NCBI GenBank assembly: GCA_945861435.1
Contig: CAMAUX010000021.1
Coordinates: forward strand, 1-64,000
DNA: 64,000 bases
Reading direction: 5' to 3'
Origin: Chthoniobacter flavus
Lineage (GTDB): Bacteria; Verrucomicrobiota; Verrucomicrobiia; Chthoniobacterales; Chthoniobacteraceae
Shown here: piece after piece, positions 1 through 64,000 of the stretch
How positions within the stretch are numbered: the stretch's first letter is position 1
How the letters are laid out: the number at the start of each line of letters is the position of its first letter
Program-made: the position numbers and the translations under genes
Notes under the pieces: model-generated
The model's database searches: none
Told to the model about the DNA's origin: nothing
What the model saw: only the letters and a program-made list of their open reading frames with translations

Positions 1-195
1 ACAAGCAAGGAAGCGGGACGGCTCATGGGGCGGATGCTCTTGCAAATTCGGGTGGAGCGCAACCGGGGGCAAGCCAGTCTGATTCCCTCAGCCTCCGCGG
101 CGCAAAGCCGCAGCTTCACGGGCCGGGCCACCACGGTTTGGTGCAGCCGGGGCCGGATTATTGAACAACCCGTCCTAAAGTCGCCTTCCCTCCTC

Positions 196-345
196 ATGCC
201 AGCTCCCGACCGTGTCATCCTTCCCGAGATCCTGGATTCGCTGGATCCCGCGGATCCGCGCGCGCCATCCGGAGCCGCAGGGATTTGCGCTGGATCGACC
301 TGTACTTGGGCAACTCGCGCTGAATTGTCAGCCGGCTCAGAAACC
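196..345 (+). pseudogene. Decayed 5' end of a methyltransferase-like gene
   Basis: An ATG at 196 opens a peptide containing 'ILPEILDSLDPADPRA'. About 20 codons in, the frame must shift at the GC-repeat near 258-265 to continue as 'RAIRSRRDLRWIDLYLGNSR'. The next codon is TGA where Trp (TGG) would be expected, followed by 'IVSRL'. From memory, this 'DSL-P-DP-A-RSRRDLR-IN--MGN-RW' layout opens a family of verrucomicrobial class I SAM methyltransferases; that identity is inference. The rest of the gene is absent: nothing recognisable follows up to 586, nor lies in 1-195. With a frameshift and a nonsense codon it cannot be functional. Confidence 0.3.
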
Positions 346-586
346 AGACGCCTGCCCCGGGCCAGCCCCCCTCTCTCCCCCGGCCCCTTTCCTCTCTCCT
401 ACGGTTCCCGATGCATCGGCCAAAAAGCAATTTCCGAGCAGAAACGTCCTGCTCCCACGGGCGTCGACTGCACCTCTGCTTTACTCCAGCGCAGCGTGAT
501 TCCCGCGCGACCAATCAAGAGGCGGAACAGATTGCCGCTCCGTCTCCAACGCGTCTTCCTCAAATCCGTCCCGCGCCCCGGAGAGC

Positions 587-1438
587 CTAGGCTTTGGGCG
601 GATCGAACTCCGTGGGCTGGCCCACCGACTGCCATGCCGCAATCTCTGCCTCGGTTGCGGCGAGTTTCTTGCGCCACTTGTCGTGCGCGTACCGACCCAG
701 AACCAAACGCAGTGGTGGCTGGGGCGCGGCAACTGCCGCAAGAATGGCCTGCGCAGCCTTTGCGGGATCCCCGGTCTGCCTTCCGCGCATGCCCTCCAGA
801 AGCCGCACAAACTTCCCGCTCGTTCGCTCGTACGGCTCAAGCACCTTACCAGCGCGGCGAAACGATTTCCCAAGAAACTCGGTCCGGAAAGGGCCGGGCT
901 CGACCAGCGTGACACGGATCCCCAAGGGCGCGACCTCCGCCGCGAGCGCCTCGGAAGCCCCCTCCAGAGCCCACTTGCTCGCTCCATAAGCGCCAAAGCC
1001 CGGGTAATTCGCGATGGCCGCGGCCGCGGAGATATTCACCACATGACCCGACTGCTGCGCGCGCATCCCTGGCAGAACCGCCCTGATCATGGCGAGCGCC
1101 CCGAAGAAGTTCGTCTGGAAATTAGCCGCCACCTCTTCCTCGGAGAGTTCCTCCAACGCTCCAGCCACCGCATAGCCCGCGTTGTTCACGAGCACGTCGA
1201 TGCGTCCAAAGGCATCCATCGCGCCCTGTACCGCGGCACGCACCTGCGCCGGATCGGTCACATCCAGAGCGGCCGTGCGGCACCGGTCCGGGAACTGTCC
1301 GGCGAGGTCCGCGAGGACCGCGGGGGTGCGGGCGGTGGCCATCACGCAGTCGCCGGCGTTGAGGATCGCTTCGGCAAGCGCGCGCCCGAATCCGCTTGAA
1401 CATCCGGTGACCAGCCATGTGCGTGTGGAGTTGCTCAT
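587..1438 (-). CDS. SDR family NAD(P)-dependent oxidoreductase
   Basis: This is a classical short-chain dehydrogenase/reductase of 283 residues. The Rossmann glycine motif TGCSSGFG lies at residues 11-18, NNAG at 85-88, the catalytic Ser near 138 and the YGASK active site at 151-155 (Tyr151, Lys155). Such enzymes reduce or oxidise carbonyl/alcohol groups with NAD(P)H in the cytoplasm; the substrate cannot be told. I chose the ATG at 1438 ('MSNSTRTW') because the Rossmann fold begins at once; an in-frame start eight codons upstream would add an unlikely basic leader. The gene is transcribed away from the nucleotidyltransferase-like gene and is probably monocistronic. Confidence 0.9.
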   Translation of the reverse strand: MSNSTRTWLVTGCSSGFGRALAEAILNAGDCVMATARTPAVLADLAGQFPDRCRTAALDVTDPAQVRAAVQGAMDAFGRIDVLVNNAGYAVAGALEELSEEEVAANFQTNFFGALAMIRAVLPGMRAQQSGHVVNISAAAAIANYPGFGAYGASKWALEGASEALAAEVAPLGIRVTLVEPGPFRTEFLGKSFRRAGKVLEPYERTSGKFVRLLEGMRGRQTGDPAKAAQAILAAVAAPQPPLRLVLGRYAHDKWRKKLAATEAEIAAWQSVGQPTEFDPPKA

Positions 1439-1504
1439 TGCCCCGGTATGCCGGCTTCGCACTCCGGGAGCAAGCAGTGCGGACTCAAGAGGAAGAGATG
1501 ATGT

Positions 1505-2494
1505 TCACTGATCGGGTCGGCCAATCGCCTCGGTCCAGTGACGAATCTGCGCCTCATCGATGCAGCATCGGCCATCGAGCCGCGCATCCGCATAGCCCCA
1601 GCGATCCACGTCGGGCAGAAACTGCTCCCGGCTGATGAGCGTTCCACGGCAGATACGCTCCCGGGACGGCTCCGAATCGATCTCGACGCGCAGACGCTCC
1701 AGAAGTTCCCGCATCACCGCAGCCGGCACGAGGTCCCGTTCACCGGGATAGATGAAACCGAAGAGGATGAGTTGGTTGAAAAGCACGCGCCAGTCCGGGC
1801 CGAAGAGCTCCACCAGAAGCGCCCAATCCATCCGGCCCGCACAGCTGCGGAGGATGTGCGCGACGTCGGCCCCGTCATAACGCTCGCGCTCCATAACGTA
1901 AGCCTTCTGCCAGATGATGAATTCCGGCGGAACGAGACGCACTTCAACCCCCAGCAACTCCGCCACAGGGGCCGATGCAAACCAGCGTTCATCCACGGCG
2001 CACAGGCCGTTGCCCGCGCGGAACACGAGGTCGATGAAGTTCTCGCCGAGATGAATTTTCCCGAGCCAGTGGGGAAAGGGCAGCCCGGAGCGGTAGCCCG
2101 CGCCACGAAACAGGTCCACGATCCCGGCCACGTCGGCCTCGCGCACAAAGATGTCGAAATCCTTTGTGTCGCGCGTGATGTCGCTGTAGGCGCGCAAAGC
2201 ATAGGCGCCGCCGACAAGGAACTCCACGCCCGCCTCCCGCAAAAGGTGCATCGCGGTGCGGTAAAACTCGTCTCCGCAACTCCTCACCTGCCGCCCACGG
2301 ACCGGTTCAGCGGGCGGAACAGGCCCGGCAACAGCGGCGACGGAAGAAGCTCCCTGCGCCGCCCGCTCCTGCGTCCCGGAGTCTTCGCCACTGCCCACCT
2401 GCTGCCCCTGCTGCCCCTGCGGTCTATTCGTGCCAACGATCTGGAGACCACCGCCCCCCCCGGGTTTCGATTGTTTTTGAGAAGAGAATGACAT
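1505..2494 (-). CDS. Nucleotidyltransferase-fold protein (MNT/AbiEii-like)
   Basis: This 329-residue protein has a low-complexity Gly/Gln-rich first 70 residues, then a nucleotidyltransferase-like core. The core shows 'FLVGGAYALRAY' (GG at 95-96) followed by 'RDTKDFDIFV' (DFD at 112-114), the arrangement of the metal-binding acids in MNT-fold enzymes. 'WLGKIHLGENFIDLVF' supplies a later acidic strand. Families of this type include antitoxin/toxin nucleotidyltransferases and orphan enzymes; no partner toxin is adjacent, so the substrate is unknown. The ATG at 2494 is preceded by a GAGGG-like ribosome binding site. The region upstream (2495-2757) holds no other gene and separates it from the divergent metallophosphoesterase. 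Confidence 0.7.
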   Translation of the reverse strand: MSFSSQKQSKPGGGGGLQIVGTNRPQGQQGQQVGSGEDSGTQERAAQGASSVAAVAGPVPPAEPVRGRQVRSCGDEFYRTAMHLLREAGVEFLVGGAYALRAYSDITRDTKDFDIFVREADVAGIVDLFRGAGYRSGLPFPHWLGKIHLGENFIDLVFRAGNGLCAVDERWFASAPVAELLGVEVRLVPPEFIIWQKAYVMERERYDGADVAHILRSCAGRMDWALLVELFGPDWRVLFNQLILFGFIYPGERDLVPAAVMRELLERLRVEIDSEPSRERICRGTLISREQFLPDVDRWGYADARLDGRCCIDEAQIRHWTEAIGRPDQ

Positions 2495-2757
2495 CCCGCC
2501 CTCACATCGCATGTCGCCCGCATTTTGGTGGTGGGCTGTTTGACAGAGCGCCGCTTTGGACCGCAGCACGCGGGTTTTGGGACTCGCAACCCACCGCTCA
2601 TCAGCTTTTCAGCCCTTCTTCGGTACAGGCCCGGCGACCTCTGCACAGAGCCACGATTGCAGGCTGGCCGCATCGTTCGCGCTGCAAATCCAGTGTGGTG
2701 GCTGCGATCAGCACAGGCCCCGTTTTGACGAACGGTTTCGGTGATTCCCCGTGATCC

Positions 2758-3534
2758 ATGAGACGCCCCGAAGATCCCCTGCGCATCGCCGCCGTTGGCG
2801 ATCTGCATTACGACAAGCACTCGCGCGGCCGCCATCAGCAGCTCTTCACCGAGGCCTCGCTGAAGGCGGATGTGCTCGTGCTTTGCGGCGACCTCACCGA
2901 GTACGGCCTGCCACAGGAAGCGGAACTCCTGGCAGAGGACCTCCGCACCTGCGCGCGCATCCCCGTGGCCGCCGTGCTCGGCAATCACGACTTCGAGTCG
3001 GGCCATCCCGACCAGATCCGGTCGGTGCTGGAGGGAGTCGGAGTAGCCACCCTCGACGGGGAGTGCATTGTTCTAGGGGGGGTCGGTTTCGCCGGGGTGC
3101 CGGGGTTTGGCGGCGGGTTTGGCGCGCGCATGCTGAATGCGTGGGGTGAGCCTCTGATGAAGTCTTTTGTGCAGGAGGCGGTGGATCATGCGCTCCGGCT
3201 GGAACAGGCCCTAGCGCGCTTGCACACCCCGCACCGTATCGCCCTGCTGCACTACGCGCCCATCCGCGCCACAGTGGAGGGCGAGAACCCCGAGATCCTT
3301 CCGTTCCTCGGTTCCAGCAGGCTGGAAGGGCCGATCAACCGGCTCGGAGCCACCGCAGTCTTCCATGGCCATGCCCACAACGGAAAACCAGAGGGACGCA
3401 CGAGCGCCGGTGTGCCGGTATTCAACGTTTCCATCCCCGTGCTGGAGCGCACCCAGCCCGGCGGCCCCGCTTTCTTCCTCTACGAACTGCCGCCGTCCCA
3501 GCCATCCACCGCGGAGCCCCATCGTTCAGGATGA
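2758..3534 (+). CDS. Metallophosphoesterase (calcineurin-like)
   Basis: This 258-residue protein has the full calcineurin-type metallophosphoesterase motif series: D-x-H (Asp15, His17), GDLT at 44-47, GNHD at 75-78, a His in 'LLHYAP', and the closing 'GHAHNG'. It should be a cytoplasmic dinuclear-metal phosphodiesterase or phosphatase, since no signal peptide is seen. The start at 2758 is just upstream of the first beta strand 'LRIAAVGDLHYD'. Its last 55 bases overlap the 3' end of the convergent phosphoribosyltransferase gene, so both stop codons lie inside the partner's reading frame. The substrate is not predictable. Confidence 0.88.
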   Translation: MRRPEDPLRIAAVGDLHYDKHSRGRHQQLFTEASLKADVLVLCGDLTEYGLPQEAELLAEDLRTCARIPVAAVLGNHDFESGHPDQIRSVLEGVGVATLDGECIVLGGVGFAGVPGFGGGFGARMLNAWGEPLMKSFVQEAVDHALRLEQALARLHTPHRIALLHYAPIRATVEGENPEILPFLGSSRLEGPINRLGATAVFHGHAHNGKPEGRTSAGVPVFNVSIPVLERTQPGGPAFFLYELPPSQPSTAEPHRSG

Positions 3535-4184
3535 CGCAGGGCCGGTCCGCACCGAGCGGCAACGGCGGATCTCAGGCACGATTCCACCGCCTCGTCTGTG
3601 ACCTGCTCGAAGTCCTCGTAAAACTGACCCACCGCCACAAAATCCGAAGGCTGCAGCAGGACCACGAATTCATCAGCCTCCCGGGCGACCTCCTCGCAGG
3701 TGGATGCAGGCGCCACGGGAACCGCCACCACCACCTCCTTCGCACCCTGCTTTCGAGCCCATGCGATGGCCGCGAGCATGCTCGCGCCGGTGGCCAGTCC
3801 ATCATCCACCAGCAGGACGCGAAGTCCGCGCACCTCCGGGGGCGGAGCAAACGCGCGGTAACGCTCCTCCCGCCGCGCCAGAGTCTGGCCCTCACGGAAC
3901 GCGGCCTCCTGCAGTACTGCGTCTGGAACACTCCCAGGCTTCAGCAATCGCATGCCCGCGCTGGTCATCGCGCCCATAGCCAGCTCCTGCTGACTGGGCC
4001 AACCGAGCTTGCGTACGACCAGCACCCCGATCGGGAGTTGCAAGGCGTCGGCAACTTCTGCGGCCACGGGAACTCCGCCCCGCGCAAGACCCACGACCAT
4101 GGTCTTTTCATGGCCATGATATTTCCGGAGATCCGCGGCGGCTCCGAGCCGGCGGCCTGCATCCCTGCGGTCAATGAATCTCAT
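3480..4184 (-). CDS. Phosphoribosyltransferase family protein
   Basis: This 234-residue type I phosphoribosyltransferase-like protein has the PRPP-binding signature VDDGLATGAS at 126-135 and an upstream 'GLARGGVPVA' loop. The family includes proteins annotated as 'phosphoribosyltransferase' with an extended hood, often near stress or phosphatase genes; the acceptor base is unknown. The ATG at 4184 is well supported by a near-perfect AAGGAGG ribosome binding site 6 bases upstream. The 3' end overlaps the convergent metallophosphoesterase gene by 55 bases. The C-terminal tail after about residue 215 is encoded in this overlap and looks unconserved. Confidence 0.88.
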   Translation of the reverse strand: MRFIDRRDAGRRLGAAADLRKYHGHEKTMVVGLARGGVPVAAEVADALQLPIGVLVVRKLGWPSQQELAMGAMTSAGMRLLKPGSVPDAVLQEAAFREGQTLARREERYRAFAPPPEVRGLRVLLVDDGLATGASMLAAIAWARKQGAKEVVVAVPVAPASTCEEVAREADEFVVLLQPSDFVAVGQFYEDFEQVTDEAVESCLRSAVAARCGPALRHPERWGSAVDGWDGGSS

Positions 4185-4346
4185 CGCATCCTCCTTCTTG
4201 TCACCCCAATGCCCACGGTGGGAGGGCGCGCCACGCGTACTGAATCCGACGCGAAGGCGTGTGCGTTCGTCGACTCAGCGCATGCGAATGGCGCGCGCGC
4301 AGCATGTTTTCAGGCATCCCCGATCATGGCTGCGCAGCCCGCCCTT

Positions 4347-4465
4347 CACCTGCCACCTGCCACCTGCCACCTGCCACCTGCCACCAGACACCCGCCACGC
4401 CCCCACCACGTCCACCACGTCCACCACGTCCACCACGTCCACCACGTCCACCACGTCCATCACGT
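4347..4465. repeat. Intergenic minisatellite, 7-bp then 9-bp units
   Basis: Two adjacent arrays occupy the spacer between the phosphoribosyltransferase and the PP2C-like gene. About five copies of CACCTGC run from 4347 to about 4381. After a short degenerate joint, seven copies of the 9-mer CCACCACGT run from 4403 to 4465, the last with one change (CCATCACGT). The remainder of 4185-4550 shows no gene. Both units are GC-rich and strand-asymmetric (pyrimidine-rich on the plus strand). The array probably varies in length by slippage. Confidence 0.9.
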
Positions 4466-4550
4466 CTATTTGGATTCACCACGTCCACGCGGCGCCACTC
4501 ACCACCTGTATCGGAGGCAGAAGACCTTCCGGACGCCGAACGGCAGACCG

Positions 4551-5357
4551 TCAGGCCACCCGCCGGATCATCACCAGCGAGGCGTCATCGTAGAACTCCT
4601 GTCCGCGAATTTCCTCTTCCATCGCGTCGATCATCCGCTGGGTGGGACCGAAGTGGTCGATCCAGTACGCGAATTCTTCCACAGAGTTGGCCACGCCATC
4701 GGTGGCGAGCACCAGCACATCGCCCACCGCGAAGTCCACACGCACCCGCTTCAACTCGAAAGGGGCATGTGCACCGAAGCCATCGACGAGGAGGCGTCCG
4801 TAAAGGTCCGGCTTGGAAAGTTGCTGGCAACGGAAGGCGTCTCCTGCGCGTTCAGCGAAGAAGATCGGCGAATCGCCCACCCAGAAGCAGTGCGCGGTGG
4901 CCTGCTCGATCACCCCCACGCTCAATGTGCAGGCGCTCTCGAGCATCTCCGGCTCCGCCGCACACTCCTCGTAAAAGAGCGTGTTCACCGAGCGCAGATA
5001 ACGCTCCAAAGCAGGAGCGGCCTCCTCGCCGTCACCGAAAACCGGATCGGAGGCCAGATGCCGTTCCACAAGGTAACGCGCCACGCCACCGCCATCCGGG
5101 CAGCGGGTCACACCATCGGCCACGGCGCAGAGGAGAGCCTCCCGGCCGTCATGCATCATCCGCCGCGAGAGCAGCGCATCCTGATTCTCCTCCCTGCACC
5201 CCCCGCCCTTGCGTCCCATCATCGTCATCTCAAGGATTTCGTAGCGGACGGGCTGTGAACGTCCGGAAGGCACCGGCGGTGGTCCATCGGAAGAAGAGCC
5301 TTGAACGCGGATCCGGAGCGGGGCCGGAGGGGTGGGTGGCGTACCGGCAATGCGCAT
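4551..5357 (-). CDS. PP2C-type serine/threonine protein phosphatase
   Basis: This is a PP2C/SpoIIE-like phosphatase of about 268 residues. Visible metal-binding motifs are 'EENQDALL' (Asp after a Glu-Asn-Gln), 'AVADGV', 'WVGDSPIFF', 'LATDGVANSV' and the terminal 'DDASLVMI'. These match the conserved Asp positions of the fold. It should dephosphorylate phospho-Ser/Thr proteins in the cytoplasm. The ATG at 5357 is chosen; a GTG at 5417 would add a further 20 residues, and in both cases a Pro-rich leader precedes the domain. It is co-directional with the ABC-F gene upstream (gap 137 bases) but no kinase is adjacent. Confidence 0.82.
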   Translation of the reverse strand: MRIAGTPPTPPAPLRIRVQGSSSDGPPPVPSGRSQPVRYEILEMTMMGRKGGGCREENQDALLSRRMMHDGREALLCAVADGVTRCPDGGGVARYLVERHLASDPVFGDGEEAAPALERYLRSVNTLFYEECAAEPEMLESACTLSVGVIEQATAHCFWVGDSPIFFAERAGDAFRCQQLSKPDLYGRLLVDGFGAHAPFELKRVRVDFAVGDVLVLATDGVANSVEEFAYWIDHFGPTQRMIDAMEEEIRGQEFYDDASLVMIRRVA

Positions 5358-5494
5358 CTCGGGCTGCGGATAAACCGAGCCGGTGTGAGCGCTGGGATCT
5401 GAGATGCCGATACGCACTGGGGGGAGGGAGCGTGGGCTTGAGGTCGCGTGGACCCCTCTTTCTTAGCACATATTTCACCGATGTGCAGAAAAAT

Positions 5495-7435
5495 TCAACC
5501 CAGCCGGATCTTCTCCAACTCCTCCCATCGCCGGTAAAGCACACTCACCCGCTCCCGGGCCTGACGAAGCTCCTCCTCAAACTCCGCCCACCGCTGGCCG
5601 TGCTGAGCGTAAAAGCCCGGCTCTGCGAACAGCGCCTCGAGCCTCGCCACCTCTGCCTCCTCTGTGGTGATCCGCTCCTCCATGCCCTCCAATTCCCGTT
5701 CCTCCTTCCACTTGAGCTTGCGGGGTTTCGCCGCATCGCCTGCAGCGTCGCCTGCCGCATCCTTCGCGGGCTTGGCGGAGGCATCCTCCCAACGCTGGGC
5801 CCGGGCGACAGCTTCGGCACGTTTCTCCAGATATCGGTCGTAGTTGCCTACATGGAAATCGACACCCCCGCCCTCCTCGAAAGCCAGCACCGCAGTGCAG
5901 ACGCGGTTGAGGAAGTAGCGGTCGTGACTGACCACCACCACGCTGCCCTCGAAGGCGCAGAGCGCCTCCTCCAACAACCGCAGCGTGCCGAGGTCGAGGT
6001 CGTTGGTGGGTTCGTCCAGAATGAGCAGGTTGCCCCCCCGCTTCAGAATCTTCGCCAGCAGCACCCGGCTGCGCTCGCCCCCGCTGAGCAGCCCCACCCG
6101 CGTGTTGATACGATCTTCGTTGAAAAGAAAACGCCGCAGATAGCCGCGCACCGTGATCGACTCCCCTCCCAGACGCACGTAATCGAGCCCCTCGCCCACC
6201 TCCTCGTACAGGGTCTTCTCGTCATCGAGCCGGACGCGGTTCTGGTCGACGTAGTTGATCTCCGTGCGCGCACCCACGAGCACCTCGCCTCCGGCAGGCA
6301 ATTGCTCGCCGATCATCAGGCGCAGGAGTGTGGACTTGCCCATCCCATTGCGGCCCACCACGCCGAGTCGCTCACCGGCCGCGAGGTTGAGGTTCAGCCC
6401 GGAGAAAAGAAGGCGCCCACCGATCTCAGCCGCCAGATCCCGGAGCTCGAGCACACGGTTGGCGAGCTTGGGGGCGGGAGGGATGACCATTTCCACGTCC
6501 AACTCCGGCTCCGGCCCCTGTTCGGAAGCCATCTCGAAATAACGTTCCACTCGGTCCACCGACTTGGTCCTGCGGGCGCGGGGCTGTCGACGCACCCAGT
6601 CCAGCTCCCGCTTGAGAAAGCGCTCGCGTTTGTGCGCCCGCAGCTCGTCGGCCGCCGCGCGCTCGGCCACGGCCACCAAGAAATCGCTGTAATTGCCCTC
6701 GTAACTCCGGAACCCCCCATCCGTCAGCTCCACGATGCGCGTGGCGATCCGGTCTAGGAAATAGCGGTCGTGCGTCACGAACAGGCAGGTGCCTTGGTAA
6801 CGCGACAGAAAATCCTCCAGCCACTCGATCGATCCGGTGTCGAGATGGTTCGTGGGTTCGTCCAAAATCAGCAGATCCGGTCGCCCCAACAGTGCCCGGC
6901 AAAGTGCCACCCGGCGCTTCTCCCCGCCGGAAAGCGTGCCCACCACACGAGCAGCGTCGGGCGCATGCAGGTTTCCAATGAGACTGCGGACGCGCTGATC
7001 GAGCTGCCACCCGTCCAGCCGCCCAATGCGATCGAGAAGCTCCGAAGCGAGCGGACTATCGGCGGGCAGCGCCTCGTAACGCGCCACAATGTCCAAAATC
7101 CACCGGGCCCCCTCGAGGATGTTGTCGTAAACCGTCCCTTCCTCTGAGAGCTCGAAGTTCTGCGGCAGATAACCCGTCACCAATTCGCGGCGCCGGGTGA
7201 AGAGGCCGGAATCGGGATCCGCCACTCCGGCGGCGATGCGCAGGAAGGTGGATTTGCCGCAGCCGTTGCGTCCGACCAAGCCGATGCGCTCGCCCTCGTG
7301 GAGGGAGAGCGTGGCGGCGTCCAGCACGGTCTGCGCGCCGTAACTCACCACCAGTTCGCTGGCGCTCGCCACGGCGGGCCCGAACTGTTCACGCCGCGCA
7401 TCCGCCTTATCGGCCCTGTCCGCTGAATCTGTCAT
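5495..7435 (-). CDS. ABC-F family ATPase, Uup-like
   Basis: This 646-residue soluble protein contains two ABC ATPase domains and no membrane segments, the hallmark of ABC-F translation factors. Walker A is GRNGCGKS at 55-62 and GRNGMGKS near 360. Signatures are LSGGEKRR and LSGGERSR, and Walker B 'LLILDEPTN' occurs twice. The C-terminal 100 residues are charged and predicted coiled-coil ('ELEGMEERITTEEAEVARLE'), as in Uup, which acts on ribosomes or branched DNA. The ATG at 7435 follows the HPF gene by 74 bases on the same strand, so co-transcription is likely. The subfamily (Uup versus EttA/YheS) is inferred from the C-terminal domain. Confidence 0.92.
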   Translation of the reverse strand: MTDSADRADKADARREQFGPAVASASELVVSYGAQTVLDAATLSLHEGERIGLVGRNGCGKSTFLRIAAGVADPDSGLFTRRRELVTGYLPQNFELSEEGTVYDNILEGARWILDIVARYEALPADSPLASELLDRIGRLDGWQLDQRVRSLIGNLHAPDAARVVGTLSGGEKRRVALCRALLGRPDLLILDEPTNHLDTGSIEWLEDFLSRYQGTCLFVTHDRYFLDRIATRIVELTDGGFRSYEGNYSDFLVAVAERAAADELRAHKRERFLKRELDWVRRQPRARRTKSVDRVERYFEMASEQGPEPELDVEMVIPPAPKLANRVLELRDLAAEIGGRLLFSGLNLNLAAGERLGVVGRNGMGKSTLLRLMIGEQLPAGGEVLVGARTEINYVDQNRVRLDDEKTLYEEVGEGLDYVRLGGESITVRGYLRRFLFNEDRINTRVGLLSGGERSRVLLAKILKRGGNLLILDEPTNDLDLGTLRLLEEALCAFEGSVVVVSHDRYFLNRVCTAVLAFEEGGGVDFHVGNYDRYLEKRAEAVARAQRWEDASAKPAKDAAGDAAGDAAKPRKLKWKEERELEGMEERITTEEAEVARLEALFAEPGFYAQHGQRWAEFEEELRQARERVSVLYRRWEELEKIRLG

Positions 7436-7509
7436 GGGGCTTCCTGCTTACGCCCGACTCCGGACGCATGCCGGACCCCACATGTCGGGAGGCCCGTTGC
7501 CGCGATACC

Positions 7510-7854
7510 TCAGCCCTGACGCTTGCGCTGGACAGCGCGCTGGGCGCGGCTGCGCGTCTTGTCGATGACGTTCGTCTTCCGCTTGCGCAGCTGCTGGGCA
7601 ACCTTGGCCGTCACAAGATCAATCGCAGCGTGCAGCGTCTCCGCGCGGCACTCCGCCACCGCATCCGCGCCCACCAGCGCCAGATGCACCTTCGCCGCAA
7701 ACCGATCCTGCGGCTTCGAGGCGTCGTCATGAACGAGCACCACATGCGCCGCAATGATTTCGGAAAGGTCCTCCAACTGGGCCACCATGTTGGCCACGTG
7801 CTGGTGAATCGGAGCGGTCAGACGCAGATGCCGAGGACTAAGGTGAATTTGCAT
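7510..7854 (-). CDS. hpf: Ribosome hibernation promoting factor, short form (HPF/RaiA family)
   Basis: This 114-residue protein matches the N-terminal S30AE domain: 'MQIHLSPRHLRL' start, a long helix with 'HVANMVAQLEDL', a 'VVLVHDD' strand and a second helix ending in a Lys/Arg-rich tail. Short HPF binds the decoding centre of the 30S subunit and inactivates ribosomes in stationary phase. The second-domain extension of long HPF is absent. The ATG at 7854 is preceded by an AAGGGCAG-like ribosome site; an upstream in-frame ATG (7872) would only add six residues. It lies upstream of the ABC-F gene, making a ribosome-directed pair. Confidence 0.8.
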   Translation of the reverse strand: MQIHLSPRHLRLTAPIHQHVANMVAQLEDLSEIIAAHVVLVHDDASKPQDRFAAKVHLALVGADAVAECRAETLHAAIDLVTAKVAQQLRKRKTNVIDKTRSRAQRAVQRKRQG

Positions 7855-8156
7855 ACTGCCCTTATGCCCCAACCGTGGCCGATATCAACTCCCGGCCCAC
7901 CCTCGCACCGCGTCGGAGCCCCGTTTTTCTCTTGAGAAGAAAACGCACAACCCGCGAGCCGCATCCCTCGGGATAGCCACGACAGGCCGGCTGCAGGACA
8001 GAGGCAGGACAGCGATAGAGCGGGAAGTGCCGACGGGCAAGTGGAGTGAAGGGGCAGGCAACGCGATGCGGGCGCGGGGCCATGCGATGCGACCGGAAGG
8101 GCGTGCGCAAAAGGCGCGCCGGCTGCGGACCGCGAAACAATCCATCAAAAACACAC
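7855..8156. other. Divergent intergenic region, no gene seen
   Basis: About 300 bases lie between the start of the HPF gene (minus strand) and the M50 protease gene (plus strand). No coding sequence with family support is visible in any frame. A short inverted repeat (TTCTC-TT-GAGAA) occurs near 7930. Promoters for both divergent genes should lie here, but no clear -35/-10 pair stands out. Confidence 0.5.
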
Positions 8157-9299
8157 ATGCGCTGGGCATTCCAAATCGGACAGTTCGCAGGCACGAAGGT
8201 CAGGATCCATCTCACCTTCGGCCTTCTCCTGATATGGGTCGCCTTCCTCTATGGCCGCCACGACGGCTTGCGGGCGGCCGCCGAGGCCGTGCTCTTCGTC
8301 TGCCTCGTCTTCCTGTGCGTGCTGCTCCACGAGTTCGGCCACGCCCTCGCAGCGCGCAGATTCGGCATCCGCACCCCGGAGATCACCCTCCTTCCCATCG
8401 GCGGCGTCGCGCGCCTCGAACGCATGCCCGAAAAGCCGCTGCAGGAAATCGCCGTCGCCGTCGCAGGCCCCGCCGTGAACATCGCCATCGCCACCCTTTT
8501 GTGGGGCTTTGTCGAAGCCACCGGCGGTTTCCCCGACATCGCGAGCTTCGAGCACGGCACCGCCCTCGACCTCCCGGTCAAACTCCTCGTCGTCAACCTC
8601 TGGCTGGTCCTCTTCAACCTCGTCCCCGCCTTCCCCATGGACGGAGGCCGGATCCTGCGCGCCCTCCTCGCCCTTTGGACCGACCATGCACGCGCCACGC
8701 GCATCGCCGCCACTCTCGGCCAGGCGATCGCCGTCGGCTTCGCCGTCCTCGGTCTCTTCAGCAATCCCATGCTCATCCTCATCGCCGTCTTCGTCTACTG
8801 CGCGGCCGCCAGCGAATCCGCCGCAGCCGATTTTAAACAGTTCTCAGCAGGGCTCGAAGTGCGCTCCGCCATGGTTACCCAGTTCGAAAAACTGCCCGCC
8901 GATGCCTCCCTGCAGCAGGCTGCGGAGACCCTCCTCCACACCACCCAGCGCGAATTCCCAGTCACCGACCACGAAGGCCACATTCAGGGATTACTCACCC
9001 GCGAGACTCTGATCGCGGGCCTTCGCCGCAGCGGCCCGCGGGCCTTGGTTTCCCAAGCGATGCACCTGGTCGATTCGCCGATCCACCCGGACATGCTTTT
9101 CGAACGCGCACTCAGCATTCTTCAGGAAGCGCGCTGTCCGGCACTCCCCGTGGTCGACTCCACAAACCGGCTTGTGGGCCTCTTCACCCCTGAGAACGCC
9201 GACGAACTCGTGGTGCTCCATTCCATGCTCTCCCGAAGCAATGGACACACCCACCCACCCACTCACCCCAATGGCCCGGCCCCATGGGAGGAGAAATGA
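8157..9299 (+). CDS. M50 site-2-type intramembrane protease with CBS domains
   Basis: This 380-residue membrane metalloprotease carries the zinc motif HEFGH at 58-62 in a hydrophobic segment and the second zinc ligand motif 'FPMDGGRILRALLAL' about 100 residues later. Several membrane helices fill residues 20-220. The C-terminal third carries a pair of CBS-like repeats ('VRSAMVTQFEKLP...' and 'VSQAMHLVDSPIHPDMLFERAL'), which in this M50B subgroup sense adenine nucleotides. Such proteins cleave membrane-embedded substrates. The ATG at 8157 ('MRWAFQIGQ') is chosen because the family begins there; upstream in-frame codons are basic and unconserved. Confidence 0.92.
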   Translation: MRWAFQIGQFAGTKVRIHLTFGLLLIWVAFLYGRHDGLRAAAEAVLFVCLVFLCVLLHEFGHALAARRFGIRTPEITLLPIGGVARLERMPEKPLQEIAVAVAGPAVNIAIATLLWGFVEATGGFPDIASFEHGTALDLPVKLLVVNLWLVLFNLVPAFPMDGGRILRALLALWTDHARATRIAATLGQAIAVGFAVLGLFSNPMLILIAVFVYCAAASESAAADFKQFSAGLEVRSAMVTQFEKLPADASLQQAAETLLHTTQREFPVTDHEGHIQGLLTRETLIAGLRRSGPRALVSQAMHLVDSPIHPDMLFERALSILQEARCPALPVVDSTNRLVGLFTPENADELVVLHSMLSRSNGHTHPPTHPNGPAPWEEK

Positions 9300-9307
9300 A
9301 CCTGAAC

Positions 9308-10807
9308 TCACTCCCCCGGCGACCGCCGCAGCTCCGCGCTGGACTGGAGTGTCGCCTTCAACAGGCTCTCCACACTCGGACGCACCCGCGCACGCACGAA
9401 GATTTGATAGGAGAAGAGCCCGGGAACCAACGCGATCAGGCACCGGTTGATCCACACCAGCAACCGCGCAAACCATCCCGCCCCGAGCGCCTTCGGGAAC
9501 GGAGCCGGTATACCCCGGGTCTCCACCACCTCATAACCGCACTGCACCAGCAACTCCCTCAGCGACCCGAAGGTGAAAAGGCGCGTGTGCGTGCGATCCA
9601 GGATCCCCTTGCGCCCGTAGTTGAACTGCCCCAGCAACAGCATCCCTCGCGTCACCACAAAAGCCACATTGGCCGTGGTCAGGATCAACTCCGGACGCGC
9701 GAGGCCGACCGCCAGCCGCAGCCTTTCCATGAACACCTCCGGATCCTTCAAGTGCTCCACCACATCCAAAAGAAACACTTGGTCAAACTCCCCCACGTTC
9801 ACCGGAAACTCCCCTCTGTTGAGGTCGCACGCGTAAAAACGGAGCTTCTGACCGACATCCTCGGGCGCCACAAGGTCCACCCCGACCACCTCCTTCGCCG
9901 TGCGCGCCATCTCCCGCGCAAGCTCGCCCGAGCCGCAGCCCAGCTCCAACACACGCCCCCCCGCTTCCACCGCCTTCAACGCAAACGTGTGCGAAGACGC
10001 AAAGCCCAGCTTCAAGTCATACGCATGCTCCCCCTGACCCACGTCAAACTTGCGATCGTAAAAAAGGTGCGCCCGGTGCCAGCGCGCACGCACGCAGGTC
10101 CGCACCACCTGCCACGCGTAACGCACCCCGTTCACATGGCAAACCTCGTCCCCGTAAAACGTCGGAATGGGCAACTCCCGAATCCGCATCCCGGCAAAGT
10201 GCAGCTGCACGATGATGTCGCTGTCGAAGGAGAACCCGTCGTCGTTGCGCTCAAAGGGCACCGCCGCCAGCGCACGCGTCGAATACAGCCGGTACCCGCT
10301 GTGAAACTCGCTCAACCGCGTCCCAAGAAGCCGGTTCTGTAGGCGCGTCAGCGTCTGATTGCCCACCCACTTGTAAAAAGGCATCCCCCCCTTCAGCGCG
10401 TCCGCCTTGCACAGCATCCGCGATCCAAACACCGCGTCCGCCTCCCCGGCGAAAAGCGGCCCGAGTAACTCCGGCAGCTTTTCCGGCGCGTACTGCCCGT
10501 CCCCGTGCACCAGCGCCACAATGTCGAACCCACCCTCGATCGCGTACCGGTACCCCAGCTTCTGATTGCCCCCGTAGCCTTGATTGCACGGCGTCCTCAG
10601 GACGGTGATGCGCATCTCCCCAAGGGCCGTCTCCCGCCGCAATGCCTTCCGAAACGTCGTGTCCTTGGAGGCGTCGTCGATGATCAACACCTCAAAGTTC
10701 GCCAACCGCAGCTCCTCCGGAATGCGGTCGACGACCGCCTCGATCGTCTTCTCCGCATTGTAGGCCACAATGAAGATTAAAACCCGTCTGGCGGAAAAGT
10801 CGGTCAC
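9308..10807 (-). CDS. Glycosyltransferase family 2 fused to a SAM methyltransferase
   Basis: This 499-residue two-domain protein has an N-terminal GT-A glycosyltransferase (about 1-240) with 'FIVAYNAEKTI', 'LIIDDASKDT' at 41-50 and the nucleotide-sugar acid motif 'VHGDGQY' near 100. It is of the dolichol-phosphate-mannose-synthase-like type. The C-terminal half (about 285-440) is a class I methyltransferase with motif I 'VLELGCGSGELA' and 'VFLLDVVEHL'. A hydrophobic segment near 445-475 may anchor it to the membrane. The GTG at 10807 is the start. It likely acts in surface polysaccharide or lipid-linked sugar assembly; the substrates are unknown. It converges with the M50 protease gene across an 8-base gap. 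Confidence 0.88.
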   Translation of the reverse strand: MTDFSARRVLIFIVAYNAEKTIEAVVDRIPEELRLANFEVLIIDDASKDTTFRKALRRETALGEMRITVLRTPCNQGYGGNQKLGYRYAIEGGFDIVALVHGDGQYAPEKLPELLGPLFAGEADAVFGSRMLCKADALKGGMPFYKWVGNQTLTRLQNRLLGTRLSEFHSGYRLYSTRALAAVPFERNDDGFSFDSDIIVQLHFAGMRIRELPIPTFYGDEVCHVNGVRYAWQVVRTCVRARWHRAHLFYDRKFDVGQGEHAYDLKLGFASSHTFALKAVEAGGRVLELGCGSGELAREMARTAKEVVGVDLVAPEDVGQKLRFYACDLNRGEFPVNVGEFDQVFLLDVVEHLKDPEVFMERLRLAVGLARPELILTTANVAFVVTRGMLLLGQFNYGRKGILDRTHTRLFTFGSLRELLVQCGYEVVETRGIPAPFPKALGAGWFARLLVWINRCLIALVPGLFSYQIFVRARVRPSVESLLKATLQSSAELRRSPGE

Positions 10808-11063
10808 GTCCCCTGCACATCACGCCTCGCGAAGGCCGATTTCCAGTGAAAAAACGCCCACCCCCATGCCACGGGCGCACAAACACACCCACAACAAACA
10901 CCGCCAAGCGGCGCCCCCCCGGTCAGGAACCGGGACGGCGCTACGACCGGAATCACCCACCGGCCTTTAATCGGCGAGAACCGGTCCGCAGTCGTCTTCG
11001 GGGCGTTCTTGGGAGCGATCGTTCATGAAAGGTTGGAAGGAAAAAAGATGGGGCTGAATTCGC

Positions 11064-11083
11064 TGTGAATAACTTGTGAACAA
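11064..11083 (-). promoter_or_regulatory. Two adjacent DnaA-box-like 9-mers
   Basis: On the minus strand the sequence reads TTGTTCACA, then AG, then TTATTCACA. The second (11064-11072) matches the consensus TTATNCACA exactly; the first (11075-11083) differs at one position. Tandem same-orientation boxes 11 bases apart centre to centre fit DnaA binding. With only two boxes and no replication genes nearby, this may be a DnaA-regulated promoter or titration site rather than an origin. Confidence 0.4.
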
Positions 11084-11301
11084 GGGGGTCTCAACCCCCA
11101 GATTCGCAAGGCGCGTCCGCAGCGGGTGGGGCCTGCTCTCCATCCCAACCACAACCCATGGTGGCCATGAAAGCTTTTTCCCTACAAAAACCCCGACGCG
11201 CCACCCGGAGAATAAGTACCCACCGTGGAACCCACTCCCACAAAGGATCCGCTGGCCGCATGGCGTGAAACACCCAGTCCTGTCAACAGCAGGAGGGTTA
11301 A

Positions 11302-11394
11302 ATGCCACGCAAACTCAACATAAACGCCAACTCCCAGCCATCGACGACCGCGCATCCCGCCTCCAACAACTCCAGCCCCTCCCCACCCGGCTGA
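11302..11394 (+). CDS. Possible 30-residue small protein
   Basis: An AGGAGGG ribosome binding site at 11291-11297 precedes an ATG at 11302 with about 5 bases spacing. The open frame encodes 30 residues rich in Asn, Ser and Pro (start 'MPRKLNINANSQ') and ends at TGA 11392-11394. No known domain is recognised. The strong ribosome site is the only support, and the AGGAGG could be chance in this purine-containing spacer. Confidence 0.2.
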   Translation: MPRKLNINANSQPSTTAHPASNNSSPSPPG

Positions 11395-11400
11395 AACCCC

Positions 11401-11952
11401 TTATTTCAGCCCCTTGAGCGCCACCTGCAGCGGCAGATTCACAATCCGCACCTTCGTCCCCACATTCACCGCATCAAACACCGCCACCACGTCCCGCGAC
11501 CGCATCCGGATGCACCCGTAGCTCGCAGGCTTCCCGATCTGTGCCTCCACGGGCGTCCCGTGAATAAAGATCCCCCGATCAAACGCCCGCCCATTCTGGT
11601 TGTCCACCCCCCTCAGGTGCAGGATCCGCGTCACGATCGGATCACGCCCCGGGGCATTGGGCCGCAGGATCTCCCCCGTGGGCCGGCATCCCTTGAACAC
11701 CGCCCCCAGCGGCGCCCCCCCGCCGACCTTTGCGGCCACCTGCAAATTCCCCAGCGGGGTCGCATAGCTGTGCGGCATGTCGCCCAGACCAAAACGCGAG
11801 GTCGACACCGGAAATTGCGCCACTGGAGCGCCCCCTTGAACAAGCGCAATCCGCTGTTCCGGAACGCTGACAAGCAGCGCAGTATCGGCACACGCCCCCC
11901 CGAGGGGAAATGCAGCGGCAAGAGACGCAATCAGCAGGGTGAGTTTTCGCAT
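11401..11952 (-). CDS. L,D-transpeptidase (YkuD domain), secreted
   Basis: This is a 183-residue exported protein with a signal peptide at 1-22 (Lys-containing start, Leu/Ala core, cleavage after 'GGACA'). The YkuD catalytic motif is present as HGT at 131-133 and SYGCIRM at 144-150, with nucleophile Cys147. L,D-transpeptidases form 3-3 peptidoglycan crosslinks or attach proteins to peptidoglycan in the periplasm. The ATG at 11952 is chosen for the signal peptide. No LysM or peptidoglycan-binding domain is present, so it is the minimal form. It is divergent from the following secreted hypothetical gene with a 205-bp spacer. Confidence 0.92.
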   Translation of the reverse strand: MRKLTLLIASLAAAFPLGGACADTALLVSVPEQRIALVQGGAPVAQFPVSTSRFGLGDMPHSYATPLGNLQVAAKVGGGAPLGAVFKGCRPTGEILRPNAPGRDPIVTRILHLRGVDNQNGRAFDRGIFIHGTPVEAQIGKPASYGCIRMRSRDVVAVFDAVNVGTKVRIVNLPLQVALKGLK

Positions 11953-12157
11953 GGTAGGAATCCGCCCCCATTTCCATTGCATCGGGCGGAGGTCAAACGG
12001 CCTTCCCTCCAAAAGTTCAAAAACCGGCGGAAAAGAAACCCTCCCGCTCCATCGGGCGACGCACGACATCAGACGGCCCAAGCCCGTTCACCACCGCTCC
12101 CTCACAAAGTCCAATGGCACGCCTATTTTGCTGCTGGCGAGTGCAACTTTTTCGCCC

Positions 12158-12988
12158 ATGCTGGCTTTCATGCAATCCCCGTGGCGTTCCGCAGTGCTTC
12201 TGTGCGTGCTGCTGGCAGCCAACGCCGCAGGCGCCGATGAGAAGAAGCGCACCGAACCGCCACCCGACCTCTCGCACATGCGCGAGGAGCTCGGCGTCAA
12301 CCAGTTCACCGCCCCCTCCATTGCCCTCCTTCTCGAGGAGCTCGCAGCCATCAACCCCCTCAAAACCGAACCGCTTCCCAAGGAACTCTCCTCCGCCACT
12401 CCCCAGGACCGCACACGACTCGCCCTCGTCGCCGGACAGGTCATCGGCGAGGGAATGCTCGCCGTGCACGCCCAGAAACACGGCCGCGTCGAATCCTCCG
12501 GACGCCTTCTCCTCAAACTCGCCCGCGGACTCGGACTTAGCGACCGCCTCAGCAAGCACGGCAAGGTCATCATTGAAATGGCTGCACGCGGCCGCTGGAG
12601 CGACCTGCGCGTGGAACTCATCAAGACTCAGGCAGAGGTCGAAGCCGGCATGATGGCCCTCAAGGACGAGGAAATCGCCCACCTCGTAAGCCTCGGCGGA
12701 TGGCTGCGCGGACTCGAAATCACCGCACAGGTCGTCGCCGACTCCTACACCCCGGAACGCGCCCGCTGCCTCCGCCAACCCGACCTCTACGAATACTTCC
12801 TCCAAAGGCTCAGCACCCTCTCCCCCCGCCTCAAATCCGAGGCCGCTATCCAGGCCATCACCACCAGCCTCACCCAGATCAGCCAAGTCACCTCCAAACC
12901 GGCCGCCACGCCGCTCACCCTCGACGAAGTCCGCAGCATTCGCGACCTCGCCCTCTCCGCCAACCGCGCCATCGCCGGTACCCCCTAG
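12158..12988 (+). CDS. Secreted hypothetical protein, helix-rich
   Basis: This 276-residue protein begins with a signal peptide ('SAVLLCVLLAANAAGA') and continues as a predominantly helical, charged domain without cysteines near the mature N-terminus. I do not recognise the family. 'MREELGVNQFTAPSIALLLEELAAINPL' and 'LGGWLRGLEITAQVVADSY' look like conserved blocks rather than random coding. It probably acts in the periplasm. It lies upstream of, and co-directional with, the amino-acid ABC transporter (gap 84 bases), but it does not resemble a solute-binding protein, so a transport role is not claimed. A second in-frame ATG lies four codons downstream. Confidence 0.7.
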   Translation: MLAFMQSPWRSAVLLCVLLAANAAGADEKKRTEPPPDLSHMREELGVNQFTAPSIALLLEELAAINPLKTEPLPKELSSATPQDRTRLALVAGQVIGEGMLAVHAQKHGRVESSGRLLLKLARGLGLSDRLSKHGKVIIEMAARGRWSDLRVELIKTQAEVEAGMMALKDEEIAHLVSLGGWLRGLEITAQVVADSYTPERARCLRQPDLYEYFLQRLSTLSPRLKSEAAIQAITTSLTQISQVTSKPAATPLTLDEVRSIRDLALSANRAIAGTP

Positions 12989-13072
12989 GAAAACCACGAT
13001 CACGCCACAGCGCCCTGACGGCCGTACTTCCGACACCCCGCTGCTTCCGCCCCCCATCCTTCCCCGGCTCTC

Positions 13073-13828
13073 ATGACGCCCCAGCCGCGCCAGCACCCCA
13101 CACGCCTGCATTTCGCGGCTGCGCTCGCGCTGATCCTCACAGGAATGGCCGCCGCATTCTGGCTTCTGGACTACCACTGGTCCTGGAACCCGGTGCTCAA
13201 GTACTGGCGCCTCTTTCTTCAGGGCTGGGCCACCACGCTCGCGCTTTCCGCCATTGCACTGCCGCTGAGCACCCTCGCAGGCCTCCTTCTCATCGCCGCA
13301 CGCAGATCCCCTCTGCCGCTGCTAAGCGAAGCCGCACGGATTTGGGTGGAACTCACCCGCAGCACCCCGCTTCTCGTCCAGATCTGGTTCTATTTCTACG
13401 TCTTCGGCCAAGTCCTCTCGCTCCAAAACCGCTACCTCCTCGGCCCCCTCATTCTCGCTGCGTTCAGCGGCGCCTACATGAGCGAAATCTTCCGCGCGGG
13501 CATCGAATCCATCGGCGCCTCCCAGCTCGAAACCGCCCGCGCCCTGGGGCTCACGCGCGCTCAGACCTACCGCCACGTCATCCTTCCACAGGCACTCCGC
13601 CAAATGCTGCCTCCCGCCGCAGGCCAGTTCGTCTCCCTCATCAAGGACTCCTCCCTGCTCTCCGTCCTCGGCATCAACGAACTCACCCTCGCCGCCCAAG
13701 AAGTCAACGCCTTCACCTACGCCGCCTTCGAAAGCTACCTCCCCGTCGCCGCAGGCTACCTCCTGCTCACCATCCCCATCTCGCTCTGGACTCAGCGCCT
13801 CGAACGCCGCATCCGCTTTGAAACTTAG
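13073..13828 (+). CDS. Amino-acid ABC transporter permease (HisM/GlnP family)
   Basis: This 251-residue inner-membrane permease has an N-terminal helix (12-30) and four or five further helices. It carries the conserved family block 'ELTRSTPLLVQIWF' and the cytoplasmic EAA loop 'ETARALGLTRAQTYRHVILP', which contacts the ATPase. The family imports polar amino acids such as Gln, Glu, His or Arg. The ATG at 13073 is used. It overlaps the downstream ATPase start by 11 bases, so the two are translationally coupled. No periplasmic binding protein gene is adjacent. Confidence 0.92.
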   Translation: MTPQPRQHPTRLHFAAALALILTGMAAAFWLLDYHWSWNPVLKYWRLFLQGWATTLALSAIALPLSTLAGLLLIAARRSPLPLLSEAARIWVELTRSTPLLVQIWFYFYVFGQVLSLQNRYLLGPLILAAFSGAYMSEIFRAGIESIGASQLETARALGLTRAQTYRHVILPQALRQMLPPAAGQFVSLIKDSSLLSVLGINELTLAAQEVNAFTYAAFESYLPVAAGYLLLTIPISLWTQRLERRIRFET

Positions 13829-14549
13829 CCTCCAAAAGCTCACCAAACACTTCGGCGGCCCGCACGTCCTCGACAACATCGATGCCGAGATCGGCCCCGT
13901 CCGCAGCCTCGTCCTCGTCGGACCCTCCGGCGGTGGAAAATCCACCCTCCTGCGCCTCATCGCAGGCCTCGAGCGGCCGGACGCCGGCTCCCTCCACCTC
14001 GACGGCCACCCACTTCCCACGGACGAACCCGCCCTCCTCGCCTACAGGCGATCCCTCGGCGTCGTGTTCCAAGCCTTCAACCTCTTCCCCCACCTCTCCG
14101 CCCTCGAAAACATCACGCTCCCCCTCGAAAAAGTCCACGGCCACCCCCCAGCCGAGGCCCGCGAAATCGCCCGCCAAACCCTCGCACGCTTTCAACTCGA
14201 CGCTCACTCCTCCAAAAAACCCGCCGCACTCTCCGGAGGCCAGAAGCAGCGCGTCGCCATCGCACGCGCCATCGCCTGCAAACCGCGCCTCCTGCTTTTT
14301 GACGAACCCACCTCCGCACTCGATCCGGAGATGACCGCCGAGGTGCTCGACCTCATTGGCGAACTGAAGGCCGACGGCCGCGAATTCATCCTCGTCACCC
14401 ACGCCATGCACTTCGCCCGCCACGTGGCAGACCAAGTCGCATTCCTCGCACAGGGACGCATCCTCGAACTCGCACCACCGGACCGCTTCTTCCACGCACC
14501 CGAACACCCCCTCTGCCGCGACTTCCTCGCACGCGTTCTCCGTTACTAA
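13818..14549 (+). CDS. Amino-acid ABC transporter ATP-binding protein (GlnQ-like)
   Basis: This 243-residue ATPase has Walker A 'GPSGGGKST' near residue 35-43, Q-loop 'GVVFQAFNLFPHLSALENI', signature 'LSGGQKQRVAIARA', Walker B 'LLLFDEPTSALD' and switch His in 'LVTHAMHFA'. It powers the permease encoded just upstream. The start is TTG at 13818, inside the permease gene's last codons. Such a rare start with overlap suggests coupling to permease translation. The substrate class is polar amino acids by family membership only. Confidence 0.93.
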   Translation: MKLSLQKLTKHFGGPHVLDNIDAEIGPVRSLVLVGPSGGGKSTLLRLIAGLERPDAGSLHLDGHPLPTDEPALLAYRRSLGVVFQAFNLFPHLSALENITLPLEKVHGHPPAEAREIARQTLARFQLDAHSSKKPAALSGGQKQRVAIARAIACKPRLLLFDEPTSALDPEMTAEVLDLIGELKADGREFILVTHAMHFARHVADQVAFLAQGRILELAPPDRFFHAPEHPLCRDFLARVLRY

Positions 14550-14566
14550 CCACCGCGCCCACCAGA

Positions 14567-15136
14567 CTAGCGCCCCCCAAACACCAGCGCCCGCTCATCC
14601 CCGCTGACTTCCCGCCACGTTCCCGGCGCAATGTCCACGGGCTCAAACGCACCAATCCGCCGGCGCACCAAGCGTAACGTGGGATGCCCCACCGCAGCCG
14701 TCATCCGGCGCACCTGCCGGTTTTTGCCCTCCACAAGTTCCAAAGCGATCCATGCATCCGGCACGTTTTTGCGGAAACGGATCGGCGGATCGCGAGGCGG
14801 CACCTCCGGCTGCGGATCCAGCAACCATGCTCGGCACGGACGCGTCTTCTGCCCGCCCACCATCACCCCGCGTGCGAGCGATTCCAGCGCCTCTGCACCC
14901 GGCGTGCGTTCCACCTGCGCCCAGTACGTCCGTCGATGACCGTGGCTCGGATCGAGCAGGCGCGTATTGAGCCCCGCCTCGTCGCTGAGCAGCAGCAAAC
15001 CCTCGCTATCCGCATCCAACCGCCCCAGCGCGTATACCCCGCGCGGAAAACGAAACTCCGCCAGCGGCCGGTTCGGCGAACCATCGGGGGTGAACTGGGA
15101 AAGGACGCCATACGGCTTCCAAAACGCGAGCAGCAT
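14567..15136 (-). CDS. 23S rRNA pseudouridine synthase, RluE-like
   Basis: This 189-residue enzyme of the RsuA/RluB/E/F family has the catalytic block 'GRLDADSEGLLLLSDE' with nucleophile Asp. 'EGKNRQVRRMTAAVGHPTLRLVR' forms the conserved RNA-binding/active-site loop near the C-terminus. The N-terminal S4 domain present in RsuA and RluB is absent, which fits RluE, which modifies one uridine of 23S rRNA. The ATG at 15136 is used; a TTG two codons upstream is also possible. It converges with the ABC transporter genes with a 17-base gap. Confidence 0.87.
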   Translation of the reverse strand: MLLAFWKPYGVLSQFTPDGSPNRPLAEFRFPRGVYALGRLDADSEGLLLLSDEAGLNTRLLDPSHGHRRTYWAQVERTPGAEALESLARGVMVGGQKTRPCRAWLLDPQPEVPPRDPPIRFRKNVPDAWIALELVEGKNRQVRRMTAAVGHPTLRLVRRRIGAFEPVDIAPGTWREVSGDERALVFGGR

Positions 15137-15391
15137 CCCCAAACCCTAGCCTCACCCCATCCGCGCCCGCAACACCCCGGGCACCGACGCCAACAGCCAC
15201 CGACGCAGTCACTAACCCCCGCCCATTTCCCTTCCACCTTGTCCACGCACCCACGCCATCCACCCCGTCAACCCACCCTCCCCCAGCGCGCCATCACCAA
15301 GGCTGCCATGACTCAAAACCCAAAAAACCCGCCGCACCCGCCCAATTTAATCTATTGCCTTGCGCCGCAGTCTCCGATTAGAAGCCCCCCC

Positions 15392-15670
15392 ATGCCCACC
15401 AAAGCTGAAAAACCCGCCCGCAAGCCGAACTCCGCGCTCATGAAACCCGTGCAGCCCGACGATAAGCTCGCGGCTATTGTTGGATCACAACCCCTGCCAC
15501 GTACCGAGCTCACCAAAAAGCTCTGGGACTACATCAAAGCTCACAAGCTGCAGGACGCAAAAAAGAAGACCCTCATCAACGCCGACGACGCGCTCAAGGC
15601 CGTCTTCAATGGCAAGGCTCAGGTCAGCATGTTCGAGATGACCAAGCTGGTCTCCGGACACCTGAAGTAA
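15392..15670 (+). CDS. SWIB/MDM2 domain protein
   Basis: This 92-residue protein is almost entirely a SWIB domain: 'MKPVQPDDKLAAIVGSQPL', then 'RTELTKKLWDYIKAHKLQD', 'LINADDALKAVF' and 'VSMFEMTKLVSGHL'. The fold is best known from eukaryotic chromatin remodellers and MDM2. In bacteria it is characteristic of Chlamydiae and Verrucomicrobia, where a role in DNA topology or nucleoid organisation has been proposed. A basic leader of about 12 residues precedes the domain. The ATG at 15392 is the only sensible start. A factor-independent terminator follows at 15764-15793. Confidence 0.93.
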   Translation: MPTKAEKPARKPNSALMKPVQPDDKLAAIVGSQPLPRTELTKKLWDYIKAHKLQDAKKKTLINADDALKAVFNGKAQVSMFEMTKLVSGHLK

Positions 15671-15763
15671 CCCTTCCGCGCCGACCCCTCCTCACCGGCC
15701 CTCCCCGGCCGCTCTGAGGAGGGCGTCGACCCGCGCGCCCAACCCCGCCAATTCAAGGCCACA

Positions 15764-15793
15764 CCTGCCGCTCCCCGCGGCGGGTTTTTTTTT
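15764..15793 (+). terminator. Rho-independent terminator after the SWIB gene
   Basis: The left arm CCTGCCGC (15764-15771), loop TCCCC and right arm GCGGCGGG (15777-15784) form an 8-bp stem with one G-T pair. Nine T residues follow directly (15785-15793). It lies about 95 bases after the SWIB stop codon and is correctly oriented for that gene. Confidence 0.85.
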
Positions 15794-15832
15794 GCCACAA
15801 CATCGGGCGCACTCCTCACACGGAAACGCTCA

Positions 15833-16702
15833 TCAGCCGGCCACGCCCACCCACCAACCCAGCGCCACCGGCCCCAGCGCGAGTCCCGGAACAAAAAGCA
15901 TCCCCTCCACCCACCACTCGTAGAAGCGCTCCGAACGCACACGCCCCAGCAGCCGCAGGAGCGCTCCCAAGTAAATCGCCGTCCACACACCCAGCAGGCC
16001 ATACGCTCCGCGCAACGGACCGGGCCCCCACACCGCAGCCCCAAACGCCCCGCCTGCGCAGCCCGCTGCGAGCACCATCAGCAGCACGCGAGTCCCCGCA
16101 TCTCCGAGCCTCATCGGCAGGCTGACCACCCCCGCCTCCGCGTCTCCCACCCGGTCACGCCAATCGCACACCACCATGTTGAAGAGCAGGAAAGCCCACG
16201 CCCACGCGAGGCTCCCCCAGAAGCGCAACCCAGACGGCACCGCCGCCCCATGCAGCAGGGGCAACCCCACCACCGAGCACAGCACGATAGTCGGCGCGAA
16301 GAATGTCTTGAGCACAGGCACCTCCTTGAAGCGCATACCAAGGAGCGCCCTCGAATAACTCAGACACACCGGCGCACCCACGATCACCGCAGCAAGCGTC
16401 CTCCAGTCGCCCTCAATCCACGGCACGATCACAAGCCCGCCTGCCGCCACCACCATCAACAACAACCGCACCTTCCTCAATTCCCGTCGGCCCGCGGTCC
16501 GAAGCGGCACGTTGAACACATCAGCCGGATCCTTTGAAAGCCGATCGGCATTGTACACAAGAAGCGCGCCCAATACCCACTGCGGCATCCATCGCTCGGC
16601 GTCCCACCCCAGCAACCAACACAGCGCCCAGCCAAACACCGCGATGCCGGCCGCGCCGTACATGTACAGCCCGTGCAACCAGCGCTCAAAAAAACGCAAC
16701 AT
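15833..16702 (-). CDS. UbiA-like prenyltransferase family membrane protein
   Basis: This 289-residue polytopic membrane protein has about eight hydrophobic helices. Two Asp-rich motifs sit in loops: 'VYNADRLSKDPADV' and 'CDWRDRVGDAEAG', the latter matching the second UbiA motif (DxxDxxGD). UbiA enzymes transfer isoprenyl chains to aromatic acceptors in quinone, haem or lipid synthesis; the first motif here is only partly canonical, so the substrate is open. The ATG at 16702 is chosen over a TTG at 16717. Its start lies inside the 3' end of the upstream small gene, overlapping by 17 bases, so the two are likely coupled. Confidence 0.75.
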   Translation of the reverse strand: MLRFFERWLHGLYMYGAAGIAVFGWALCWLLGWDAERWMPQWVLGALLVYNADRLSKDPADVFNVPLRTAGRRELRKVRLLLMVVAAGGLVIVPWIEGDWRTLAAVIVGAPVCLSYSRALLGMRFKEVPVLKTFFAPTIVLCSVVGLPLLHGAAVPSGLRFWGSLAWAWAFLLFNMVVCDWRDRVGDAEAGVVSLPMRLGDAGTRVLLMVLAAGCAGGAFGAAVWGPGPLRGAYGLLGVWTAIYLGALLRLLGRVRSERFYEWWVEGMLFVPGLALGPVALGWWVGVAG

Positions 16703-17174
16703 CGGCTTCCGGCTCAAACTCCAACTCCGCCTGCTCCACCTCGCTCAACTGCCACTTCCATGGCCAAGGCCCGCTCCGCTGCCAGTGGAACCGCGCCGGC
16801 TCTTTCCAGCGTTCCACCTCATCCAACGCAGCCTGCGCAATCGGCCCCCCGCTCCCCGTCAGCCGCAGTCGGCCAGCGACCACCACACCATCTGCAGCCC
16901 GCTCCAAAGCTCGCTCCTCCCATTCCACCCTCAGCACAAGAAACTGTCCGCAAACACCACGCGCGAACCGGATGAATTTCGCTTTGTCAACACGCCACCT
17001 GTCACGGTAATGATCCGATATCAGCGGCTCCACCACCCCCCATGCCCGCTTTTCCACCGCTCTCACCAACGCGGCCTGATGCCTCCTCACTTGACGCTCC
17101 GGACGCCATGCGTACGCGCATGCAACGACAAGCAGCGCAACGCCCGCCACAGCGACCAAGATGATTCTCCCCAT
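16686..17174 (-). CDS. Membrane-anchored hypothetical protein, NTF2-like fold possible
   Basis: This 162-residue protein has an N-terminal signal anchor ('IILVAVAGVALLVVACAYAW'). The rest is soluble, with 'VRAVEKRAWGVVEPLISDHYRDRWRV' and later strand-like blocks, a pattern seen in NTF2/SnoaL-like domains; this fold is a guess. It overlaps the UbiA-like gene downstream by 17 bases, suggesting a two-gene operon. The start at 17174 is preceded by GGAGGA with almost no spacing. It also overlaps the start of the divergent NUDIX gene by 14 bases, so either start could be slightly misplaced. Confidence 0.6.
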   Translation of the reverse strand: MGRIILVAVAGVALLVVACAYAWRPERQVRRHQAALVRAVEKRAWGVVEPLISDHYRDRWRVDKAKFIRFARGVCGQFLVLRVEWEERALERAADGVVVAGRLRLTGSGGPIAQAALDEVERWKEPARFHWQRSGPWPWKWQLSEVEQAELEFEPEADVAFF

Positions 17175-17628
17175 TCCTCCATCTAAGAGGAACCTCCGCC
17201 TCAGTGTCGCGGCCATTCTGCGCAATGCCAGCGGCCGGGTGCTCATCTGCGAACGCCTCGACGAACCCGGCTCATGGCAGTTTCCCCAAGGCAGCGTCGG
17301 CCGCACCGAATCCCTCGAGGACGCTCTGCGCCGCGAACTCTTCGAGGAAATCGCCATCCGCCCCGACTACTACCGCATCATCGTCGCCAAGGGCCCCTAC
17401 CACTACCTCTTCACCCGCCCGAAAAAAGGCTTCGACGGAAAGCAGCAGCACTACTTCCTCTGCGACTTCTTCGGACCGGACACGGCCATCAACGTCCAAA
17501 CCGAACACCCGGAATTCAGGAATCACCGCTGGATCCACCCCTCCGAGTTCCTCCTGCGATGGATCTCCTCCGCCAAGCAACCGGTCTATCGAAGCGTCTT
17601 CCAAGACTTCTTCGACCAAACGCTTTGA
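17161..17628 (+). CDS. NUDIX hydrolase (RppH-like)
   Basis: This 155-residue protein contains a NUDIX box: 'GSVGRTESLEDALRRELFEE', with G-x5-E-x7-REL-x-EE; the usual final Gly is Ala here ('EEIAI'). The block 'WQFPQGSVGRTES' resembles RppH and diadenosine polyphosphate hydrolases, which act on 5'-triphosphate RNA or Ap4A. It is cytoplasmic with no signal. The ATG at 17161 precedes the first strand 'LRLSVAAILRNASGRVLIC'. It is divergent from, and overlaps by 14 bases, the small anchored protein gene. Confidence 0.87.
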   Translation: MILPIPPSKRNLRLSVAAILRNASGRVLICERLDEPGSWQFPQGSVGRTESLEDALRRELFEEIAIRPDYYRIIVAKGPYHYLFTRPKKGFDGKQQHYFLCDFFGPDTAINVQTEHPEFRNHRWIHPSEFLLRWISSAKQPVYRSVFQDFFDQTL

Positions 17629-17738
17629 ACCAAGCAGGAGCCTTCCTGCAGGCTCACGGCGCATTCCGGAACCGCCGTCCGTTGACCAATGCGCGAGTCG
17701 CACCCCCTTCCCAGTTGCTTTCCCGACCGGCATCGATA

Positions 17739-18287
17739 ATGTCAGTCCACATGAAATTGGTGCGCTGGAAGCGCTTTACCTGGAACCTGAAGCAACTTCC
17801 CCCGCTTCCCCGCCCCCTGCCCTCGCACTTCCAACTGCGCGGCGCCGACCGCAGCGAGCAGGAGCCCGTCACCAAGCTCATCCTCAGCTGCCTCGCCCTC
17901 CACAATGCATGGGGCGACTCCATGCGCTTGTTCCAGCAGCGCCTCGACCGCCATCTCGAGGCCCTCTTCCGCTCCCAGGACGTCCCGGCCCTCGTCATCA
18001 GCCACGGCCAGCGCATCATCGCCGCCTCCGCCATCGCCCCCTTCCCAAGCTTCGACAACCACCTCGTCTCCGGACCCTGCGTCCTCATCGAATACCACAA
18101 TCGCGGCCTCGGCACCGTCCTCCTCCACTCCTGCCTCCACCGCCTTCATCACATGGGTCTCGACCAAGCCCACGGCGTCACCATGGCAAACGCCACCGCA
18201 GCGCGCTTCCTTTACACCAAGTTCGGATCCACCTCCGTCGATTGCGATTACGACGCCACCGCGGACGAAGACGACGAGACCCATTGA
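17739..18287 (+). CDS. GNAT-like acetyltransferase family protein
   Basis: This 182-residue protein (178 from a second ATG at 17751) has a GNAT-type acyl-CoA block: '[20 protein letters not shown]', where R-G-x-G-T fits motif A, then '[18 protein letters not shown]', a typical beta5-alpha4 end. The N-terminal 60 residues are less typical. The acceptor is unknown. It sits 110 bases after the NUDIX gene and 103 bases before the ATP-grasp gene, all on the plus strand. This suggests a shared unit with the ATP-grasp/Alpha-E pair, though that is inference. The C-terminus is strongly acidic. Confidence 0.65.
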
Positions 18288-18390
18288 TCCGCTGACCTCC
18301 ATCTTCCCCTCCCACCCCAACCCCTTTCCCCCCCCAGCACTCCCGGAACAGACAGTCCACTCCACCACAAACAGCGCCCTCCACATCCCC

Positions 18391-19842
18391 ATGCCAAACC
18401 GCTTCCAGAGCTACGAAGTCGGAGATTTCTTCGACGAAATGTTCGCAGGCACAGGCAACCCACGGGACCACTACCAGACGCTGTTCAACCGCTTCGGCCA
18501 ACTCACGGACGCCGAGTTCCAGAAGCGCAACGCCCTCGCCTCCCAGTCCTTCATCAATCAGGGCATCACCTTCACCGTCTACTCAGACGACAAAGGCACT
18601 GAGCGCATCATGCCCTTCGACCCCATCCCGCGCATCATCCCACAGCGCGAATGGGAACTCGTCGAACGCGGCCTCATCCAGCGCATCACCGCCCTCAACC
18701 TCTTCCTCAAAGACCTCTACCACGACCAGCACATCCTCAAGGAAAAGATCATCCCCGCCGAGGTCGTCCAGAGTGCCAAAAACTTCCGCCCAGAACTCAT
18801 GGGCTTCGACGTCCCCAAAGACGTCTACATCCACATCTGCGGCACGGACCTGATCCGCGATCGCGACGGCAATTACCTCGTCCTCGAGGACAACGGCCGC
18901 TGCCCCTCCGGCGTCAGCTACGTGCTCACCAACCGGCAGGTCATGAAGCGCGTCTTCCCGGGCCTCTTTGCCGACCACCGCGTTCGCTCCGTCGATCACT
19001 ACGGCCCCGAGCTCCTCAACCTTCTGCGCTACGTCGCCCCGCGCAACTGCCCTAACCCCGCCGATCCCACCGTCGTCCTCCTCACCCCGGGCATCTACAA
19101 CTCCGCCTACTTCGAACACTCCTTCCTCGCCCGCACCATGGGCATCGAAATCGTCGTCGGCCAGGACCTCGTCGTCAAAGATGACGTCGTCTACATGAAG
19201 ACCACCAAGGGCCTGCGCCGCGTCGACGTCATCTACCGCCGCCTCGACGACGACTTCCTCGACCCACTCGCCTTCCGCAAGGACTCCGTCCTCGGCGTCC
19301 CCGGCCTCTTCAACGCCTACCGCAGGGGCAACGTAAACCTCGCCAACGCCATCGGCACCGGCGTCGCCGACGACAAGGTCATGTACTACTTCGTCCCGGC
19401 CATGATCCGCTTCTACCTGCAGCAGGAGCCCATCCTCGCCAACGTCCCCACCCATCTCACCATGTTCGAAAAGGACCGCGCCTACGTGCTCGACCACCTC
19501 CACGAACTCGTCGTCAAAAGCGCCAACGAAAGCGGCGGCTACGGCATGCTCATGGGCCCGCAAGCCTCCGCCTCTGAGATCGAGGGCTTTCGCAAAGCCA
19601 TCCTCCACGACCCGCGCAATTACGTCGCGCAACCCGTCGTCTCCCTCTCCCGCAGCCCCAGCTGTTGCAACGGCTCCATCGAGGGCCGTCACATCGACCT
19701 CCGCCCCTACATCCTCTACGGCGAAAAAACCACCATCATCCCAGGCGGCCTCACCCGTGTCGCCCTCCGCAAGGGCTCCCTTGTCGTGAACAGCTCCCAG
19801 GGCGGGGGCAGCAAGGACACCTGGGTCGTCGACGAAGACTAA
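18391..19842 (+). CDS. Circularly permuted ATP-grasp type 2 protein
   Basis: This 483-residue protein matches the DUF404/DUF407 circularly permuted ATP-grasp family. Recognisable blocks are '[20 protein letters not shown]', '[19 protein letters not shown]', '[20 protein letters not shown]' and '[14 protein letters not shown]', with the late '[20 protein letters not shown]'. Members ligate a carboxylate to an amine with ATP, and are thought to build small peptides. It is followed after 5 bases by the Alpha-E gene, its usual partner. The ATG at 18391 ('MPNRFQSYE') is chosen because family members start near there. It is cytoplasmic. Confidence 0.92.
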
Positions 19843-19847
19843 ATCCC

Positions 19848-20807
19848 ATGCTCTCACGCGTCGCAGACTCCCTTTACTGGCTCAGCCGCTACATCGAGCG
19901 CGCTGAAAACAACGCCCGCATCCTGGACGTCAACATCCAGCTCACACTCGACTCCGAACACGCCGGCGCCGCACAGGAACGCGCCGACTGGCTCCCCATC
20001 CTCGCCACCCTCGAGGACCTCGCGCAGTTCGACCAGCAGTACGACGCGCTCAACGCCGCCACCGTCTGCGAACACCTCACCTTCTCCCCGGCCAATCCCA
20101 ATTCCATCCTCTCCTGCGTCGCTGCAGCCCGCGAAAACGCACGCACCGTCCGCGAATACATCTCCAGCGAGATGTGGGAGCGCATCAACAGCCTCTACCT
20201 CTGGCTCAACTCCGACGCCGCACGCGAACTCTACCGCGACAGCGCCATCGACCTCTACCGCCAGATCGTCGACCACTCCCACCAATTCAACGGCACCACC
20301 GACGCCACCCTCACCCAAGTCGAAGGCTGGAACTTCCTCCAAGTCGGCAAGTTCCTCGAACGCGCGGACGCCGCCTCCCGCATCATCGACCTCAAGTACC
20401 ACATCCTCCTCCCCCACGGCGAACAGGTCGGCGGCACCGTCGACAACGTCCAGTGGCAGGCCGTCCTCAAGTCCTGCAGCGGCTTTGAGGCTTACCAAAA
20501 ACTCTACACCGGCGTCGTCAGCCCGGCGTCCGTCGCCGAATTCCTCATCCTCCACGAAAGCTTCCCGCGCTCCATCCTCTTCTGCGTCGACCACCTCGAC
20601 GCCGCTCTCCACCGCATCAGCGGCAGCGAACGCACCAAGTTCGCCAACCCCGCCGAACGCCTCTCCGGAAGACTCCTCTCCGACATCCACTACGCCACCG
20701 TCGCCGACATCTTCGCCTCGGGCCTCCACCAGTGGCTCGACAGCCTCCAGCTCCGCCTCATCGAGGTTGGCGCCACCATGCGCTCCCAATTCTGCACCTG
20801 GCAGTAG
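19848..20807 (+). CDS. Alpha-E domain protein (DUF403)
   Basis: This 319-residue all-helical protein opens with 'MLSRVADSLYWLSRYIERAE', the signature of the Alpha-E family. Other conserved parts are 'REYISSEMWERINSLYLWL' and 'FLILHESFPRSILFCVDHL'. Its biochemical role is not known; it always travels with the circularly permuted ATP-grasp protein, often with a transglutaminase-like protease and a proteasome-like hydrolase. Here neither of those follows: the next gene is RpiB. The start is only 5 bases after the ATP-grasp stop codon, so co-translation is likely. Confidence 0.92.
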   Translation: MLSRVADSLYWLSRYIERAENNARILDVNIQLTLDSEHAGAAQERADWLPILATLEDLAQFDQQYDALNAATVCEHLTFSPANPNSILSCVAAARENARTVREYISSEMWERINSLYLWLNSDAARELYRDSAIDLYRQIVDHSHQFNGTTDATLTQVEGWNFLQVGKFLERADAASRIIDLKYHILLPHGEQVGGTVDNVQWQAVLKSCSGFEAYQKLYTGVVSPASVAEFLILHESFPRSILFCVDHLDAALHRISGSERTKFANPAERLSGRLLSDIHYATVADIFASGLHQWLDSLQLRLIEVGATMRSQFCTWQ

Positions 20808-21077
20808 CAGAACCGCTCCCCACCGAAAGCAGCCCACGGTGATGGGAACGCCGGATTGCTCGCGAGAAAGATCCGCTCCAAACCCGCAACGCGATCCGCT
20901 CCATTAACTGGCGGAGGCATAAGAGCCAAGACGGTGGTGACCGCAGTCCGCAACGCGGACACAGGGAACCACCGGACTGCATTTCTCCAGACGATGCGCA
21001 CCGAGCAGGGTCGACCCTCTTATCTAAATGCCATCCAAGCCTGACACCGCGGCCCCCTGCTGACATATGCTGCCCCC

Positions 21078-21896
21078 GTGAAGATCTCCATCGCATCGGA
21101 TCACGCCGGCTACCGTTACAAACAGCTCATCGCGGAATTCCTGACGAAACTCGGCCACGAGGTGCACGACTTCGGAACGGACTCCGAGGAGCCAGTCGAC
21201 TACCCGCGCTTCATTGGCCCGGCGGCACAGGCCGTTTCTGCGGGCAAGTGCGAGGCTGGAGTGGTGCTTGGGGGATCCGGCAACGGGGAGGCCATCGCTG
21301 CCAACAAGGTGGACGGCATCCGCTGTGCGGTGTGCTGGTCGGTCGAGTCCGCGCAACTCGCGCGCCGCCATAACAACGCGAACATGATCGCCCTCGGCCA
21401 GCGCACCATGCCGCCAGACACCGCACTCGCCATCGTCGCCGCATGGCTCGACACCCCGTTTGAAGGAGGACGTCATGCACCCCGCCTCAGCGAGATCGCG
21501 GGGATCGAGGCTTCAGCGAGCAAGGAGTCACCAACATTCGGAATTCACGAGAAGACACTCCTGATCCGGCCGGAGTTCCTCAACCATCACGGCGGGCTCT
21601 TCGGTGGATACATGATGGAATGGGCTGATGACATGGCCTTCAACGCAGCGTCGCTCTCGTTTCATGGCGCGGCGTTTGTCACCCGGCGCTTTGACGCCTT
21701 CGACTTTATTTCGTCGGTGCGCAGTGGCGACATCATCAAAATCTACGCCCGCGTGGAGGCGGTCGGATCCACCTCGTGCCGCGTGGCAGTCTGGTGCCTG
21801 AACGCGCGCACGGAGGCTCAGGTGTTCCGCACGGAGGCGGTGATGGTCAACATCGACGGCTCGGGTAAAAAAGCACCCATCCCCGGCCGGCATTAG
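21078..21896 (+). CDS. RpiB-type isomerase fused to a hotdog thioesterase
   Basis: This 272-residue protein has two domains. Residues 1-150 are ribose-5-phosphate isomerase B-like: 'IASDHAGYRYKQLI', 'VVLGGSGNGEAIAANKVDG', 'RRHNNANMIALG'. The GSGNGE form (Glu71) is the actinobacterial type that uses Glu rather than Cys as base. Residues 155-272 are a hotdog acyl-CoA thioesterase-like domain with 'LNHHGGLFGGYMMEWADDMA' and 'FDFISSVRSGDIIKIYARVE'. Each domain is full length. The start is GTG at 21078. No stop or frameshift separates the two halves. The combination links sugar phosphate isomerisation to thioester hydrolysis with no obvious shared pathway. Confidence 0.88.
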   Translation: MKISIASDHAGYRYKQLIAEFLTKLGHEVHDFGTDSEEPVDYPRFIGPAAQAVSAGKCEAGVVLGGSGNGEAIAANKVDGIRCAVCWSVESAQLARRHNNANMIALGQRTMPPDTALAIVAAWLDTPFEGGRHAPRLSEIAGIEASASKESPTFGIHEKTLLIRPEFLNHHGGLFGGYMMEWADDMAFNAASLSFHGAAFVTRRFDAFDFISSVRSGDIIKIYARVEAVGSTSCRVAVWCLNARTEAQVFRTEAVMVNIDGSGKKAPIPGRH

Positions 21897-22472
21897 TTAC
21901 CCGGCTATTTACTCCTAAATGCGGCGATGAAAACTTGTCGGATCTGATGTGAGTTTCTGTGGAAACGGAATTTGCAGCTTAAAATCATCCCGTTTCAAGC
22001 TCACCCGCTGGATCAGTCTCTTTGAACGATCTTCAAAGCCTGTAACGACGTGGCTGTTACCCTCAAGCACCCAGGCACCGATAGGACTCAGCAGTCGCCT
22101 GAACCCGGAGAGTTCCCAATGGCCCACGGAACGCACTGAATGCACGGACCACGCAACAGACTCTCAGCCCCCTCATTCCCCCACATTCCTTCCGTGCCGT
22201 CCGTGATTCCGTGGGCCGTCCATTCACGTTTTTAGGTTAATACTCGCGGTAATTATGGGGAGCACGGAGCGTCTCGGTGCCCCGCGAACGACGGATGAAG
22301 CCGATGCGCACTCCCCAAACTTCACCAAGTCGACCCGCGCGGCCGCTGGTTTTTGCGGCCCTCATTAGTCACCCGGGGGCTGGAGCACGCCCCGGATTTC
22401 ACGCCTTGCGCGCATCGCAACGCGGTCTCGCTGGGGAACGCTCGCGCCCCACCGCGGCCCCATGGGCCCGAC
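21897..22472. other. 576-bp intergenic region with an inverted repeat, no gene seen
   Basis: No family-supported coding sequence was found in any frame. The region contains the inverted repeat described separately at 22121-22217 and a short GGCCGC/GCGGCC hairpin near 22340. It separates the RpiB fusion gene from the convergent histidine kinase gene. Confidence 0.55.
22121..22217. repeat. Inverted repeat with 11-bp perfect termini
   Basis: GGCCCACGGAA at 22121-22131 is the exact reverse complement of TTCCGTGGGCC at 22207-22217. Inside both ends are further related CACGGA words, so the arms match imperfectly for about 25 bases. The 97-bp total and intergenic position fit a REP/MITE-like non-autonomous repeat. 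A similar unit built on GGCCCACGGA is common in environmental bacterial genomes, from memory. Confidence 0.6.
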
Positions 22473-23600
22473 TCAAAAAAGCTGCAGCTGCGGCGTCCGC
22501 TCCACCGGAGAGGGCGCCCCTGCGACCACGCGGGGATCCACCGGAAGCAGGCACGTGACTGTCGTTCCCCGGCTGGGCTCGGACTCGAAGTGGAGTTCGG
22601 CCCCGAGCGCCTTGGTGCGGTACTGCAGGTTGAGCAGCCCCATTCCGCCCCGGAGCCGATCGGCCTCCTTCAAACCGCGCCCGTTGTCGCGCACGCGGAG
22701 ATGGAGGAGCCCCTTCTGCACCTCAAGGCTGAGGACGATCTCCGAGGCACCCGCATGCTTGAGCGCATTGCGCACAGCCTCCTGAGCGATGCGGTAGAGG
22801 TGAAGGGACACATCGGGCGCAAGGTCCACCCAGCTTGGGCTGCGCAGTCTGCACGGCACCATCACGCTGGTCCGAGTCGTGAGTTCCTCCAACGCCGCCA
22901 CCAGTCCGTGCTCCGCCTGGAGCGAGACGGGATGCAGACCCTTGGCCAGATCGCGCGCCTGAAGGATGGCCCCTTTCATCAAGTCCACCACTTGCTGCGC
23001 CCGCTCCGCCTCGGGTGCACCCCGCCGGGAGAGGCTCACCGCCAGCACCTGCGCCAGCATCGCCGTACCCGTAAGCTGCTGGCAGATGCCATCGTGCAGA
23101 TCCTGTCCAAGCCGTTCCCGCTCGGTTTCCTCCGCTTCCGCCAGCGCCACCTCCAGACGCCTGCGCTCCACGAGTTGCTGCTCGAGCAGATTCACCGCCT
23201 GCGAAAGTTCCACCGTCCGCTCCACCACACGGCGCTCCATTTCCTCGCTCCGCCGGCGGGCCGCATCCTGCTCGTAGGCCGCGCTGGAAAGCACGCGGAC
23301 CACCACCATGAACCCGGCATCCCCTCCAAACGGCAGAACCATGCAACGCACGGCAAGACGCGAGCCATCCCTGTGACGCACCTGCAACTCACCCTGCGAA
23401 TCCCCAGCCCGCGGGTTGCAAAGAAACGTGTGCCATGATTGCCCAAGGAACTCCTTCGTCCCGTACCCCAACAGCCGGCGGACCCCCTCGTTCCAGCCGC
23501 GTACCGTGCCATCTTCGTCGATTCGCACAAATGCGTAACCCTCGACCCGGTCGAGAACCCGCGTCCATTCGTCCACCGACGGCCCCGCAGAACTTTCCAT
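22473..23600 (-). CDS. PAS-domain sensor histidine kinase, NarL/DesK type
   Basis: This cytoplasmic-looking kinase of about 375 residues has a PAS domain at 10-105 ('YAFVRIDEDGTVRGWNEGVR', 'LLGYGTKEFLGQSW'), a coiled linker at 110-160, and a HisKA_3 dimerisation box 'RERLGQDLHDGICQQL' with phospho-accepting His169. The HATPase domain shows 'AQEAVRNALKHAGAS' and 'RVRDNGRGL'. No membrane helices are seen, so it senses an internal signal. Its response regulator (expected NarL/FixJ type) is not in the neighbourhood. The ATG at 23600 is used; a GTG at 23678 would add 26 residues of Pro/Ser-rich leader. Confidence 0.88.
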   Translation of the reverse strand: MESSAGPSVDEWTRVLDRVEGYAFVRIDEDGTVRGWNEGVRRLLGYGTKEFLGQSWHTFLCNPRAGDSQGELQVRHRDGSRLAVRCMVLPFGGDAGFMVVVRVLSSAAYEQDAARRRSEEMERRVVERTVELSQAVNLLEQQLVERRRLEVALAEAEETERERLGQDLHDGICQQLTGTAMLAQVLAVSLSRRGAPEAERAQQVVDLMKGAILQARDLAKGLHPVSLQAEHGLVAALEELTTRTSVMVPCRLRSPSWVDLAPDVSLHLYRIAQEAVRNALKHAGASEIVLSLEVQKGLLHLRVRDNGRGLKEADRLRGGMGLLNLQYRTKALGAELHFESEPSRGTTVTCLLPVDPRVVAGAPSPVERTPQLQLF

Positions 23601-23855
23601 GACATAGGATGGGGGAATCGACTCAGAAACAGGCTCGGCGGAATGGGGAGGGGCGGGGTTCAGCGGTTCGGTATGCACGCCCTAGGTAGCTAGCAACACG
23701 GCCATCCACACTCCAACCCACTCCCGACTCCGACCATCAGCCGGGGGTTCACCCTGAGGCAGGAGACGCGCGGTCCCCTCCCCGCTTGCGTTGCGAGCGA
23801 GTGCGGATCCACCTTTCTCACCCCCTACGCCTCACCCCTACACACCCCCTACGCC

Positions 23856-24308
23856 ATGCGCGCCGTACTTCAACGAGTCAGCTCCGCCTCCGTCTCCGTC
23901 GACCAGCAGATCGTCGGCGCCATCGGACGCGGCCTCCTCGTCCTCGTCGGTAAGCAGGAGGGGGACTCCGACGACGACCTCGAGTGGCTCGCCAAAAAGA
24001 TCCTCGGAGTCCGCCTTTTTGCAGATACGGAGGGAGAGATGCGCCTCGCCGTCGCTGAAATAGCAGGTGAGTTGCTCGTCGTCAGCCAGTTCACCCTCCT
24101 CGCGTCGACCCGCAAGGGGACACGCCCCAGTTGGCACCGGGCCGCACGACCCGACGACGCGCGCCCCCTCTACGAGCGCTTCGTGCAACGCCTCGGCGCA
24201 CTGCACGGAAGCCCCGTCCAGACCGGCCGCTTCGGCGCCATGATGCAGGTGGCGTCCGTCAACGACGGCCCGGTGACCGTCATCATCGACAGCCGCCTGC
24301 GCGAATAG
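23856..24308 (+). CDS. dtd: D-aminoacyl-tRNA deacylase
   Basis: This 150-residue protein matches DTD from end to end: start 'MRAVLQRVSSASVSVD', catalytic 'SQFTLLASTRKGTRPSW' and the cross-subunit 'SVNDGPVTVIID' near the C-terminus (N-x-GPVT motif). It hydrolyses D-aminoacyl-tRNA as a homodimer, preventing D-amino acids from entering protein. The length is normal for the family. The ATG at 23856 is canonical. The stop codon at 24306-24308 lies only 8 bases before the first 115-bp direct repeat. Confidence 0.95.
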   Translation: MRAVLQRVSSASVSVDQQIVGAIGRGLLVLVGKQEGDSDDDLEWLAKKILGVRLFADTEGEMRLAVAEIAGELLVVSQFTLLASTRKGTRPSWHRAARPDDARPLYERFVQRLGALHGSPVQTGRFGAMMQVASVNDGPVTVIIDSRLRE

Positions 24309-24316
24309 GGCAGGCC

Positions 24317-24431
24317 TTCCGCCGCGGGTTCTCACACCACGGCACAACGGCACCAAGGGGAATGAGGGTCCGCGATGCGGCGGTCGGCGACGCGCTCCAG
24401 TCCCTGCCCGTCCCAACAACCTCGCGCCCCT
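24317..24431 (+). repeat. 115-bp direct repeat, copy 1
   Basis: This segment matches 26478-26592 over 115 bases with five mismatches and no gaps. It begins TTCCGCCGCGGGTTCTCAC and ends at CTCGCGCCCCT. It lies 8 bases after the stop codon of dtd. Together with copy 2 it brackets a 2.05-kb block that holds a reverse-transcriptase remnant and an orphan gene. An internal part (CACGGCACAACGGCACC) resembles the hairpin repeat at 26385-26475. Confidence 0.9.
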
Positions 24432-24794
24432 GATTCGCACTAGGCTTTCGAGGCTTTAGGGACAGGCAATCCACGCATCTCCCACCCCATGCACGCCCCG
24501 GCAGAACATCTCCACATACGAATAAAGTGCGCAGTGTGCGCGATGCTTCCCTGCACCATTCTCGACCCGAGCGGTATCGTCCAAACCACGGGTCGGTGGC
24601 GCCTCCATCATTCCAGCCGGTAGTCGCCCCCCTGCGAGCATCCTTCAATCCCCCTGCGAGAGGAGTCGATCCAAAGGGCCGTCCCTCGCGTGCGTTCTGG
24701 ACCGCTTCGTCGGCGAGTGCATCCAATCGTCCCGCAGCCACATCCTCTTCGATCTGTAGAGTAGGGGGCGCTACGTGAGGGGACCGCCCAGAAG
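24432..24794. other. Non-coding stretch before the maturase remnant
   Basis: No family-supported coding sequence lies between direct repeat copy 1 and the maturase remnant. If a group II intron once inserted here, this stretch would cover its missing 5' part, but I see no convincing intron 5' end (GTGYG motif) or RNA domains. A GTGCGC-rich spot near 24530 is too short to count. Confidence 0.45.
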
Positions 24795-25199
24795 GCGACC
24801 CTGTTGATCCTCTGTGCGCCGGGCCAAAGGGCGACAATGCGCGAGCGATTGGAGCGATGGTTGGGCCGCCGCGAACTCAGTCTCAATCGGGCCAAGACGC
24901 GGGAGTTGAACGCGAACGAAGAGTCGTTCGTCTTCCTTGGCTGGCAAGTGACCCCGCGCCACAGCAAGGGCAGGCAACGCTACTGCCACATGGAACCGAG
25001 CCCTCAGAACCTCGATAAACTCATGGACCAAATCCGCCGGGGGCTCAACCACGTCACGCAATGGCGAGCCAGCACGGAATTGATTGCGGAAATCAACTCG
25101 GTGAGGCGGGGCTGGAGCGGATACTTCCGCTATGGCCACGGAAGGGACGGGCTCGGGCAGATTCATGATTTGATCAGCGCACGCAGATTGATCAATTGA
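24795..25199 (+). pseudogene. Group II intron reverse transcriptase/maturase, 3' remnant
   Basis: The open frame carries the C-terminal part of an LtrA-like protein: 'ERLERWLGRRELSLNRAKTR', 'FVFLGWQVTPRH' and the maturase-type 'INSVRRGWSGYFRYGH' block. The frame is entered at 'ATLLILCAPGQ', exactly where the YADD catalytic motif and the following strand should be; the acids are missing and there is a stop 10 codons further upstream. The fingers and most of the palm are absent, so it cannot be active. No intron domain V could be recognised after 25199. It is a relic of an invaded site. Confidence 0.8.
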
Positions 25200-25552
25200 T
25201 GGCTCAAAGCGCCGGTCATCGAGCGAGGAGCGGATGGCAAGTGGTCGGGTGTAATTAGTTTTGTGTATATATGTAAATTATTTACATACCACCAACCGCT
25301 TTTAATAAACACTTAAGCTGAACTGAGCTCAACTGAAATGGTTAGGCATGCCGAATCGCACACTGAGCAGCACGCATTCCCACTCCAAAATCCTCAGAAA
25401 CAAGACCTCACGTTTTTCCTTCAGATAACGCTCGCTGGTACCCAGACCCCTCATTTGAAACATAAAAACCCGCAACACGCACTGCCCCAGGCACTTCAAG
25501 TAATTTGAGAAACCCACTCAACCGCACCTTCCTCCAAAATTCCACCCATCCC
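25200..25552. other. AT-richer patch with a palindrome
   Basis: No gene is seen. The segment 25250-25330 is markedly AT-richer than its surroundings and holds the perfect palindrome ATGTAAA-TTA-TTTACAT at 25271-25287. The palindrome could be an operator for a dimeric regulator or the end of a lost element; it lacks the T-run of a terminator. The composition supports a foreign origin. The orphan gene at 25553 follows 265 bases later. Confidence 0.5.
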
Positions 25553-26071
25553 ATGAGCCCACGCGCAAACCAAAGAGTAAGAATGAAAGTCGCCGGCAAC
25601 GGGTACCAGGCCGACCAAGTCTACACTGTCGTAAGTGTGGGCACCAATAACAGCACCCTCATGGCCTCGGATTCCACCGGGAGGACAGGCTCCTGGGTGC
25701 GCTGGGACAACACTGAACCCGCCATCGAGATCGGCTTTGAATTCCTCAAGCAACACCTCCCCGCCGCCTCATGGGAACTGCTCTCCGCTTTCGACGGAAT
25801 TTTGCAACTCCGACTCAAAGACGAGATCCGCAACCAGATCCTCATCACGCTCCCAGACCTCAAGACGCGCGTCCTCCTGGCCCAAATGACGTTGGATCAG
25901 CGAAACGCCGCCAGCTTTGTCGTGAAGGATCAGGGCAACGATTGCATGGATCCGGACGACGACAACTTTCGGGTGATCATCAACCGCCAACCACCGGCAA
26001 TCACTTCAAACCACCCATCCCACACCGGTGACCATTCCCAAAACAAAACCTCCTTGCGGCGTGCCCCTTGA
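25553..26071 (+). CDS. Hypothetical orphan protein inside the repeat-bracketed block
   Basis: This 172-residue protein has no recognised family. The first part ('MKVAGNGYQADQVYTVVSVG') looks like a small beta domain with alternating Gly/Val. The second half is charged and probably helical, with 'LLSAFDGILQLRLKDEIRNQ'. It has no signal peptide or membrane helix. The ATG at 25553 ('MSPRANQRVRMK') is used; an earlier ATG at 25505 would add 16 residues. Its base composition is lower in GC than that of its neighbours, in keeping with a transferred gene. The C-terminal tail after 'VIINRQPP' looks unconserved. Confidence 0.45.
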   Translation: MSPRANQRVRMKVAGNGYQADQVYTVVSVGTNNSTLMASDSTGRTGSWVRWDNTEPAIEIGFEFLKQHLPAASWELLSAFDGILQLRLKDEIRNQILITLPDLKTRVLLAQMTLDQRNAASFVVKDQGNDCMDPDDDNFRVIINRQPPAITSNHPSHTGDHSQNKTSLRRAP

Positions 26072-26384
26072 GCGTTTCGACCAAGAAGGGCGTGGCAACG
26101 CCTCGTCCTTCCTTGCCTCCCGGTGCGTGGAGATCCTCAACCCCGCGTTGCTCGCCAACATGGTCGTCGCAGGGCCGCAGGCCGATTCGTCCCTCCTCGA
26201 AAAAACGAAGACCGGCAAACCAAAATCCATCGCCTTTGACGAACTCCGCGCCCTTCTTTCCGTGGCCACGGGCGACACCTCGGAGGTGCCCTCTGGCGAC
26301 GTGGATCATCATGCTGATGCACCGGTCCTTCTCGAGGCCGAAGCCCGGCTTCCCATTAAGCGCACCTCGACGGGAAGGCGACCG

Positions 26385-26475
26385 TTCACACCAAGACACA
26401 AAGGAACCAAAAGGGGGAGAGGGGGGCACTTTGCTTATCGGGACATTTCTTTGTACCGTTGTGCCTTGATGTGAG
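26385..26475. repeat. Imperfect hairpin repeat next to direct repeat copy 2
   Basis: TTCACACCAAGACACAAAGG at 26385-26404 has an imperfect reverse complement in CTTTGT...GTGCCTTGATGTG near 26449-26473. The inner arm also resembles, in opposite orientation, the CACGGCACAACGGCACC core of the 115-bp repeat that begins three bases later. The unit looks like a REP-type element made of CACAAAGG/CACCAAGG words. The open stretch 26072-26384 before it holds no supported gene; one plus-strand frame there lacks any known motif. Confidence 0.6.
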
Positions 26476-26477
26476 CT

Positions 26478-26592
26478 TTCCGCCGCGGGTTCTCACACCA
26501 CGGCACAACGGCACCAAGGAGAATGAGGGTCCGCGATGCGGCGGTCGGCGACGCGCTCCAGTTCCTGCCCGCCCCAATGACCTCGCGCCCCT
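26478..26592 (+). repeat. 115-bp direct repeat, copy 2
   Basis: This is the second copy of the repeat at 24317-24431, about 96 percent identical and without indels. Its last two bases overlap the stop codon of the convergent small TPM gene (26591-26593). Both copies therefore abut the 3' end of a housekeeping gene. This suggests insertion at, or copying from, a gene terminus. Confidence 0.9.
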
Positions 26593-27031
26593 ATTCCGGA
26601 TCGCGCACCACGGTGTTGGGTAATTCATCCGGGTTGTCGCCGGATCTCGGGAAATGCTCCGCGAGCACACCTCCCACCCGCTCCACCGCCCGCACGACGG
26701 CTCCGTGAAAATCGCCACGGCGGAGATCCGCGCCGATCTGCTGCGCCACCTCCGCCCAGAAAGCGGCGCCGCACACGGCATCGACTCCCCGATCACCCAC
26801 GATGGCAAACTGCCGCACACGGGGCGCGAAGAAGAGGAGCACGGCGTTGCGCTCGCGGGTGCGCTCCATGCCGAGGATTCGAAACTGATCGCGTGCATGC
26901 GCGAGCGCGTCGGTCACCTTGCGTTCAGAGACATAGACGCGGATCTCGCCCGAGCTGAGGCGCTCCGCCTGTGCGATCGCTGCTGCCACCGCCGCCTCAT
27001 CCAGCTTGGAAAGGAAGTCCCCGGTTTTCAT
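26591..27031 (-). CDS. Small TPM-domain protein
   Basis: This 146-residue protein carries a TPM (YgcG-type) domain without signal peptide or membrane helix: 'AAAIAQAERLSSGEIRVYVS' is the hallmark first strand-helix unit, followed by 'AVLLFFAPRVRQFAIVGDRG' and 'VVRAVERVGGVLAEHFP'. This short cytoplasmic version commonly accompanies LemA and a membrane TPM protein, as here. Its role is unknown. The ATG at 27031 lies 4 bases after the preceding gene's stop codon, so the genes are co-transcribed. The stop codon touches direct repeat copy 2. Confidence 0.87.
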   Translation of the reverse strand: MKTGDFLSKLDEAAVAAAIAQAERLSSGEIRVYVSERKVTDALAHARDQFRILGMERTRERNAVLLFFAPRVRQFAIVGDRGVDAVCGAAFWAEVAQQIGADLRRGDFHGAVVRAVERVGGVLAEHFPRSGDNPDELPNTVVRDPE

Positions 27032-27035
27032 GGCA

Positions 27036-27785
27036 TCACCAATCTCCTCCCGCCCCACCACCACCAAAGCTCCCGCCGCCACTGGAGAATCCTCCTCCCG
27101 AGGAACCACCGCCGCCTCCTGAGAATCCGCCGAAAGAGCCCGGGCCGGGGCCGATGAAGAAACCGTTCCTGCGTCGCGGCCTTGCCAGCGCGACGATCAG
27201 AAAGATCACAATGAGGAACACGGCTGCGGGCCACGAGAAGCCCTCCCCGGACTTCCCACGGGCCTTGCGCGGACCGCGCCCCACGTACTCGCCACGGGTT
27301 GCCTTCAGCATCGCATCCACTCCACGGAGCACGCCCGTGTCGTAATCGCCCGCGCGGAATGCAGGGACGATCTCCCCCTCGATGATGCGCTTGCAGAGGA
27401 CATCCGGCAGCGCACCCTCCAGCCCGTAAGCCACTTGGATAAAGGCCCGGCGCGCTCCGGTGAAAACGAAGAGGACGGCCCCGTTGTTGCGCCCCTTCTG
27501 TCCCACACCCCACGATTGCGCGATGCGGAAGGTGTAGTCCTGCAACGCTGCGCCGGCGGGCAGTTGCGGATAAATCGCCACGAGGATTTGGTTGGAAGTC
27601 TGCTCCTCGAAACGGCGGAGGGTTTCGTCCAGACGCCGGACCGTGCCGGGCTTCAGTACTCCGGCTGCATCGGCGCAATAACCCGTGGGCTTGGTTGGGA
27701 GCGGGTCGGCCGCGCCAAAGGCAGCCGTGAGGACGGCCATCCATGCCCAGAGCAGAAGCAAGGCTGACACCCGCCGTCCGAGCAT
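27036..27785 (-). CDS. Membrane TPM-domain protein (YgcG-like)
   Basis: This 249-residue protein has a signal peptide (about 1-25), a TPM domain at about 30-155 ('GVLKPGTVRRLDETLRRFEE', 'QILVAIYPQL', 'NNGAVLFVFTGARRAFIQVA'), a membrane helix near 180-200 and a Gly/Ser-rich tail of roughly 50 residues ending in 'GGAGGDW'. TPM domains may process or assemble membrane proteins, as in photosystem II repair factor Psb32. It sits between lemA and the small TPM gene on the same strand with gaps of 25 and 4 bases. The ATG at 27785 is chosen for the signal peptide. Confidence 0.92.
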   Translation of the reverse strand: MLGRRVSALLLLWAWMAVLTAAFGAADPLPTKPTGYCADAAGVLKPGTVRRLDETLRRFEEQTSNQILVAIYPQLPAGAALQDYTFRIAQSWGVGQKGRNNGAVLFVFTGARRAFIQVAYGLEGALPDVLCKRIIEGEIVPAFRAGDYDTGVLRGVDAMLKATRGEYVGRGPRKARGKSGEGFSWPAAVFLIVIFLIVALARPRRRNGFFIGPGPGSFGGFSGGGGGSSGGGFSSGGGSFGGGGAGGDW

Positions 27786-27810
27786 GGGGGAAGCAGATCC
27801 CAAGGCGCTC

Positions 27811-28428
27811 TTATTTTGCCGCAGGCGCAAAGTCGAACTTCACTTCGGGCGCCTTTTCCGCGCCGGGACTGGAGGTGAAGTAGGGCCGCGGTTGGAAGCC
27901 GAGGAAGCCGGCGTAAAGGCGCGCGGGCATGGAATTGATCTGGCGGTTGTAGCCGAGCACCGCCTCATTGAAGCGGCCGCGTTCCACCGCGATACGATTC
28001 TCGGTGCCCTCGAGCTGGACTTGGAGGTCACGGAAACCAGCACCTGCCTTGAGATCGGGATAACGCTCCACCACGACGAGCAGGCGGGAGAGCGAGGAGG
28101 AAAGGTGCTCCTGACTTTGTTGAAACTGGCGCAGCACCGCGGGATCACTGGGCGATGCATTCGGATCCACGCGCACGCTGGTCACCTGCTGGCGGGCTCT
28201 TGCCACCTCGGAAAGGGTGGACTTCTCAAAATTCGCCGCTCCCTCGGCGACCCGCACGAGGTTCGGAATCAGATCCGCGCGGCGCTGGTAGACGTTCTGC
28301 ACATCAGCCCAGCTCTTATCCACCGCCTGCTGAAGGGCGTTGAGCTCGTTGTAGCTGCGGCTCCCACCCCAGAACACCAGACCGGCGAAAAGGACGATGG
28401 CTGCAAGAACTGCCAGAAGGGTTTTCAT
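27811..28428 (-). CDS. lemA: LemA family protein
   Basis: This 205-residue protein has an N-terminal membrane anchor ('LAVLAAIVLFAGLVFWGG') followed by 'YNELNALQQAVDKSWADVQN', 'YQRRADLIPNLVRVAEG' and a helical core typical of LemA. It ends with 'RLYAGFLGFQPRPYF', the family's conserved closing block. LemA is a membrane protein with most of its mass in one long helical bundle; its function is unclear, but it is regularly encoded with TPM proteins, as here. The ATG at 28428 is the natural start. It heads the three-gene operon. Confidence 0.94.
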   Translation of the reverse strand: MKTLLAVLAAIVLFAGLVFWGGSRSYNELNALQQAVDKSWADVQNVYQRRADLIPNLVRVAEGAANFEKSTLSEVARARQQVTSVRVDPNASPSDPAVLRQFQQSQEHLSSSLSRLLVVVERYPDLKAGAGFRDLQVQLEGTENRIAVERGRFNEAVLGYNRQINSMPARLYAGFLGFQPRPYFTSSPGAEKAPEVKFDFAPAAK

Positions 28429-28593
28429 GATCGGGAGGGGAGGGTTGTTGCGAGCCGCAATCTCACCCCGCAAACGCGCAGCACGCAAGCGAAACGGCCA
28501 CCCGTCTGCGGGAGATCGCCACCAGCCCTCACCCGACCCGACTCGAAAGAACCCGCTGTTCGACACGCCCCGTTTCCCTAAACTCACGCCCCC

Positions 28594-31128
28594 TTGAACC
28601 GCCGCAGCCTTCCCATCTTTGAACTCGAGGAGCCGATCGTTTCGCACCTCCAGAGCTGCCCCCGTCTCGTCCTGCAAGCTCCCACAGGATCGGGCAAATC
28701 CACCCAAGTGCCGCAGATCCTGCTGGACCACGGGCTCGCCGGCCGCGGGCAGATCGTCGTTCTCCAGCCCCGCAGGCTTGCCACGCGGATGCTGGCGGCG
28801 CGCGTCGCGCAGGAACGCGGCGTCCAACTCGGCTCGGAGGTGGGCTACCAGATCCGGCTCGACAACGTCTCCAGCCCGCAAACCCGGATCCGCTTTGTGA
28901 CCGAGGGCGTCCTGCTGCGTCAGATGCTCGGCGACGAACGTCTCGGCGGCATCGGCGCGATCCTCTTTGACGAATTCCACGAGCGCCATCTCTACGGCGA
29001 CATCACACTCGCCCGCGCACTCGACGTCCAGGAACGCCTCCGGCCGGACCTCCGCCTCGTCGTCATGTCCGCAACGCTCGAGACCGGGCACCTCGAAAAA
29101 TACCTGCACCCCTGCGAGGTGCTCACCTCCGGCGGCCGCACGTTCCCGGTGAGCACCGAGTACTTGGAAAAGCCACCCGGCGATACGCCTCCGTGGGAGC
29201 TTGTGGCGGAGGAACTCGAACGCCTCGCACCGCAAACCGAAGGAGACGTGCTCGTGTTCATGCCAGGCGCATTCGAGATCCAGCGCACCATTCAGGCCAT
29301 CGAACACTCCAAGGTCGGCCGCCAGTTCGTCCTCTTCCCGCTCCACGGCGAACTCCCGCCCGCGGCTCAGGACGCTGCTGTAGCGGCCTCCGATAAGCGC
29401 AAGGTGATCGTCTCCACCAACGTCGCAGAGACCTCGCTCACCATCGACGGCGTCCGTGTCGTCATCGACTCGGGCCTCGCCAAAATCGCCCGCTTCGATC
29501 CGTACCGCGGCATCAACACCCTGCTCGTGGAACGGATCAGCCGCGCCTCTGCCGACCAGCGTGCAGGGCGCGCGGGACGGACCGCCCCGGGCCGCTGTCT
29601 GCGGCTGTGGACCGACCGCGAACACTCCGACCGGCCCGCGCAAGAACTGCCCGAGGTCCGGCGCCTCGACCTCGCTGAGGTGGTGCTCAGCCTCAAGGCC
29701 AGCGGCGTGGAGGATGTCGCTAAATTCCGCTGGCTCGAACCGCCCGACGCGCGGGGATTGGATCGCGCGCAGACCCTGCTCGAGGATCTCGGCGCACTCG
29801 AACCCGCGGACGGCTCGCTCGCGATCACGCCAATCGGCCGGCGGATGCTGGCGTTCCCGACCCATCCCCGCTACGCGCGCATGCTGCTCGCCGCCGCCGA
29901 GCACGGCTGTGTGCGGGCCGTCGCGCTCGTCGCTGCACTCACGCAGGGCCGCAATCTGCTGCGCCGCAGCGAAGGCAGGCAGATGGAGGACGACCGGGAA
30001 CGGCACCTCGGCGAGATCACGAACTCCGACTTCGCTCTTCTCATCCAAGCGCACCGCTTCGCGGAAGAGCAGCGATTCAACCCGCAGTCCTGCCGTTCCC
30101 TCGGCATCAACGCGGCCGCAGCGCGTGAAGCGGCGGCGCTCGCCGACCAGTTCATCCGGATCGCCAAGGACGAGGGACTCCCGCTGGAATCCGGTCCCGC
30201 CTCGGGTGAAGCCATCGCGAAGTGCGTCCTCGCGGGGTTCCCCGACCATGTGGCGGTGCGCACGGATGCGGGTACTCTGCGGTGCCAGATGGTGCACGGG
30301 CGGCGCGGCGTGCTGGCGCGCGAGAGCACTGTGAACCAAAGGCTGCTTGTCGCCTGCGAGGTGCGTGAGATGGAGATCCGCGGTGAACTGGAGACGCTGC
30401 TCAGCCTTGCCACGGGCCTCGAGGAACCCTGGTTGCGCGAGGTCTGTCCCGCTGCGTTTCGTGAAACACAGGAGGTCGCCTACGACTCCACCCAGCGCCG
30501 CGTGATCGCACGGCGCATCACCCGCTTCCGCGACCTCGTGCTGCGGTCGGAAGCCACGGACAAGGTGCCCTTGGAGGAGGCCGCGGTGCTGCTTGCACGC
30601 GAAGTCGAGGCCGGCACCTGCCCGCTCAAGCTCTGGGATAATTCCGTCGAGCAGTGGATCCTCCGGCTCAACCTCCTCGCGGAGTGGTATCCGGAATTCG
30701 AGCTGCCGCCGATTGGCGAAGCGGACCGCCGGCTTCTCGTAGAGCAGATCTGCCACGGCGCCATCGGCTACAAGGACCTGAAGGAGCGCCCCGTGTGGCC
30801 GGTGGTGAGGTCATGGCTCTCCGCAGGCCAGCAGCAGCTTCTCGATCAGTACGCTCCGGAACGCATCGCGCTCCCAAACGGTCGCAGCTTCAAGCTCAGC
30901 TACCAGAGCACCGGCGCCCCTGTGCTCGCCGCAAGGATTCAGGATCTGTACGGGGTGGACGGCGAAGTGCGGATCGCGGGTGGCCGCGTGGCGCTTGTCA
31001 TCCATGTGCTGGCGCCCAGCCACCGCCCTCTTCAAGTCACGCAGAACCTCGCGAACTTCTGGAAGGAATCCTATCCGCGGATCAAGCAGGAGCTGCAGCG
31101 CAAGTATCCGAGGCACGAGTGGCGCTGA
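28594..31128 (+). CDS. hrpB: ATP-dependent helicase HrpB
   Basis: This 844-residue DEAH-type helicase has Walker A 'PTGSGKST' at 30-37, Walker B DEFH at 126-129, motif III SAT at 159-161 and motif VI 'QRAGRAGRTAPG'. After the HA2-type region, the C-terminal HrpB domain is complete and ends with 'FWKESYPRIKQELQRKYPRHEW', the family's closing block. The biological role of HrpB is poorly defined; it is a nucleic-acid-dependent ATPase. The start is TTG at 28594. It is divergent from lemA over a 165-base spacer. Confidence 0.95.
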   Translation: MNRRSLPIFELEEPIVSHLQSCPRLVLQAPTGSGKSTQVPQILLDHGLAGRGQIVVLQPRRLATRMLAARVAQERGVQLGSEVGYQIRLDNVSSPQTRIRFVTEGVLLRQMLGDERLGGIGAILFDEFHERHLYGDITLARALDVQERLRPDLRLVVMSATLETGHLEKYLHPCEVLTSGGRTFPVSTEYLEKPPGDTPPWELVAEELERLAPQTEGDVLVFMPGAFEIQRTIQAIEHSKVGRQFVLFPLHGELPPAAQDAAVAASDKRKVIVSTNVAETSLTIDGVRVVIDSGLAKIARFDPYRGINTLLVERISRASADQRAGRAGRTAPGRCLRLWTDREHSDRPAQELPEVRRLDLAEVVLSLKASGVEDVAKFRWLEPPDARGLDRAQTLLEDLGALEPADGSLAITPIGRRMLAFPTHPRYARMLLAAAEHGCVRAVALVAALTQGRNLLRRSEGRQMEDDRERHLGEITNSDFALLIQAHRFAEEQRFNPQSCRSLGINAAAAREAAALADQFIRIAKDEGLPLESGPASGEAIAKCVLAGFPDHVAVRTDAGTLRCQMVHGRRGVLARESTVNQRLLVACEVREMEIRGELETLLSLATGLEEPWLREVCPAAFRETQEVAYDSTQRRVIARRITRFRDLVLRSEATDKVPLEEAAVLLAREVEAGTCPLKLWDNSVEQWILRLNLLAEWYPEFELPPIGEADRRLLVEQICHGAIGYKDLKERPVWPVVRSWLSAGQQQLLDQYAPERIALPNGRSFKLSYQSTGAPVLAARIQDLYGVDGEVRIAGGRVALVIHVLAPSHRPLQVTQNLANFWKESYPRIKQELQRKYPRHEWR

Positions 31129-31236
31129 GTGGCTTGCATGGGGTCGATCGCGGCCTGCCGCGCGACTGCCGCCCTCGCAGCCGCGACTGACAAATGTCGC
31201 TCGACCATCCAGCGACCGCTCACGCACTCTGATTGA

Positions 31237-32376
31237 ATGCAGGTGCCCCTCCTCGATCTCCGCCTCCAGAACCAGCCGCTCAAAGACCGCATCCTCGCCG
31301 GAATCGAGGCGGTCGTAGAATCCCAAGCCTTCATCCTCGGCCCGGTGGTGGAACGCCTCGAGAAGGCCGTCGCACAGTACTGCGGCGCGCCCCATGCTTT
31401 CGGCGTCTCCTCAGGCACGGACGCGGAACTGGTGCTGCTGATGGCGCTCGGGATCGGACCGGGCGACAAGGTGATCACCACGCCCTACACCTTCTTCGCG
31501 ACGGCGGGCTGCATCTCCCGGGTCGGCGCGCGCCCGGTGTTCGTGGACATCGACCCGGCCACTTACAACATCTCCGTGCCCGCGCTCGAAGCGGCCCTCC
31601 AGCGCGAGGCTGGCGTGAAGGCGATCATCCCCGTCCATCTCTTCGGTTGCTGCGCGGACATGGAGCCCATCGTTGCACTCGGCCGCCGCTACGGGATTCC
31701 GGTGCTCGAGGACGCCGCACAGGCCCTTGGCGCCGAACATCCTCTCGGTGGTGCGGGCGCCATCAGCGAGGCGGGCTGGTTCTCATTCTATCCCACCAAA
31801 AACCTCGGTGCATTCGGCGACGCGGGGATGGTGGTGTGCAGGGACCCGGCGCTCGCAGCCCGCATCAAGGCGCTCCGCAACCACGGCATGGAGCCCCGCT
31901 ACTTCCACCAGTGGATCGGCGGCAACTTCCGCATCGACGCCATCCAGGCCTCTGTCCTCGAGATCAAGCTGCTCTGCCTCGACGATTGGAGCGCAGGCCG
32001 CCGCGCACGCGCCGCATTCTACCGAGCCGAATTCGCGCGGCTTGGGCTGGACCGTCAGCTCGTGCTTCCGGTGGAGCCGTGGAGCAACAGCGGGCGGACG
32101 AACCACCACATTTACAATCAGTTCGTCGTACGCACCCCGCATCGCGATGCGCTGCGCGCCCACCTGCAGGCAGCGGGGATCGGCAGCGAAATTTACTACC
32201 CCCTCCCACTCCATCTTCAGGAATGCTTCAAGGACCTCGGTTATCGCGAGGGCGATTTCCCGGAATCCGAACGCGCCGCGAAAGAGAGCCTCGCCCTGCC
32301 CATCTTCCCGGAGCTGACCGAAGCACAGCAGCACCACGTGACATCGCAAATCGCGGTGTTCTTTTCGTCCCGATAA
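31237..32376 (+). CDS. DegT/DnrJ/EryC1/StrS aminotransferase
   Basis: This 379-residue PLP enzyme has 'SSGTDAELVLLMALGIGPGD', 'VLEDAAQALGAE' (Asp159 contacting the pyridine nitrogen) and the PLP lysine Lys188 in 'SFYPTKNLGAFGDAG'. These sugar aminotransferases make 3- or 4-amino sugars for surface polysaccharide from keto sugars bound to nucleotides. Other sugar-modifying genes are not adjacent, so the substrate is unknown. The ATG at 31237 gives the usual length. Its stop codon lies 50 bases from the end of convergent argB. Confidence 0.94.
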   Translation: MQVPLLDLRLQNQPLKDRILAGIEAVVESQAFILGPVVERLEKAVAQYCGAPHAFGVSSGTDAELVLLMALGIGPGDKVITTPYTFFATAGCISRVGARPVFVDIDPATYNISVPALEAALQREAGVKAIIPVHLFGCCADMEPIVALGRRYGIPVLEDAAQALGAEHPLGGAGAISEAGWFSFYPTKNLGAFGDAGMVVCRDPALAARIKALRNHGMEPRYFHQWIGGNFRIDAIQASVLEIKLLCLDDWSAGRRARAAFYRAEFARLGLDRQLVLPVEPWSNSGRTNHHIYNQFVVRTPHRDALRAHLQAAGIGSEIYYPLPLHLQECFKDLGYREGDFPESERAAKESLALPIFPELTEAQQHHVTSQIAVFFSSR

Positions 32377-32425
32377 ACCGGACGCCGCTCCGCTGAAGGG
32401 GCCGAGGGGAAAGGAGAGCCGTCCG

Positions 32426-33301
32426 CTACGGAACGATCTCGGTGCCGATGCCGGAGTTGGTGAAAATCTCCAGCAGCAGCGCGTGCGGGATGCGTCCGTC
32501 GATGAAGTGCACCTTTCGGACTCCTGCGGTGAGGGCTTGGAGGGCGGAGTTGACCTTGGGGATCATGCCTCCGCTGATGATGTCCTCGTCCATGAGTTGG
32601 TTGATCACATCGCGGTTGAGCGAAGGGATGAGGGACTCCTTGTCGGCGGGGTCGCGCATCACGCCCGGGACGTCGCTGAGGTAGATGAACTTCGCGGCCT
32701 GCAATCGGCCGGCGATGGTGCCCGCGGCGATGTCGGCGTTGATGTTGAGAACGGTCCCCTGTGCATCGCGCGCGAGGGGCGAGATCACCGGGACCTGCTC
32801 GGCGGCGACCAGGGATTGGATGGGCTCGAGGTCGATGTCGAGCACTTCGCCGACAAAGCCGAGGTCGATATCGCTCACCTTGCCTTCGGTCTGAAGCGGG
32901 AGCTTCCTGCCGCGCAGGATGGTCTTGCCCGGGACCCCCACGGCGCGTCCGCCGAGTGCGTTGAGTTGCGAGACAATGCCGGGGTTGATGGACCCATCGA
33001 GTTCTTCTTCGACAATGCGGATGGCCTGTTCGTCGGTGACGCGCAGCCCGTTCACGAAACGCGCCTTCATCCCCGCATCGCGCATCCTCGCCGTGATGGA
33101 CTTGCCACCCCCGTGCACCAGCACCGGATTGATCCCCACAGCTTCCAGGAAAACCACGTCGCGCAGGAAGCGCGCCACCACGTCCTCATCCTCCATCGCG
33201 CTGCCGCCGTACTTGATGACGAAGAGCTGGCCGCGGAATTTCTGGATGAAAGGCAGCGCCTCGATGAGGGCTTCGGCGCGACGGCTGGAAGGCGGGGGCA
33301 T
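32426..33301 (-). CDS. argB: Acetylglutamate kinase
   Basis: This 291-residue kinase phosphorylates N-acetyl-L-glutamate, the second step of arginine synthesis. It shows 'FVIKYGGSAM', 'PVLVHGGGKSI', 'KARFVNGLRVTD', 'NINADIAAGTIAG' and 'IISGGMIPKVNSAL', all diagnostic of ArgB. The N-terminal helix ahead of the core ('RRAEALIEALPFIQKFRGQL') is of the type found in hexameric, arginine-inhibited enzymes, so feedback control is plausible. The ATG at 33301 is chosen because the family starts there. It is last in the argC-argJ-argB operon, 98 bases after argJ. Confidence 0.96.
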   Translation of the reverse strand: MPPPSSRRAEALIEALPFIQKFRGQLFVIKYGGSAMEDEDVVARFLRDVVFLEAVGINPVLVHGGGKSITARMRDAGMKARFVNGLRVTDEQAIRIVEEELDGSINPGIVSQLNALGGRAVGVPGKTILRGRKLPLQTEGKVSDIDLGFVGEVLDIDLEPIQSLVAAEQVPVISPLARDAQGTVLNINADIAAGTIAGRLQAAKFIYLSDVPGVMRDPADKESLIPSLNRDVINQLMDEDIISGGMIPKVNSALQALTAGVRKVHFIDGRIPHALLLEIFTNSGIGTEIVP

Positions 33302-33399
33302 GGGGTGCAAGAAGAACTGCGGAATCTTGGGATTGGGGATGGAAAATGAACGGTAAAACCGGCGACCGCATGGTGCAGCGGAGCGCCGTGGACGTCTGC

Positions 33400-34608
33400 T
33401 TACTCGCCCATGTTGAGCTTCACATACTCCATGCTCAGGTCGGTCGTGTAGACCACGTACTCGGAGGACCCGCGGTGGAGGTCGACGGTGACGGCGAACC
33501 GGGGCGCCGCGACCACCTGGCGCAGCTTCTCCATCGGCGTGGTGCTCACCACCCCGCCCTTCACGGCACAGGCGCCGTCGTAATAAATGTCGGTGAGCTC
33601 CTCCCGCATCTTGATCCCGCTGTAGCCCAGCGCGTCCATGATGCGCCCCCAGTTCGGGTCGCAGCCGAACCATGCACATTTCACCAGCGTGGACTTGGCG
33701 ATCGCCTCGGCCCCGCGGCGCGCATCGCTGAAGGACGCCGCCCCGTTGACCCGGACCTCCACAAACTTCGTGACCCCCTCCCCATCGAGCACGATCTGCA
33801 TGGCAAGATCGCGGGTGACGTGGTCGAGCGCGGCTTGGAACTTCTCAAAATCCCCGCTGTCCAGCTTGAGCGGCCTGTTCCCGGCGAGGCCGTTGGCCAG
33901 CATGAGCACGGTGTCGTTGGTGCTCATGTCGCCATCAATGGTGATCCGGTTGAAGGACTGCTCCACCGAGACGGACACCGCCTTTTGCAGGAGCTCCTTG
34001 CTGATGGCCGCGTCCGTGGTGAGGAAGCACAGCATGGTGGCCATGTTCGGGTCGATCATCCCGGCGCCCTTGGCGATGCCGCCGATGCGCACCGTCTCCC
34101 CGCCGATCACCAACTCCACCGCCGCCGACTTCGGCCGGGTGTCGCTGGTCATGATCGCCTTTGCCGCAGCCTCGCTGCCGTCCGCGCGGAGATGACTTGG
34201 GATGAGCGCGATGCCGGCCTCCACCTTCTCCATCGGCATGGGCACGCCGATCCGGCCCGTGGAGCAGACCAGCACCTGCCGATCCTTGATCCCGAGCGCC
34301 TGTGCGGCGGCCTTGGTCATGCGCTTGGCGCTCTCCAGACCGCCCACGCCCGTGCACGCATTCGCATTGCCCGCGTTCGCCACGATCGCACGCACGTCGG
34401 GCGAACGGAGGTTCACCGCCGAAACCCGCACAGGCGCGGCCTTGACTCTGTTCGTGGTGAAGGTGCCAGCCGCCACCGTCGGCTGCGGGGAATAGACTGT
34501 CGCAAGATCCGGCCGGTCCACGTTCGTGGGTTTGATCCCGCAATAAACGCTGCCCGCCAGAAAGCCTTTGGGAGCAGTAACACCACCGGAAATTTCAGAA
34601 TAAGACAT
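33400..34608 (-). CDS. argJ: Glutamate N-acetyltransferase / amino-acid acetyltransferase
   Basis: This 402-residue ArgJ is a self-cleaving N-terminal-nucleophile enzyme. The cleavage site lies in 'KGAGMIDPNMATML', with Thr191 becoming the nucleophile of the beta subunit. 'ANAGNANACTG' and 'CSTGRIGVPMPM' form the oxyanion region, and 'FGCDPNWGRIMDALGYSGI' the C-terminal active-site block. It recycles acetyl groups from acetylornithine to glutamate and may also use acetyl-CoA. The ATG at 34608 fits the family start. It follows argC by 95 bases on the same strand. Confidence 0.96.
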   Translation of the reverse strand: MSYSEISGGVTAPKGFLAGSVYCGIKPTNVDRPDLATVYSPQPTVAAGTFTTNRVKAAPVRVSAVNLRSPDVRAIVANAGNANACTGVGGLESAKRMTKAAAQALGIKDRQVLVCSTGRIGVPMPMEKVEAGIALIPSHLRADGSEAAAKAIMTSDTRPKSAAVELVIGGETVRIGGIAKGAGMIDPNMATMLCFLTTDAAISKELLQKAVSVSVEQSFNRITIDGDMSTNDTVLMLANGLAGNRPLKLDSGDFEKFQAALDHVTRDLAMQIVLDGEGVTKFVEVRVNGAASFSDARRGAEAIAKSTLVKCAWFGCDPNWGRIMDALGYSGIKMREELTDIYYDGACAVKGGVVSTTPMEKLRQVVAAPRFAVTVDLHRGSSEYVVYTTDLSMEYVKLNMGE

Positions 34609-34703
34609 GGATCGGATACGGGCTGGAGGATCAGGGAAACCTATTGTCCCCATGGAAAACCAGAAAAGTTTGCGGAGAAAACGCAGCCGGGTCGCGGCAG
34701 CAG

Positions 34704-35741
34704 CTAGAGGAGCCCGTCTGTCTCAGGCCAGCCGCAGAGCAGGTTCAACGACTGCACCGCCTGCCCAGCAGCCCCCTTGATCAGGTTGTCCTCCGCGGAA
34801 AAGAGGAGGAGTCGTCCGGTGCGCGGGTCCATCCTCCATGCGATGTCGCAGAAGTTGGTGCCGGTGACGTGCTTGGTGTCCACGAAACCGGACGAGCCAA
34901 TGAGCCGCACAAACGGCTCGTGCGCGTAGGCGTCCCGCAAGGCCTCCGCCACCTGCGCCTCCCCCACCCCGGCCGCCGGCTGGGCATAAATCGTCGTGTG
35001 AATCCCGCGCGTCACCGGAATGAGATGGGGTGTGAAATTGACCCGCACGGTCGCGCCCCACGCGATGCTGAGTTCCTGCTCGATCTCGGCGAGATGTCGG
35101 TGGTTCGGGGCTCCGTAGGCGCGCACGCTCTCGTTGCACTCGGCGTACAGGTAATCGAGCTTCGCATTGCGTCCCGCTCCGCTCACGCCGCTCATACTGG
35201 CGATGTCGATGTTCCCAGGGACGATCAGCCGCCTGCGCAGCAGCGGGATCAGCGGCAGCAGGATGCTCGTGGGATAGCAGCCCGGCGACGCCACCAACTG
35301 CGCCCCGCGGATTTGATCCCGGTACACCTCGGGCAAGCCGTAGACGCTCAATTGCGCCAGCTCCGGCGCGTGCGGAGGTTCACCATAAAACGCCTCGTAC
35401 ACCGCAGGGTCCTTGATGCGGAAGTCCGCGCTCAGATCGATCACGCGCAGACCCGCCGCCACCAAAGGCGATGCGAACTCCGCCGCCACCCCATGGGGAA
35501 GGGCCAGAAGCACCACGCCCGCCCCGCTGCCCACGATGGCCTCCACGGTGGAATCAACAAATGGCAACGATGCACCGGGATAACCCCCAAATCGCGGAAA
35601 CACCGCATCCAAGCGCTTGCCCGCATGCTGCCGGGAACTCACCGCAGCGAGTTGCGCATGCGGATGGCGAAGCAGGATGCGAACGAGTTCCTCACCGGAA
35701 TAACCACTGGCGCCGATGACGGCGACTTTCTGTGCATTCAT
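34704..35741 (-). CDS. argC: N-acetyl-gamma-glutamyl-phosphate reductase
   Basis: This 345-residue enzyme reduces acetylglutamyl phosphate with NADPH, the third arginine step. The Rossmann motif 'GASGYSGEELVRILLRHP' is at 10-27, the catalytic Cys155 in 'VASPGCYPTSIL', and the His block 'HRHLAEIEQEL' further on. 'VSGAGRNAKLDYLYAE' and 'VRVNFTPHLIPVTRGI' are also diagnostic. The ATG at 35741 is used. It is the first gene of argC-argJ-argB; no clear operator or riboswitch is visible in the spacer to the upstream gene. Confidence 0.96.
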   Translation of the reverse strand: MNAQKVAVIGASGYSGEELVRILLRHPHAQLAAVSSRQHAGKRLDAVFPRFGGYPGASLPFVDSTVEAIVGSGAGVVLLALPHGVAAEFASPLVAAGLRVIDLSADFRIKDPAVYEAFYGEPPHAPELAQLSVYGLPEVYRDQIRGAQLVASPGCYPTSILLPLIPLLRRRLIVPGNIDIASMSGVSGAGRNAKLDYLYAECNESVRAYGAPNHRHLAEIEQELSIAWGATVRVNFTPHLIPVTRGIHTTIYAQPAAGVGEAQVAEALRDAYAHEPFVRLIGSSGFVDTKHVTGTNFCDIAWRMDPRTGRLLLFSAEDNLIKGAAGQAVQSLNLLCGWPETDGLL

Positions 35742-35865
35742 GGGGTGCGCACTGTAGGGGGTGAACCCCCGGTCGCAAAGCCCGCCTTGCACTGTGCCAT
35801 TTCAGCCCTCCGCGCTTGCGCGAGGACCCTGCCCGCGAATCCCGTCGACCTCCGTAAGGAAGGAT

Positions 35866-36450
35866 TCAGCGGCTGGCCACGCTCGGAGCGACAAACCCGG
35901 TGCCGCTCGTCTTGGGAGCCGCTCCGACCACGCTGCCCGAGACGACGGAGTTGCCCGAGACCAGCGTGCTGGTCGTGCTGAGGAGCGTGCCCGTGAGCTT
36001 GGAAGTACCCGTGATACTGGGAGCGCCGGACCCCACATAGTTGTAAAGCACGTTGCCCTGCATCACCCCCTGCAAAGCGATACGAGCAGAGTTCAACGAA
36101 AAATTACGCTTCACGTTGATGATGAACACAGCGTTCGGGTTCGTGCTCTTGAGGGTGAGCACCACATCCTTGCTGAGAACCAAATCCGTCAGGTTGAGAA
36201 CCACAACCGAGTTGAGCTTGCCGTCGATGGTCTGGCTGCGCGTCAGACTCAGAGTCGAGGGATATCCCACGGTCGGAGTGATCGCCGTGAGCTTCGTCTT
36301 TGCCGCGGTCGGATTCGTCAGGTCGATTGTTTTCCCGCTCAGGTAAGTCTCCAGCGCCCCCGCCCACGCAGAGGCTCCCGAAGAAACAAAGACGCACACT
36401 ATCGCAAGAACCGAGAGACGCAGGGAAACGAGCTTCAGAGGAGATTTCAT
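35866..36450 (-). CDS. Secreted surface-like protein (choice-of-anchor A / ice-binding-like)
   Basis: This 194-residue protein has a signal peptide (1-30, ending 'GASAWA') and a mature part rich in Ser, Thr, Val and Gly. The segment 'NAVFIINVKRNFSLNSARIA' followed by 'GNVLYNYVGSG' and 'SKLTGTLLSTTSTLVSGNSV' is laid out like choice-of-anchor A domains, and more weakly like DUF3494 ice-binding domains: a beta-helical repeat of 'excised' sequence elements. It lacks a C-terminal sorting signal. It is probably extracellular; substrate or ligand are unknown. Confidence 0.5.
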   Translation of the reverse strand: MKSPLKLVSLRLSVLAIVCVFVSSGASAWAGALETYLSGKTIDLTNPTAAKTKLTAITPTVGYPSTLSLTRSQTIDGKLNSVVVLNLTDLVLSKDVVLTLKSTNPNAVFIINVKRNFSLNSARIALQGVMQGNVLYNYVGSGAPSITGTSKLTGTLLSTTSTLVSGNSVVSGSVVGAAPKTSGTGFVAPSVASR

Positions 36451-36606
36451 ACGTACAGGTCTTTAAACTACCCCGTGCAGGCTCGAATTTGAAGCCAATT
36501 CCTCAGCTTCCCCACGAAAACCGGGGAGCCGCCCGAGGGTGGATTTTCCTTTGCCCCACCCCATGGCACAAGTATCCCGTTTGCTCCCGGCAGAAACACC
36601 CCGCCC

Positions 36607-39072
36607 ATGCAGCCCCCTCCTGAGAAAAACCATCCGACGCTGCGCTGGCCGGGGATCACCGCGATCGGTCTGCTGGCCATCGCCCTCGGGGGATCCACCA
36701 CCCCAGGCCCCATCGGCCTGCTGTGGATTCTCATGGGATTGCTGATGGCAGTGGCCCCGCCGCAGAACCTCCCCCATCGGTTCGCCCTCACCGCAGCGGG
36801 CATCGTCCTTGCACTCGCCGCCGTTCCCCTCCTGCCTCCCCTTTTGGGCGAACCTGCATGGCACGAGACGCTCCGCAATCTGGGACTCGCCCACCGGGAC
36901 TCCCTTTCGCCGCAATCGGCGCTCTCGTTGGAGGCCCTGCTGATGCTGGCCAGCGGACTGCTCTGGGCGCTTTTCATCCTCGCCCAACCCTGCCCCACTG
37001 GGGAACGGAGGCGCGCCCTCCAGCTCCACGCAGCAGGAGTCGCAGCACTTGCCGCCATCGCCATCGCAAGCCGGTTCTCCGGCATTTCCGTGCCCCTTTG
37101 GCCCACCGACGTCTTCGGTTTCTTCCCCAACCGCAATCAAAGCGCCCAAGTGATCGCGCTCTCCGGCATCCTCGTCCTCGGGATGGCCGCATGGGCGGCC
37201 GTGCGGACTGAGACCCCTCCCCCCCCATCCGACCCCGAGGCCTCGCCCAACCAACCAGTCCCTCCGCGCCGTCTGCCCGGACAGCTCCCGCCTCCCGGGC
37301 CCTTCGTCAACCGCCGCCCTGGTCTCTGGATGGGGCTGCTTTCGCTTCCCGTGCTGCTCACCGCGCTGATCGTGTGTGGCTCGCGAGCGGGCATCGGCTT
37401 GTTCTTCATCGGAGGCATTGCCATCACGCTCTGTGGACTGCGCCTCTTTTCCTCCGCGAAGGCCGCGGCGATCAGCACGGCGGCACTGCTACTCCTGATG
37501 GGCAGCTTCCTCCTGCTCGGGGGCCAGACGCTTGGCCGCTTCCAACAGAGCTTGGAGTCCGGAGGAGAACTCCGCATGGGGATCCAAGCCGATGCATTAA
37601 GCCTCTCCTTGCAGAATCCTCTCACCGGAACGGGCCTTGCGAACTTCGCCCCGGCTTTCGCTCTGCAACGCGAAAAGTCGGTCCGACAGAATCAGGTGAT
37701 CCATCCGGAGAGCGACTGGCTCTGGGCAGCGGTGGAACTGGGATGGCCCTGCGCTCTGCTGCTGGCGGCCGCCGCACTCTGGTGGCTGCGAAGCTGCTTC
37801 CCCTTCATCCCGGGGACCGACCCCTTGCTGCGCGCCACCACGGCCATCGCAGCCGCCGCCTTTCTGCTCCACGGACTCGTCGACGTGTCGGGACACCGCT
37901 TCGGCTCCCTGCTCCCGGCGCTCCTCCTCTTCGGCCTCGCTGCGGATCCGCGAAAGACCACCCCGGCAACCCACTGGGCAAGGGATCTGTGGCGCACTGC
38001 GGGCATCCTTCTCGCCATCATCGGCGGACTGGTGCTCTCAGAATGGGTTGCCGCATCCACCACACCATCGCCCGATCCAGTGCCCAAAAGCCTGCCATGG
38101 GCCCTGCCCTCGCAAAGCCTCGCAAGAATCCGCGCAGCCCTTGTGGACGCCACACGCGAGGATGACTACGAGCGCATCGTATCGCTCGCGGATGCAGGGC
38201 TGGAGATCGCCCCGCTGGACTGGGAGCTCCGCTTCCGGCGCGCCTGCGCAAGTGTCCAGACACTTAAGAACCCCGAAGCCGCCGCGAAAGACTTCGCCCT
38301 CCTGCGCAAGCTGCAGCCCCGCTGGGTCAATATCTGCAGAGAAGAGGGACGGCTCTGGGCTGTGGTGGGAGACCTACCCCGGGCTCTGGACGCATGGCAG
38401 GAAGCGCTCCGGAGGGTGCCCGGATCGGAGCTCTCAGCATCCCACCTCTTCCACGACATCCTGCAAGAGGCCGATGGAAGGAACGAGCTCCTCCTGCCCC
38501 TGCGCGCCATGGCGGGCGCGGACAGGGGTATGCTCCTCCAATGGATGGGGTTCGCAACGCCCCTGCTTCTCCAAGAGGAAACCGCGCGTCTGCTGGCGGC
38601 GGATCCGGCGTTGCGAACCTTTTCCTCCGAGCAACGCGCGGCCCTCTTCATCCTCTGGCGTGCCCGCGGAAACCAAGAGACCATGGTGAAACTTTTCGTG
38701 GATCAGCCCCAGTTACTTCAGGAGGGCTGGCGCCCCATGGCCCAAGCGGCCGCGGAGCGTGGTGCCTTCGAGGATGCCTGCCAGTTGGCGCGCAGATTCA
38801 CGCCCCGCCCCCAAATGCCCGCGATTGCGAGCAGAGAATCCTTTTCGCAGCTGGAGGCCCGGTTCGCCCGAAATCCCACGGACCTGCTCGTCGGCCTCCC
38901 GCTGGCACAGGCACAACGGCAGTCGGGGCGCGTGGCCGAAGCGCTCGTAACGGTGCAGGCCCTGCGCAAGCCCGCCAACGCACCCGCCTACCTCGCTTAC
39001 ATGGAGGCGGAGCTCCACACCCAACTGCTCCACTGGGAGCAGGCGTGGCAGGCATGGCAGAGCGTCCGTTAA
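36607..39072 (+). CDS. O-antigen ligase/polymerase-like membrane protein with C-terminal TPR region
   Basis: This 821-residue protein has about 11-12 membrane helices in residues 15-480 and a soluble C-terminal region. The Wzy_C-type core includes 'FGFFPNRNQSAQVIALSG', 'NPLTGTGLANF' and 'HPESDWLWAAVELGWPCALL', typical of O-antigen ligase/WaaL and WzyC proteins that join lipid-linked sugars. The C-terminal 330 residues are helical with repeated Ala/Leu/Tyr spacing that suggests TPR units ('ALDAWQEALRRVPGSELSAS'). It should act at the inner membrane's periplasmic face. No other polysaccharide genes adjoin; a secreted repeat protein follows. Confidence 0.82.
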   Translation: MQPPPEKNHPTLRWPGITAIGLLAIALGGSTTPGPIGLLWILMGLLMAVAPPQNLPHRFALTAAGIVLALAAVPLLPPLLGEPAWHETLRNLGLAHRDSLSPQSALSLEALLMLASGLLWALFILAQPCPTGERRRALQLHAAGVAALAAIAIASRFSGISVPLWPTDVFGFFPNRNQSAQVIALSGILVLGMAAWAAVRTETPPPPSDPEASPNQPVPPRRLPGQLPPPGPFVNRRPGLWMGLLSLPVLLTALIVCGSRAGIGLFFIGGIAITLCGLRLFSSAKAAAISTAALLLLMGSFLLLGGQTLGRFQQSLESGGELRMGIQADALSLSLQNPLTGTGLANFAPAFALQREKSVRQNQVIHPESDWLWAAVELGWPCALLLAAAALWWLRSCFPFIPGTDPLLRATTAIAAAAFLLHGLVDVSGHRFGSLLPALLLFGLAADPRKTTPATHWARDLWRTAGILLAIIGGLVLSEWVAASTTPSPDPVPKSLPWALPSQSLARIRAALVDATREDDYERIVSLADAGLEIAPLDWELRFRRACASVQTLKNPEAAAKDFALLRKLQPRWVNICREEGRLWAVVGDLPRALDAWQEALRRVPGSELSASHLFHDILQEADGRNELLLPLRAMAGADRGMLLQWMGFATPLLLQEETARLLAADPALRTFSSEQRAALFILWRARGNQETMVKLFVDQPQLLQEGWRPMAQAAAERGAFEDACQLARRFTPRPQMPAIASRESFSQLEARFARNPTDLLVGLPLAQAQRQSGRVAEALVTVQALRKPANAPAYLAYMEAELHTQLLHWEQAWQAWQSVR

Positions 39073-39093
39073 ACGCGCGAAAAACTGCGGAGA

Positions 39094-41988
39094 CTACCCT
39101 TCGAAGCCCCCGAGCGTGAACGCGCCCTTGATAAGGTTGTTCCCCCCGGAGAGCCGATCCTGAATGCTGTTCTTCGTATCCGTGCCATCACCCCCATTCG
39201 CCGTCAGCCCGAGAAGGAAGCTCACCTGATTATTCCGGTACTTGACCGCAGTAGAAACCGGATCGGTGGAGTCGATGCCATCACCGATCTCAAGCCTGTC
39301 ATCGCCCGCGCCAAGCAGGATCGTGGCCAGCTTGGTAACGGTGGAAATCCCGTAGTGCCCCAAGGTTTCTATCTTCACCACATCATTCCCGTCACCGGTG
39401 TTGATGGTAAGAAGCCCCTTAGCCAGAAGATTGTCGATCGTCACCGTGCTCGCCGCTGCGCCGAAGGTCGCCACCAAGTCGCCGCCCACCGAGACGAAGG
39501 CCATGTCCAGCGTCTCATCGGGCCCCCCTGCCACTGAGTTGCTCGTCACCGCCAGCCCAGCGGTGAAAATGAGGCCGTCGGCCACCGTGCCGGTGAACGC
39601 TGCATTACCGCTCCTGCCCTTGAGCACGACATCCTGGACGCCTCCATCCCCGGAATTAGTCGCCCCAAGGTTAATGGACGAGGCCTTGGCAACCGTGCCG
39701 TCAGCGATCAACTGGAAGTGGTCGGCGCCGTTCGCGGAAGCCACAGTGATAGCGCCCAGCACCGAAAGTTTGGCGGAAACGACGTCCACTGAGAGGCCGG
39801 CGTCGATGCCGGTGCTGGCCAAATTGCCCTTCAGGGTCAGCTTGGTGGAGTCGATGTTGATGGACCCGACAACAGACGTGGCGGTCCCACTCTTCAGGAG
39901 CACCGAATCACCCGCCACCTTGCCAAGCCCCACCGTTACGTCGGTACTCGTGATGGACATGGACATTACTGCCGCCCCGGTGCTTCCAATCATTTCAATC
40001 GAACCTGCAGCCACAACGAGATCCGCCCCCACAGAAAGCGTGTCCCCTGCATTGGCTGTGCTACTCGCCGAGTAGGCAATAGACCGAGTCGAGCCGCCAT
40101 CGGCGGTGGCCGTCGACGCACCGAGAGTCAGGCTGGCGCCAAGAAGAGTCGCATTGTTGAGACCATCGCCCCCGGTGAATGCAACACCGCCGAGCAGTAC
40201 GGACTTGTTGGCGTCCAGAGTCAGGGAGTCGTCACCGGTGCCCCCAGTGTAGGTGAGCGAGTTACCCTTCTCCAAAACCACGGCGCTCTTACCGAGCTTC
40301 AACGACGAACCTTCAAAAGAAACTGCGTTGTCCCCATTACCCCCGTTGAACGCAACGGACAATAAGTCCGCCGCGGTGGCCGTGGACTCGAAGGTGTCGG
40401 AACCCGCCCCCCCCGTGTAATTAACCGCCAGCGCCTTGACGTTGGTTCCATCGATCAGGAGCGCATTATCTCCGCCCGCAGTACTGCTAAACGTCACCGC
40501 CCCCGCCAGAGTAGAAACGGAACGATCGGCGCCGATCGTCACAGTGTCCGCGTCAGCTCCCCCAGTGAAAGCCACCGAATTTCCGGCTGTGTTCTTTCCC
40601 AGTTTGAGCACATCACCGGTCAGCGCGAGTACGTTGTTACCATTCCCGGCATTGGAGATGTTAATCACGCCCGCGGTCGTCACGGACAGGGCGGTGACCT
40701 GCACGTTATCGGTCCCGCTCCCCCCGCTGTAGGAAATCGAATCACCGGCCGTCGACCCGAGCGCCACCACAGCAGTCGTCGCCGAACCGAGCGTAAGCAC
40801 GCCGCCGGTCATGGTCACGCTGTTCGTCCCGTCGCCCATCACGCAGGACACGGCACCCGCCAGCGTGGAAGCGGAGCGCGCGGAGCCGACCGTCACGTCG
40901 TCCGTGTCCGCTCCACCGCTGAAAATCACCGATCTCCCGCCTGTGTTCTTGCCCAGCTTAATCACACCACCGGCAAGCGAGAGCTTGTTTTGACCCGCCC
41001 CGGCCGCGGAAACATTGATCGCACCGGTCGTCGTCACCGCGGGAGCACTGAGAACCACCGTATCGATGCCGTCCCCACCAGCGTAGGAGACTGAATCACC
41101 AGTCGCTGCCGCAACCCCCAGCGTGAGCGCATCCCCAGACATTTGCATGCTGTTGTTGCCCTGTCCCATCGAACAGAATATCGACCCCGCAAACTTCGCG
41201 CCCCCGCGGGCAGCCAGATCCAAGCTGTCGGCCCCGGAGCCTCCTTCGAAGGTGATGGAGTGGTCCTTGAACCGCAGGTCGGTGGAAACTGACTTTCCAA
41301 TGCTGATGCTGGTCGCGGACAGGTTGACCGAGTTCAACCCGTCGCCGCCGATGAAGGCAAGGTCCTGAGTGAGCGTGAAGTTCTGCCCTTGGATACTCAG
41401 TTTGTCCGTGCCATCGCCGCCAGTGACTGCCAGCGACCCCATCGCTGTGGTCGCAGCCTTGATTTCCATCCGGACCCCATTAGCGCCGCAATCCACCTGC
41501 AGCTTGCCCGTGACCGTCAGACCCAGTCCGCCGAATGCAAGCTCCTGAGCGGGCCGGTCCTCACCGGTGCCCTCGTCAAGCGACGACGTTCCCGCGCCAA
41601 AGCTCACGGACACATTGCCTGCGACTGAGATGTCGTCCGCCGACAGCTTGTCGTCACCATTGCCACCAACAAAGGTCAGACTCTTGAGCGCTTTCAGTCC
41701 AATCAGACGAAACTCATCATCCCCGGTGCCGCCGTTGATGATCAGCCCTGTAAGCGCGCCCTTGAAGTCGAGGTACCCCGCACCCGCACCCGCGCCGAAG
41801 CGCACCGAGGAATCCGCGTCCACACTCACCCGGAAGTTATCCTTGCTCACCTGCACCACATCCGCCTGAACACTTCCGTCACTCGTCAGAGTGAGAAGTC
41901 CGGCTGTGGTGAAAGTCGCGGTGACGACGGCCGGCGCGATCCGACTTTCAAGAGGCTCGACGGGGGAGGAAATGCGGGCGCGTTTCAT
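39094..41988 (-). CDS. Large secreted repeat protein with LEPR-XLL-like N-terminus
   Basis: This 964-residue protein opens with 'MKRARISSPVEPLESRIAPA', the verrucomicrobial/planctomycetal surface-protein signature (LEPR-XLL-like), and has no classical signal peptide. The rest is a beta-rich array of Gly-Asp-Asn motifs such as 'GGNGDDKLSADD' and 'GGDGTDKLSI', resembling RTX or filamentous haemagglutinin repeats. Two adjacent units of exactly 118 residues are clear. Asp-Gly spacing suggests calcium binding, but canonical RTX nonamers are rare. No C-terminal beta-barrel is visible. An upstream ATG at 42003 would add five residues. Confidence 0.8.
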   Translation of the reverse strand: MKRARISSPVEPLESRIAPAVVTATFTTAGLLTLTSDGSVQADVVQVSKDNFRVSVDADSSVRFGAGAGAGYLDFKGALTGLIINGGTGDDEFRLIGLKALKSLTFVGGNGDDKLSADDISVAGNVSVSFGAGTSSLDEGTGEDRPAQELAFGGLGLTVTGKLQVDCGANGVRMEIKAATTAMGSLAVTGGDGTDKLSIQGQNFTLTQDLAFIGGDGLNSVNLSATSISIGKSVSTDLRFKDHSITFEGGSGADSLDLAARGGAKFAGSIFCSMGQGNNSMQMSGDALTLGVAAATGDSVSYAGGDGIDTVVLSAPAVTTTGAINVSAAGAGQNKLSLAGGVIKLGKNTGGRSVIFSGGADTDDVTVGSARSASTLAGAVSCVMGDGTNSVTMTGGVLTLGSATTAVVALGSTAGDSISYSGGSGTDNVQVTALSVTTAGVINISNAGNGNNVLALTGDVLKLGKNTAGNSVAFTGGADADTVTIGADRSVSTLAGAVTFSSTAGGDNALLIDGTNVKALAVNYTGGAGSDTFESTATAADLLSVAFNGGNGDNAVSFEGSSLKLGKSAVVLEKGNSLTYTGGTGDDSLTLDANKSVLLGGVAFTGGDGLNNATLLGASLTLGASTATADGGSTRSIAYSASSTANAGDTLSVGADLVVAAGSIEMIGSTGAAVMSMSITSTDVTVGLGKVAGDSVLLKSGTATSVVGSINIDSTKLTLKGNLASTGIDAGLSVDVVSAKLSVLGAITVASANGADHFQLIADGTVAKASSINLGATNSGDGGVQDVVLKGRSGNAAFTGTVADGLIFTAGLAVTSNSVAGGPDETLDMAFVSVGGDLVATFGAAASTVTIDNLLAKGLLTINTGDGNDVVKIETLGHYGISTVTKLATILLGAGDDRLEIGDGIDSTDPVSTAVKYRNNQVSFLLGLTANGGDGTDTKNSIQDRLSGGNNLIKGAFTLGGFEG
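40490..41100 (-). repeat. Two tandem 118-residue coding repeats
   Basis: The unit beginning 'GDSVSYAGGDGIDTVVLSAP' (starting at 41100, minus strand) recurs 354 bases later as 'GDSISYSGGSGTDNVQVTAL' from 40746. Both continue through 'KLGKNTGGRSVIF' / 'KLGKNTAGNSVAF' and '...STLAGAV'. The period is exactly 118 codons; the second copy diverges after about 85 codons. This points to a recent duplication within the surface protein gene. Confidence 0.75.
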
Positions 41989-42186
41989 AGGATGAAAATA
42001 CATGGCTGTGAGTTTTCTGGGGGGCGGATTGGGGAACAGAGCATGCGCCCTCGCAAGGCGCGTTTGTTGGGGGGGTGGGGGCAACTGGGGGGGCCGACCG
42101 CCGCCTCACCCAGCACCCCCCATCCTGCCCTGCCAGCAGCCTGGAGGCAAGCCGCTTGTGCGCTTCCACGCTACGCCCTTGCGCTG

Positions 42187-45100
42187 TTAGTGGCCGGCGG
42201 TCTTCCCTGCAGAGCCCTTCGCCACGGACTTCAACCCGGCAAGATGCGCCACCACATCCCGCAACTCCGAGGCCTTCAGAATCCCGAGCATTGGGGGCAT
42301 CAGTGACATCACAGGTGCCCGCGAGGCAATATCCGCCACCGGCACCTTCTGCTCGGAACCGTCCGGGAGCCGCAGCAGCAGCTCGCCCGCGTCCTCCTTC
42401 ATCAGCGTGCCCCCGAGCACGGTCCCGTTGCTTAGCGTGATGCTCGCAATGCCAAAGCCCGGAGCGATCCGGGCCGACGGACTCACCAGCGACTCCACCA
42501 GATAAGCGCGGTCCTTCTCCAAGCCGATCGCTCGCAGATTCGGCCCCACGCTGCTCCCCGTGTCCCCGACGGAATGACACGCCAGACAGTTCGCTCCCAA
42601 ATGGTTGAGTACCAGCTCCCTGCCGCGAGCGGCATCCCCGCCCTCCGCCAACTCCGCATGCGCAACTCCGTCGGCCGACTGCGAATAATTCCGGGCCAAA
42701 GCCGCGAGTTTCGGCTGCGCTGCTGCGCGTGCACCGAGGGCCTCGAGCACGTCGAGGCGGATCGAAGCAGCGCACTTTCCGGCCACCAGATCCTCGCCAA
42801 GCCGCTCCAAGACAATGTCGCAGGCCGCATCGCCCGCGAGCGCGAGCTGGGCCACACAGTGCTGCTTCTGCGCCACACCGCCCTTCGAAAGAATGCCCGC
42901 CGCAACCTCGGCGAGCCGTCCTGGCTGACCAGGAAGCAGCGCCTCCAACGCCACCATCTGCAACTCGGCGGGGGCCTTGTCGCCAAGCGCAAGCTGCAGA
43001 GTCTCCTCCCAAAGCCCACTGGAACGGTGCTCGGCAGCCATCATGCGGAAGGCTTCCGCACGCACCTTCCCGGCCGCACCGCTGTCCGCCACAATGCCGG
43101 CCGCCTGCTCCGGACGCGCCTTCAGTCCATGCACAAGCATCAGCTCGATGGCCCCCTGCTTGAGCCCGGGCTCGGTAAGCGCCAGCAACGCGTCCAGCTT
43201 CGGCCCGAGCACCCCAGCGATATCCCCCGTGGAAATCTGGCGTGCGTAACCATCCACCCGATCCTGCCGCGGCGGCTGCTTCCATGCGGCGAGGCTGGCG
43301 AGCGCCTCCGACCGGCTCTCTTCCGCAAGCGCTGGATCCAGCACCAGCCCCAGCAAGACCTGTGCACGCTCCGGCGTGCCAATCCGCAGCGCCGCATTGA
43401 TCGCACGGCGCATCGTCATCGTGTCCGAGGGCCTCGCGTCGGCCAGGTGCGCGAGATCCTTCAACGCCTCGGGAATGCCCGGCCCGTCATGAATCGCGCG
43501 CGCCGCCTCCGCGACCAGCGCAGGATCGGGATCGTTGAGAAAGCCGGCCACCATGGGAGATGCCTGCCTGCGCAACGCCAGAAGGCTGGCCGCCCGCGCC
43601 GCCCGCACCGACTGCGTGCGGCTCTTTGCCAACTCCTCACTGGAAGCACATCCCGCCAGTCCCGTCACCACCGCGTGACGGAGCGCCGGATCAGCAAAAT
43701 CCTTCTCCGCCATGCTCATCAGAGCAGGCATGGCCGCGGAAACCTTCAGCCGGCCGAGGGCGAGCGCCCCCTGCATCCGCGCACGCGGCGAGGCATCCGA
43801 CAGCAGCGCAATCAGCTTGGAAGCCTGTTCGGGTGTCGCCGCGGATTCCCCAAGAATACGCGCCGTCTGTGCCCGGACTTCGGGATCCTTGTCGGAAAGA
43901 AGGCCGAGCACGTCCCCGACCGGAGCCGCCTCCCGGCGCAACAACTGTCCGTAACCCCAGATCCCGTGGATGCGCGCGAGCAGCGGAGCCTTGGAATTGC
44001 GCGCGATCGCCAGCAGGGGTTTGTATTCACCGCGCTTGGCGAGTTCGAACTGTGCGCCCTGCCGCACCCGCTGATCCCGGTGCGAGAGATGCGCGGAGAG
44101 CTCCTTGGACGCGAGCTTTGCAAAGCCCGCCTGCAAAAGCGTCCCCGTCTGCTTGCGCACCGCGGCGTCCGCGCCGGCCGGCGTGTCCATGCGCCACACG
44201 GCGCCGAGGCCGTCGGTCGGATAGCCCCCCATCCAGTCGGCAATAAAGAGCGATCCATCCGGATGCCATGCGAGGCCGATCCCCATGAGGCCTGAATGCA
44301 ATGCCTCCACCGTGCTCCGCTGAAACGCCGCACCGTTGCGCTGAAGCTGAAACCCCTGCATGACGCCCCCCGGAAATTCATTGAGGAAAAAGAACCCGCG
44401 CTGCGCAGGCCCGAGTGCGGTGCCTGGATCGTGCTTGAAGCCCGCGGGCCCGTTGCCCGAATACGCGAGCGGAGGGAGAAGGTAGAGAGGCTGCCCCTCT
44501 TGGGATGTTTCCCAGAGCTTCTCCAGCACCCATGGCGTGCGCGCGCCGAGATACTGGTAATTGCAACGCCAGCCGCTGTCGCTGCCCTCCACCACAAAGG
44601 CGAGGCGTTCCTTCTCCCCCTTGAAGTCGGCATCGTTGTCCACCGCGATCAGATCCCCGAAGTCGTCGAATGCCGGCTCCTGCGGGTTGCGCAGCCCATG
44701 GGCGAAGACCTCGAAGTGGGAGCCGTCCGGTTCCACACGCAAAATGCAGCCTTCGTTCGGATGAAAGAAATGCCGCCCTTCGCGCGATGTGACATTCACC
44801 CCCTTGTCGCCAATCGACCAGTAGATGCGCCCGTCCGGCCCGACACTCAGCCCGTGCATGTCGTGCCCGGCGTAGGCGATGTGAATCCCGAAGCCGTGCG
44901 CGACCACCTCCCTCACATCAGCCACGCCGTCATCGTCGGTGTCCTTGAGTCGCCAGAGATCGGGGGCGATGGTCGCGTACACCCAGCCATCGTGGCAGAG
45001 GACGCCGGCCGCGATCCCCGTCACCTCCGTGTTGAAGCCCTCGGCAAAGACCGTGATCTTGTCGGCCACCCCGTCGCCATCCGTGTCGCGCAGTTGGTAG

Positions 45101-45552
45101 ATGCGCTCGGTGAAGGCCGTCAGATCCTTCCAGTCGATCGAGCCGTCGCCGTTGTGGTCTTTGATCGAGCCCAGCGGCAGGCGCAGTTTTCCGGGCGCCA
45201 GTTGCTCGTGATAGAAAGCCGCCTTCTCCTCCACGCTCGTGAGTGAGACATCGTCCGGGATCCACTTTGGGTATTCGCGGATATCCAGATCGGCCACCTT
45301 GCGCCGCGTGGTGGTAGTGACGTAGACGCGCCCCTGCGGATCCACGCTGCACGCCACGGGATCCGGCACATTCAGGCTCCCGGACCACTTCTCAAACGTC
45401 AGCCCCTGCGCGGCCCCCTGCGCCTTTCCCACCGCAGCAGCCGGCTTCTTTGGCGCTTCTGCGGCGGGCGCGGCAAGCGGCAGCAATGCGCCGGTCAGCA
45501 CTAGCAGCGTGGTTTTATGAAAAGCGGACCTGCACGTCTTTTGAGAGTTCAT
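42187..45552 (-). CDS. PVC-type haem-binding membrane-bound dehydrogenase with HEAT repeats
   Basis: This 1121-residue exported protein has a signal peptide ('LLVLTGALLPLAAPAAEA'). Residues about 40-430 form the soluble-glucose-dehydrogenase-like propeller seen in PVC bacteria ('TDGDGVADKITVFAEGFN', 'DGRIYWSIGDKG', 'GLAWHPDGSLFIADWMGG'). The middle holds HEAT-like repeats ('KDPEVRAQTARILGESAATP'). Near residue 1000 the PVC haem motif 'NCLACHSVGDTGSSVGPNL' gives a CxxCH site. Such proteins oxidise sugars and pass electrons to cytochromes. The DUF1080 gene lies upstream on the same strand. The ATG at 45552 is chosen for the signal peptide. Confidence 0.93.
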   Translation of the reverse strand: MNSQKTCRSAFHKTTLLVLTGALLPLAAPAAEAPKKPAAAVGKAQGAAQGLTFEKWSGSLNVPDPVACSVDPQGRVYVTTTTRRKVADLDIREYPKWIPDDVSLTSVEEKAAFYHEQLAPGKLRLPLGSIKDHNGDGSIDWKDLTAFTERIYQLRDTDGDGVADKITVFAEGFNTEVTGIAAGVLCHDGWVYATIAPDLWRLKDTDDDGVADVREVVAHGFGIHIAYAGHDMHGLSVGPDGRIYWSIGDKGVNVTSREGRHFFHPNEGCILRVEPDGSHFEVFAHGLRNPQEPAFDDFGDLIAVDNDADFKGEKERLAFVVEGSDSGWRCNYQYLGARTPWVLEKLWETSQEGQPLYLLPPLAYSGNGPAGFKHDPGTALGPAQRGFFFLNEFPGGVMQGFQLQRNGAAFQRSTVEALHSGLMGIGLAWHPDGSLFIADWMGGYPTDGLGAVWRMDTPAGADAAVRKQTGTLLQAGFAKLASKELSAHLSHRDQRVRQGAQFELAKRGEYKPLLAIARNSKAPLLARIHGIWGYGQLLRREAAPVGDVLGLLSDKDPEVRAQTARILGESAATPEQASKLIALLSDASPRARMQGALALGRLKVSAAMPALMSMAEKDFADPALRHAVVTGLAGCASSEELAKSRTQSVRAARAASLLALRRQASPMVAGFLNDPDPALVAEAARAIHDGPGIPEALKDLAHLADARPSDTMTMRRAINAALRIGTPERAQVLLGLVLDPALAEESRSEALASLAAWKQPPRQDRVDGYARQISTGDIAGVLGPKLDALLALTEPGLKQGAIELMLVHGLKARPEQAAGIVADSGAAGKVRAEAFRMMAAEHRSSGLWEETLQLALGDKAPAELQMVALEALLPGQPGRLAEVAAGILSKGGVAQKQHCVAQLALAGDAACDIVLERLGEDLVAGKCAASIRLDVLEALGARAAAQPKLAALARNYSQSADGVAHAELAEGGDAARGRELVLNHLGANCLACHSVGDTGSSVGPNLRAIGLEKDRAYLVESLVSPSARIAPGFGIASITLSNGTVLGGTLMKEDAGELLLRLPDGSEQKVPVADIASRAPVMSLMPPMLGILKASELRDVVAHLAGLKSVAKGSAGKTAGH

Positions 45553-45662
45553 GGGAAGGGGTGGCACAGCCTACCCGCTCACGGAGCGGGCGATGGATGC
45601 AAAACTCGGCGGAGCGACACCACACCGGGCTGCATCGGTGAGGATCGCATTACCGCCAGCGA

Positions 45663-46334
45663 TTAAAGCTCCTTGAGGCGAAGATTGCGCCAGCGGATTT
45701 CCTCGCCCGGCTCCTTCTTGCCAATGCCATGGACCTGCAGTCCGATGATCCCGCGCAGGGTGAGCCCGTCCTTCAGGTCGGCAGCCTTGACCCCGTTGAT
45801 CCACGTGACGATGTGATCGCCCTGGCACTCGATGCGCGCAGCGTTCCAATCCCCCTGCTTGAAAGCCTTGCGGGCCGCCTCGTTGTTCTTCAGGTCGAAG
45901 AGCCACGCGCGGCGCGCCTCGTCATACACGCCCGCCGTGTAAGCGCGCGCAGAGGGGTCGATCTCGTACTGGTACCCAAAGACGCGGTCGGCGGGAATCT
46001 TGCGGTTCTTGCCCTCTCCAGCCGGCACCTCGGTCTCCTTGTCGAAGAACTCGCTCCGGAACTGGACCCCGGAGTTCATGCTGGGCGCGACCTTGAATTC
46101 GAACTCGAGCACGAAGTCCCCGTAGCTCTTCTTCGAGCAGAGGAATGAGTTGCCCGTGTTGGACACGGTCTTGCCGACGATCGCCCCGTCCTCCACCCGG
46201 TACTCAGCCTTGCCGCTGTGCTGTTCCCAGCCCTCGAGGTCGCGTCCGTTGAAGAGCGGAACAAAGTCGGCGGCATGGAGGGTGGCGGCAAGGGCCACAA
46301 AGCTCAGGGAAAGGAGGGAGGGAATCGGTTTCAT
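45663..46334 (-). CDS. DUF1080 (3-keto-disaccharide hydrolase-like) protein, secreted
   Basis: This 223-residue protein has a signal peptide ('LLSLSFVALAATLHA') followed by a concanavalin-type beta sandwich. The blocks 'FVPLFNGRDLEGWEQHSG', 'SYGDFVLEFEFKVAPSMNSG' and 'GWNAARIECQGDHIVTWING' (in slightly altered form) are diagnostic of DUF1080. Recent work on some family members shows 3-keto-glycoside hydrolase activity; others may simply bind sugar. It is upstream of, and co-directional with, the PVC dehydrogenase (gap 110 bases), which fits a 3-keto sugar route: oxidation, then cleavage. The ATG at 46334 is used. Confidence 0.92.
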   Translation of the reverse strand: MKPIPSLLSLSFVALAATLHAADFVPLFNGRDLEGWEQHSGKAEYRVEDGAIVGKTVSNTGNSFLCSKKSYGDFVLEFEFKVAPSMNSGVQFRSEFFDKETEVPAGEGKNRKIPADRVFGYQYEIDPSARAYTAGVYDEARRAWLFDLKNNEAARKAFKQGDWNAARIECQGDHIVTWINGVKAADLKDGLTLRGIIGLQVHGIGKKEPGEEIRWRNLRLKEL

Positions 46335-46408
46335 GGGCGGCCGAACGTTATCGGCGGCGTGCACGTCAACGCAATCTCGCACTGGCCCGCAGCCTCCGAG
46401 CCCGACGC

Positions 46409-47311
46409 TTAAGCTCCTGCCCGCAGCTGGTCTTCAAGTTCGGCGACGAGCGCAAGGCGACGGTGCTCAAGACCGAGTTGCCTCGCTGCTCCGGAGAGGA
46501 AGGTCACGGAGTTGAGGAATCCGAGGCGCTGCTTCACGGTGAGATTGGCGGTGGGGAGGTTCCACTCTTGGGAGAGCAGCTTGCTGAGCTCCTCGTTGTA
46601 CTCGGTGGTGAAGCAGGAGAAGAGAATGTCCGCCTCAGTGAGCACAATGCACTGGGTGGCCTCGCAGAACGCGGCGCTCTCCGGCGGAAGACTCCGGGTT
46701 TCGAGATAATTCGAACGCGCAAAGGGGACGCCGTTCACGAAGTCGGTGGCCATCAGCATCTGACGGAAGCGGTGGAGCTCCGCCTCGTTCCAACCACACT
46801 CAGTGAGAATGGGGGCGGCAATGTGGAAGGAGAGAGTCTCGATCTCAAAGGGGGAGGTGTTGTTGTGGCCAGGATGACCAAGATCGTGCCCGGCAGCGGC
46901 GACCACGATCTCTGCGATCAGGAACTCGGGGAGACGCTCGCGCTTTCCAAGAATGAAGGCCGCCATGACCACCTCGGCGATGTGGTACTGGTTGTGGTAG
47001 GAGGGCTGATCGGCACCGGTTTCATCGACTTTCTGGGCGATGCACAAGCCGCCGCGGACAAGGTGGGCGTGGCTTTCCGGAAGGTTGAGTTTTTCGAGGA
47101 GAGAGCCAACGACTTGAGAAAGCTTGGCGTTGCGGAAGCGGAGGCCGCGGACTTCATCGCCGAAGATATCGACAAGGACCCGTGGCATCGACTGAGCCGC
47201 TGGATCCATGGCGGGGATGCTCCGCGCGGTACGGTCGAGCGACTGGATGCTTTTCGTGAGGTCGTGCAGGTCGAGCCTGCAGGTCCGAGACATGTCGAAG
47301 TCGTCGTTCAT
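46409..47311 (-). CDS. Cyclic-nucleotide phosphodiesterase class I-like HD protein
   Basis: This 300-residue protein carries the eukaryotic-type PDE motif pair: 'SYHNQYHIAEV' at 104-114 and 'GHDLGHPGHNN' at 141-151 (HDxxHPGxxN), with a later 'LTEADIL' that could supply the fourth metal ligand (Asp228). This differs from usual bacterial HD-GYP proteins. The family hydrolyses cAMP or cGMP in eukaryotes. No regulatory domain is seen; the 100-residue N-terminus is helical. The ATG at 47311 is used; another ATG lies six codons in. It follows the VF530 gene by 71 bases on the same strand. Confidence 0.8.
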   Translation of the reverse strand: MNDDFDMSRTCRLDLHDLTKSIQSLDRTARSIPAMDPAAQSMPRVLVDIFGDEVRGLRFRNAKLSQVVGSLLEKLNLPESHAHLVRGGLCIAQKVDETGADQPSYHNQYHIAEVVMAAFILGKRERLPEFLIAEIVVAAAGHDLGHPGHNNTSPFEIETLSFHIAAPILTECGWNEAELHRFRQMLMATDFVNGVPFARSNYLETRSLPPESAAFCEATQCIVLTEADILFSCFTTEYNEELSKLLSQEWNLPTANLTVKQRLGFLNSVTFLSGAARQLGLEHRRLALVAELEDQLRAGA

Positions 47312-47382
47312 GGCGGAGGGGGCTGGATTGCGGGCGGCGGGGAGAAGCCGCGGCGCACATGCTAGGGGCGCGGATTGAGAGG

Positions 47383-47655
47383 TCAAACAATCCCTTCCGG
47401 TGCGCCAGTTGTTGGAGGTTCCAAGGCAGCAGGAGGTTCGGGGAGCGTTTGCAGGTAAAGCTCCTCAAGCTTTGTGCGTGCCCACGGGGTTTTCCGCAGG
47501 AACTTGAGGCTGGATTTGAGGCTCGGCTCAAAGAGGAAACAGCGGACAACGATCCGTTCGCCCAGCCACTCCCAGCCGTGCTCTTCCACCATTGTGGCAA
47601 GAATGGTTTCGAGCGTGACACCGTGCAAAGGATCGTTGGGATGAGGCCGGTTCAT
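47383..47655 (-). CDS. VF530 family DNA-binding protein (DUF2132)
   Basis: This 90-residue protein contains the family block almost unchanged: 'NDPLHGVTLETILATMVEEH', 'GWEWLGERIVVRCF', 'PSLKSSLKFLRKTPWARTK' and 'EELYL'. VF530 proteins form a small DNA-binding-like helical fold of unknown role. A Pro-rich tail of about 20 residues follows the domain. It is the first gene of an apparent two-gene unit with the PDE-like gene. The ATG at 47655 is the family start. Confidence 0.93.
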   Translation of the reverse strand: MNRPHPNDPLHGVTLETILATMVEEHGWEWLGERIVVRCFLFEPSLKSSLKFLRKTPWARTKLEELYLQTLPEPPAALEPPTTGAPEGIV

Positions 47656-47892
47656 GAGTGCGTGGACGCGCGGGCGGCGCGGAAATCACGGGATGGAGAC
47701 CTTACGGGAGGCATCCCTCCGGGCCAAGGGAAACGAAGGCGCACGGACCGCATCGGGCCCCCTGTTTTTGTCCGTGTGCGTGACTCCGAGAGGCGGGCGG
47801 GAGAGCCGAAACTCATTTGCCAGTACGGCAGAGCGTGCGGCAGGCTGGACGGTATGCCCTCTCAGGATGGAGAGAGCTCCACCCCCCCTGAC

Positions 47893-48876
47893 ATGAAAAT
47901 CCCCCTCCTCTCCCTCGTCGCCGTTTTCTCCAGCGCAGCCTTTCTCTCCGGAGCCGAACTGCGCCTGGGCATCATCGGAACGGACACGTCGCATGTGGTT
48001 GCCTTCACGAAGCTGCTCAATCATCCGGAGGCGCCCGGGCATGTCGCGGGCGCACGGGTGGTGGCGGTGGTGAAAGCACACAGCGACGATATTCCGTCGA
48101 GCTTCGAAAGGGCGGCCGGCTTCGAGGCCACGCTGGAAAAGGAGGGGGTGCGTTTTTATGAAACGATCCCCGCGTTGTGCGCGCAGGTGGATGGCGTGCT
48201 CGTCGAGAGCGTGGACGGCCGGCCGCATCTGGAGCAGGCGCGTCAGGTCATCGCCGCGGGCAAACCCCTTTTCGTGGACAAGCCCATCGGCGGGACGCTG
48301 CGCGATGCGGTGGAGATTTTCCGACTGGCGCGTGCGGCAGGAGTGCCGGTGTTCACTTCCTCTGCATACCGGTTTTACGACAGCCTTGTGGAGCTTCGTA
48401 AAACGGAGATCGGAGAGGTGCGCAGCGCGATTTCCTACGGCCCAGCCTCGCTGGAACCGCATCATCCCGACCTCTTCTGGTACGGGGTGCACCCCACCGA
48501 GGCACTGTTCACCGTGATGGGGCGCGGGTGCGAGACGGTGATGCGCACTACCACGCAGGACACGGATGTGGTGGTCGGGACGTGGAAGGGCGGGCGCGTC
48601 GGCGTCCTCCACGCAGTGCGCACCAAACCGCAGCCGCACCGGGTGCTGCTGTTCGGCAGCAACGGCTTTGCGGAACAGAAGGCGGGAGGCGACAGCTACG
48701 CGCCACTGCTCGGGCAGATCGTGCAGTTCTTCCAAAGCGGCGTCGCGCCCGTGAGCCCGGCGGAGACGATCGAGATGTTTGGCTTCATGGAGGCTGCCGA
48801 CGAAAGCAAGCGGCGCGGCGGAGCGCCCGTGGGCGTGGGCGAAGTGCTGGCCGCGGCGGGTTACACCGCAGAATAG
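47893..48876 (+). CDS. Exported Gfo/Idh/MocA-type oxidoreductase
   Basis: This 327-residue protein begins with a Sec-type signal peptide ('IPLLSLVAVFSSAAFLSGA') followed directly by 'LRLGIIGTDTSHVVAFTKLL', a variant Rossmann start without the full GxGxxG. 'VDGRPHLEQARQVIAAGKPL' and 'FVDKPIGGTLRDAVEIF' are the typical Gfo/Idh block, with Lys in 'DKP'. These enzymes oxidise or reduce sugars with tightly bound NAD(P). An exported, possibly cofactor-less form occurs in PVC bacteria and could act on sugars with the nearby PVC dehydrogenase and DUF1080 proteins. The ATG at 47893 is used. Confidence 0.85.
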   Translation: MKIPLLSLVAVFSSAAFLSGAELRLGIIGTDTSHVVAFTKLLNHPEAPGHVAGARVVAVVKAHSDDIPSSFERAAGFEATLEKEGVRFYETIPALCAQVDGVLVESVDGRPHLEQARQVIAAGKPLFVDKPIGGTLRDAVEIFRLARAAGVPVFTSSAYRFYDSLVELRKTEIGEVRSAISYGPASLEPHHPDLFWYGVHPTEALFTVMGRGCETVMRTTTQDTDVVVGTWKGGRVGVLHAVRTKPQPHRVLLFGSNGFAEQKAGGDSYAPLLGQIVQFFQSGVAPVSPAETIEMFGFMEAADESKRRGGAPVGVGEVLAAAGYTAE

Positions 48877-48890
48877 CCGGGGAGACCGCT

Positions 48891-49409
48891 TCAGTGGCTG
48901 CGCTCCGCGCGGACGGCCGGCGCGTGCTCATTCACCACCGCCGCCCGCTGACTGAGAAGGTCGCGGATTTCCTTCAAAAGCGCGACCTCCGGCTTGTCGA
49001 TGACCGTGAGCTTGATGGCTTCAGAGCGGCGGAAGGCGTTGACGCCCTTGATGAGGGCGAAGATGCAGCCCGCCATAATAAGGAAGTTGAGCGAGACGGT
49101 GAGGAAGTTGCCCCATGCGATCACGGGACCAAGCTTGCGGGCATCTGCGAGGGAGATTCCGGCGGGGATCTTTTCAGAGAGCGGGAGGTAGAGGTTGGAG
49201 AAGTCGAGGTCCCCAAGGATTTTCCCGAGGGGAGGCATGACGATGTCCTCCACGAGAGACGTGACGATCTTGCTGAACGCGGCGCCTGTGACCACGCCGA
49301 CTGCAAGGTCGACGACATTGCCCCGGTTAATGAACTCGCGGAACTCGCGCAGGATGCTCAACGGCTTTGCGACGATGGGATGCGATGCGGGTGAAACTTC
49401 AGAGGACAC
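48891..49409 (-). CDS. mscL: Large-conductance mechanosensitive channel MscL
   Basis: This 172-residue protein has 'LREFREFINRGNVVDLAVGV', the amphipathic N-terminal helix and start of TM1, then 'GAAFSKIVTSLVEDIVMPPL', and TM2 'NFLTVSLNFLIMAGCIFALI'. These are the MscL signature blocks. The homopentamer opens under membrane tension to release solutes during hypo-osmotic shock. The periplasmic loop and the C-terminal region are slightly longer than in E. coli (136 residues). The start is GTG at 49409. It converges with the exported oxidoreductase gene with a 14-base gap. Confidence 0.96.
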   Translation of the reverse strand: MSSEVSPASHPIVAKPLSILREFREFINRGNVVDLAVGVVTGAAFSKIVTSLVEDIVMPPLGKILGDLDFSNLYLPLSEKIPAGISLADARKLGPVIAWGNFLTVSLNFLIMAGCIFALIKGVNAFRRSEAIKLTVIDKPEVALLKEIRDLLSQRAAVVNEHAPAVRAERSH

Positions 49410-49559
49410 GGTCGGTGGAGGTGCGGTGGCGGGGTTTTTCGGCGAAGGGATGGCGCAGCGCCAAGGCGCGGTCAGCTTACGACGCTCCTCTGGATTTCCA
49501 AGCTCGTGTTGACTCGAAGCCCGAGGATGCGGGCCTCCACGGCCGGTGTGCGGCTGACG

Positions 49560-50873
49560 TCAGGCGAAGACGCCTATGGCGGGCTTGCCCTTGTTACCGA
49601 CGGTCATCGGGCGGCCGCTGGGAGTGATGACTTCCTCGTCGAGACGCAGACCCGCAGCCCAGCCAATGGTGGCGTGGAGGTCGCCGGGGCTCACGCCATC
49701 GGATTTTACGGAGTGCCCCTTGTCGTCGCTCTGACCGTAGGCATAGCCGCCCTTCACTCCGCCGCCAGCCAGCACGCTGGAGAAGACGATGGGGTGATGG
49801 CCTCGACCGCCGCCATCGAAGGAGGGTTTGCGGCCGAACTCGGTGGTGATGATGACGAGGGTGCTGGAGAGCAGCCCGCGCGCATCGAGATCCTGCACGA
49901 GGGCCGCGAAAGCTTTGTCGAGTTCGCCGCCTCGGTCCTCCATGGCGTCCTCGAGATCCTTGTGCATGTCCCAGCCACCACTGTGGACCTCGACGAAACG
50001 CACACCGTTCTCCACAAGACGCCGCGCGAGGAGGCATCCCTGACCGAAGCGGCCTTTGCCATAACGGTCCCGGTTTTCCGCCGATTCCGCGGAGAGATCG
50101 AAGGCCTTGAGGTCGGAGCTTTTCATGAGCCCCATGGTGGAGTCGTAGAAGTCCGTGTAAGCGCGCACGTTTTCATCGGCGGCTTTTTGGAGGTAGTCGG
50201 CGTTTAGTTTGCCAAGGAGCTCGAGCCGGGCCTTGTTCTTGTCCTCCGGGACGAGGCTGCGGGAATTGGCGAGGCCGCTCTGCGGATCGAGCAGGGGCAA
50301 GGGCGAGTAGGTGGCCGGGAAGAAGCCGTTGCCGTGCGCGGCGCTCTGGTTGATGCAGACCGAGGAGGGAAGCGTCTTGCTGCTGGGTCCGAGGTAATGC
50401 TGGGCCCACGCTCCGAGGACTGGGTGGACGATGGTGCCGCGCTTTTCAAAGCCGGTGCGCATCAGGTAGCGGGCGCTATCGTGCACACCCACCTTGGCGG
50501 ACATCGAACGCACCACGGTGATCTTGTCGCCGACCTTCGCCGTTTCAGGAAAAAAGGAGGTGAGCTGGAAGTCGCCCTTCGTGGAGATGGCACTGCCCGG
50601 CCCCTTGGTCGGCCCGGTCTTGGGATCGTAGGAATCGATGTGGCTCATGCCGCCGTCCATGAAGAGCATGATCACGTGCTTGGCGGCGCCGAAGCCCGGC
50701 CCTTTGCCGGCCGAAGCCGACGAGGCTGGAGCCGCGGATTTTCCCGCGCCCTTTGCGGCGCCGAATGCTTGCTGGATGCCGGCCGGCAGGACTGTGAGAC
50801 CGAAGGCCGCGCGAGCGCAGAATTCGACGAAGCTGCGGCGGGCGAGTGGATCGCGGAGTTGATCGGGGTTCAT
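49560..50873 (-). CDS. DUF1501 domain protein
   Basis: This 437-residue protein opens with 'LARRSFVEFCARAAFGLTVL', a Tat-like leader with RR in 'ARRSF', then the alkaline phosphatase-like DUF1501 core. Diagnostic parts are 'HVIMLFMDGGMSHIDSYDPK', 'FGQGCLLARRLVENGVRFVE' and 'STLVIITTEFGRKPS'. DUF1501 proteins are hallmarks of Planctomycetes and Verrucomicrobia and always pair with DUF1549/DUF1553 cytochrome proteins, as here: the start codon overlaps the upstream gene's stop by four bases (ATGA). They are believed to act in the periplasm on sulfated or complex polysaccharides, but no activity is shown. Confidence 0.95.
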   Translation of the reverse strand: MNPDQLRDPLARRSFVEFCARAAFGLTVLPAGIQQAFGAAKGAGKSAAPASSASAGKGPGFGAAKHVIMLFMDGGMSHIDSYDPKTGPTKGPGSAISTKGDFQLTSFFPETAKVGDKITVVRSMSAKVGVHDSARYLMRTGFEKRGTIVHPVLGAWAQHYLGPSSKTLPSSVCINQSAAHGNGFFPATYSPLPLLDPQSGLANSRSLVPEDKNKARLELLGKLNADYLQKAADENVRAYTDFYDSTMGLMKSSDLKAFDLSAESAENRDRYGKGRFGQGCLLARRLVENGVRFVEVHSGGWDMHKDLEDAMEDRGGELDKAFAALVQDLDARGLLSSTLVIITTEFGRKPSFDGGGRGHHPIVFSSVLAGGGVKGGYAYGQSDDKGHSVKSDGVSPGDLHATIGWAAGLRLDEEVITPSGRPMTVGNKGKPAIGVFA

Positions 50874-53074
50874 TCGATGAAGAGAAATTCGCGGGAGTTG
50901 AGGAGAGTCCAGGCAAGGTCGGCTGGTGCGAGGCCGGCTTTGAGGGCAGCTTCGACATGGGTTTTTTCTTCAGGACGCGGGGGCCGGGAGAGGAAGCTGA
51001 GGTAGAGGCGGTCGGCGGGATCTCTGCCGGCGTTTGCAGCATCGGTGAGCGCCGTGGATTTGGAATCGGTGATGAGCTGTGCGATCGGGCCGTTCATCAG
51101 CATGAGCACCTGGGGAACGCTGCCATCCGTGGTGCTGCTGTCGGCCACGAGGCGGTCGCTCTCGCCGAAGAGGCGCAGGAAGTGGGTCTCGGGCGCGGGC
51201 TGCGGAAGTTCGCTGGCGCGCGCGAGCAGAAGGCCAAAGCGCTGCTGGGGTTTGACGCCCTCGTACGCCGCCATGCGGGCGTTCGCGCCACCACCTTTCT
51301 TTCCACCGAAGTCGCCCATGGACATGCCGGAGGAACGGAGGCGCTCAGCGACATACTTGATCCCCTCAGCGTCGACCTTGTTGCCCGGAAGCGCGAGCAG
51401 GTGCATTTCCTCGCCGCGCCGCAGGAGGATCTTGTCGACATCCGTGCCGACGGCGGTGGTGAGGATGCTGTTCCATGCCTGCTCGGCGGTGACGCGCCGC
51501 ATGATCGGACCCGGGAAAAGATAGGGCCCCTTCTCGAGATCCGGCACCGGACTAGCATGGCGCTGGTAGGTGACGGAGTTGAAGATGACACGCTGGAACT
51601 GGCGCAGGTCGAACCGCGCCGTCTTCATGATCTGGGTGAGGTGCGCCAGCAGGGCTGGATTGAAGGCCTTCTTCGGGTCGTCCAGATCCGTGACGGGCTC
51701 CTGCACCGCAAGGCCGAAGCTCTTCTTCCAAAGCCGGTTCGCGATCGCCGTGGCAAAGCGCGGGTTGTCGGGATGCGTCATCCACTTCGCGAACTCGTCG
51801 CGGAGCTTCTCTGGATGCGAGCTGTCGATGCGGTAGGCAGGCGAGTTCTTGTTGGCGGCATTCCATGTGATGAGCGCCGGACTGACGGCCGCGCCGGGCT
51901 TCGCATCGTCGTACTTGTAGTCCTTCGGGAAGGTGAGCGACTGCTTGTTCTGATCCACGAGCCGGAACGAGTTTGCGTTCGCGATCTTGCGCACCTGCGC
52001 TTTGTCGAGGCCGACACCGCCCTTCTTTCCTCCGCCGGCGGAGATGCGGTTGGCGGCCTTGAGCCCCTGTTCATCGTAGCCATCCGTGGCGCCGAAGAAG
52101 GCCGCCATCTGGTAGAAATCCTTCTGGGTCCAATCGGCCAGGGGATGGTCGTGGCACTGGGCGCAGGCGACATTGGCGCCGAGGAAGGTGGTGAGCAGGT
52201 TGGAGAGGCCGTCGAGCGGCATCTGGGCGTCGCGCAGGAGCAGGCCGGCGGCGCCGTTCTCACAGAGCTTGCCGTCGGCCGTCAGCATGTCGCGCACCAT
52301 CGCATCCCACGGGCGGTCGGCGGAAAGCTGGTCCTTGAGCCAGTCTTGAAAGAGGAAGGCAGCGGCGCCGCGACCGATATCGTCCTTCACGCGGAGGGTG
52401 TCGGCGAGCCAGTCGTACATGTGCATCGTGTAGCCCGGAGACTCGATGAGGACGTCGATGAGCTTGGCGCGCTTGTCGGTGGCGGAATCTTCGAGGAAGC
52501 GCTGGGCCTCATCTGCACTGGGAATGCGGCCGATGGCGTCGAGATAGACGCGGCGCACGAACTGGGCGTCGTCGATGGGCGGGTTGAATTTCTGCCCTTT
52601 CGCCACAAGCGTGGAGCCGATGTGGAAGTCGATCTGGTAGGCGGCCTTTTTGACGTAATCGTCCTTGAGCCGATTATCCGTGAGCTTCCGGGCGTACGCC
52701 ACGGCGAAGATGCGGTCGGCGGGCACCAGCAGGTCGAGGTTGATCTGGAAAGTCTGTCCCTGACGCGATTGCACGGTGCAAATGCTCCCCTGCAACGCAC
52801 AGAACGCGGCCTCCACCGTCCGCCCCTGCGAATCACTCCACGTGTGCCATGGAGAACTCACATCCACCGCAGGCCTTGCCGGGACCGGCGCGGGCTTCGG
52901 TGCCGCCGGTTTGTTCGCAGGGCTCGCCGGAGGGGTGGGCGTTGGCGCTGCTCCTTTTTTCTTCCCTGCGGGAGCCGCTGAACTCGTCAGCACAAGCGCC
53001 AGCAGCGAGGCGGGCAGGACAATGAAGAGAGAAAGTGTACGGATACGGGAGGGGACGTTCTGCTGACGTTTCAT
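50870..53074 (-). CDS. DUF1549/DUF1553 domain protein with N-terminal SHD1-like domain
   Basis: This 734-residue exported protein has a signal peptide ('LFIVLPASLLALVLTSSAA'), a Pro/Ala-rich linker at 35-70 and an SHD1-like beta domain ('WHTWSDSQGRTVEAAF...INLDLLVPADRIFA'). DUF1549 follows ('FVRRVYLDAIGRIPSADEAQ', 'NVACAQCHDHPLADWTQKDF'), then DUF1553 ('MTHPDNPRFATAIANRLWKK', 'FNSVTYQRHASP'). The CAQCH motif is the conserved single cytochrome-like CxxCH site. It partners the downstream DUF1501 protein through a 4-base ATGA overlap. The ATG at 53074 is chosen for the signal peptide. Confidence 0.94.
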   Translation of the reverse strand: MKRQQNVPSRIRTLSLFIVLPASLLALVLTSSAAPAGKKKGAAPTPTPPASPANKPAAPKPAPVPARPAVDVSSPWHTWSDSQGRTVEAAFCALQGSICTVQSRQGQTFQINLDLLVPADRIFAVAYARKLTDNRLKDDYVKKAAYQIDFHIGSTLVAKGQKFNPPIDDAQFVRRVYLDAIGRIPSADEAQRFLEDSATDKRAKLIDVLIESPGYTMHMYDWLADTLRVKDDIGRGAAAFLFQDWLKDQLSADRPWDAMVRDMLTADGKLCENGAAGLLLRDAQMPLDGLSNLLTTFLGANVACAQCHDHPLADWTQKDFYQMAAFFGATDGYDEQGLKAANRISAGGGKKGGVGLDKAQVRKIANANSFRLVDQNKQSLTFPKDYKYDDAKPGAAVSPALITWNAANKNSPAYRIDSSHPEKLRDEFAKWMTHPDNPRFATAIANRLWKKSFGLAVQEPVTDLDDPKKAFNPALLAHLTQIMKTARFDLRQFQRVIFNSVTYQRHASPVPDLEKGPYLFPGPIMRRVTAEQAWNSILTTAVGTDVDKILLRRGEEMHLLALPGNKVDAEGIKYVAERLRSSGMSMGDFGGKKGGGANARMAAYEGVKPQQRFGLLLARASELPQPAPETHFLRLFGESDRLVADSSTTDGSVPQVLMLMNGPIAQLITDSKSTALTDAANAGRDPADRLYLSFLSRPPRPEEKTHVEAALKAGLAPADLAWTLLNSREFLFIE

Positions 53075-53321
53075 GGCCGGGGTGGGGCGGGATGGACGGC
53101 GGGGGCTGGTTGCGGGGGGAGGAGCGCCGTCCACCCAATCTAGGGAACGGGATTGGCTAATGCGAGGCGGTACTGCAACGGGTGCATATCCTCTGGAAAT
53201 AGCGCTAGGGGGCGGGATTGGGACATCGTCGTTGAAAGACAACAACCCCGCGGGGAGAACTCTGTTGCGGAAGAAAACGCGGGCGCGGCGATGCAGGGCA
53301 GTCCTGCGCGAAGTTTCCCGC

Positions 53322-54320
53322 TTATCGGGCGCCCCCGAGAGATGCGGGTGGTTTGCCGTCCTCGATGAGAAAGGCGTTACGGCCCTCGCCCAGAAAGAAG
53401 ACGAGGCGTCCGTCGCGGCTTGCGCAAAGGGCTGGCTGGCCGCCGTTGTCACCAAGCGGCTCGAGCGAACCGAAGATCTGGAGCATCCGTGTGCGGCTCT
53501 CCGCTGTATCTTTCGGAGGATCATCCCCGGCGCCAGGTGCGGGCGCTTTGATCCGCAGAGTCTCGCCCCAGCCGCTGCCCCCCATCCTGCAAAGCTGCAC
53601 GTAGAGCCAGTCCCCGGCCACCGCCATCCCGCGGACTCCGATCTGGCTGGGGGTGCCGAGCCCCGTCTCGCGGAGCGCCAGCGGAGCGTGGCGATGCGCG
53701 TTGAGGATCTGCCGCGACGGTTCGGAATCCGGATCCTGTGCGAGGGATCCCAGCCAGAGATCGCCCTCGTGGCTGAAGAGGAGCCGACCGTCCGGCGTGA
53801 ATGTCGGATTCCTCAAAAAGGGGCACCGCCGGTTGAAAACGCGCTGTGTGGACGCCGAGCCGGAGGGCATCCAGCGCAATTCCACACCGGGTTCCTCGCT
53901 GCCCGCCTGCATCAGCAGGATACCACCCGTGACAGGGTCATGCGCGAAGGCCGTCAGTTGGACCGGGGCGGCGACTGCGTAACGCTTTTCAAGATGCGCG
54001 GTTTCCGGCTCGAATTCCCAGAGGGTGTTTTGCGCCAGGAGAAGGAGGGAGCCCGTGCGGGAGCGGTCGATTGCGTCGAGCTCCCCGCTTTCAGCGAGAG
54101 GCGGCGGGAGGGGGAGGCGGGAGCGGCGTCCTTCCGGAAGCCCGATCACTGCAAGGGTTCCGGGCGATGCATCGTTGAGATAAACGCGGGAGCCGTCGTG
54201 CGAAAACACCGCATCGCCGGCCGCCACGGGGGATGCAGCGGTGAGCAGTGCAAGGAGAGCGGACAGGAAACCGGGCCGGAGGGCGCCGAGGTGTGCGACG
54301 GGATACGGAGCGGTGCGCAT
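53322..54320 (-). CDS. Secreted beta-propeller-like protein
   Basis: This 332-residue protein has a signal peptide ('LSALLALLTAASPVAAG') and several repeated blade-like motifs: 'AVFSHDGSRVYLND', 'NPTFTPDGRLLFSHEGDLWL', 'ALCASRDGRLVFFLGEG'. The pattern (x-F-S-x-DG-x-x-Y/L) is that of WD40/TolB-like propellers. No catalytic residues are recognisable. The ATG at 54320 is used; a GTG at 54332 would add four residues. It lies 36 bases after the next upstream gene on the same strand, and 247 bases before the DUF1549 gene, so it may belong to the same transcription unit. Confidence 0.72.
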   Translation of the reverse strand: MRTAPYPVAHLGALRPGFLSALLALLTAASPVAAGDAVFSHDGSRVYLNDASPGTLAVIGLPEGRRSRLPLPPPLAESGELDAIDRSRTGSLLLLAQNTLWEFEPETAHLEKRYAVAAPVQLTAFAHDPVTGGILLMQAGSEEPGVELRWMPSGSASTQRVFNRRCPFLRNPTFTPDGRLLFSHEGDLWLGSLAQDPDSEPSRQILNAHRHAPLALRETGLGTPSQIGVRGMAVAGDWLYVQLCRMGGSGWGETLRIKAPAPGAGDDPPKDTAESRTRMLQIFGSLEPLGDNGGQPALCASRDGRLVFFLGEGRNAFLIEDGKPPASLGGAR

Positions 54321-54356
54321 GGTGTTCGCCACCCCCCAATATCGGCCGCTGCTGGC

Positions 54357-54989
54357 CTACTGGACGTCGACGACGTCGATCTGGATGAACTGGCCGTTGA
54401 AGGGCGCGGGCGCAGGCGCGATGTCCGGCACGACGAGCTTTTTGAAGTTGGTGATCATCATCCCGTTCTGGCCGTCGCCGTGGAAGGTGATCTCAGCGCC
54501 GCCGTCGATCTCGATCGTCTGGGTGTAATCGATGGTGAAGATCTGGTGGCCGACCTTGTCCTGACGGTTAAGGAAGAAGTGCGACTGCGGCGAGGAGACG
54601 CTGATCTGATAGATGTTGTAGGTGCCGTTGTTCTTCTCGCCGCCGATGTAGAAGTATTCACCGACCTGCTGGCCGCCCTTGTACATCATCGGCTCCACCA
54701 CCCCGCGGAAACGGAGCGTCACCTTGTAACGCTTCCCCGCTTCGCCACCGAACCGACGTTTCACCGTGAAATTGTCGGTCGTCTTCGGGTCGCCAGTGAC
54801 AAGCGCCGAGGGGCCGGATGCGCCTTCCTTCGGATTTTCCGGCATGGGCTCCTTGCAGGGAAACTCGAAGCGGAAGCCATGGATGGAGGCCGCCGGGCTG
54901 GCCGGATCGGCCGCGACCGCGCGATGGCACGGCACGGCGAGAAACAGGGATGCACAAAGGACGGCGGCGAAGCGGAGGGCGTTGATCAT
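54357..54989 (-). CDS. Secreted hypothetical protein, jelly-roll-like
   Basis: This 210-residue exported protein begins with a signal peptide ('FAAVLCASLFLAVPCHRAVA'). The mature part is beta-rich: 'SIHGFRFEFPCKEP', 'KRRFGGEAGKRYKVTLRFRG', 'QQVGEYFYIGGEKNNGTYNI' and 'TIDYTQTIEIDGGAEITFHG'. This looks like a carbohydrate-binding jelly roll, but I do not recognise the family. It is co-directional with the propeller and DUF1549/DUF1501 genes. The ATG at 54989 is the best start; frames upstream lack conservation. Confidence 0.65.
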   Translation of the reverse strand: MINALRFAAVLCASLFLAVPCHRAVAADPASPAASIHGFRFEFPCKEPMPENPKEGASGPSALVTGDPKTTDNFTVKRRFGGEAGKRYKVTLRFRGVVEPMMYKGGQQVGEYFYIGGEKNNGTYNIYQISVSSPQSHFFLNRQDKVGHQIFTIDYTQTIEIDGGAEITFHGDGQNGMMITNFKKLVVPDIAPAPAPFNGQFIQIDVVDVQ

Positions 54990-55381
54990 GGAGGGGTGGC
55001 GTTTTGAAAAGGCGAGGTTAGTTGGCAACGGCGGGGTTGGCGAGTGTGCAGGAGAAGTGGCTCCTCCCCTTTCCGGTACCGCTTCCGCCTCAGGCGCCGG
55101 GTTCACCCCCACCGACGGGAGGGGTTTTTCACACACGGGCAAAAAGCACGACGCTGCCAAAAGGGAGACAAGGCCTGCCGGGGGTGAAGGGCGGGGTCAC
55201 ATTCAGGCACAAAAGGACGCGTCCATTAGACAATAACTATTTTCCCAGTAGACAGCACCCACCGCTGGAAACTAAATACTACCGTTGTTTGACTTGGATC
55301 TGTGGCTTTCAGCAGCAGCGCCAACCACCGATGTAAACGGGCAGGCAGCTCCCGTTCGTCACCGTGCCCCACCCCTCCCCC
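54990..55381. other. Divergent intergenic region upstream of the CsgG-like operon
   Basis: This 392-base spacer has no supported gene. The right half (55230-55300) is AT-richer and contains TAGACA at about 55243 followed, 18 bases later, by TAAATA, a weak sigma70-like pair pointing towards the CsgG-like operon. A promoter for the minus-strand group should lie in the left part, but no clear site is visible. Confidence 0.35.
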
Positions 55382-56089
55382 ATGAAACTACTCACCGGGC
55401 TCTTCGCCCAGCGGTCATTACTCGGGGGCCTCTCCCGAGTCCTCGCGATCACAGCACCCCTTCTAGTCCCGGCATGCGCGGTGCCGAGGGCCGTGACAAA
55501 CCCGAATTACAATGCCGAAAAATACAGCCGGGTGGCGGTGATCACGGTTCCCGAGCAGCCGAATATCAATCCCGGTCTCCTGCGCCGCATGGAGGATGTC
55601 TTCACGATGGAGATTATTGCGAAGGGATACTCCGTCGTTTCACGGTCCGACGTGCAACGGGTGCTGAAAGAAATCGACTTTCAGTCCTCCGGGCTCACGG
55701 GGGGGGGGCAGAGCGCGGCAAGAATCGGCAAGATCCTCAACGTTCCCGGCATCGTCCTTGTCGGGGTGAACAACGTTGAGGAAAGGAATCATTACACACC
55801 GGGCAGCAGCGGATATTACCGTAACAAAAGGGGGGAGATATCGGCGTACTCGACCGAGGCGTCGAACATGGTCATCTCGTCCGCTGCTGTCAGCGCCCGT
55901 CTCGTGGATGTGCAGACGACGGACGTGCTCTGGCTGGGACAGGCGAGCTCCGGCGGTGGCGACAGTCCGATGTCCATCCTGCAATCGGGGTTCGGGGATG
56001 GAATGGGGGGCGCCGAGAACATGGCGCAGATCTTGGCCCAGCGCGTCGCCAAGACCTATCCCCCGCGTTATCCCAAGTCCGCCAAATAA
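55382..56089 (+). CDS. CsgG/LpoB-fold lipoprotein
   Basis: This 235-residue protein has a lipoprotein signal: 'LAITAPLLVPACAV', with LVPAC as lipobox and Cys as acylation site. The mature part fits CsgG-like/GNA1162 proteins: 'YSRVAVITVPEQPNINPGLL', 'MEIIAKGYSVVSRSDVQRVL' and 'AVSARLVDVQTTDVLWLGQA'. The fold occurs in curli secretion channels and in LpoB-type activators of peptidoglycan synthases. It is the first of four same-strand genes (gap of 15 bases to the next). The ATG at 55382 is chosen for the signal. Confidence 0.8.
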   Translation: MKLLTGLFAQRSLLGGLSRVLAITAPLLVPACAVPRAVTNPNYNAEKYSRVAVITVPEQPNINPGLLRRMEDVFTMEIIAKGYSVVSRSDVQRVLKEIDFQSSGLTGGGQSAARIGKILNVPGIVLVGVNNVEERNHYTPGSSGYYRNKRGEISAYSTEASNMVISSAAVSARLVDVQTTDVLWLGQASSGGGDSPMSILQSGFGDGMGGAENMAQILAQRVAKTYPPRYPKSAK

Positions 56090-56104
56090 GGGCCACGCAC
56101 CCCC

Positions 56105-56968
56105 ATGCGTCGCATCCTCCTCGCCTGCCTCGCCTGCCTCGCATGTCTCCTCGGGCTCGGGGAGATGGTGGGATTTTGCGAGGCACCGCGGCTTGCGGTT
56201 CTCGTGTTTTCGGGTGAGGGGAGGAGCCAGGCTGTGGCGCAGGATTTCACCTCGCTGACGGCTGCGAGGCTGGTGAACTCCCGGAAGTTTGAAGTCGTGA
56301 AGCCCGAGGCGGCGGAACGCGCGGCCGCGTCGATGGGAGGGATGAGTGCGATGCAAAGTCCGGTCGCAATCGGGGATCTCGGAAAGGCGCTTGGATGCCA
56401 GTACGTTGTATACGGCACCGTGCTGGGCGCTGATGTTTTCACCACCCAGTTTTCTGGTTACGGAGTGACCTCCTTCAAAACGCAGTGCGGCCTGCGGGTG
56501 GACTTCAAGGTCTTGAACGCCTACGACCACCGCATCGTTTTTTCACGGACCCTCGAGGTTTCCGACGAGCCCACCGTCCAGTTGAACCGCCCTCCGGGAT
56601 TCAACGCGCCCCGTTTCGCGAGCCTGTCCAAGAAGGCGCTCACCGATCTGGAGTCGCCGATGCTGGCCTCGCTGGACAAGGATATCCGCGAGAGCGCCAA
56701 GGCCCTCCAACAGTTCCTTGCCGACAAGGAGCCCTCAGCGGGAGCGCAGAAGGTGACGCTGCGATTTGAATCCAACGTCCCCTCCGCCAGCGTCGAGGTC
56801 GACGGCGTCATTGAGGGCACATGCGCCGACCCGATCTCAGTCGCCCTGGGTCTTCATGAAGTGAGCATCAGAGCGCGAAGCTACGAGCCCTTCAGCAAAA
56901 AGATCCGCATGACAAAGGACACGGTGATCCCCGTGGAACTGGTCCGGGTAAAGACCTCGAAGAAATGA
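56105..56968 (+). CDS. CsgG-like protein with C-terminal PEGA domain
   Basis: This 287-residue protein has a signal peptide ('ILLACLACLACLLGLGEM'). Residues about 30-190 look CsgG-like ('AVAQDFTSLTAARLVNSRKF', 'LGKALGCQYVVYGTVLGADV', a typical beta-alpha run). Residues about 218-282 form a PEGA domain: 'LRFESNVPSASVEVDGVIEG' and 'GLHEVSIRARSYEPFSKKIR'. PEGA domains bind other surface layers or peptidoglycan. The combination suggests a periplasmic outer-membrane complex. It is followed after six bases by the next gene. The ATG at 56105 is used. Confidence 0.8.
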   Translation: MRRILLACLACLACLLGLGEMVGFCEAPRLAVLVFSGEGRSQAVAQDFTSLTAARLVNSRKFEVVKPEAAERAAASMGGMSAMQSPVAIGDLGKALGCQYVVYGTVLGADVFTTQFSGYGVTSFKTQCGLRVDFKVLNAYDHRIVFSRTLEVSDEPTVQLNRPPGFNAPRFASLSKKALTDLESPMLASLDKDIRESAKALQQFLADKEPSAGAQKVTLRFESNVPSASVEVDGVIEGTCADPISVALGLHEVSIRARSYEPFSKKIRMTKDTVIPVELVRVKTSKK

Positions 56969-56974
56969 CGGTGA

Positions 56975-58486
56975 ATGCACAGCCCCATGGAAACCCTGAA
57001 TAACCAATCCACGCGTGCAGAGATCTTCGACGCCCATGTGCGGAGCCATGCCCGCGCTCCATTCCTGCCCGCACTCGCCGCATGCACGCTCGCGATCCTT
57101 GGTGGCATCGATGCATCCGAGTCCGAACTGCGGCAGACCGCGGCTCTTTCCGCGGAGATTCCGGCGGAGGGTCGGTATGGCTTCTCCAAAGAACTGATTG
57201 AATCGGATGTCAGGGCCCTCGCCCTCCAGATGCAGGTGGCGTACCAAGGGCTGCCGCCTGCGAACACGCACTCCGCCGCAGTCGAAGCGCCGCCAGCGAA
57301 GGCGCTGCTGGTCGTCCGGACGAGCATCCCGGGGTTGGATGTCCGCAAATTAAACCAGCTCGCCGAGCAGGTCGCCGCGTCGATCAACCGCACGGACTTC
57401 AAGCTGGTGACACTGTCCGACGCCAATGTCACATCGGCGGAAGCGAAGAGCGGATCCGCGGCGCAAGGCGGCCTCCTCGACTTCAATGAAAACCAGTCGG
57501 TGGCGCATGCAGCCGCAGCAAGGGGCCTCGGGCTGGTGCTGTTCGTCGACTTGATGCACTTCAACGCGAAGGCCTCCACGATTCCCGGCGCGGCCAAAAT
57601 CCACATCCTCAACGCACGCGCCTCGCTCACCCTGCTAAATGCGGAGGACGGTGTCCGGGTGGCCGGAGCGAGCCGGGAAGTCTCAGCGCGCGGGGCGGAT
57701 CCTGAGAATTTGCGGGACAAAGGGTTTGAGCTGCTGGCCCGGGATCTGGCCGCGGAAATGCACGTCTGGAAGATTCCCGCGGCCCAACCAAAACTGGTCG
57801 AGCTGGAGGTGCATGCGCAAATGGACGGGATTGTTTTCCCGGTCATGGATGTTTCCTCCGCGAATGGAAACATCACGGTGAGCGACATCCCGGTGTTTGC
57901 GCAGGATGCGTCCGTGGAAATCGACGGCGTGCTGAAAGGCCGTGCGCCCTGCAGGATCGGCGTCGCGCCCGGAACCCACAAACTCAAGGTTTACCGCGAT
58001 GGGACGAATCCTTTCACCGCCACGATTCAGGTGATTGAACCCGGCAGGTACGATGCGCTGCTCGTCCCCTCCCCAGAATTCCGGCGGCATTTCGACGAGC
58101 AGATGGGAAAATTTCAGCGCATCAAGACTCTGGCGCTGGAGAAGAAGGCTGAGTTGGAAGCGGCCGGAGTGCGCACGGATGCGCTTCGCGTGGAGAATGC
58201 CAATGCCCGCGATGCCGGACGCGCCCAAGCGGGAACAGTCCGGAGCCGTGCGAGCGGGGAGGCGGCCCTCGCGGGCGCCGATGCCGAGATGAAGAAGGCC
58301 CAGGCTGAGGCCACTCGCAAGGGGGCGGAGGGGCAGCTGGCCATCGACAAGTCGACCGCATCCCACATGAGCGCGATCCTGAAAGCGCGCAACGAGATGC
58401 TTCAGACGCAACTGGAGGCCTTCCGCACCTTCGCCGAAAAGCTCGGCGACACTGCCTTCAGAATCGGGCTGCCTGTGCGGCAGTAA
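56975..58486 (+). CDS. PEGA-domain protein with C-terminal coiled coil
   Basis: This 503-residue protein has a hydrophobic segment at 28-45 that may be an uncleaved signal anchor. Residues 110-270 resemble the CsgG-type alpha/beta fold ('ALLVVRTSIPGLDV', 'RGLGLVLFVDLMHFNA'). The PEGA domain is at about 304-354 ('VFAQDASVEIDGVLKGRAPC', 'GTHKLKVYRDGTNPFTATIQ'). Residues 370-480 are Ala/Glu/Lys-rich and predicted coiled coil. This could span the periplasm. It sits between the CsgG-PEGA and FlgT-like genes with gaps of 6 and 13 bases. An alternative ATG lies at 56987. Confidence 0.75.
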   Translation: MHSPMETLNNQSTRAEIFDAHVRSHARAPFLPALAACTLAILGGIDASESELRQTAALSAEIPAEGRYGFSKELIESDVRALALQMQVAYQGLPPANTHSAAVEAPPAKALLVVRTSIPGLDVRKLNQLAEQVAASINRTDFKLVTLSDANVTSAEAKSGSAAQGGLLDFNENQSVAHAAAARGLGLVLFVDLMHFNAKASTIPGAAKIHILNARASLTLLNAEDGVRVAGASREVSARGADPENLRDKGFELLARDLAAEMHVWKIPAAQPKLVELEVHAQMDGIVFPVMDVSSANGNITVSDIPVFAQDASVEIDGVLKGRAPCRIGVAPGTHKLKVYRDGTNPFTATIQVIEPGRYDALLVPSPEFRRHFDEQMGKFQRIKTLALEKKAELEAAGVRTDALRVENANARDAGRAQAGTVRSRASGEAALAGADAEMKKAQAEATRKGAEGQLAIDKSTASHMSAILKARNEMLQTQLEAFRTFAEKLGDTAFRIGLPVRQ

Positions 58487-58499
58487 AATAGGATTACCC

Positions 58500-59414
58500 A
58501 TGAGAAAAACCCTGCTGTCTGGTTTTTACGCCCTGCTCACCCTTGCGGCCGCCGCCCAAGACCCCCTCCCGGCCAAGGTGCTGCGTCTGGACAAACTCGA
58601 GCTCGCACCCGGGATCATCACCGCAGAAATCGCGGACCGGTTTCGTGCGAGCATTCCGGACGTTGACAGCCGCATCCGCGGAGCCGTTCTCGCCACGCTC
58701 GGTCAGGAACTCTCCAGCTCGAAGCTCCTGAGTCTGGCGGTCCGGGAGGACTCCTTGAGACGCCTTGCTGCAGAGTGGGAGGTGCGCGAGCAGTTCGCCA
58801 CAGGCAGGGCCGAGACCGGTCCCGCCTTGGAAGGGGCAAGCTTCCTCGCCTTCGCTAAAATCGAGGACTTTGTCGCCGACTACGACGTCCGCGAAAATGT
58901 CGCGGGAAAGGTGGCGGCATGGAAGCTCTCCATCGTCATTTCACTGGAAGTCACGGAACTCAAGGGCGGCACCAAGCGGGTGATCAAGGAACCCTTCGAA
59001 TGCAACGGGGGCGGGGTCGTTTCGACAAGGCGCGCGGAAGCGCCAGACTTCGGCTCCAGCGCTGTCCGCAACCTTGCGGATGGAGTTGCCAAAAAGCTGG
59101 GAATGCGGCTGCTGGATTCCCTGTGTCCACCGCGCATCACGCAGGTGCGTGGCATGCAATTGATCGTCGACCGGGGGAGGGCCGCAGGCATGAAGGAAGG
59201 GCAGCGCGTCGAGGTTTCCGAGCCGCCCGAAGATCCCTCCGCTGCGGCCGAAGGATTCCCCGTGGGCATGGCCGTCGTGAAGTCTGTGCGGGAGGATTCC
59301 AGCGTGCTGGAGATGATTTCTGCCGAGGGGGAGACGGATCTTTCCAAGGTGGAGATCAAGAAGACCTATAAAGTCTCAAGGATTCCGGACTCGTCCCCCA
59401 CGAACTGCCGCTGA
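58500..59414 (+). CDS. Exported protein with FlgT-like C-terminal region
   Basis: This 304-residue protein has a signal peptide ('LLSGFYALLTLAAAAQD'). The middle is CsgG-like: 'GASFLAFAKIEDFVADYDVR' and 'WKLSIVISLEVTELKGGTKR'. The end ('QLIVDRGRAAGMKEGQRVEV', 'FPVGMAVVKSVREDSSVLEM') resembles the C-terminal domain of FlgT, a flagellar outer-ring protein, though flagellar genes are absent. It is the last of the four-gene unit. The ATG at 58500 is used; the preceding gene ends 13 bases before. A repeat of CACGAAGG type follows the stop codon. Confidence 0.7.
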   Translation: MRKTLLSGFYALLTLAAAAQDPLPAKVLRLDKLELAPGIITAEIADRFRASIPDVDSRIRGAVLATLGQELSSSKLLSLAVREDSLRRLAAEWEVREQFATGRAETGPALEGASFLAFAKIEDFVADYDVRENVAGKVAAWKLSIVISLEVTELKGGTKRVIKEPFECNGGGVVSTRRAEAPDFGSSAVRNLADGVAKKLGMRLLDSLCPPRITQVRGMQLIVDRGRAAGMKEGQRVEVSEPPEDPSAAAEGFPVGMAVVKSVREDSSVLEMISAEGETDLSKVEIKKTYKVSRIPDSSPTNCR

Positions 59415-59422
59415 ACCCGGCT

Positions 59423-59458
59423 TCTCAAACGAGGCCGCAAAGGCACGAAGGAGGCCGG
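59423..59458. repeat. Short REP-like repeat of CAAAGGCACGAAGG type
   Basis: TCTCAAACGAGGCCGCAAAG and then GCACGAAGGAGGCCGG, just after the FlgT-like gene, resemble the TCTCACACCACGGCACAACG motif of the 115-bp repeats and the CACAAAGG words at 26385-26475. The match is partial. It suggests a dispersed family of 3'-end repeats in this genome. Confidence 0.4.
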
Positions 59459-59535
59459 ATGGCTCCAGCACAGGATGTTTGCTCTGCGCGCCGGCGTGAA
59501 CAGGGAGGAGCTCCGCGGCCCCGCAGCCGACCCAC

Positions 59536-60309
59536 TTACTTCACGAGAGCTGCAAGCTTCTCGCGGATCGCGTCGGCTTCGATCTTGTAGCTGTCAGCGT
59601 TGAGGTGGAGCAGGTCTGGCATCACGGTCTTTTCCAGCGTGCCGTCAGCGCTCAGGAACTTGGAGCCGATGTCGAGGAAGTGGATTCTCTTCCCATCATC
59701 AAACTTGGAGATGATCGCATTCACCTTCTCGTTCTTCATGCGGTTGCCATCGGCGGGGGTGGCGCCGCGGGGGAAGATGGCGAGAAGCAGGATCTTCGTC
59801 TCGGAAGAACGCTGATGAATGGCGGTGATGATGTTGCGGATGCCAGCGGCGACCTGTTCCGGCGGGTTTTCAGCCGTGCTCGCGTTGTTGGTGCCGATCA
59901 TGAGGACAACGGCCTTGGGCTTGATCCCGTCGAATTCGCCATTCTCCACGCGCCAGAGAACGTGCTGCACGCGGTCGCCGCCGATGCCGAAGTTGGCGGC
60001 GTTGTACTGGGCGTATTCCTTGAAGACTTCGCGGCCATGGCCGTTCCAACCCGCGGTGATGGAGTCACCGAGAAAGACAACCGTCGCTTCGCCTTTCTTG
60101 GCGGTGGCGACAAAGGACTCGTGCAGCTTCATGAAGCCCGGATTGGGCTGGCCATCGCCGCCGAGTTTGGGCGCGGCCACATCCGCGGGCTGGACAGGCA
60201 GCTTCACCGCAGGGACGGGCGCCGGAGATGCGTTGGGTGCATCCGCCGCGAAGAGAGCGGAGGAGTGTGCCAATGCCAGGGTGAGGACGAACGACAGGGT
60301 GCGTTTCAT
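59536..60309 (-). CDS. Secreted SGNH/GDSL hydrolase (PAF-acetylhydrolase-like)
   Basis: This 257-residue exported enzyme has a signal peptide ('LSFVLTLALAHSSALFA'). It carries the four SGNH blocks: 'VVFLGDSITAGW' (Ser nucleophile), 'NFGIGGDRVQHVLWR' (Gly), 'VLMIGTNNASTAENPPEQVA' (Asn) and 'VMPDLLHLNADSY' (Asp-x-x-His). The layout matches PAF-acetylhydrolase-type lipases/esterases; in PVC bacteria such proteins deacetylate sugars or esters. The ATG at 60309 is chosen for the signal peptide. It converges with the FlgT-like gene with a 121-base gap. Confidence 0.93.
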   Translation of the reverse strand: MKRTLSFVLTLALAHSSALFAADAPNASPAPVPAVKLPVQPADVAAPKLGGDGQPNPGFMKLHESFVATAKKGEATVVFLGDSITAGWNGHGREVFKEYAQYNAANFGIGGDRVQHVLWRVENGEFDGIKPKAVVLMIGTNNASTAENPPEQVAAGIRNIITAIHQRSSETKILLLAIFPRGATPADGNRMKNEKVNAIISKFDDGKRIHFLDIGSKFLSADGTLEKTVMPDLLHLNADSYKIEADAIREKLAALVK

Positions 60310-60433
60310 GGGGGTGGGGTTGGGGTGAGGCGTCCTTCTCGCTGAGGGGATCCCAACTGTCAACGCCCGCCCGCCGCGGAATCAGATCCGCACGCGTTCA
60401 ACGTCGCTTTGATCGCGGTGAACGTAACAGGGA

Positions 60434-62620
60434 TCAGGACTCGAGAGCACGCAGCTCCGCGTTGGTGTAGCGCATGCGCTGCGCGATGGTGCTGGCAATC
60501 CCCTCCATCAGATTGAGCGCCATCTCTTGGTGGCGCTCGGCCATCTGGTCAAACGCCGGACGCGGCAGGATTAAAAGCTCGGCATCGGTGTAAGCGACGG
60601 CGTTGGCCGAACGCACCCCGCCGTCGAGGAAGCCCATTTCTCCGAAGAATGCGCCGCGTCCGAAGGTGCCTAGGTGGTGGCTCAGGCTTTCTGAAATTGG
60701 GAGCATGACACGCACCAATCCCGTGCGGATGATGAACAACTCAGTCGCATGCTCGCCCTGCTGGAAAATGATTTCCCCCAACTTGCAGGAGCGTTTTTCC
60801 ATGTGGGATTCGAGAACGGCGATCGTCTCGGGACTGCTATCGCGGAAGAGCTCGATCTCCTGAAGTAGCAGCGGCTTTTCCTCGCCGCGGGACAGACCGG
60901 CCTCGGCGATCAGCCGGTCCTCGACCCACTCGAGGGCATCGTCGAGTTCAGGAAACACGCGCACGGCTTTTTCAGCACGGGCGAGGCCGACTTGATCAAA
61001 GTACCGTTTCATGTCGCGTCCCGAGGGGAGGCTCGCCGGCAACTGGCTGAGCAGCAGGAACCCCCCGCGCTTGGCGAGGATGTCCTTGATCTGGTCGAGC
61101 ATGTGCACGGCGGTCACATCCACCGTTTGCACGCGTCGCAGGTCGAGGATGACGAAGTCCCGAGTCGCGAACTCCGGCTCCAGCGTGCGGTAGAGCTGGC
61201 TGGCAGTGCCGAAGAAGAGGCTTCCCTGCAATTCCACCACCACCGTGCGCCTGCCCTTTTCAGAAAGAACCTCCATCTCGGCACTGGTGCGCACGCGCTT
61301 GGAGAACGTCTGGTTGCCGGCAACCTTGTGCCGAACAACGGTGGCACCGATCTGTTCGCGGATGAACAGCACCACGGCAAGCGCGATCCCGACACCGGAC
61401 GCAGCGATCAAGCTCACGGTCAGCGCGGTGATGACCACAGCCGCGATCACCGCGAAATCCAGGATGGTGGAGCGCTGCCGCAGGAAGGCAAAGCTGTGTC
61501 GGTCGATCATGCGGACGCCGATCACAATGAGGATGGCCGCCAGTGAGGCGACCGGCACCCACGCGATGAGCGGGCCGAGCAGGAGGAACGCGACCAGCGC
61601 CATCATCCCTTCGAACACTCCGGAGAAACGGGTCGCTCCGCCGCTGGAAACATTGACCAGTGTGGCGCCAGTGGTGCCCGCGCCGGGCATGCCGCCGATG
61701 ATCGCCGATGCAATGTTGCCGAGCCCCTGCCCGATCAGCTCGCGGTTCGAGCGGTGGCGCGAATGTGTCAGCGCATCAAGCACCACGCAGGTTTTCAGGG
61801 TGTCGATCGAAAGCAGGACGGCGAGCGTGAGGGCGGGGAAAGCCACCTCTTTAAGCAAGGCAAGATCGATGCCTGCGATCGCCTTCCACCGCCCGGCCAT
61901 CGCCTCGCTGAAGCTGCCGCCGCCATCCCCCAGCGAACCGATCACCAGCCGGTTTCCTTCCAGTGTGAGCAGGGCGTGACCGGCCAGTCCAAGTGCGAAG
62001 TAGGTGCCAACGCCTGCCAGCAGCCCAAGAATTGCCGCCGGGATTTTTTTGGTCAGACGCGGCGCGCCAATCATCACGAGCATGGTCACAGCACCCACCA
62101 CCATGCCCTGCCACTGCCATGCTGCGGGCGATCCGAGCGACTCCCAGAAGTGCATCCCCTTCGGAACGCCGAGAAACTTGGGCGTCTGACCGGAAAGGAT
62201 GTAGAGACCGACGCCCGAAAGGTAGCCGCTGACCACCGGATAGGGCATGTACTCGATCAACTGGCCGAGGCGGACAGTGCCGAAAAGGACCTGCAGCACG
62301 CCGGCCGCAAGGCCGAGAAGGGACAGGAGCAGGGTCGCGGTGGCGAAATCGCTCCCTTGCTTCATGAGCTCCAGCGTGAAGGCCGCCAGAACCGCAGCCG
62401 CCGGCGCACAGGGCGCGCTGATCAGCCGATTGGTGCCACCGAGCGCCGGAGTGATCAGGCCGATGGCGACCGTCCCAAGAATCCCGGCCAGCGCGCCTTG
62501 CGCCAGATGCGACGGCCCCAGAGGCCCGTAGATAATGACACCGAAGGCGATGGCCGACGGCAGCGCCACCAGCATGGCAGCCATGCCGCCCCAGTAATCA
62601 CCGATTTCTGGCTTCGGCAT
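60434..62620 (-). CDS. SulP-family anion transporter fused to STAS and cNMP-binding domains
   Basis: This 728-residue protein has about 12 membrane helices (residues 10-420) with SulP blocks such as 'AIAFGVIIYGPLG', 'PYPVVSGYLSGVGLYILSGQ' and 'GNIASAIIGGMPGAGTTGAT'. A STAS domain follows at about 430-550 ('RTVVVELQGSLFFGTASQLY', 'DLRRVQTVDVTAVHMLDQI'). The C-terminus (about 590-715) is a cyclic-nucleotide-binding domain: 'KLGEIIFQQGEHATELFIIR' and 'FGRGAFFGEMGFLDGGVRSA'. SulP proteins import sulfate, bicarbonate or other anions; the cNMP domain suggests control by cAMP or cGMP. The ATG at 62620 is used. Confidence 0.93.
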   Translation of the reverse strand: MPKPEIGDYWGGMAAMLVALPSAIAFGVIIYGPLGPSHLAQGALAGILGTVAIGLITPALGGTNRLISAPCAPAAAVLAAFTLELMKQGSDFATATLLLSLLGLAAGVLQVLFGTVRLGQLIEYMPYPVVSGYLSGVGLYILSGQTPKFLGVPKGMHFWESLGSPAAWQWQGMVVGAVTMLVMIGAPRLTKKIPAAILGLLAGVGTYFALGLAGHALLTLEGNRLVIGSLGDGGGSFSEAMAGRWKAIAGIDLALLKEVAFPALTLAVLLSIDTLKTCVVLDALTHSRHRSNRELIGQGLGNIASAIIGGMPGAGTTGATLVNVSSGGATRFSGVFEGMMALVAFLLLGPLIAWVPVASLAAILIVIGVRMIDRHSFAFLRQRSTILDFAVIAAVVITALTVSLIAASGVGIALAVVLFIREQIGATVVRHKVAGNQTFSKRVRTSAEMEVLSEKGRRTVVVELQGSLFFGTASQLYRTLEPEFATRDFVILDLRRVQTVDVTAVHMLDQIKDILAKRGGFLLLSQLPASLPSGRDMKRYFDQVGLARAEKAVRVFPELDDALEWVEDRLIAEAGLSRGEEKPLLLQEIELFRDSSPETIAVLESHMEKRSCKLGEIIFQQGEHATELFIIRTGLVRVMLPISESLSHHLGTFGRGAFFGEMGFLDGGVRSANAVAYTDAELLILPRPAFDQMAERHQEMALNLMEGIASTIAQRMRYTNAELRALES

Positions 62621-62985
62621 TCTCACTGGCTTGTCTGGGGTGGTTCCGGCCTGATGAGGGCCGGGGAAGTTTCTCGCCACCCGTGCGAAGGGCTCGAGCA
62701 ACGGTCACCAACTCGTGAGGGAGTCATCGATAGTGGTTGCCGTCGGCAGGGGTTTCCCTTCCCGCGCGCGCTTGCTCGGTCAGCCGACCGGACAAACGCA
62801 TCGGGCGTTTGGGATGCCGCGCTTGTAGAGGCCTGCGAGGAAGCTCGTCCACCGTAAAATAGAGTTCGCCCCCTCCAAATACCGGCTTTCTCGCGCCCCG
62901 TTCTTCCCCCTAACGTCGGAGCATGCTCGACTCGCCTCACGTTCGAGAACACGCTGAGCTCTGCATCTCATCCCCCACCCCAAGC

Positions 62986-64000
62986 ATGCGTCATTTCTGC
63001 AGCCTCGTGTTTTTCTGTTCGGGACTGGTGCTCGTCCTCACCCCGTCGGCACCATCACACGCCGCCCCGCCTGTTCCTCCTGCGCCGCAACCGGCGCTCG
63101 GCCCGGATGCGCAGCCTTTCTTCGAAAAACACTGCGTCGAGTGCCATGACGCGGACACCCGCAAAGGCAAGTTCCGCATCGACGACCTCGCGCAGCTCCC
63201 GGCCACCGAGGCCGCCGCAAAGTGGGGCCGCATTCTCACACGCATCGAGGCAGGCGAAATGCCGCCGCCAAAGAAGGAACGACCCGAGGCCGAACCCAGC
63301 CTCCGCGTGTTGGGACAACTCAAGGTCGCGCTCGCAGCCGAAGCCAAGACGCGCCGGGCCGATGGCCGCGCACGCATCCGCCGCCTGAACGGGATCGAAT
63401 ACGAAAACACCGTCCAAGACCTTCTCGGGATCCAACTGCCGCTGCGCTCCCTCCTGCCGGACGACGACATCGCGGATGGCTTTGACAACAACGCACGCGG
63501 CCTGAGCATTTCGCCCGTTCACATCCACCGTTACATGGAGGCGGCCGAGAGTGCGCTTCAGGCCGCAATCCAACGGGGACCGCAGCCCGATCCAAAGGTC
63601 CATCGGTTCACGTTTGGCGACCCCATGGAGCAGAAGGGCGGCGCGCTCACGCATGGGAACAACAAGCCGATGATCCACATGCGGGATGGCAGCCTGCTGT
63701 TCTTTTCGGAACCGCACATTGAGGTTCCCATCGTCTCCTACCAAGTCGCCGAGGCCACACGCGCAAACCCCGGCCTGTACCGGGTGCGCGTCTCCGCCTT
63801 CACCCGGGACGCACAAGGCCGCAGCCTCATCTTCGCCCTTCGGACCACCCGATCCAAAAAGCTGCTCGGTTACTTCGACGCGCCCGCCAACGGATCCGCG
63901 GTGGTGGAGACCAGCCACTGGTTCACATCCGGCGACACTTTTGCCATCGCCCCCTACCTCCTCGACCGCGCCCGCGAGCAGCGCAAGCTGAGCCGTTACC
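62986..64000 (+). CDS. DUF1587/DUF1592-type PVC cytochrome protein, partial
   Basis: The gene starts at the ATG at 62986 and runs off the right edge after 338 codons. A signal peptide ('LVFFCSGLVLVLTPSAPSHA') is followed by a planctomycete-type cytochrome C domain with the CVECH haem site ('FFEKHCVECHDADTRKGKFR' and 'WGRILTRIEAGEMPPPKKE'). Then comes DUF1587, 'IRRLNGIEYENTVQDLLGI' with 'LPDDDIADGFDNNARGLSIS'. DUF1592 and DUF1588 should follow outside the window. The protein is exported and probably acts in polysaccharide breakdown. It is divergent from the SulP gene over a 365-base spacer with no other gene. Confidence 0.93.
   Translation, partial: MRHFCSLVFFCSGLVLVLTPSAPSHAAPPVPPAPQPALGPDAQPFFEKHCVECHDADTRKGKFRIDDLAQLPATEAAAKWGRILTRIEAGEMPPPKKERPEAEPSLRVLGQLKVALAAEAKTRRADGRARIRRLNGIEYENTVQDLLGIQLPLRSLLPDDDIADGFDNNARGLSISPVHIHRYMEAAESALQAAIQRGPQPDPKVHRFTFGDPMEQKGGALTHGNNKPMIHMRDGSLLFFSEPHIEVPIVSYQVAEATRANPGLYRVRVSAFTRDAQGRSLIFALRTTRSKKLLGYFDAPANGSAVVETSHWFTSGDTFAIAPYLLDRAREQRKLSRY

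Follow-up and report, generated by a model that had tools for sequence, protein, structure and literature searches.

The four-gene locus G1-G4 (Table 1) of the window, which is the whole 64,000 nt stretch of DNA that was analysed, is most likely a variant of an LpoB-associated lipoprotein operon and is not filed as a member of that class. Specifically, G3 and G4 usually form the start of a five-gene operon in the Verrucomicrobiota that encodes a PEGA protein, a FlgT-like protein, a COG3014-type TPR lipoprotein (termed COG3014L, a label that we take to fit the TPR lipoproteins of this operon), YcfL (DUF1425) and LpoB, the last three being predicted outer-membrane lipoproteins. The window locus is an exception, wherein G1 and G2 occupy the operon instead of the LpoB tail of relatives. 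Searches for LpoB and COG3014L in the source genome found neither, which is why membership is not assigned. Gene order and distribution suggest that G1-G2 stands in for COG3014L-YcfL-LpoB, a replacement case that comprises two genomes of each type from one family.

Table 1. Genes of the locus, with positions in the window.
Gene	Position	Strand	Product
G1	55382..56089	+	CsgG-type outer-membrane lipoprotein, 235 aa, putative lipobox Cys32
G2	56105..56968	+	exported CsgG/FlgT_M-type domain and PEGA domain, 287 aa, homologous to G3
G3	56975..58486	+	exported CsgG/LpoB-type domain, PEGA domain and lineage-specific C-terminal coiled coil, 503 aa
G4	58500..59414	+	exported FlgT-like protein: CsgG/FlgT-middle domain and FlgT/TsaP C-terminal domain, 304 aa

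The open reading frames and the short intergenic gaps (15, 6 and 13 bases for G1-G2, G2-G3 and G3-G4) were confirmed as given in a preliminary description of this DNA, with all four genes on one strand and some uncertainty in the start codon of G3. The CsgG-type, PEGA and FlgT-like domains that it assigned are likewise supported by Pfam and profile matches. Searches with the models that it had named gave a marginal CsgG match for G1 and PEGA matches for G2 and G3, and FlgT was matched for G4 at the family level only. The match of G1 to CsgG (PF03783) scores 21.6 bits, which is 0.8 bit over the cut-off of 20.8, and no other CsgG match exceeds the cut-off in the source genome. PEGA is matched by G2 and G3 with 27.2 and 30.5 bits, respectively (cut-off 20.8). 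G2 also carries sub-threshold Pfam matches to FlgT_M, CsgG, TolB_N and LpoB, all on one stretch, with LpoB at 14 bits (cut-off 22.3); the LpoB domain has no Pfam match in G1, G3 or G4. The single G4 sequence has no Pfam match, and the signal lies in the families: 16 of 17 members of the G3 family match PEGA, five match FlgT_M and four LpoB, and among 20 members of the G4 family CsgG is matched by 12 (best 2.8e-15), FlgT_C by three and FlgT_M by two. The G4 family also matches LpoB.

In addition to its CsgG match, G1 carries a lipobox-like cysteine (LVPAC), and its 67% identical orthologue in an uncultured Spartobacteria bacterium (genome G020, contig CAIXGS010000061.1) has FSSC at the same feature. 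The signal peptides of G2, G3 and G4, judged by eye, are of the ordinary type. Codon-position GC is uniform over the four genes, and promoter, terminator and Rfam scans returned nothing above chance. The G1 coding sequence contains ten consecutive G residues (55699-55708). No other run of G in the window reaches nine, and although the run is not above chance in shuffled sequences, it may be a site of slippage or an error of sequencing.

All four proteins are predicted to be exported and to share one common domain type, CsgG/LpoB/FlgT-middle. The closest pair in hhalign comparisons was G2 with the G3 family (98.6%, E = 6.9e-16, 203 columns), followed by G1-G3 (93.0%), G3-G4 (92.1%), G2-G4 (85.6%) and G1-G4 (71.8%). 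A tree of G2 and G3 has two very long branches that neither support nor refute a recent duplication of G2. When G1 was compared with LpoB, hhalign aligned the signal peptide alone, and by sequence G1 does not appear to be a demonstrable relative of LpoB. AlphaFold2 models of G4 and G1 are of low confidence (pLDDT 49.7 and 39.4) because two-row alignments served as input. The top Foldseek match of this low-confidence G4 model was the Vibrio LPHT ring (8z5n, E = 1.3e-5). VIA-align matched residues 33-211 of the same model to LptE/CsgG-type lipoproteins with middling Z scores of 5.8-8.2 that carry little weight, and FlgT was absent from the VIA-align rows.

The preliminary description had proposed an outer-membrane ring or secretion device, and beyond the marginal CsgG match of G1 no positive evidence for one emerged. 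If the locus encoded a CsgG-type secretion device, G1 would be the outer-membrane pore and G2-G4 would be periplasmic rings below it that export some substrate. This arrangement would accommodate the passing Pfam score of G1, its predicted lipoprotein nature, the Foldseek match of G4 to a ring, and the approximately 35 residues inserted in G1 near the position of the first CsgG membrane hairpin, where the poor model (pLDDT 39) has a hairpin. However, E. coli CsgG aligned with the G1 family at an hhalign probability of only 2.7%, no substrate, curli or flagellar gene adjoins G1-G4, and distant relatives of G1 (in stretches L068 and L069) have neither the insertion nor G2-G4 beside them. Furthermore, the conserved core operon G3-G4-COG3014L-YcfL-LpoB has no G1, and therefore most relatives would have no G1-type pore. 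G1 resembles the CsgG channel and the GNA1162-type lipoproteins by a marginal sequence match and the same broad domain type, but differs from the channel in having no curli partners adjacent and no demonstrated membrane hairpins. A curli-type pore is not supported, and we regard a secretion device of this type as distinctly improbable.

The distribution of the genes divides the locus into two modules, G1-G2 and G3-G4, and the four-gene set is not conserved. Among a set of 57 relatives that was searched for G2, G3, G4 and LpoB, G4 is found in four genomes, all of the same family: the source genome (G000), G003, G020 and G024. G3 is present in the source genome, G003 and G024, and G2 is present only in the source genome and G020, besides a weak PEGA-only match to G3 of G024. 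LpoB is restricted to G003 and G024. In both of these, G3-G4 is followed by COG3014L, a small lipoprotein and LpoB, with neither G1 nor G2 in the neighbourhood; YcfL is found in both of these LpoB-type close relatives (stretches L012 and L013). In G020 the order is G4-G1-G2, and G3 is missing. Thus the same-family tally, in which numbers are small, is an LpoB tail in two genomes, G1-G2 in two and both in none.

The four genes had been put forward as one conserved system, and this interpretation was rejected, as the full set occurs in no other genome searched, an outcome that the preliminary description had itself named as refuting; the nearest counterpart is G4-G1-G2 without G3, and other relatives carry G3-G4, mostly with the LpoB tail. 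The G4 orthologue of G020 carries a 190-residue N-terminal extension without a Pfam match, and a protein encoded nearby has the same extension (L011 5977-7263; blastp 4e-7). The latter position falls in a cluster of about eight genes for exported proteins (L011 1029-8688, + strand) that faces G4-G1-G2 and in which no protein has a Pfam family over the cut-off. Immediately upstream of G3 in G024 is a gene for an autotransporter-type beta-strand repeat protein that is apparently cut short (L012 10110-11618).

To extend the survey across the phylum, the G4 profile was used to collect 20 further stretches, 18 of them with G4, and G1 was looked for in this sample. Profile scans of all frames covered 21 loci with G4 outside the window, and in 17 of these G3, G4, COG3014L, YcfL and LpoB lie together on one strand. 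Among the remaining four, two have all except YcfL, one has G3-G4 alone and one is the locus of G020. The neighbourhood survey that the preliminary description had called for therefore recovers G3-G4 with an LpoB tail in place of the four-gene set. G3 and G4 of the source genome, which are adjacent on the same strand, score 366 and 287 bits with the operon profiles; these profiles were built partly from the same loci, so that the scores are partly circular and the positions are not. Independent Pfam models identify DUF1425 (YcfL, 3.8e-24) and LpoB (9.9e-21) in the operon of stretch L066, and the LpoB family profile matches the solved E. coli LpoB (2mii).

The G4 family profile is matched by 154 of 388 genomes of the phylum, many of them weakly or over part only, and COG3014L by 220 of the 388. 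In 30 of the 43 genomes with the strongest G4 match, COG3014L lies within 2 kb of G4. Where COG3014L comes first, a further conserved exported protein is encoded after LpoB (L058 7639-8358, L060 9809-10531 and L064 1286-2008). One operon contains two LpoB-like frames (L062 9936-11798). Also, COG3014L matches frames of approximately 800 aa in G148, G285 and G315, and a further match (G434:C48:1218-2651) lies within a 1282-aa open frame that is perhaps a fusion.

In the source genome itself, the best LpoB match scores 9.4 bits against the cut-off of 22.3, the LpoB family profile has no match, and a profile search did not find COG3014L. YcfL was not found by a profile scan of the locus within the window (stretch L014). 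The assembly comprises 5.35 Mb in 105 contigs and is 96% complete, and a missing LpoB could in principle reflect a gap in it.

The presence of LpoB in the operon bears on whether these proteins are direct activators of a penicillin-binding protein (PBP) as LpoB is in E. coli, with G1 as the activator in the window locus. In E. coli, LpoB crosses the wall to reach the UB2H domain of PBP1B (PMC9593243). The operon partnership of G3-G4 with LpoB homologues, whose family profile finds the solved E. coli LpoB, is consistent with such an activity. However, no UB2H-bearing PBP was found in 22 verrucomicrobial genomes, those with LpoB included. Five frames with UB2H matches in genomes other than the source genome were inspected as PBP candidates and rejected as Mfd or UvrB; the match in the source genome (19.5 bits, below the cut-off) lies in a 1083-aa frame. 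Furthermore, the linker between the cysteine and the LpoB domain is about 22-26 residues long in Verrucomicrobiota (with Cys positions corrected for L012, L060, L064 and L065) versus 59 in E. coli, too short for wall crossing of the E. coli type. Because of the short linkers and the UB2H-bearing PBP that was not found, E. coli-style docking of LpoB on PBP1B is unlikely in the Verrucomicrobiota. For the window locus, where LpoB was not found in the source genome, direct PBP activation through G1 is an unlikely function. The preliminary description had also suggested a peptidoglycan-synthase activator set. This comes close, in that the operon of relatives joins G3-G4 to the genes for a COG3014-type lipoprotein, YcfL and LpoB.

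The resemblance of G4 to ring proteins could instead point to a surface appendage, either as part of a flagellar H ring or as a type IV pilus secretin collar. The G4 family profile matches the TsaP C-terminal domain (6ve2, 6.5e-7) and the solved FlgT (3w1e, E = 0.025) in the PDB, and the LPHT ring match of the G4 model agrees with these. Family-level Pfam and PDB profile matches link G4 to Vibrio FlgT and to TsaP, and its likeness to FlgT is confined to the middle and C-terminal parts. In contrast to FlgT, the window G4 has no N-terminal FlgT domain. No flagellar gene lies in the window, and none of the 21 operons inspected contains a flagellar or pilus gene. The partner genes of G4 are LpoB, YcfL and COG3014L rather than appendage genes, and we consider a role in an appendage ring very improbable.

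A comparable lipoprotein set is known from Campylobacter jejuni and H. pylori. The C. jejuni genes cj0089-cj0090-cj0091 are co-transcribed and encode lipoproteins of 453, 122 and 207 aa (PMC3100323), and Cj0091 and its H. pylori counterpart HP1457 are LpoB homologues (PMC11394524). Deletion of HP0018, the Cj0089 homologue that is syntenic with HP1457, causes hypervesiculation, and HP0018 co-immunoprecipitates with MltD and AmiA (PMC11394524). The likeness of cj0089-cj0091 to the tail of the verrucomicrobial operon is one of order and size only: a TPR lipoprotein of about 450 aa, a lipoprotein of 122-140 aa and an LpoB homologue of about 200 aa. Descriptions of the Campylobacter and H. pylori system include no gene for a PEGA or FlgT-like protein, and at the window locus both COG3014L and LpoB are missing.

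The data support the earlier view of the locus as an envelope system. On balance, we lean slightly toward the explanation that it represents a lineage-specific version of an envelope operon that is conserved in the Verrucomicrobiota and whose products form an outer-membrane-attached scaffold that maintains the interface between peptidoglycan and outer membrane. The predicted lipoprotein or lipoproteins would tether these proteins to the outer membrane as anchors, and G3 and G4 would be soluble periplasmic partners with the same oligomerising domain type, with the PEGA and FlgT-C domains serving as interaction modules. Anchors, G3 and G4 together would constitute a scaffold that coordinates outer-membrane integrity with the synthesis or remodelling of peptidoglycan, and in the window locus G1-G2 would take the place of the COG3014-YcfL-LpoB lipoproteins. 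The association of lipoproteins, G3 and G4 in one complex is suggested by gene order and distribution, and we infer the biochemical role of G1-G4. The link to wall biology is drawn because LpoB is present in the operon and because of the HP0018 work (PMC11394524). Because the E. coli LpoB-UB2H route is unlikely, contact with wall enzymes would take place at the outer-membrane side or indirectly.

A bolder and rather doubtful extension, which we offer tentatively, is that bacteria without flagella possess an undescribed periplasmic scaffold or ring whose invariant core is G3-G4. Such a structure would be built from CsgG/FlgT/LpoB-type domains, would act without PBP1B and would have exchangeable outer-membrane lipoprotein modules (COG3014-YcfL-LpoB in most, G1 with G2 here). 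In this respect the window variant is a natural experiment, with the core pair kept and the lipoprotein tail exchanged. YcfL and COG3014-type proteins are widespread neighbours of LpoB without known function, and the operon gives new partners to test. Also, LpoB homologues with a short linker, occurring where a UB2H-bearing PBP was not found, may indicate that the role of LpoB is older than PBP1B activation.

As the preliminary description had stated, no published account of a system of this composition was found in the literature searched, and searches for COG3014, DUF1425 or LpoB together with FlgT or CsgG found no description of the combination. The individual pieces are already known. What appears to be new is the five-gene operon found across the phylum, together with the CsgG-type exchange. 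In E. coli (ycfL-lpoB) and Aeromonas caviae (COG3014-YcfL-LpoB), YcfL and LpoB are adjacent in the same order as in the verrucomicrobial operon, but these loci are without G3 and G4.

A translated search of a plasmid collection with COG3014L found matches outside the phylum in A. caviae and on an Azospirillum plasmid (NZ_CP039640). The plasmid genes are ordered hypothetical-YcfL-LpoB-DUF6844-FlgT-like, with the last annotated as hypothetical. The first hypothetical protein scores 230 bits with the COG3014L profile, LpoB scores 152 bits, and the product of the last gene matches the middle and C-terminal portions of the G4 family with 67 bits. This cluster of Azospirillum sp. TSH100 (E6C72_RS31085-RS31105) resembles the verrucomicrobial operon in COG3014-YcfL-LpoB and the FlgT-like last gene, but differs in its gene order, in the extra N-terminal domain of its FlgT-like protein and in the replacement of the PEGA protein by DUF6844. 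The gene for the DUF6844 protein (L096 7391-8737) comes after LpoB and before the FlgT-like gene, the slot that the PEGA protein takes in Verrucomicrobiota.
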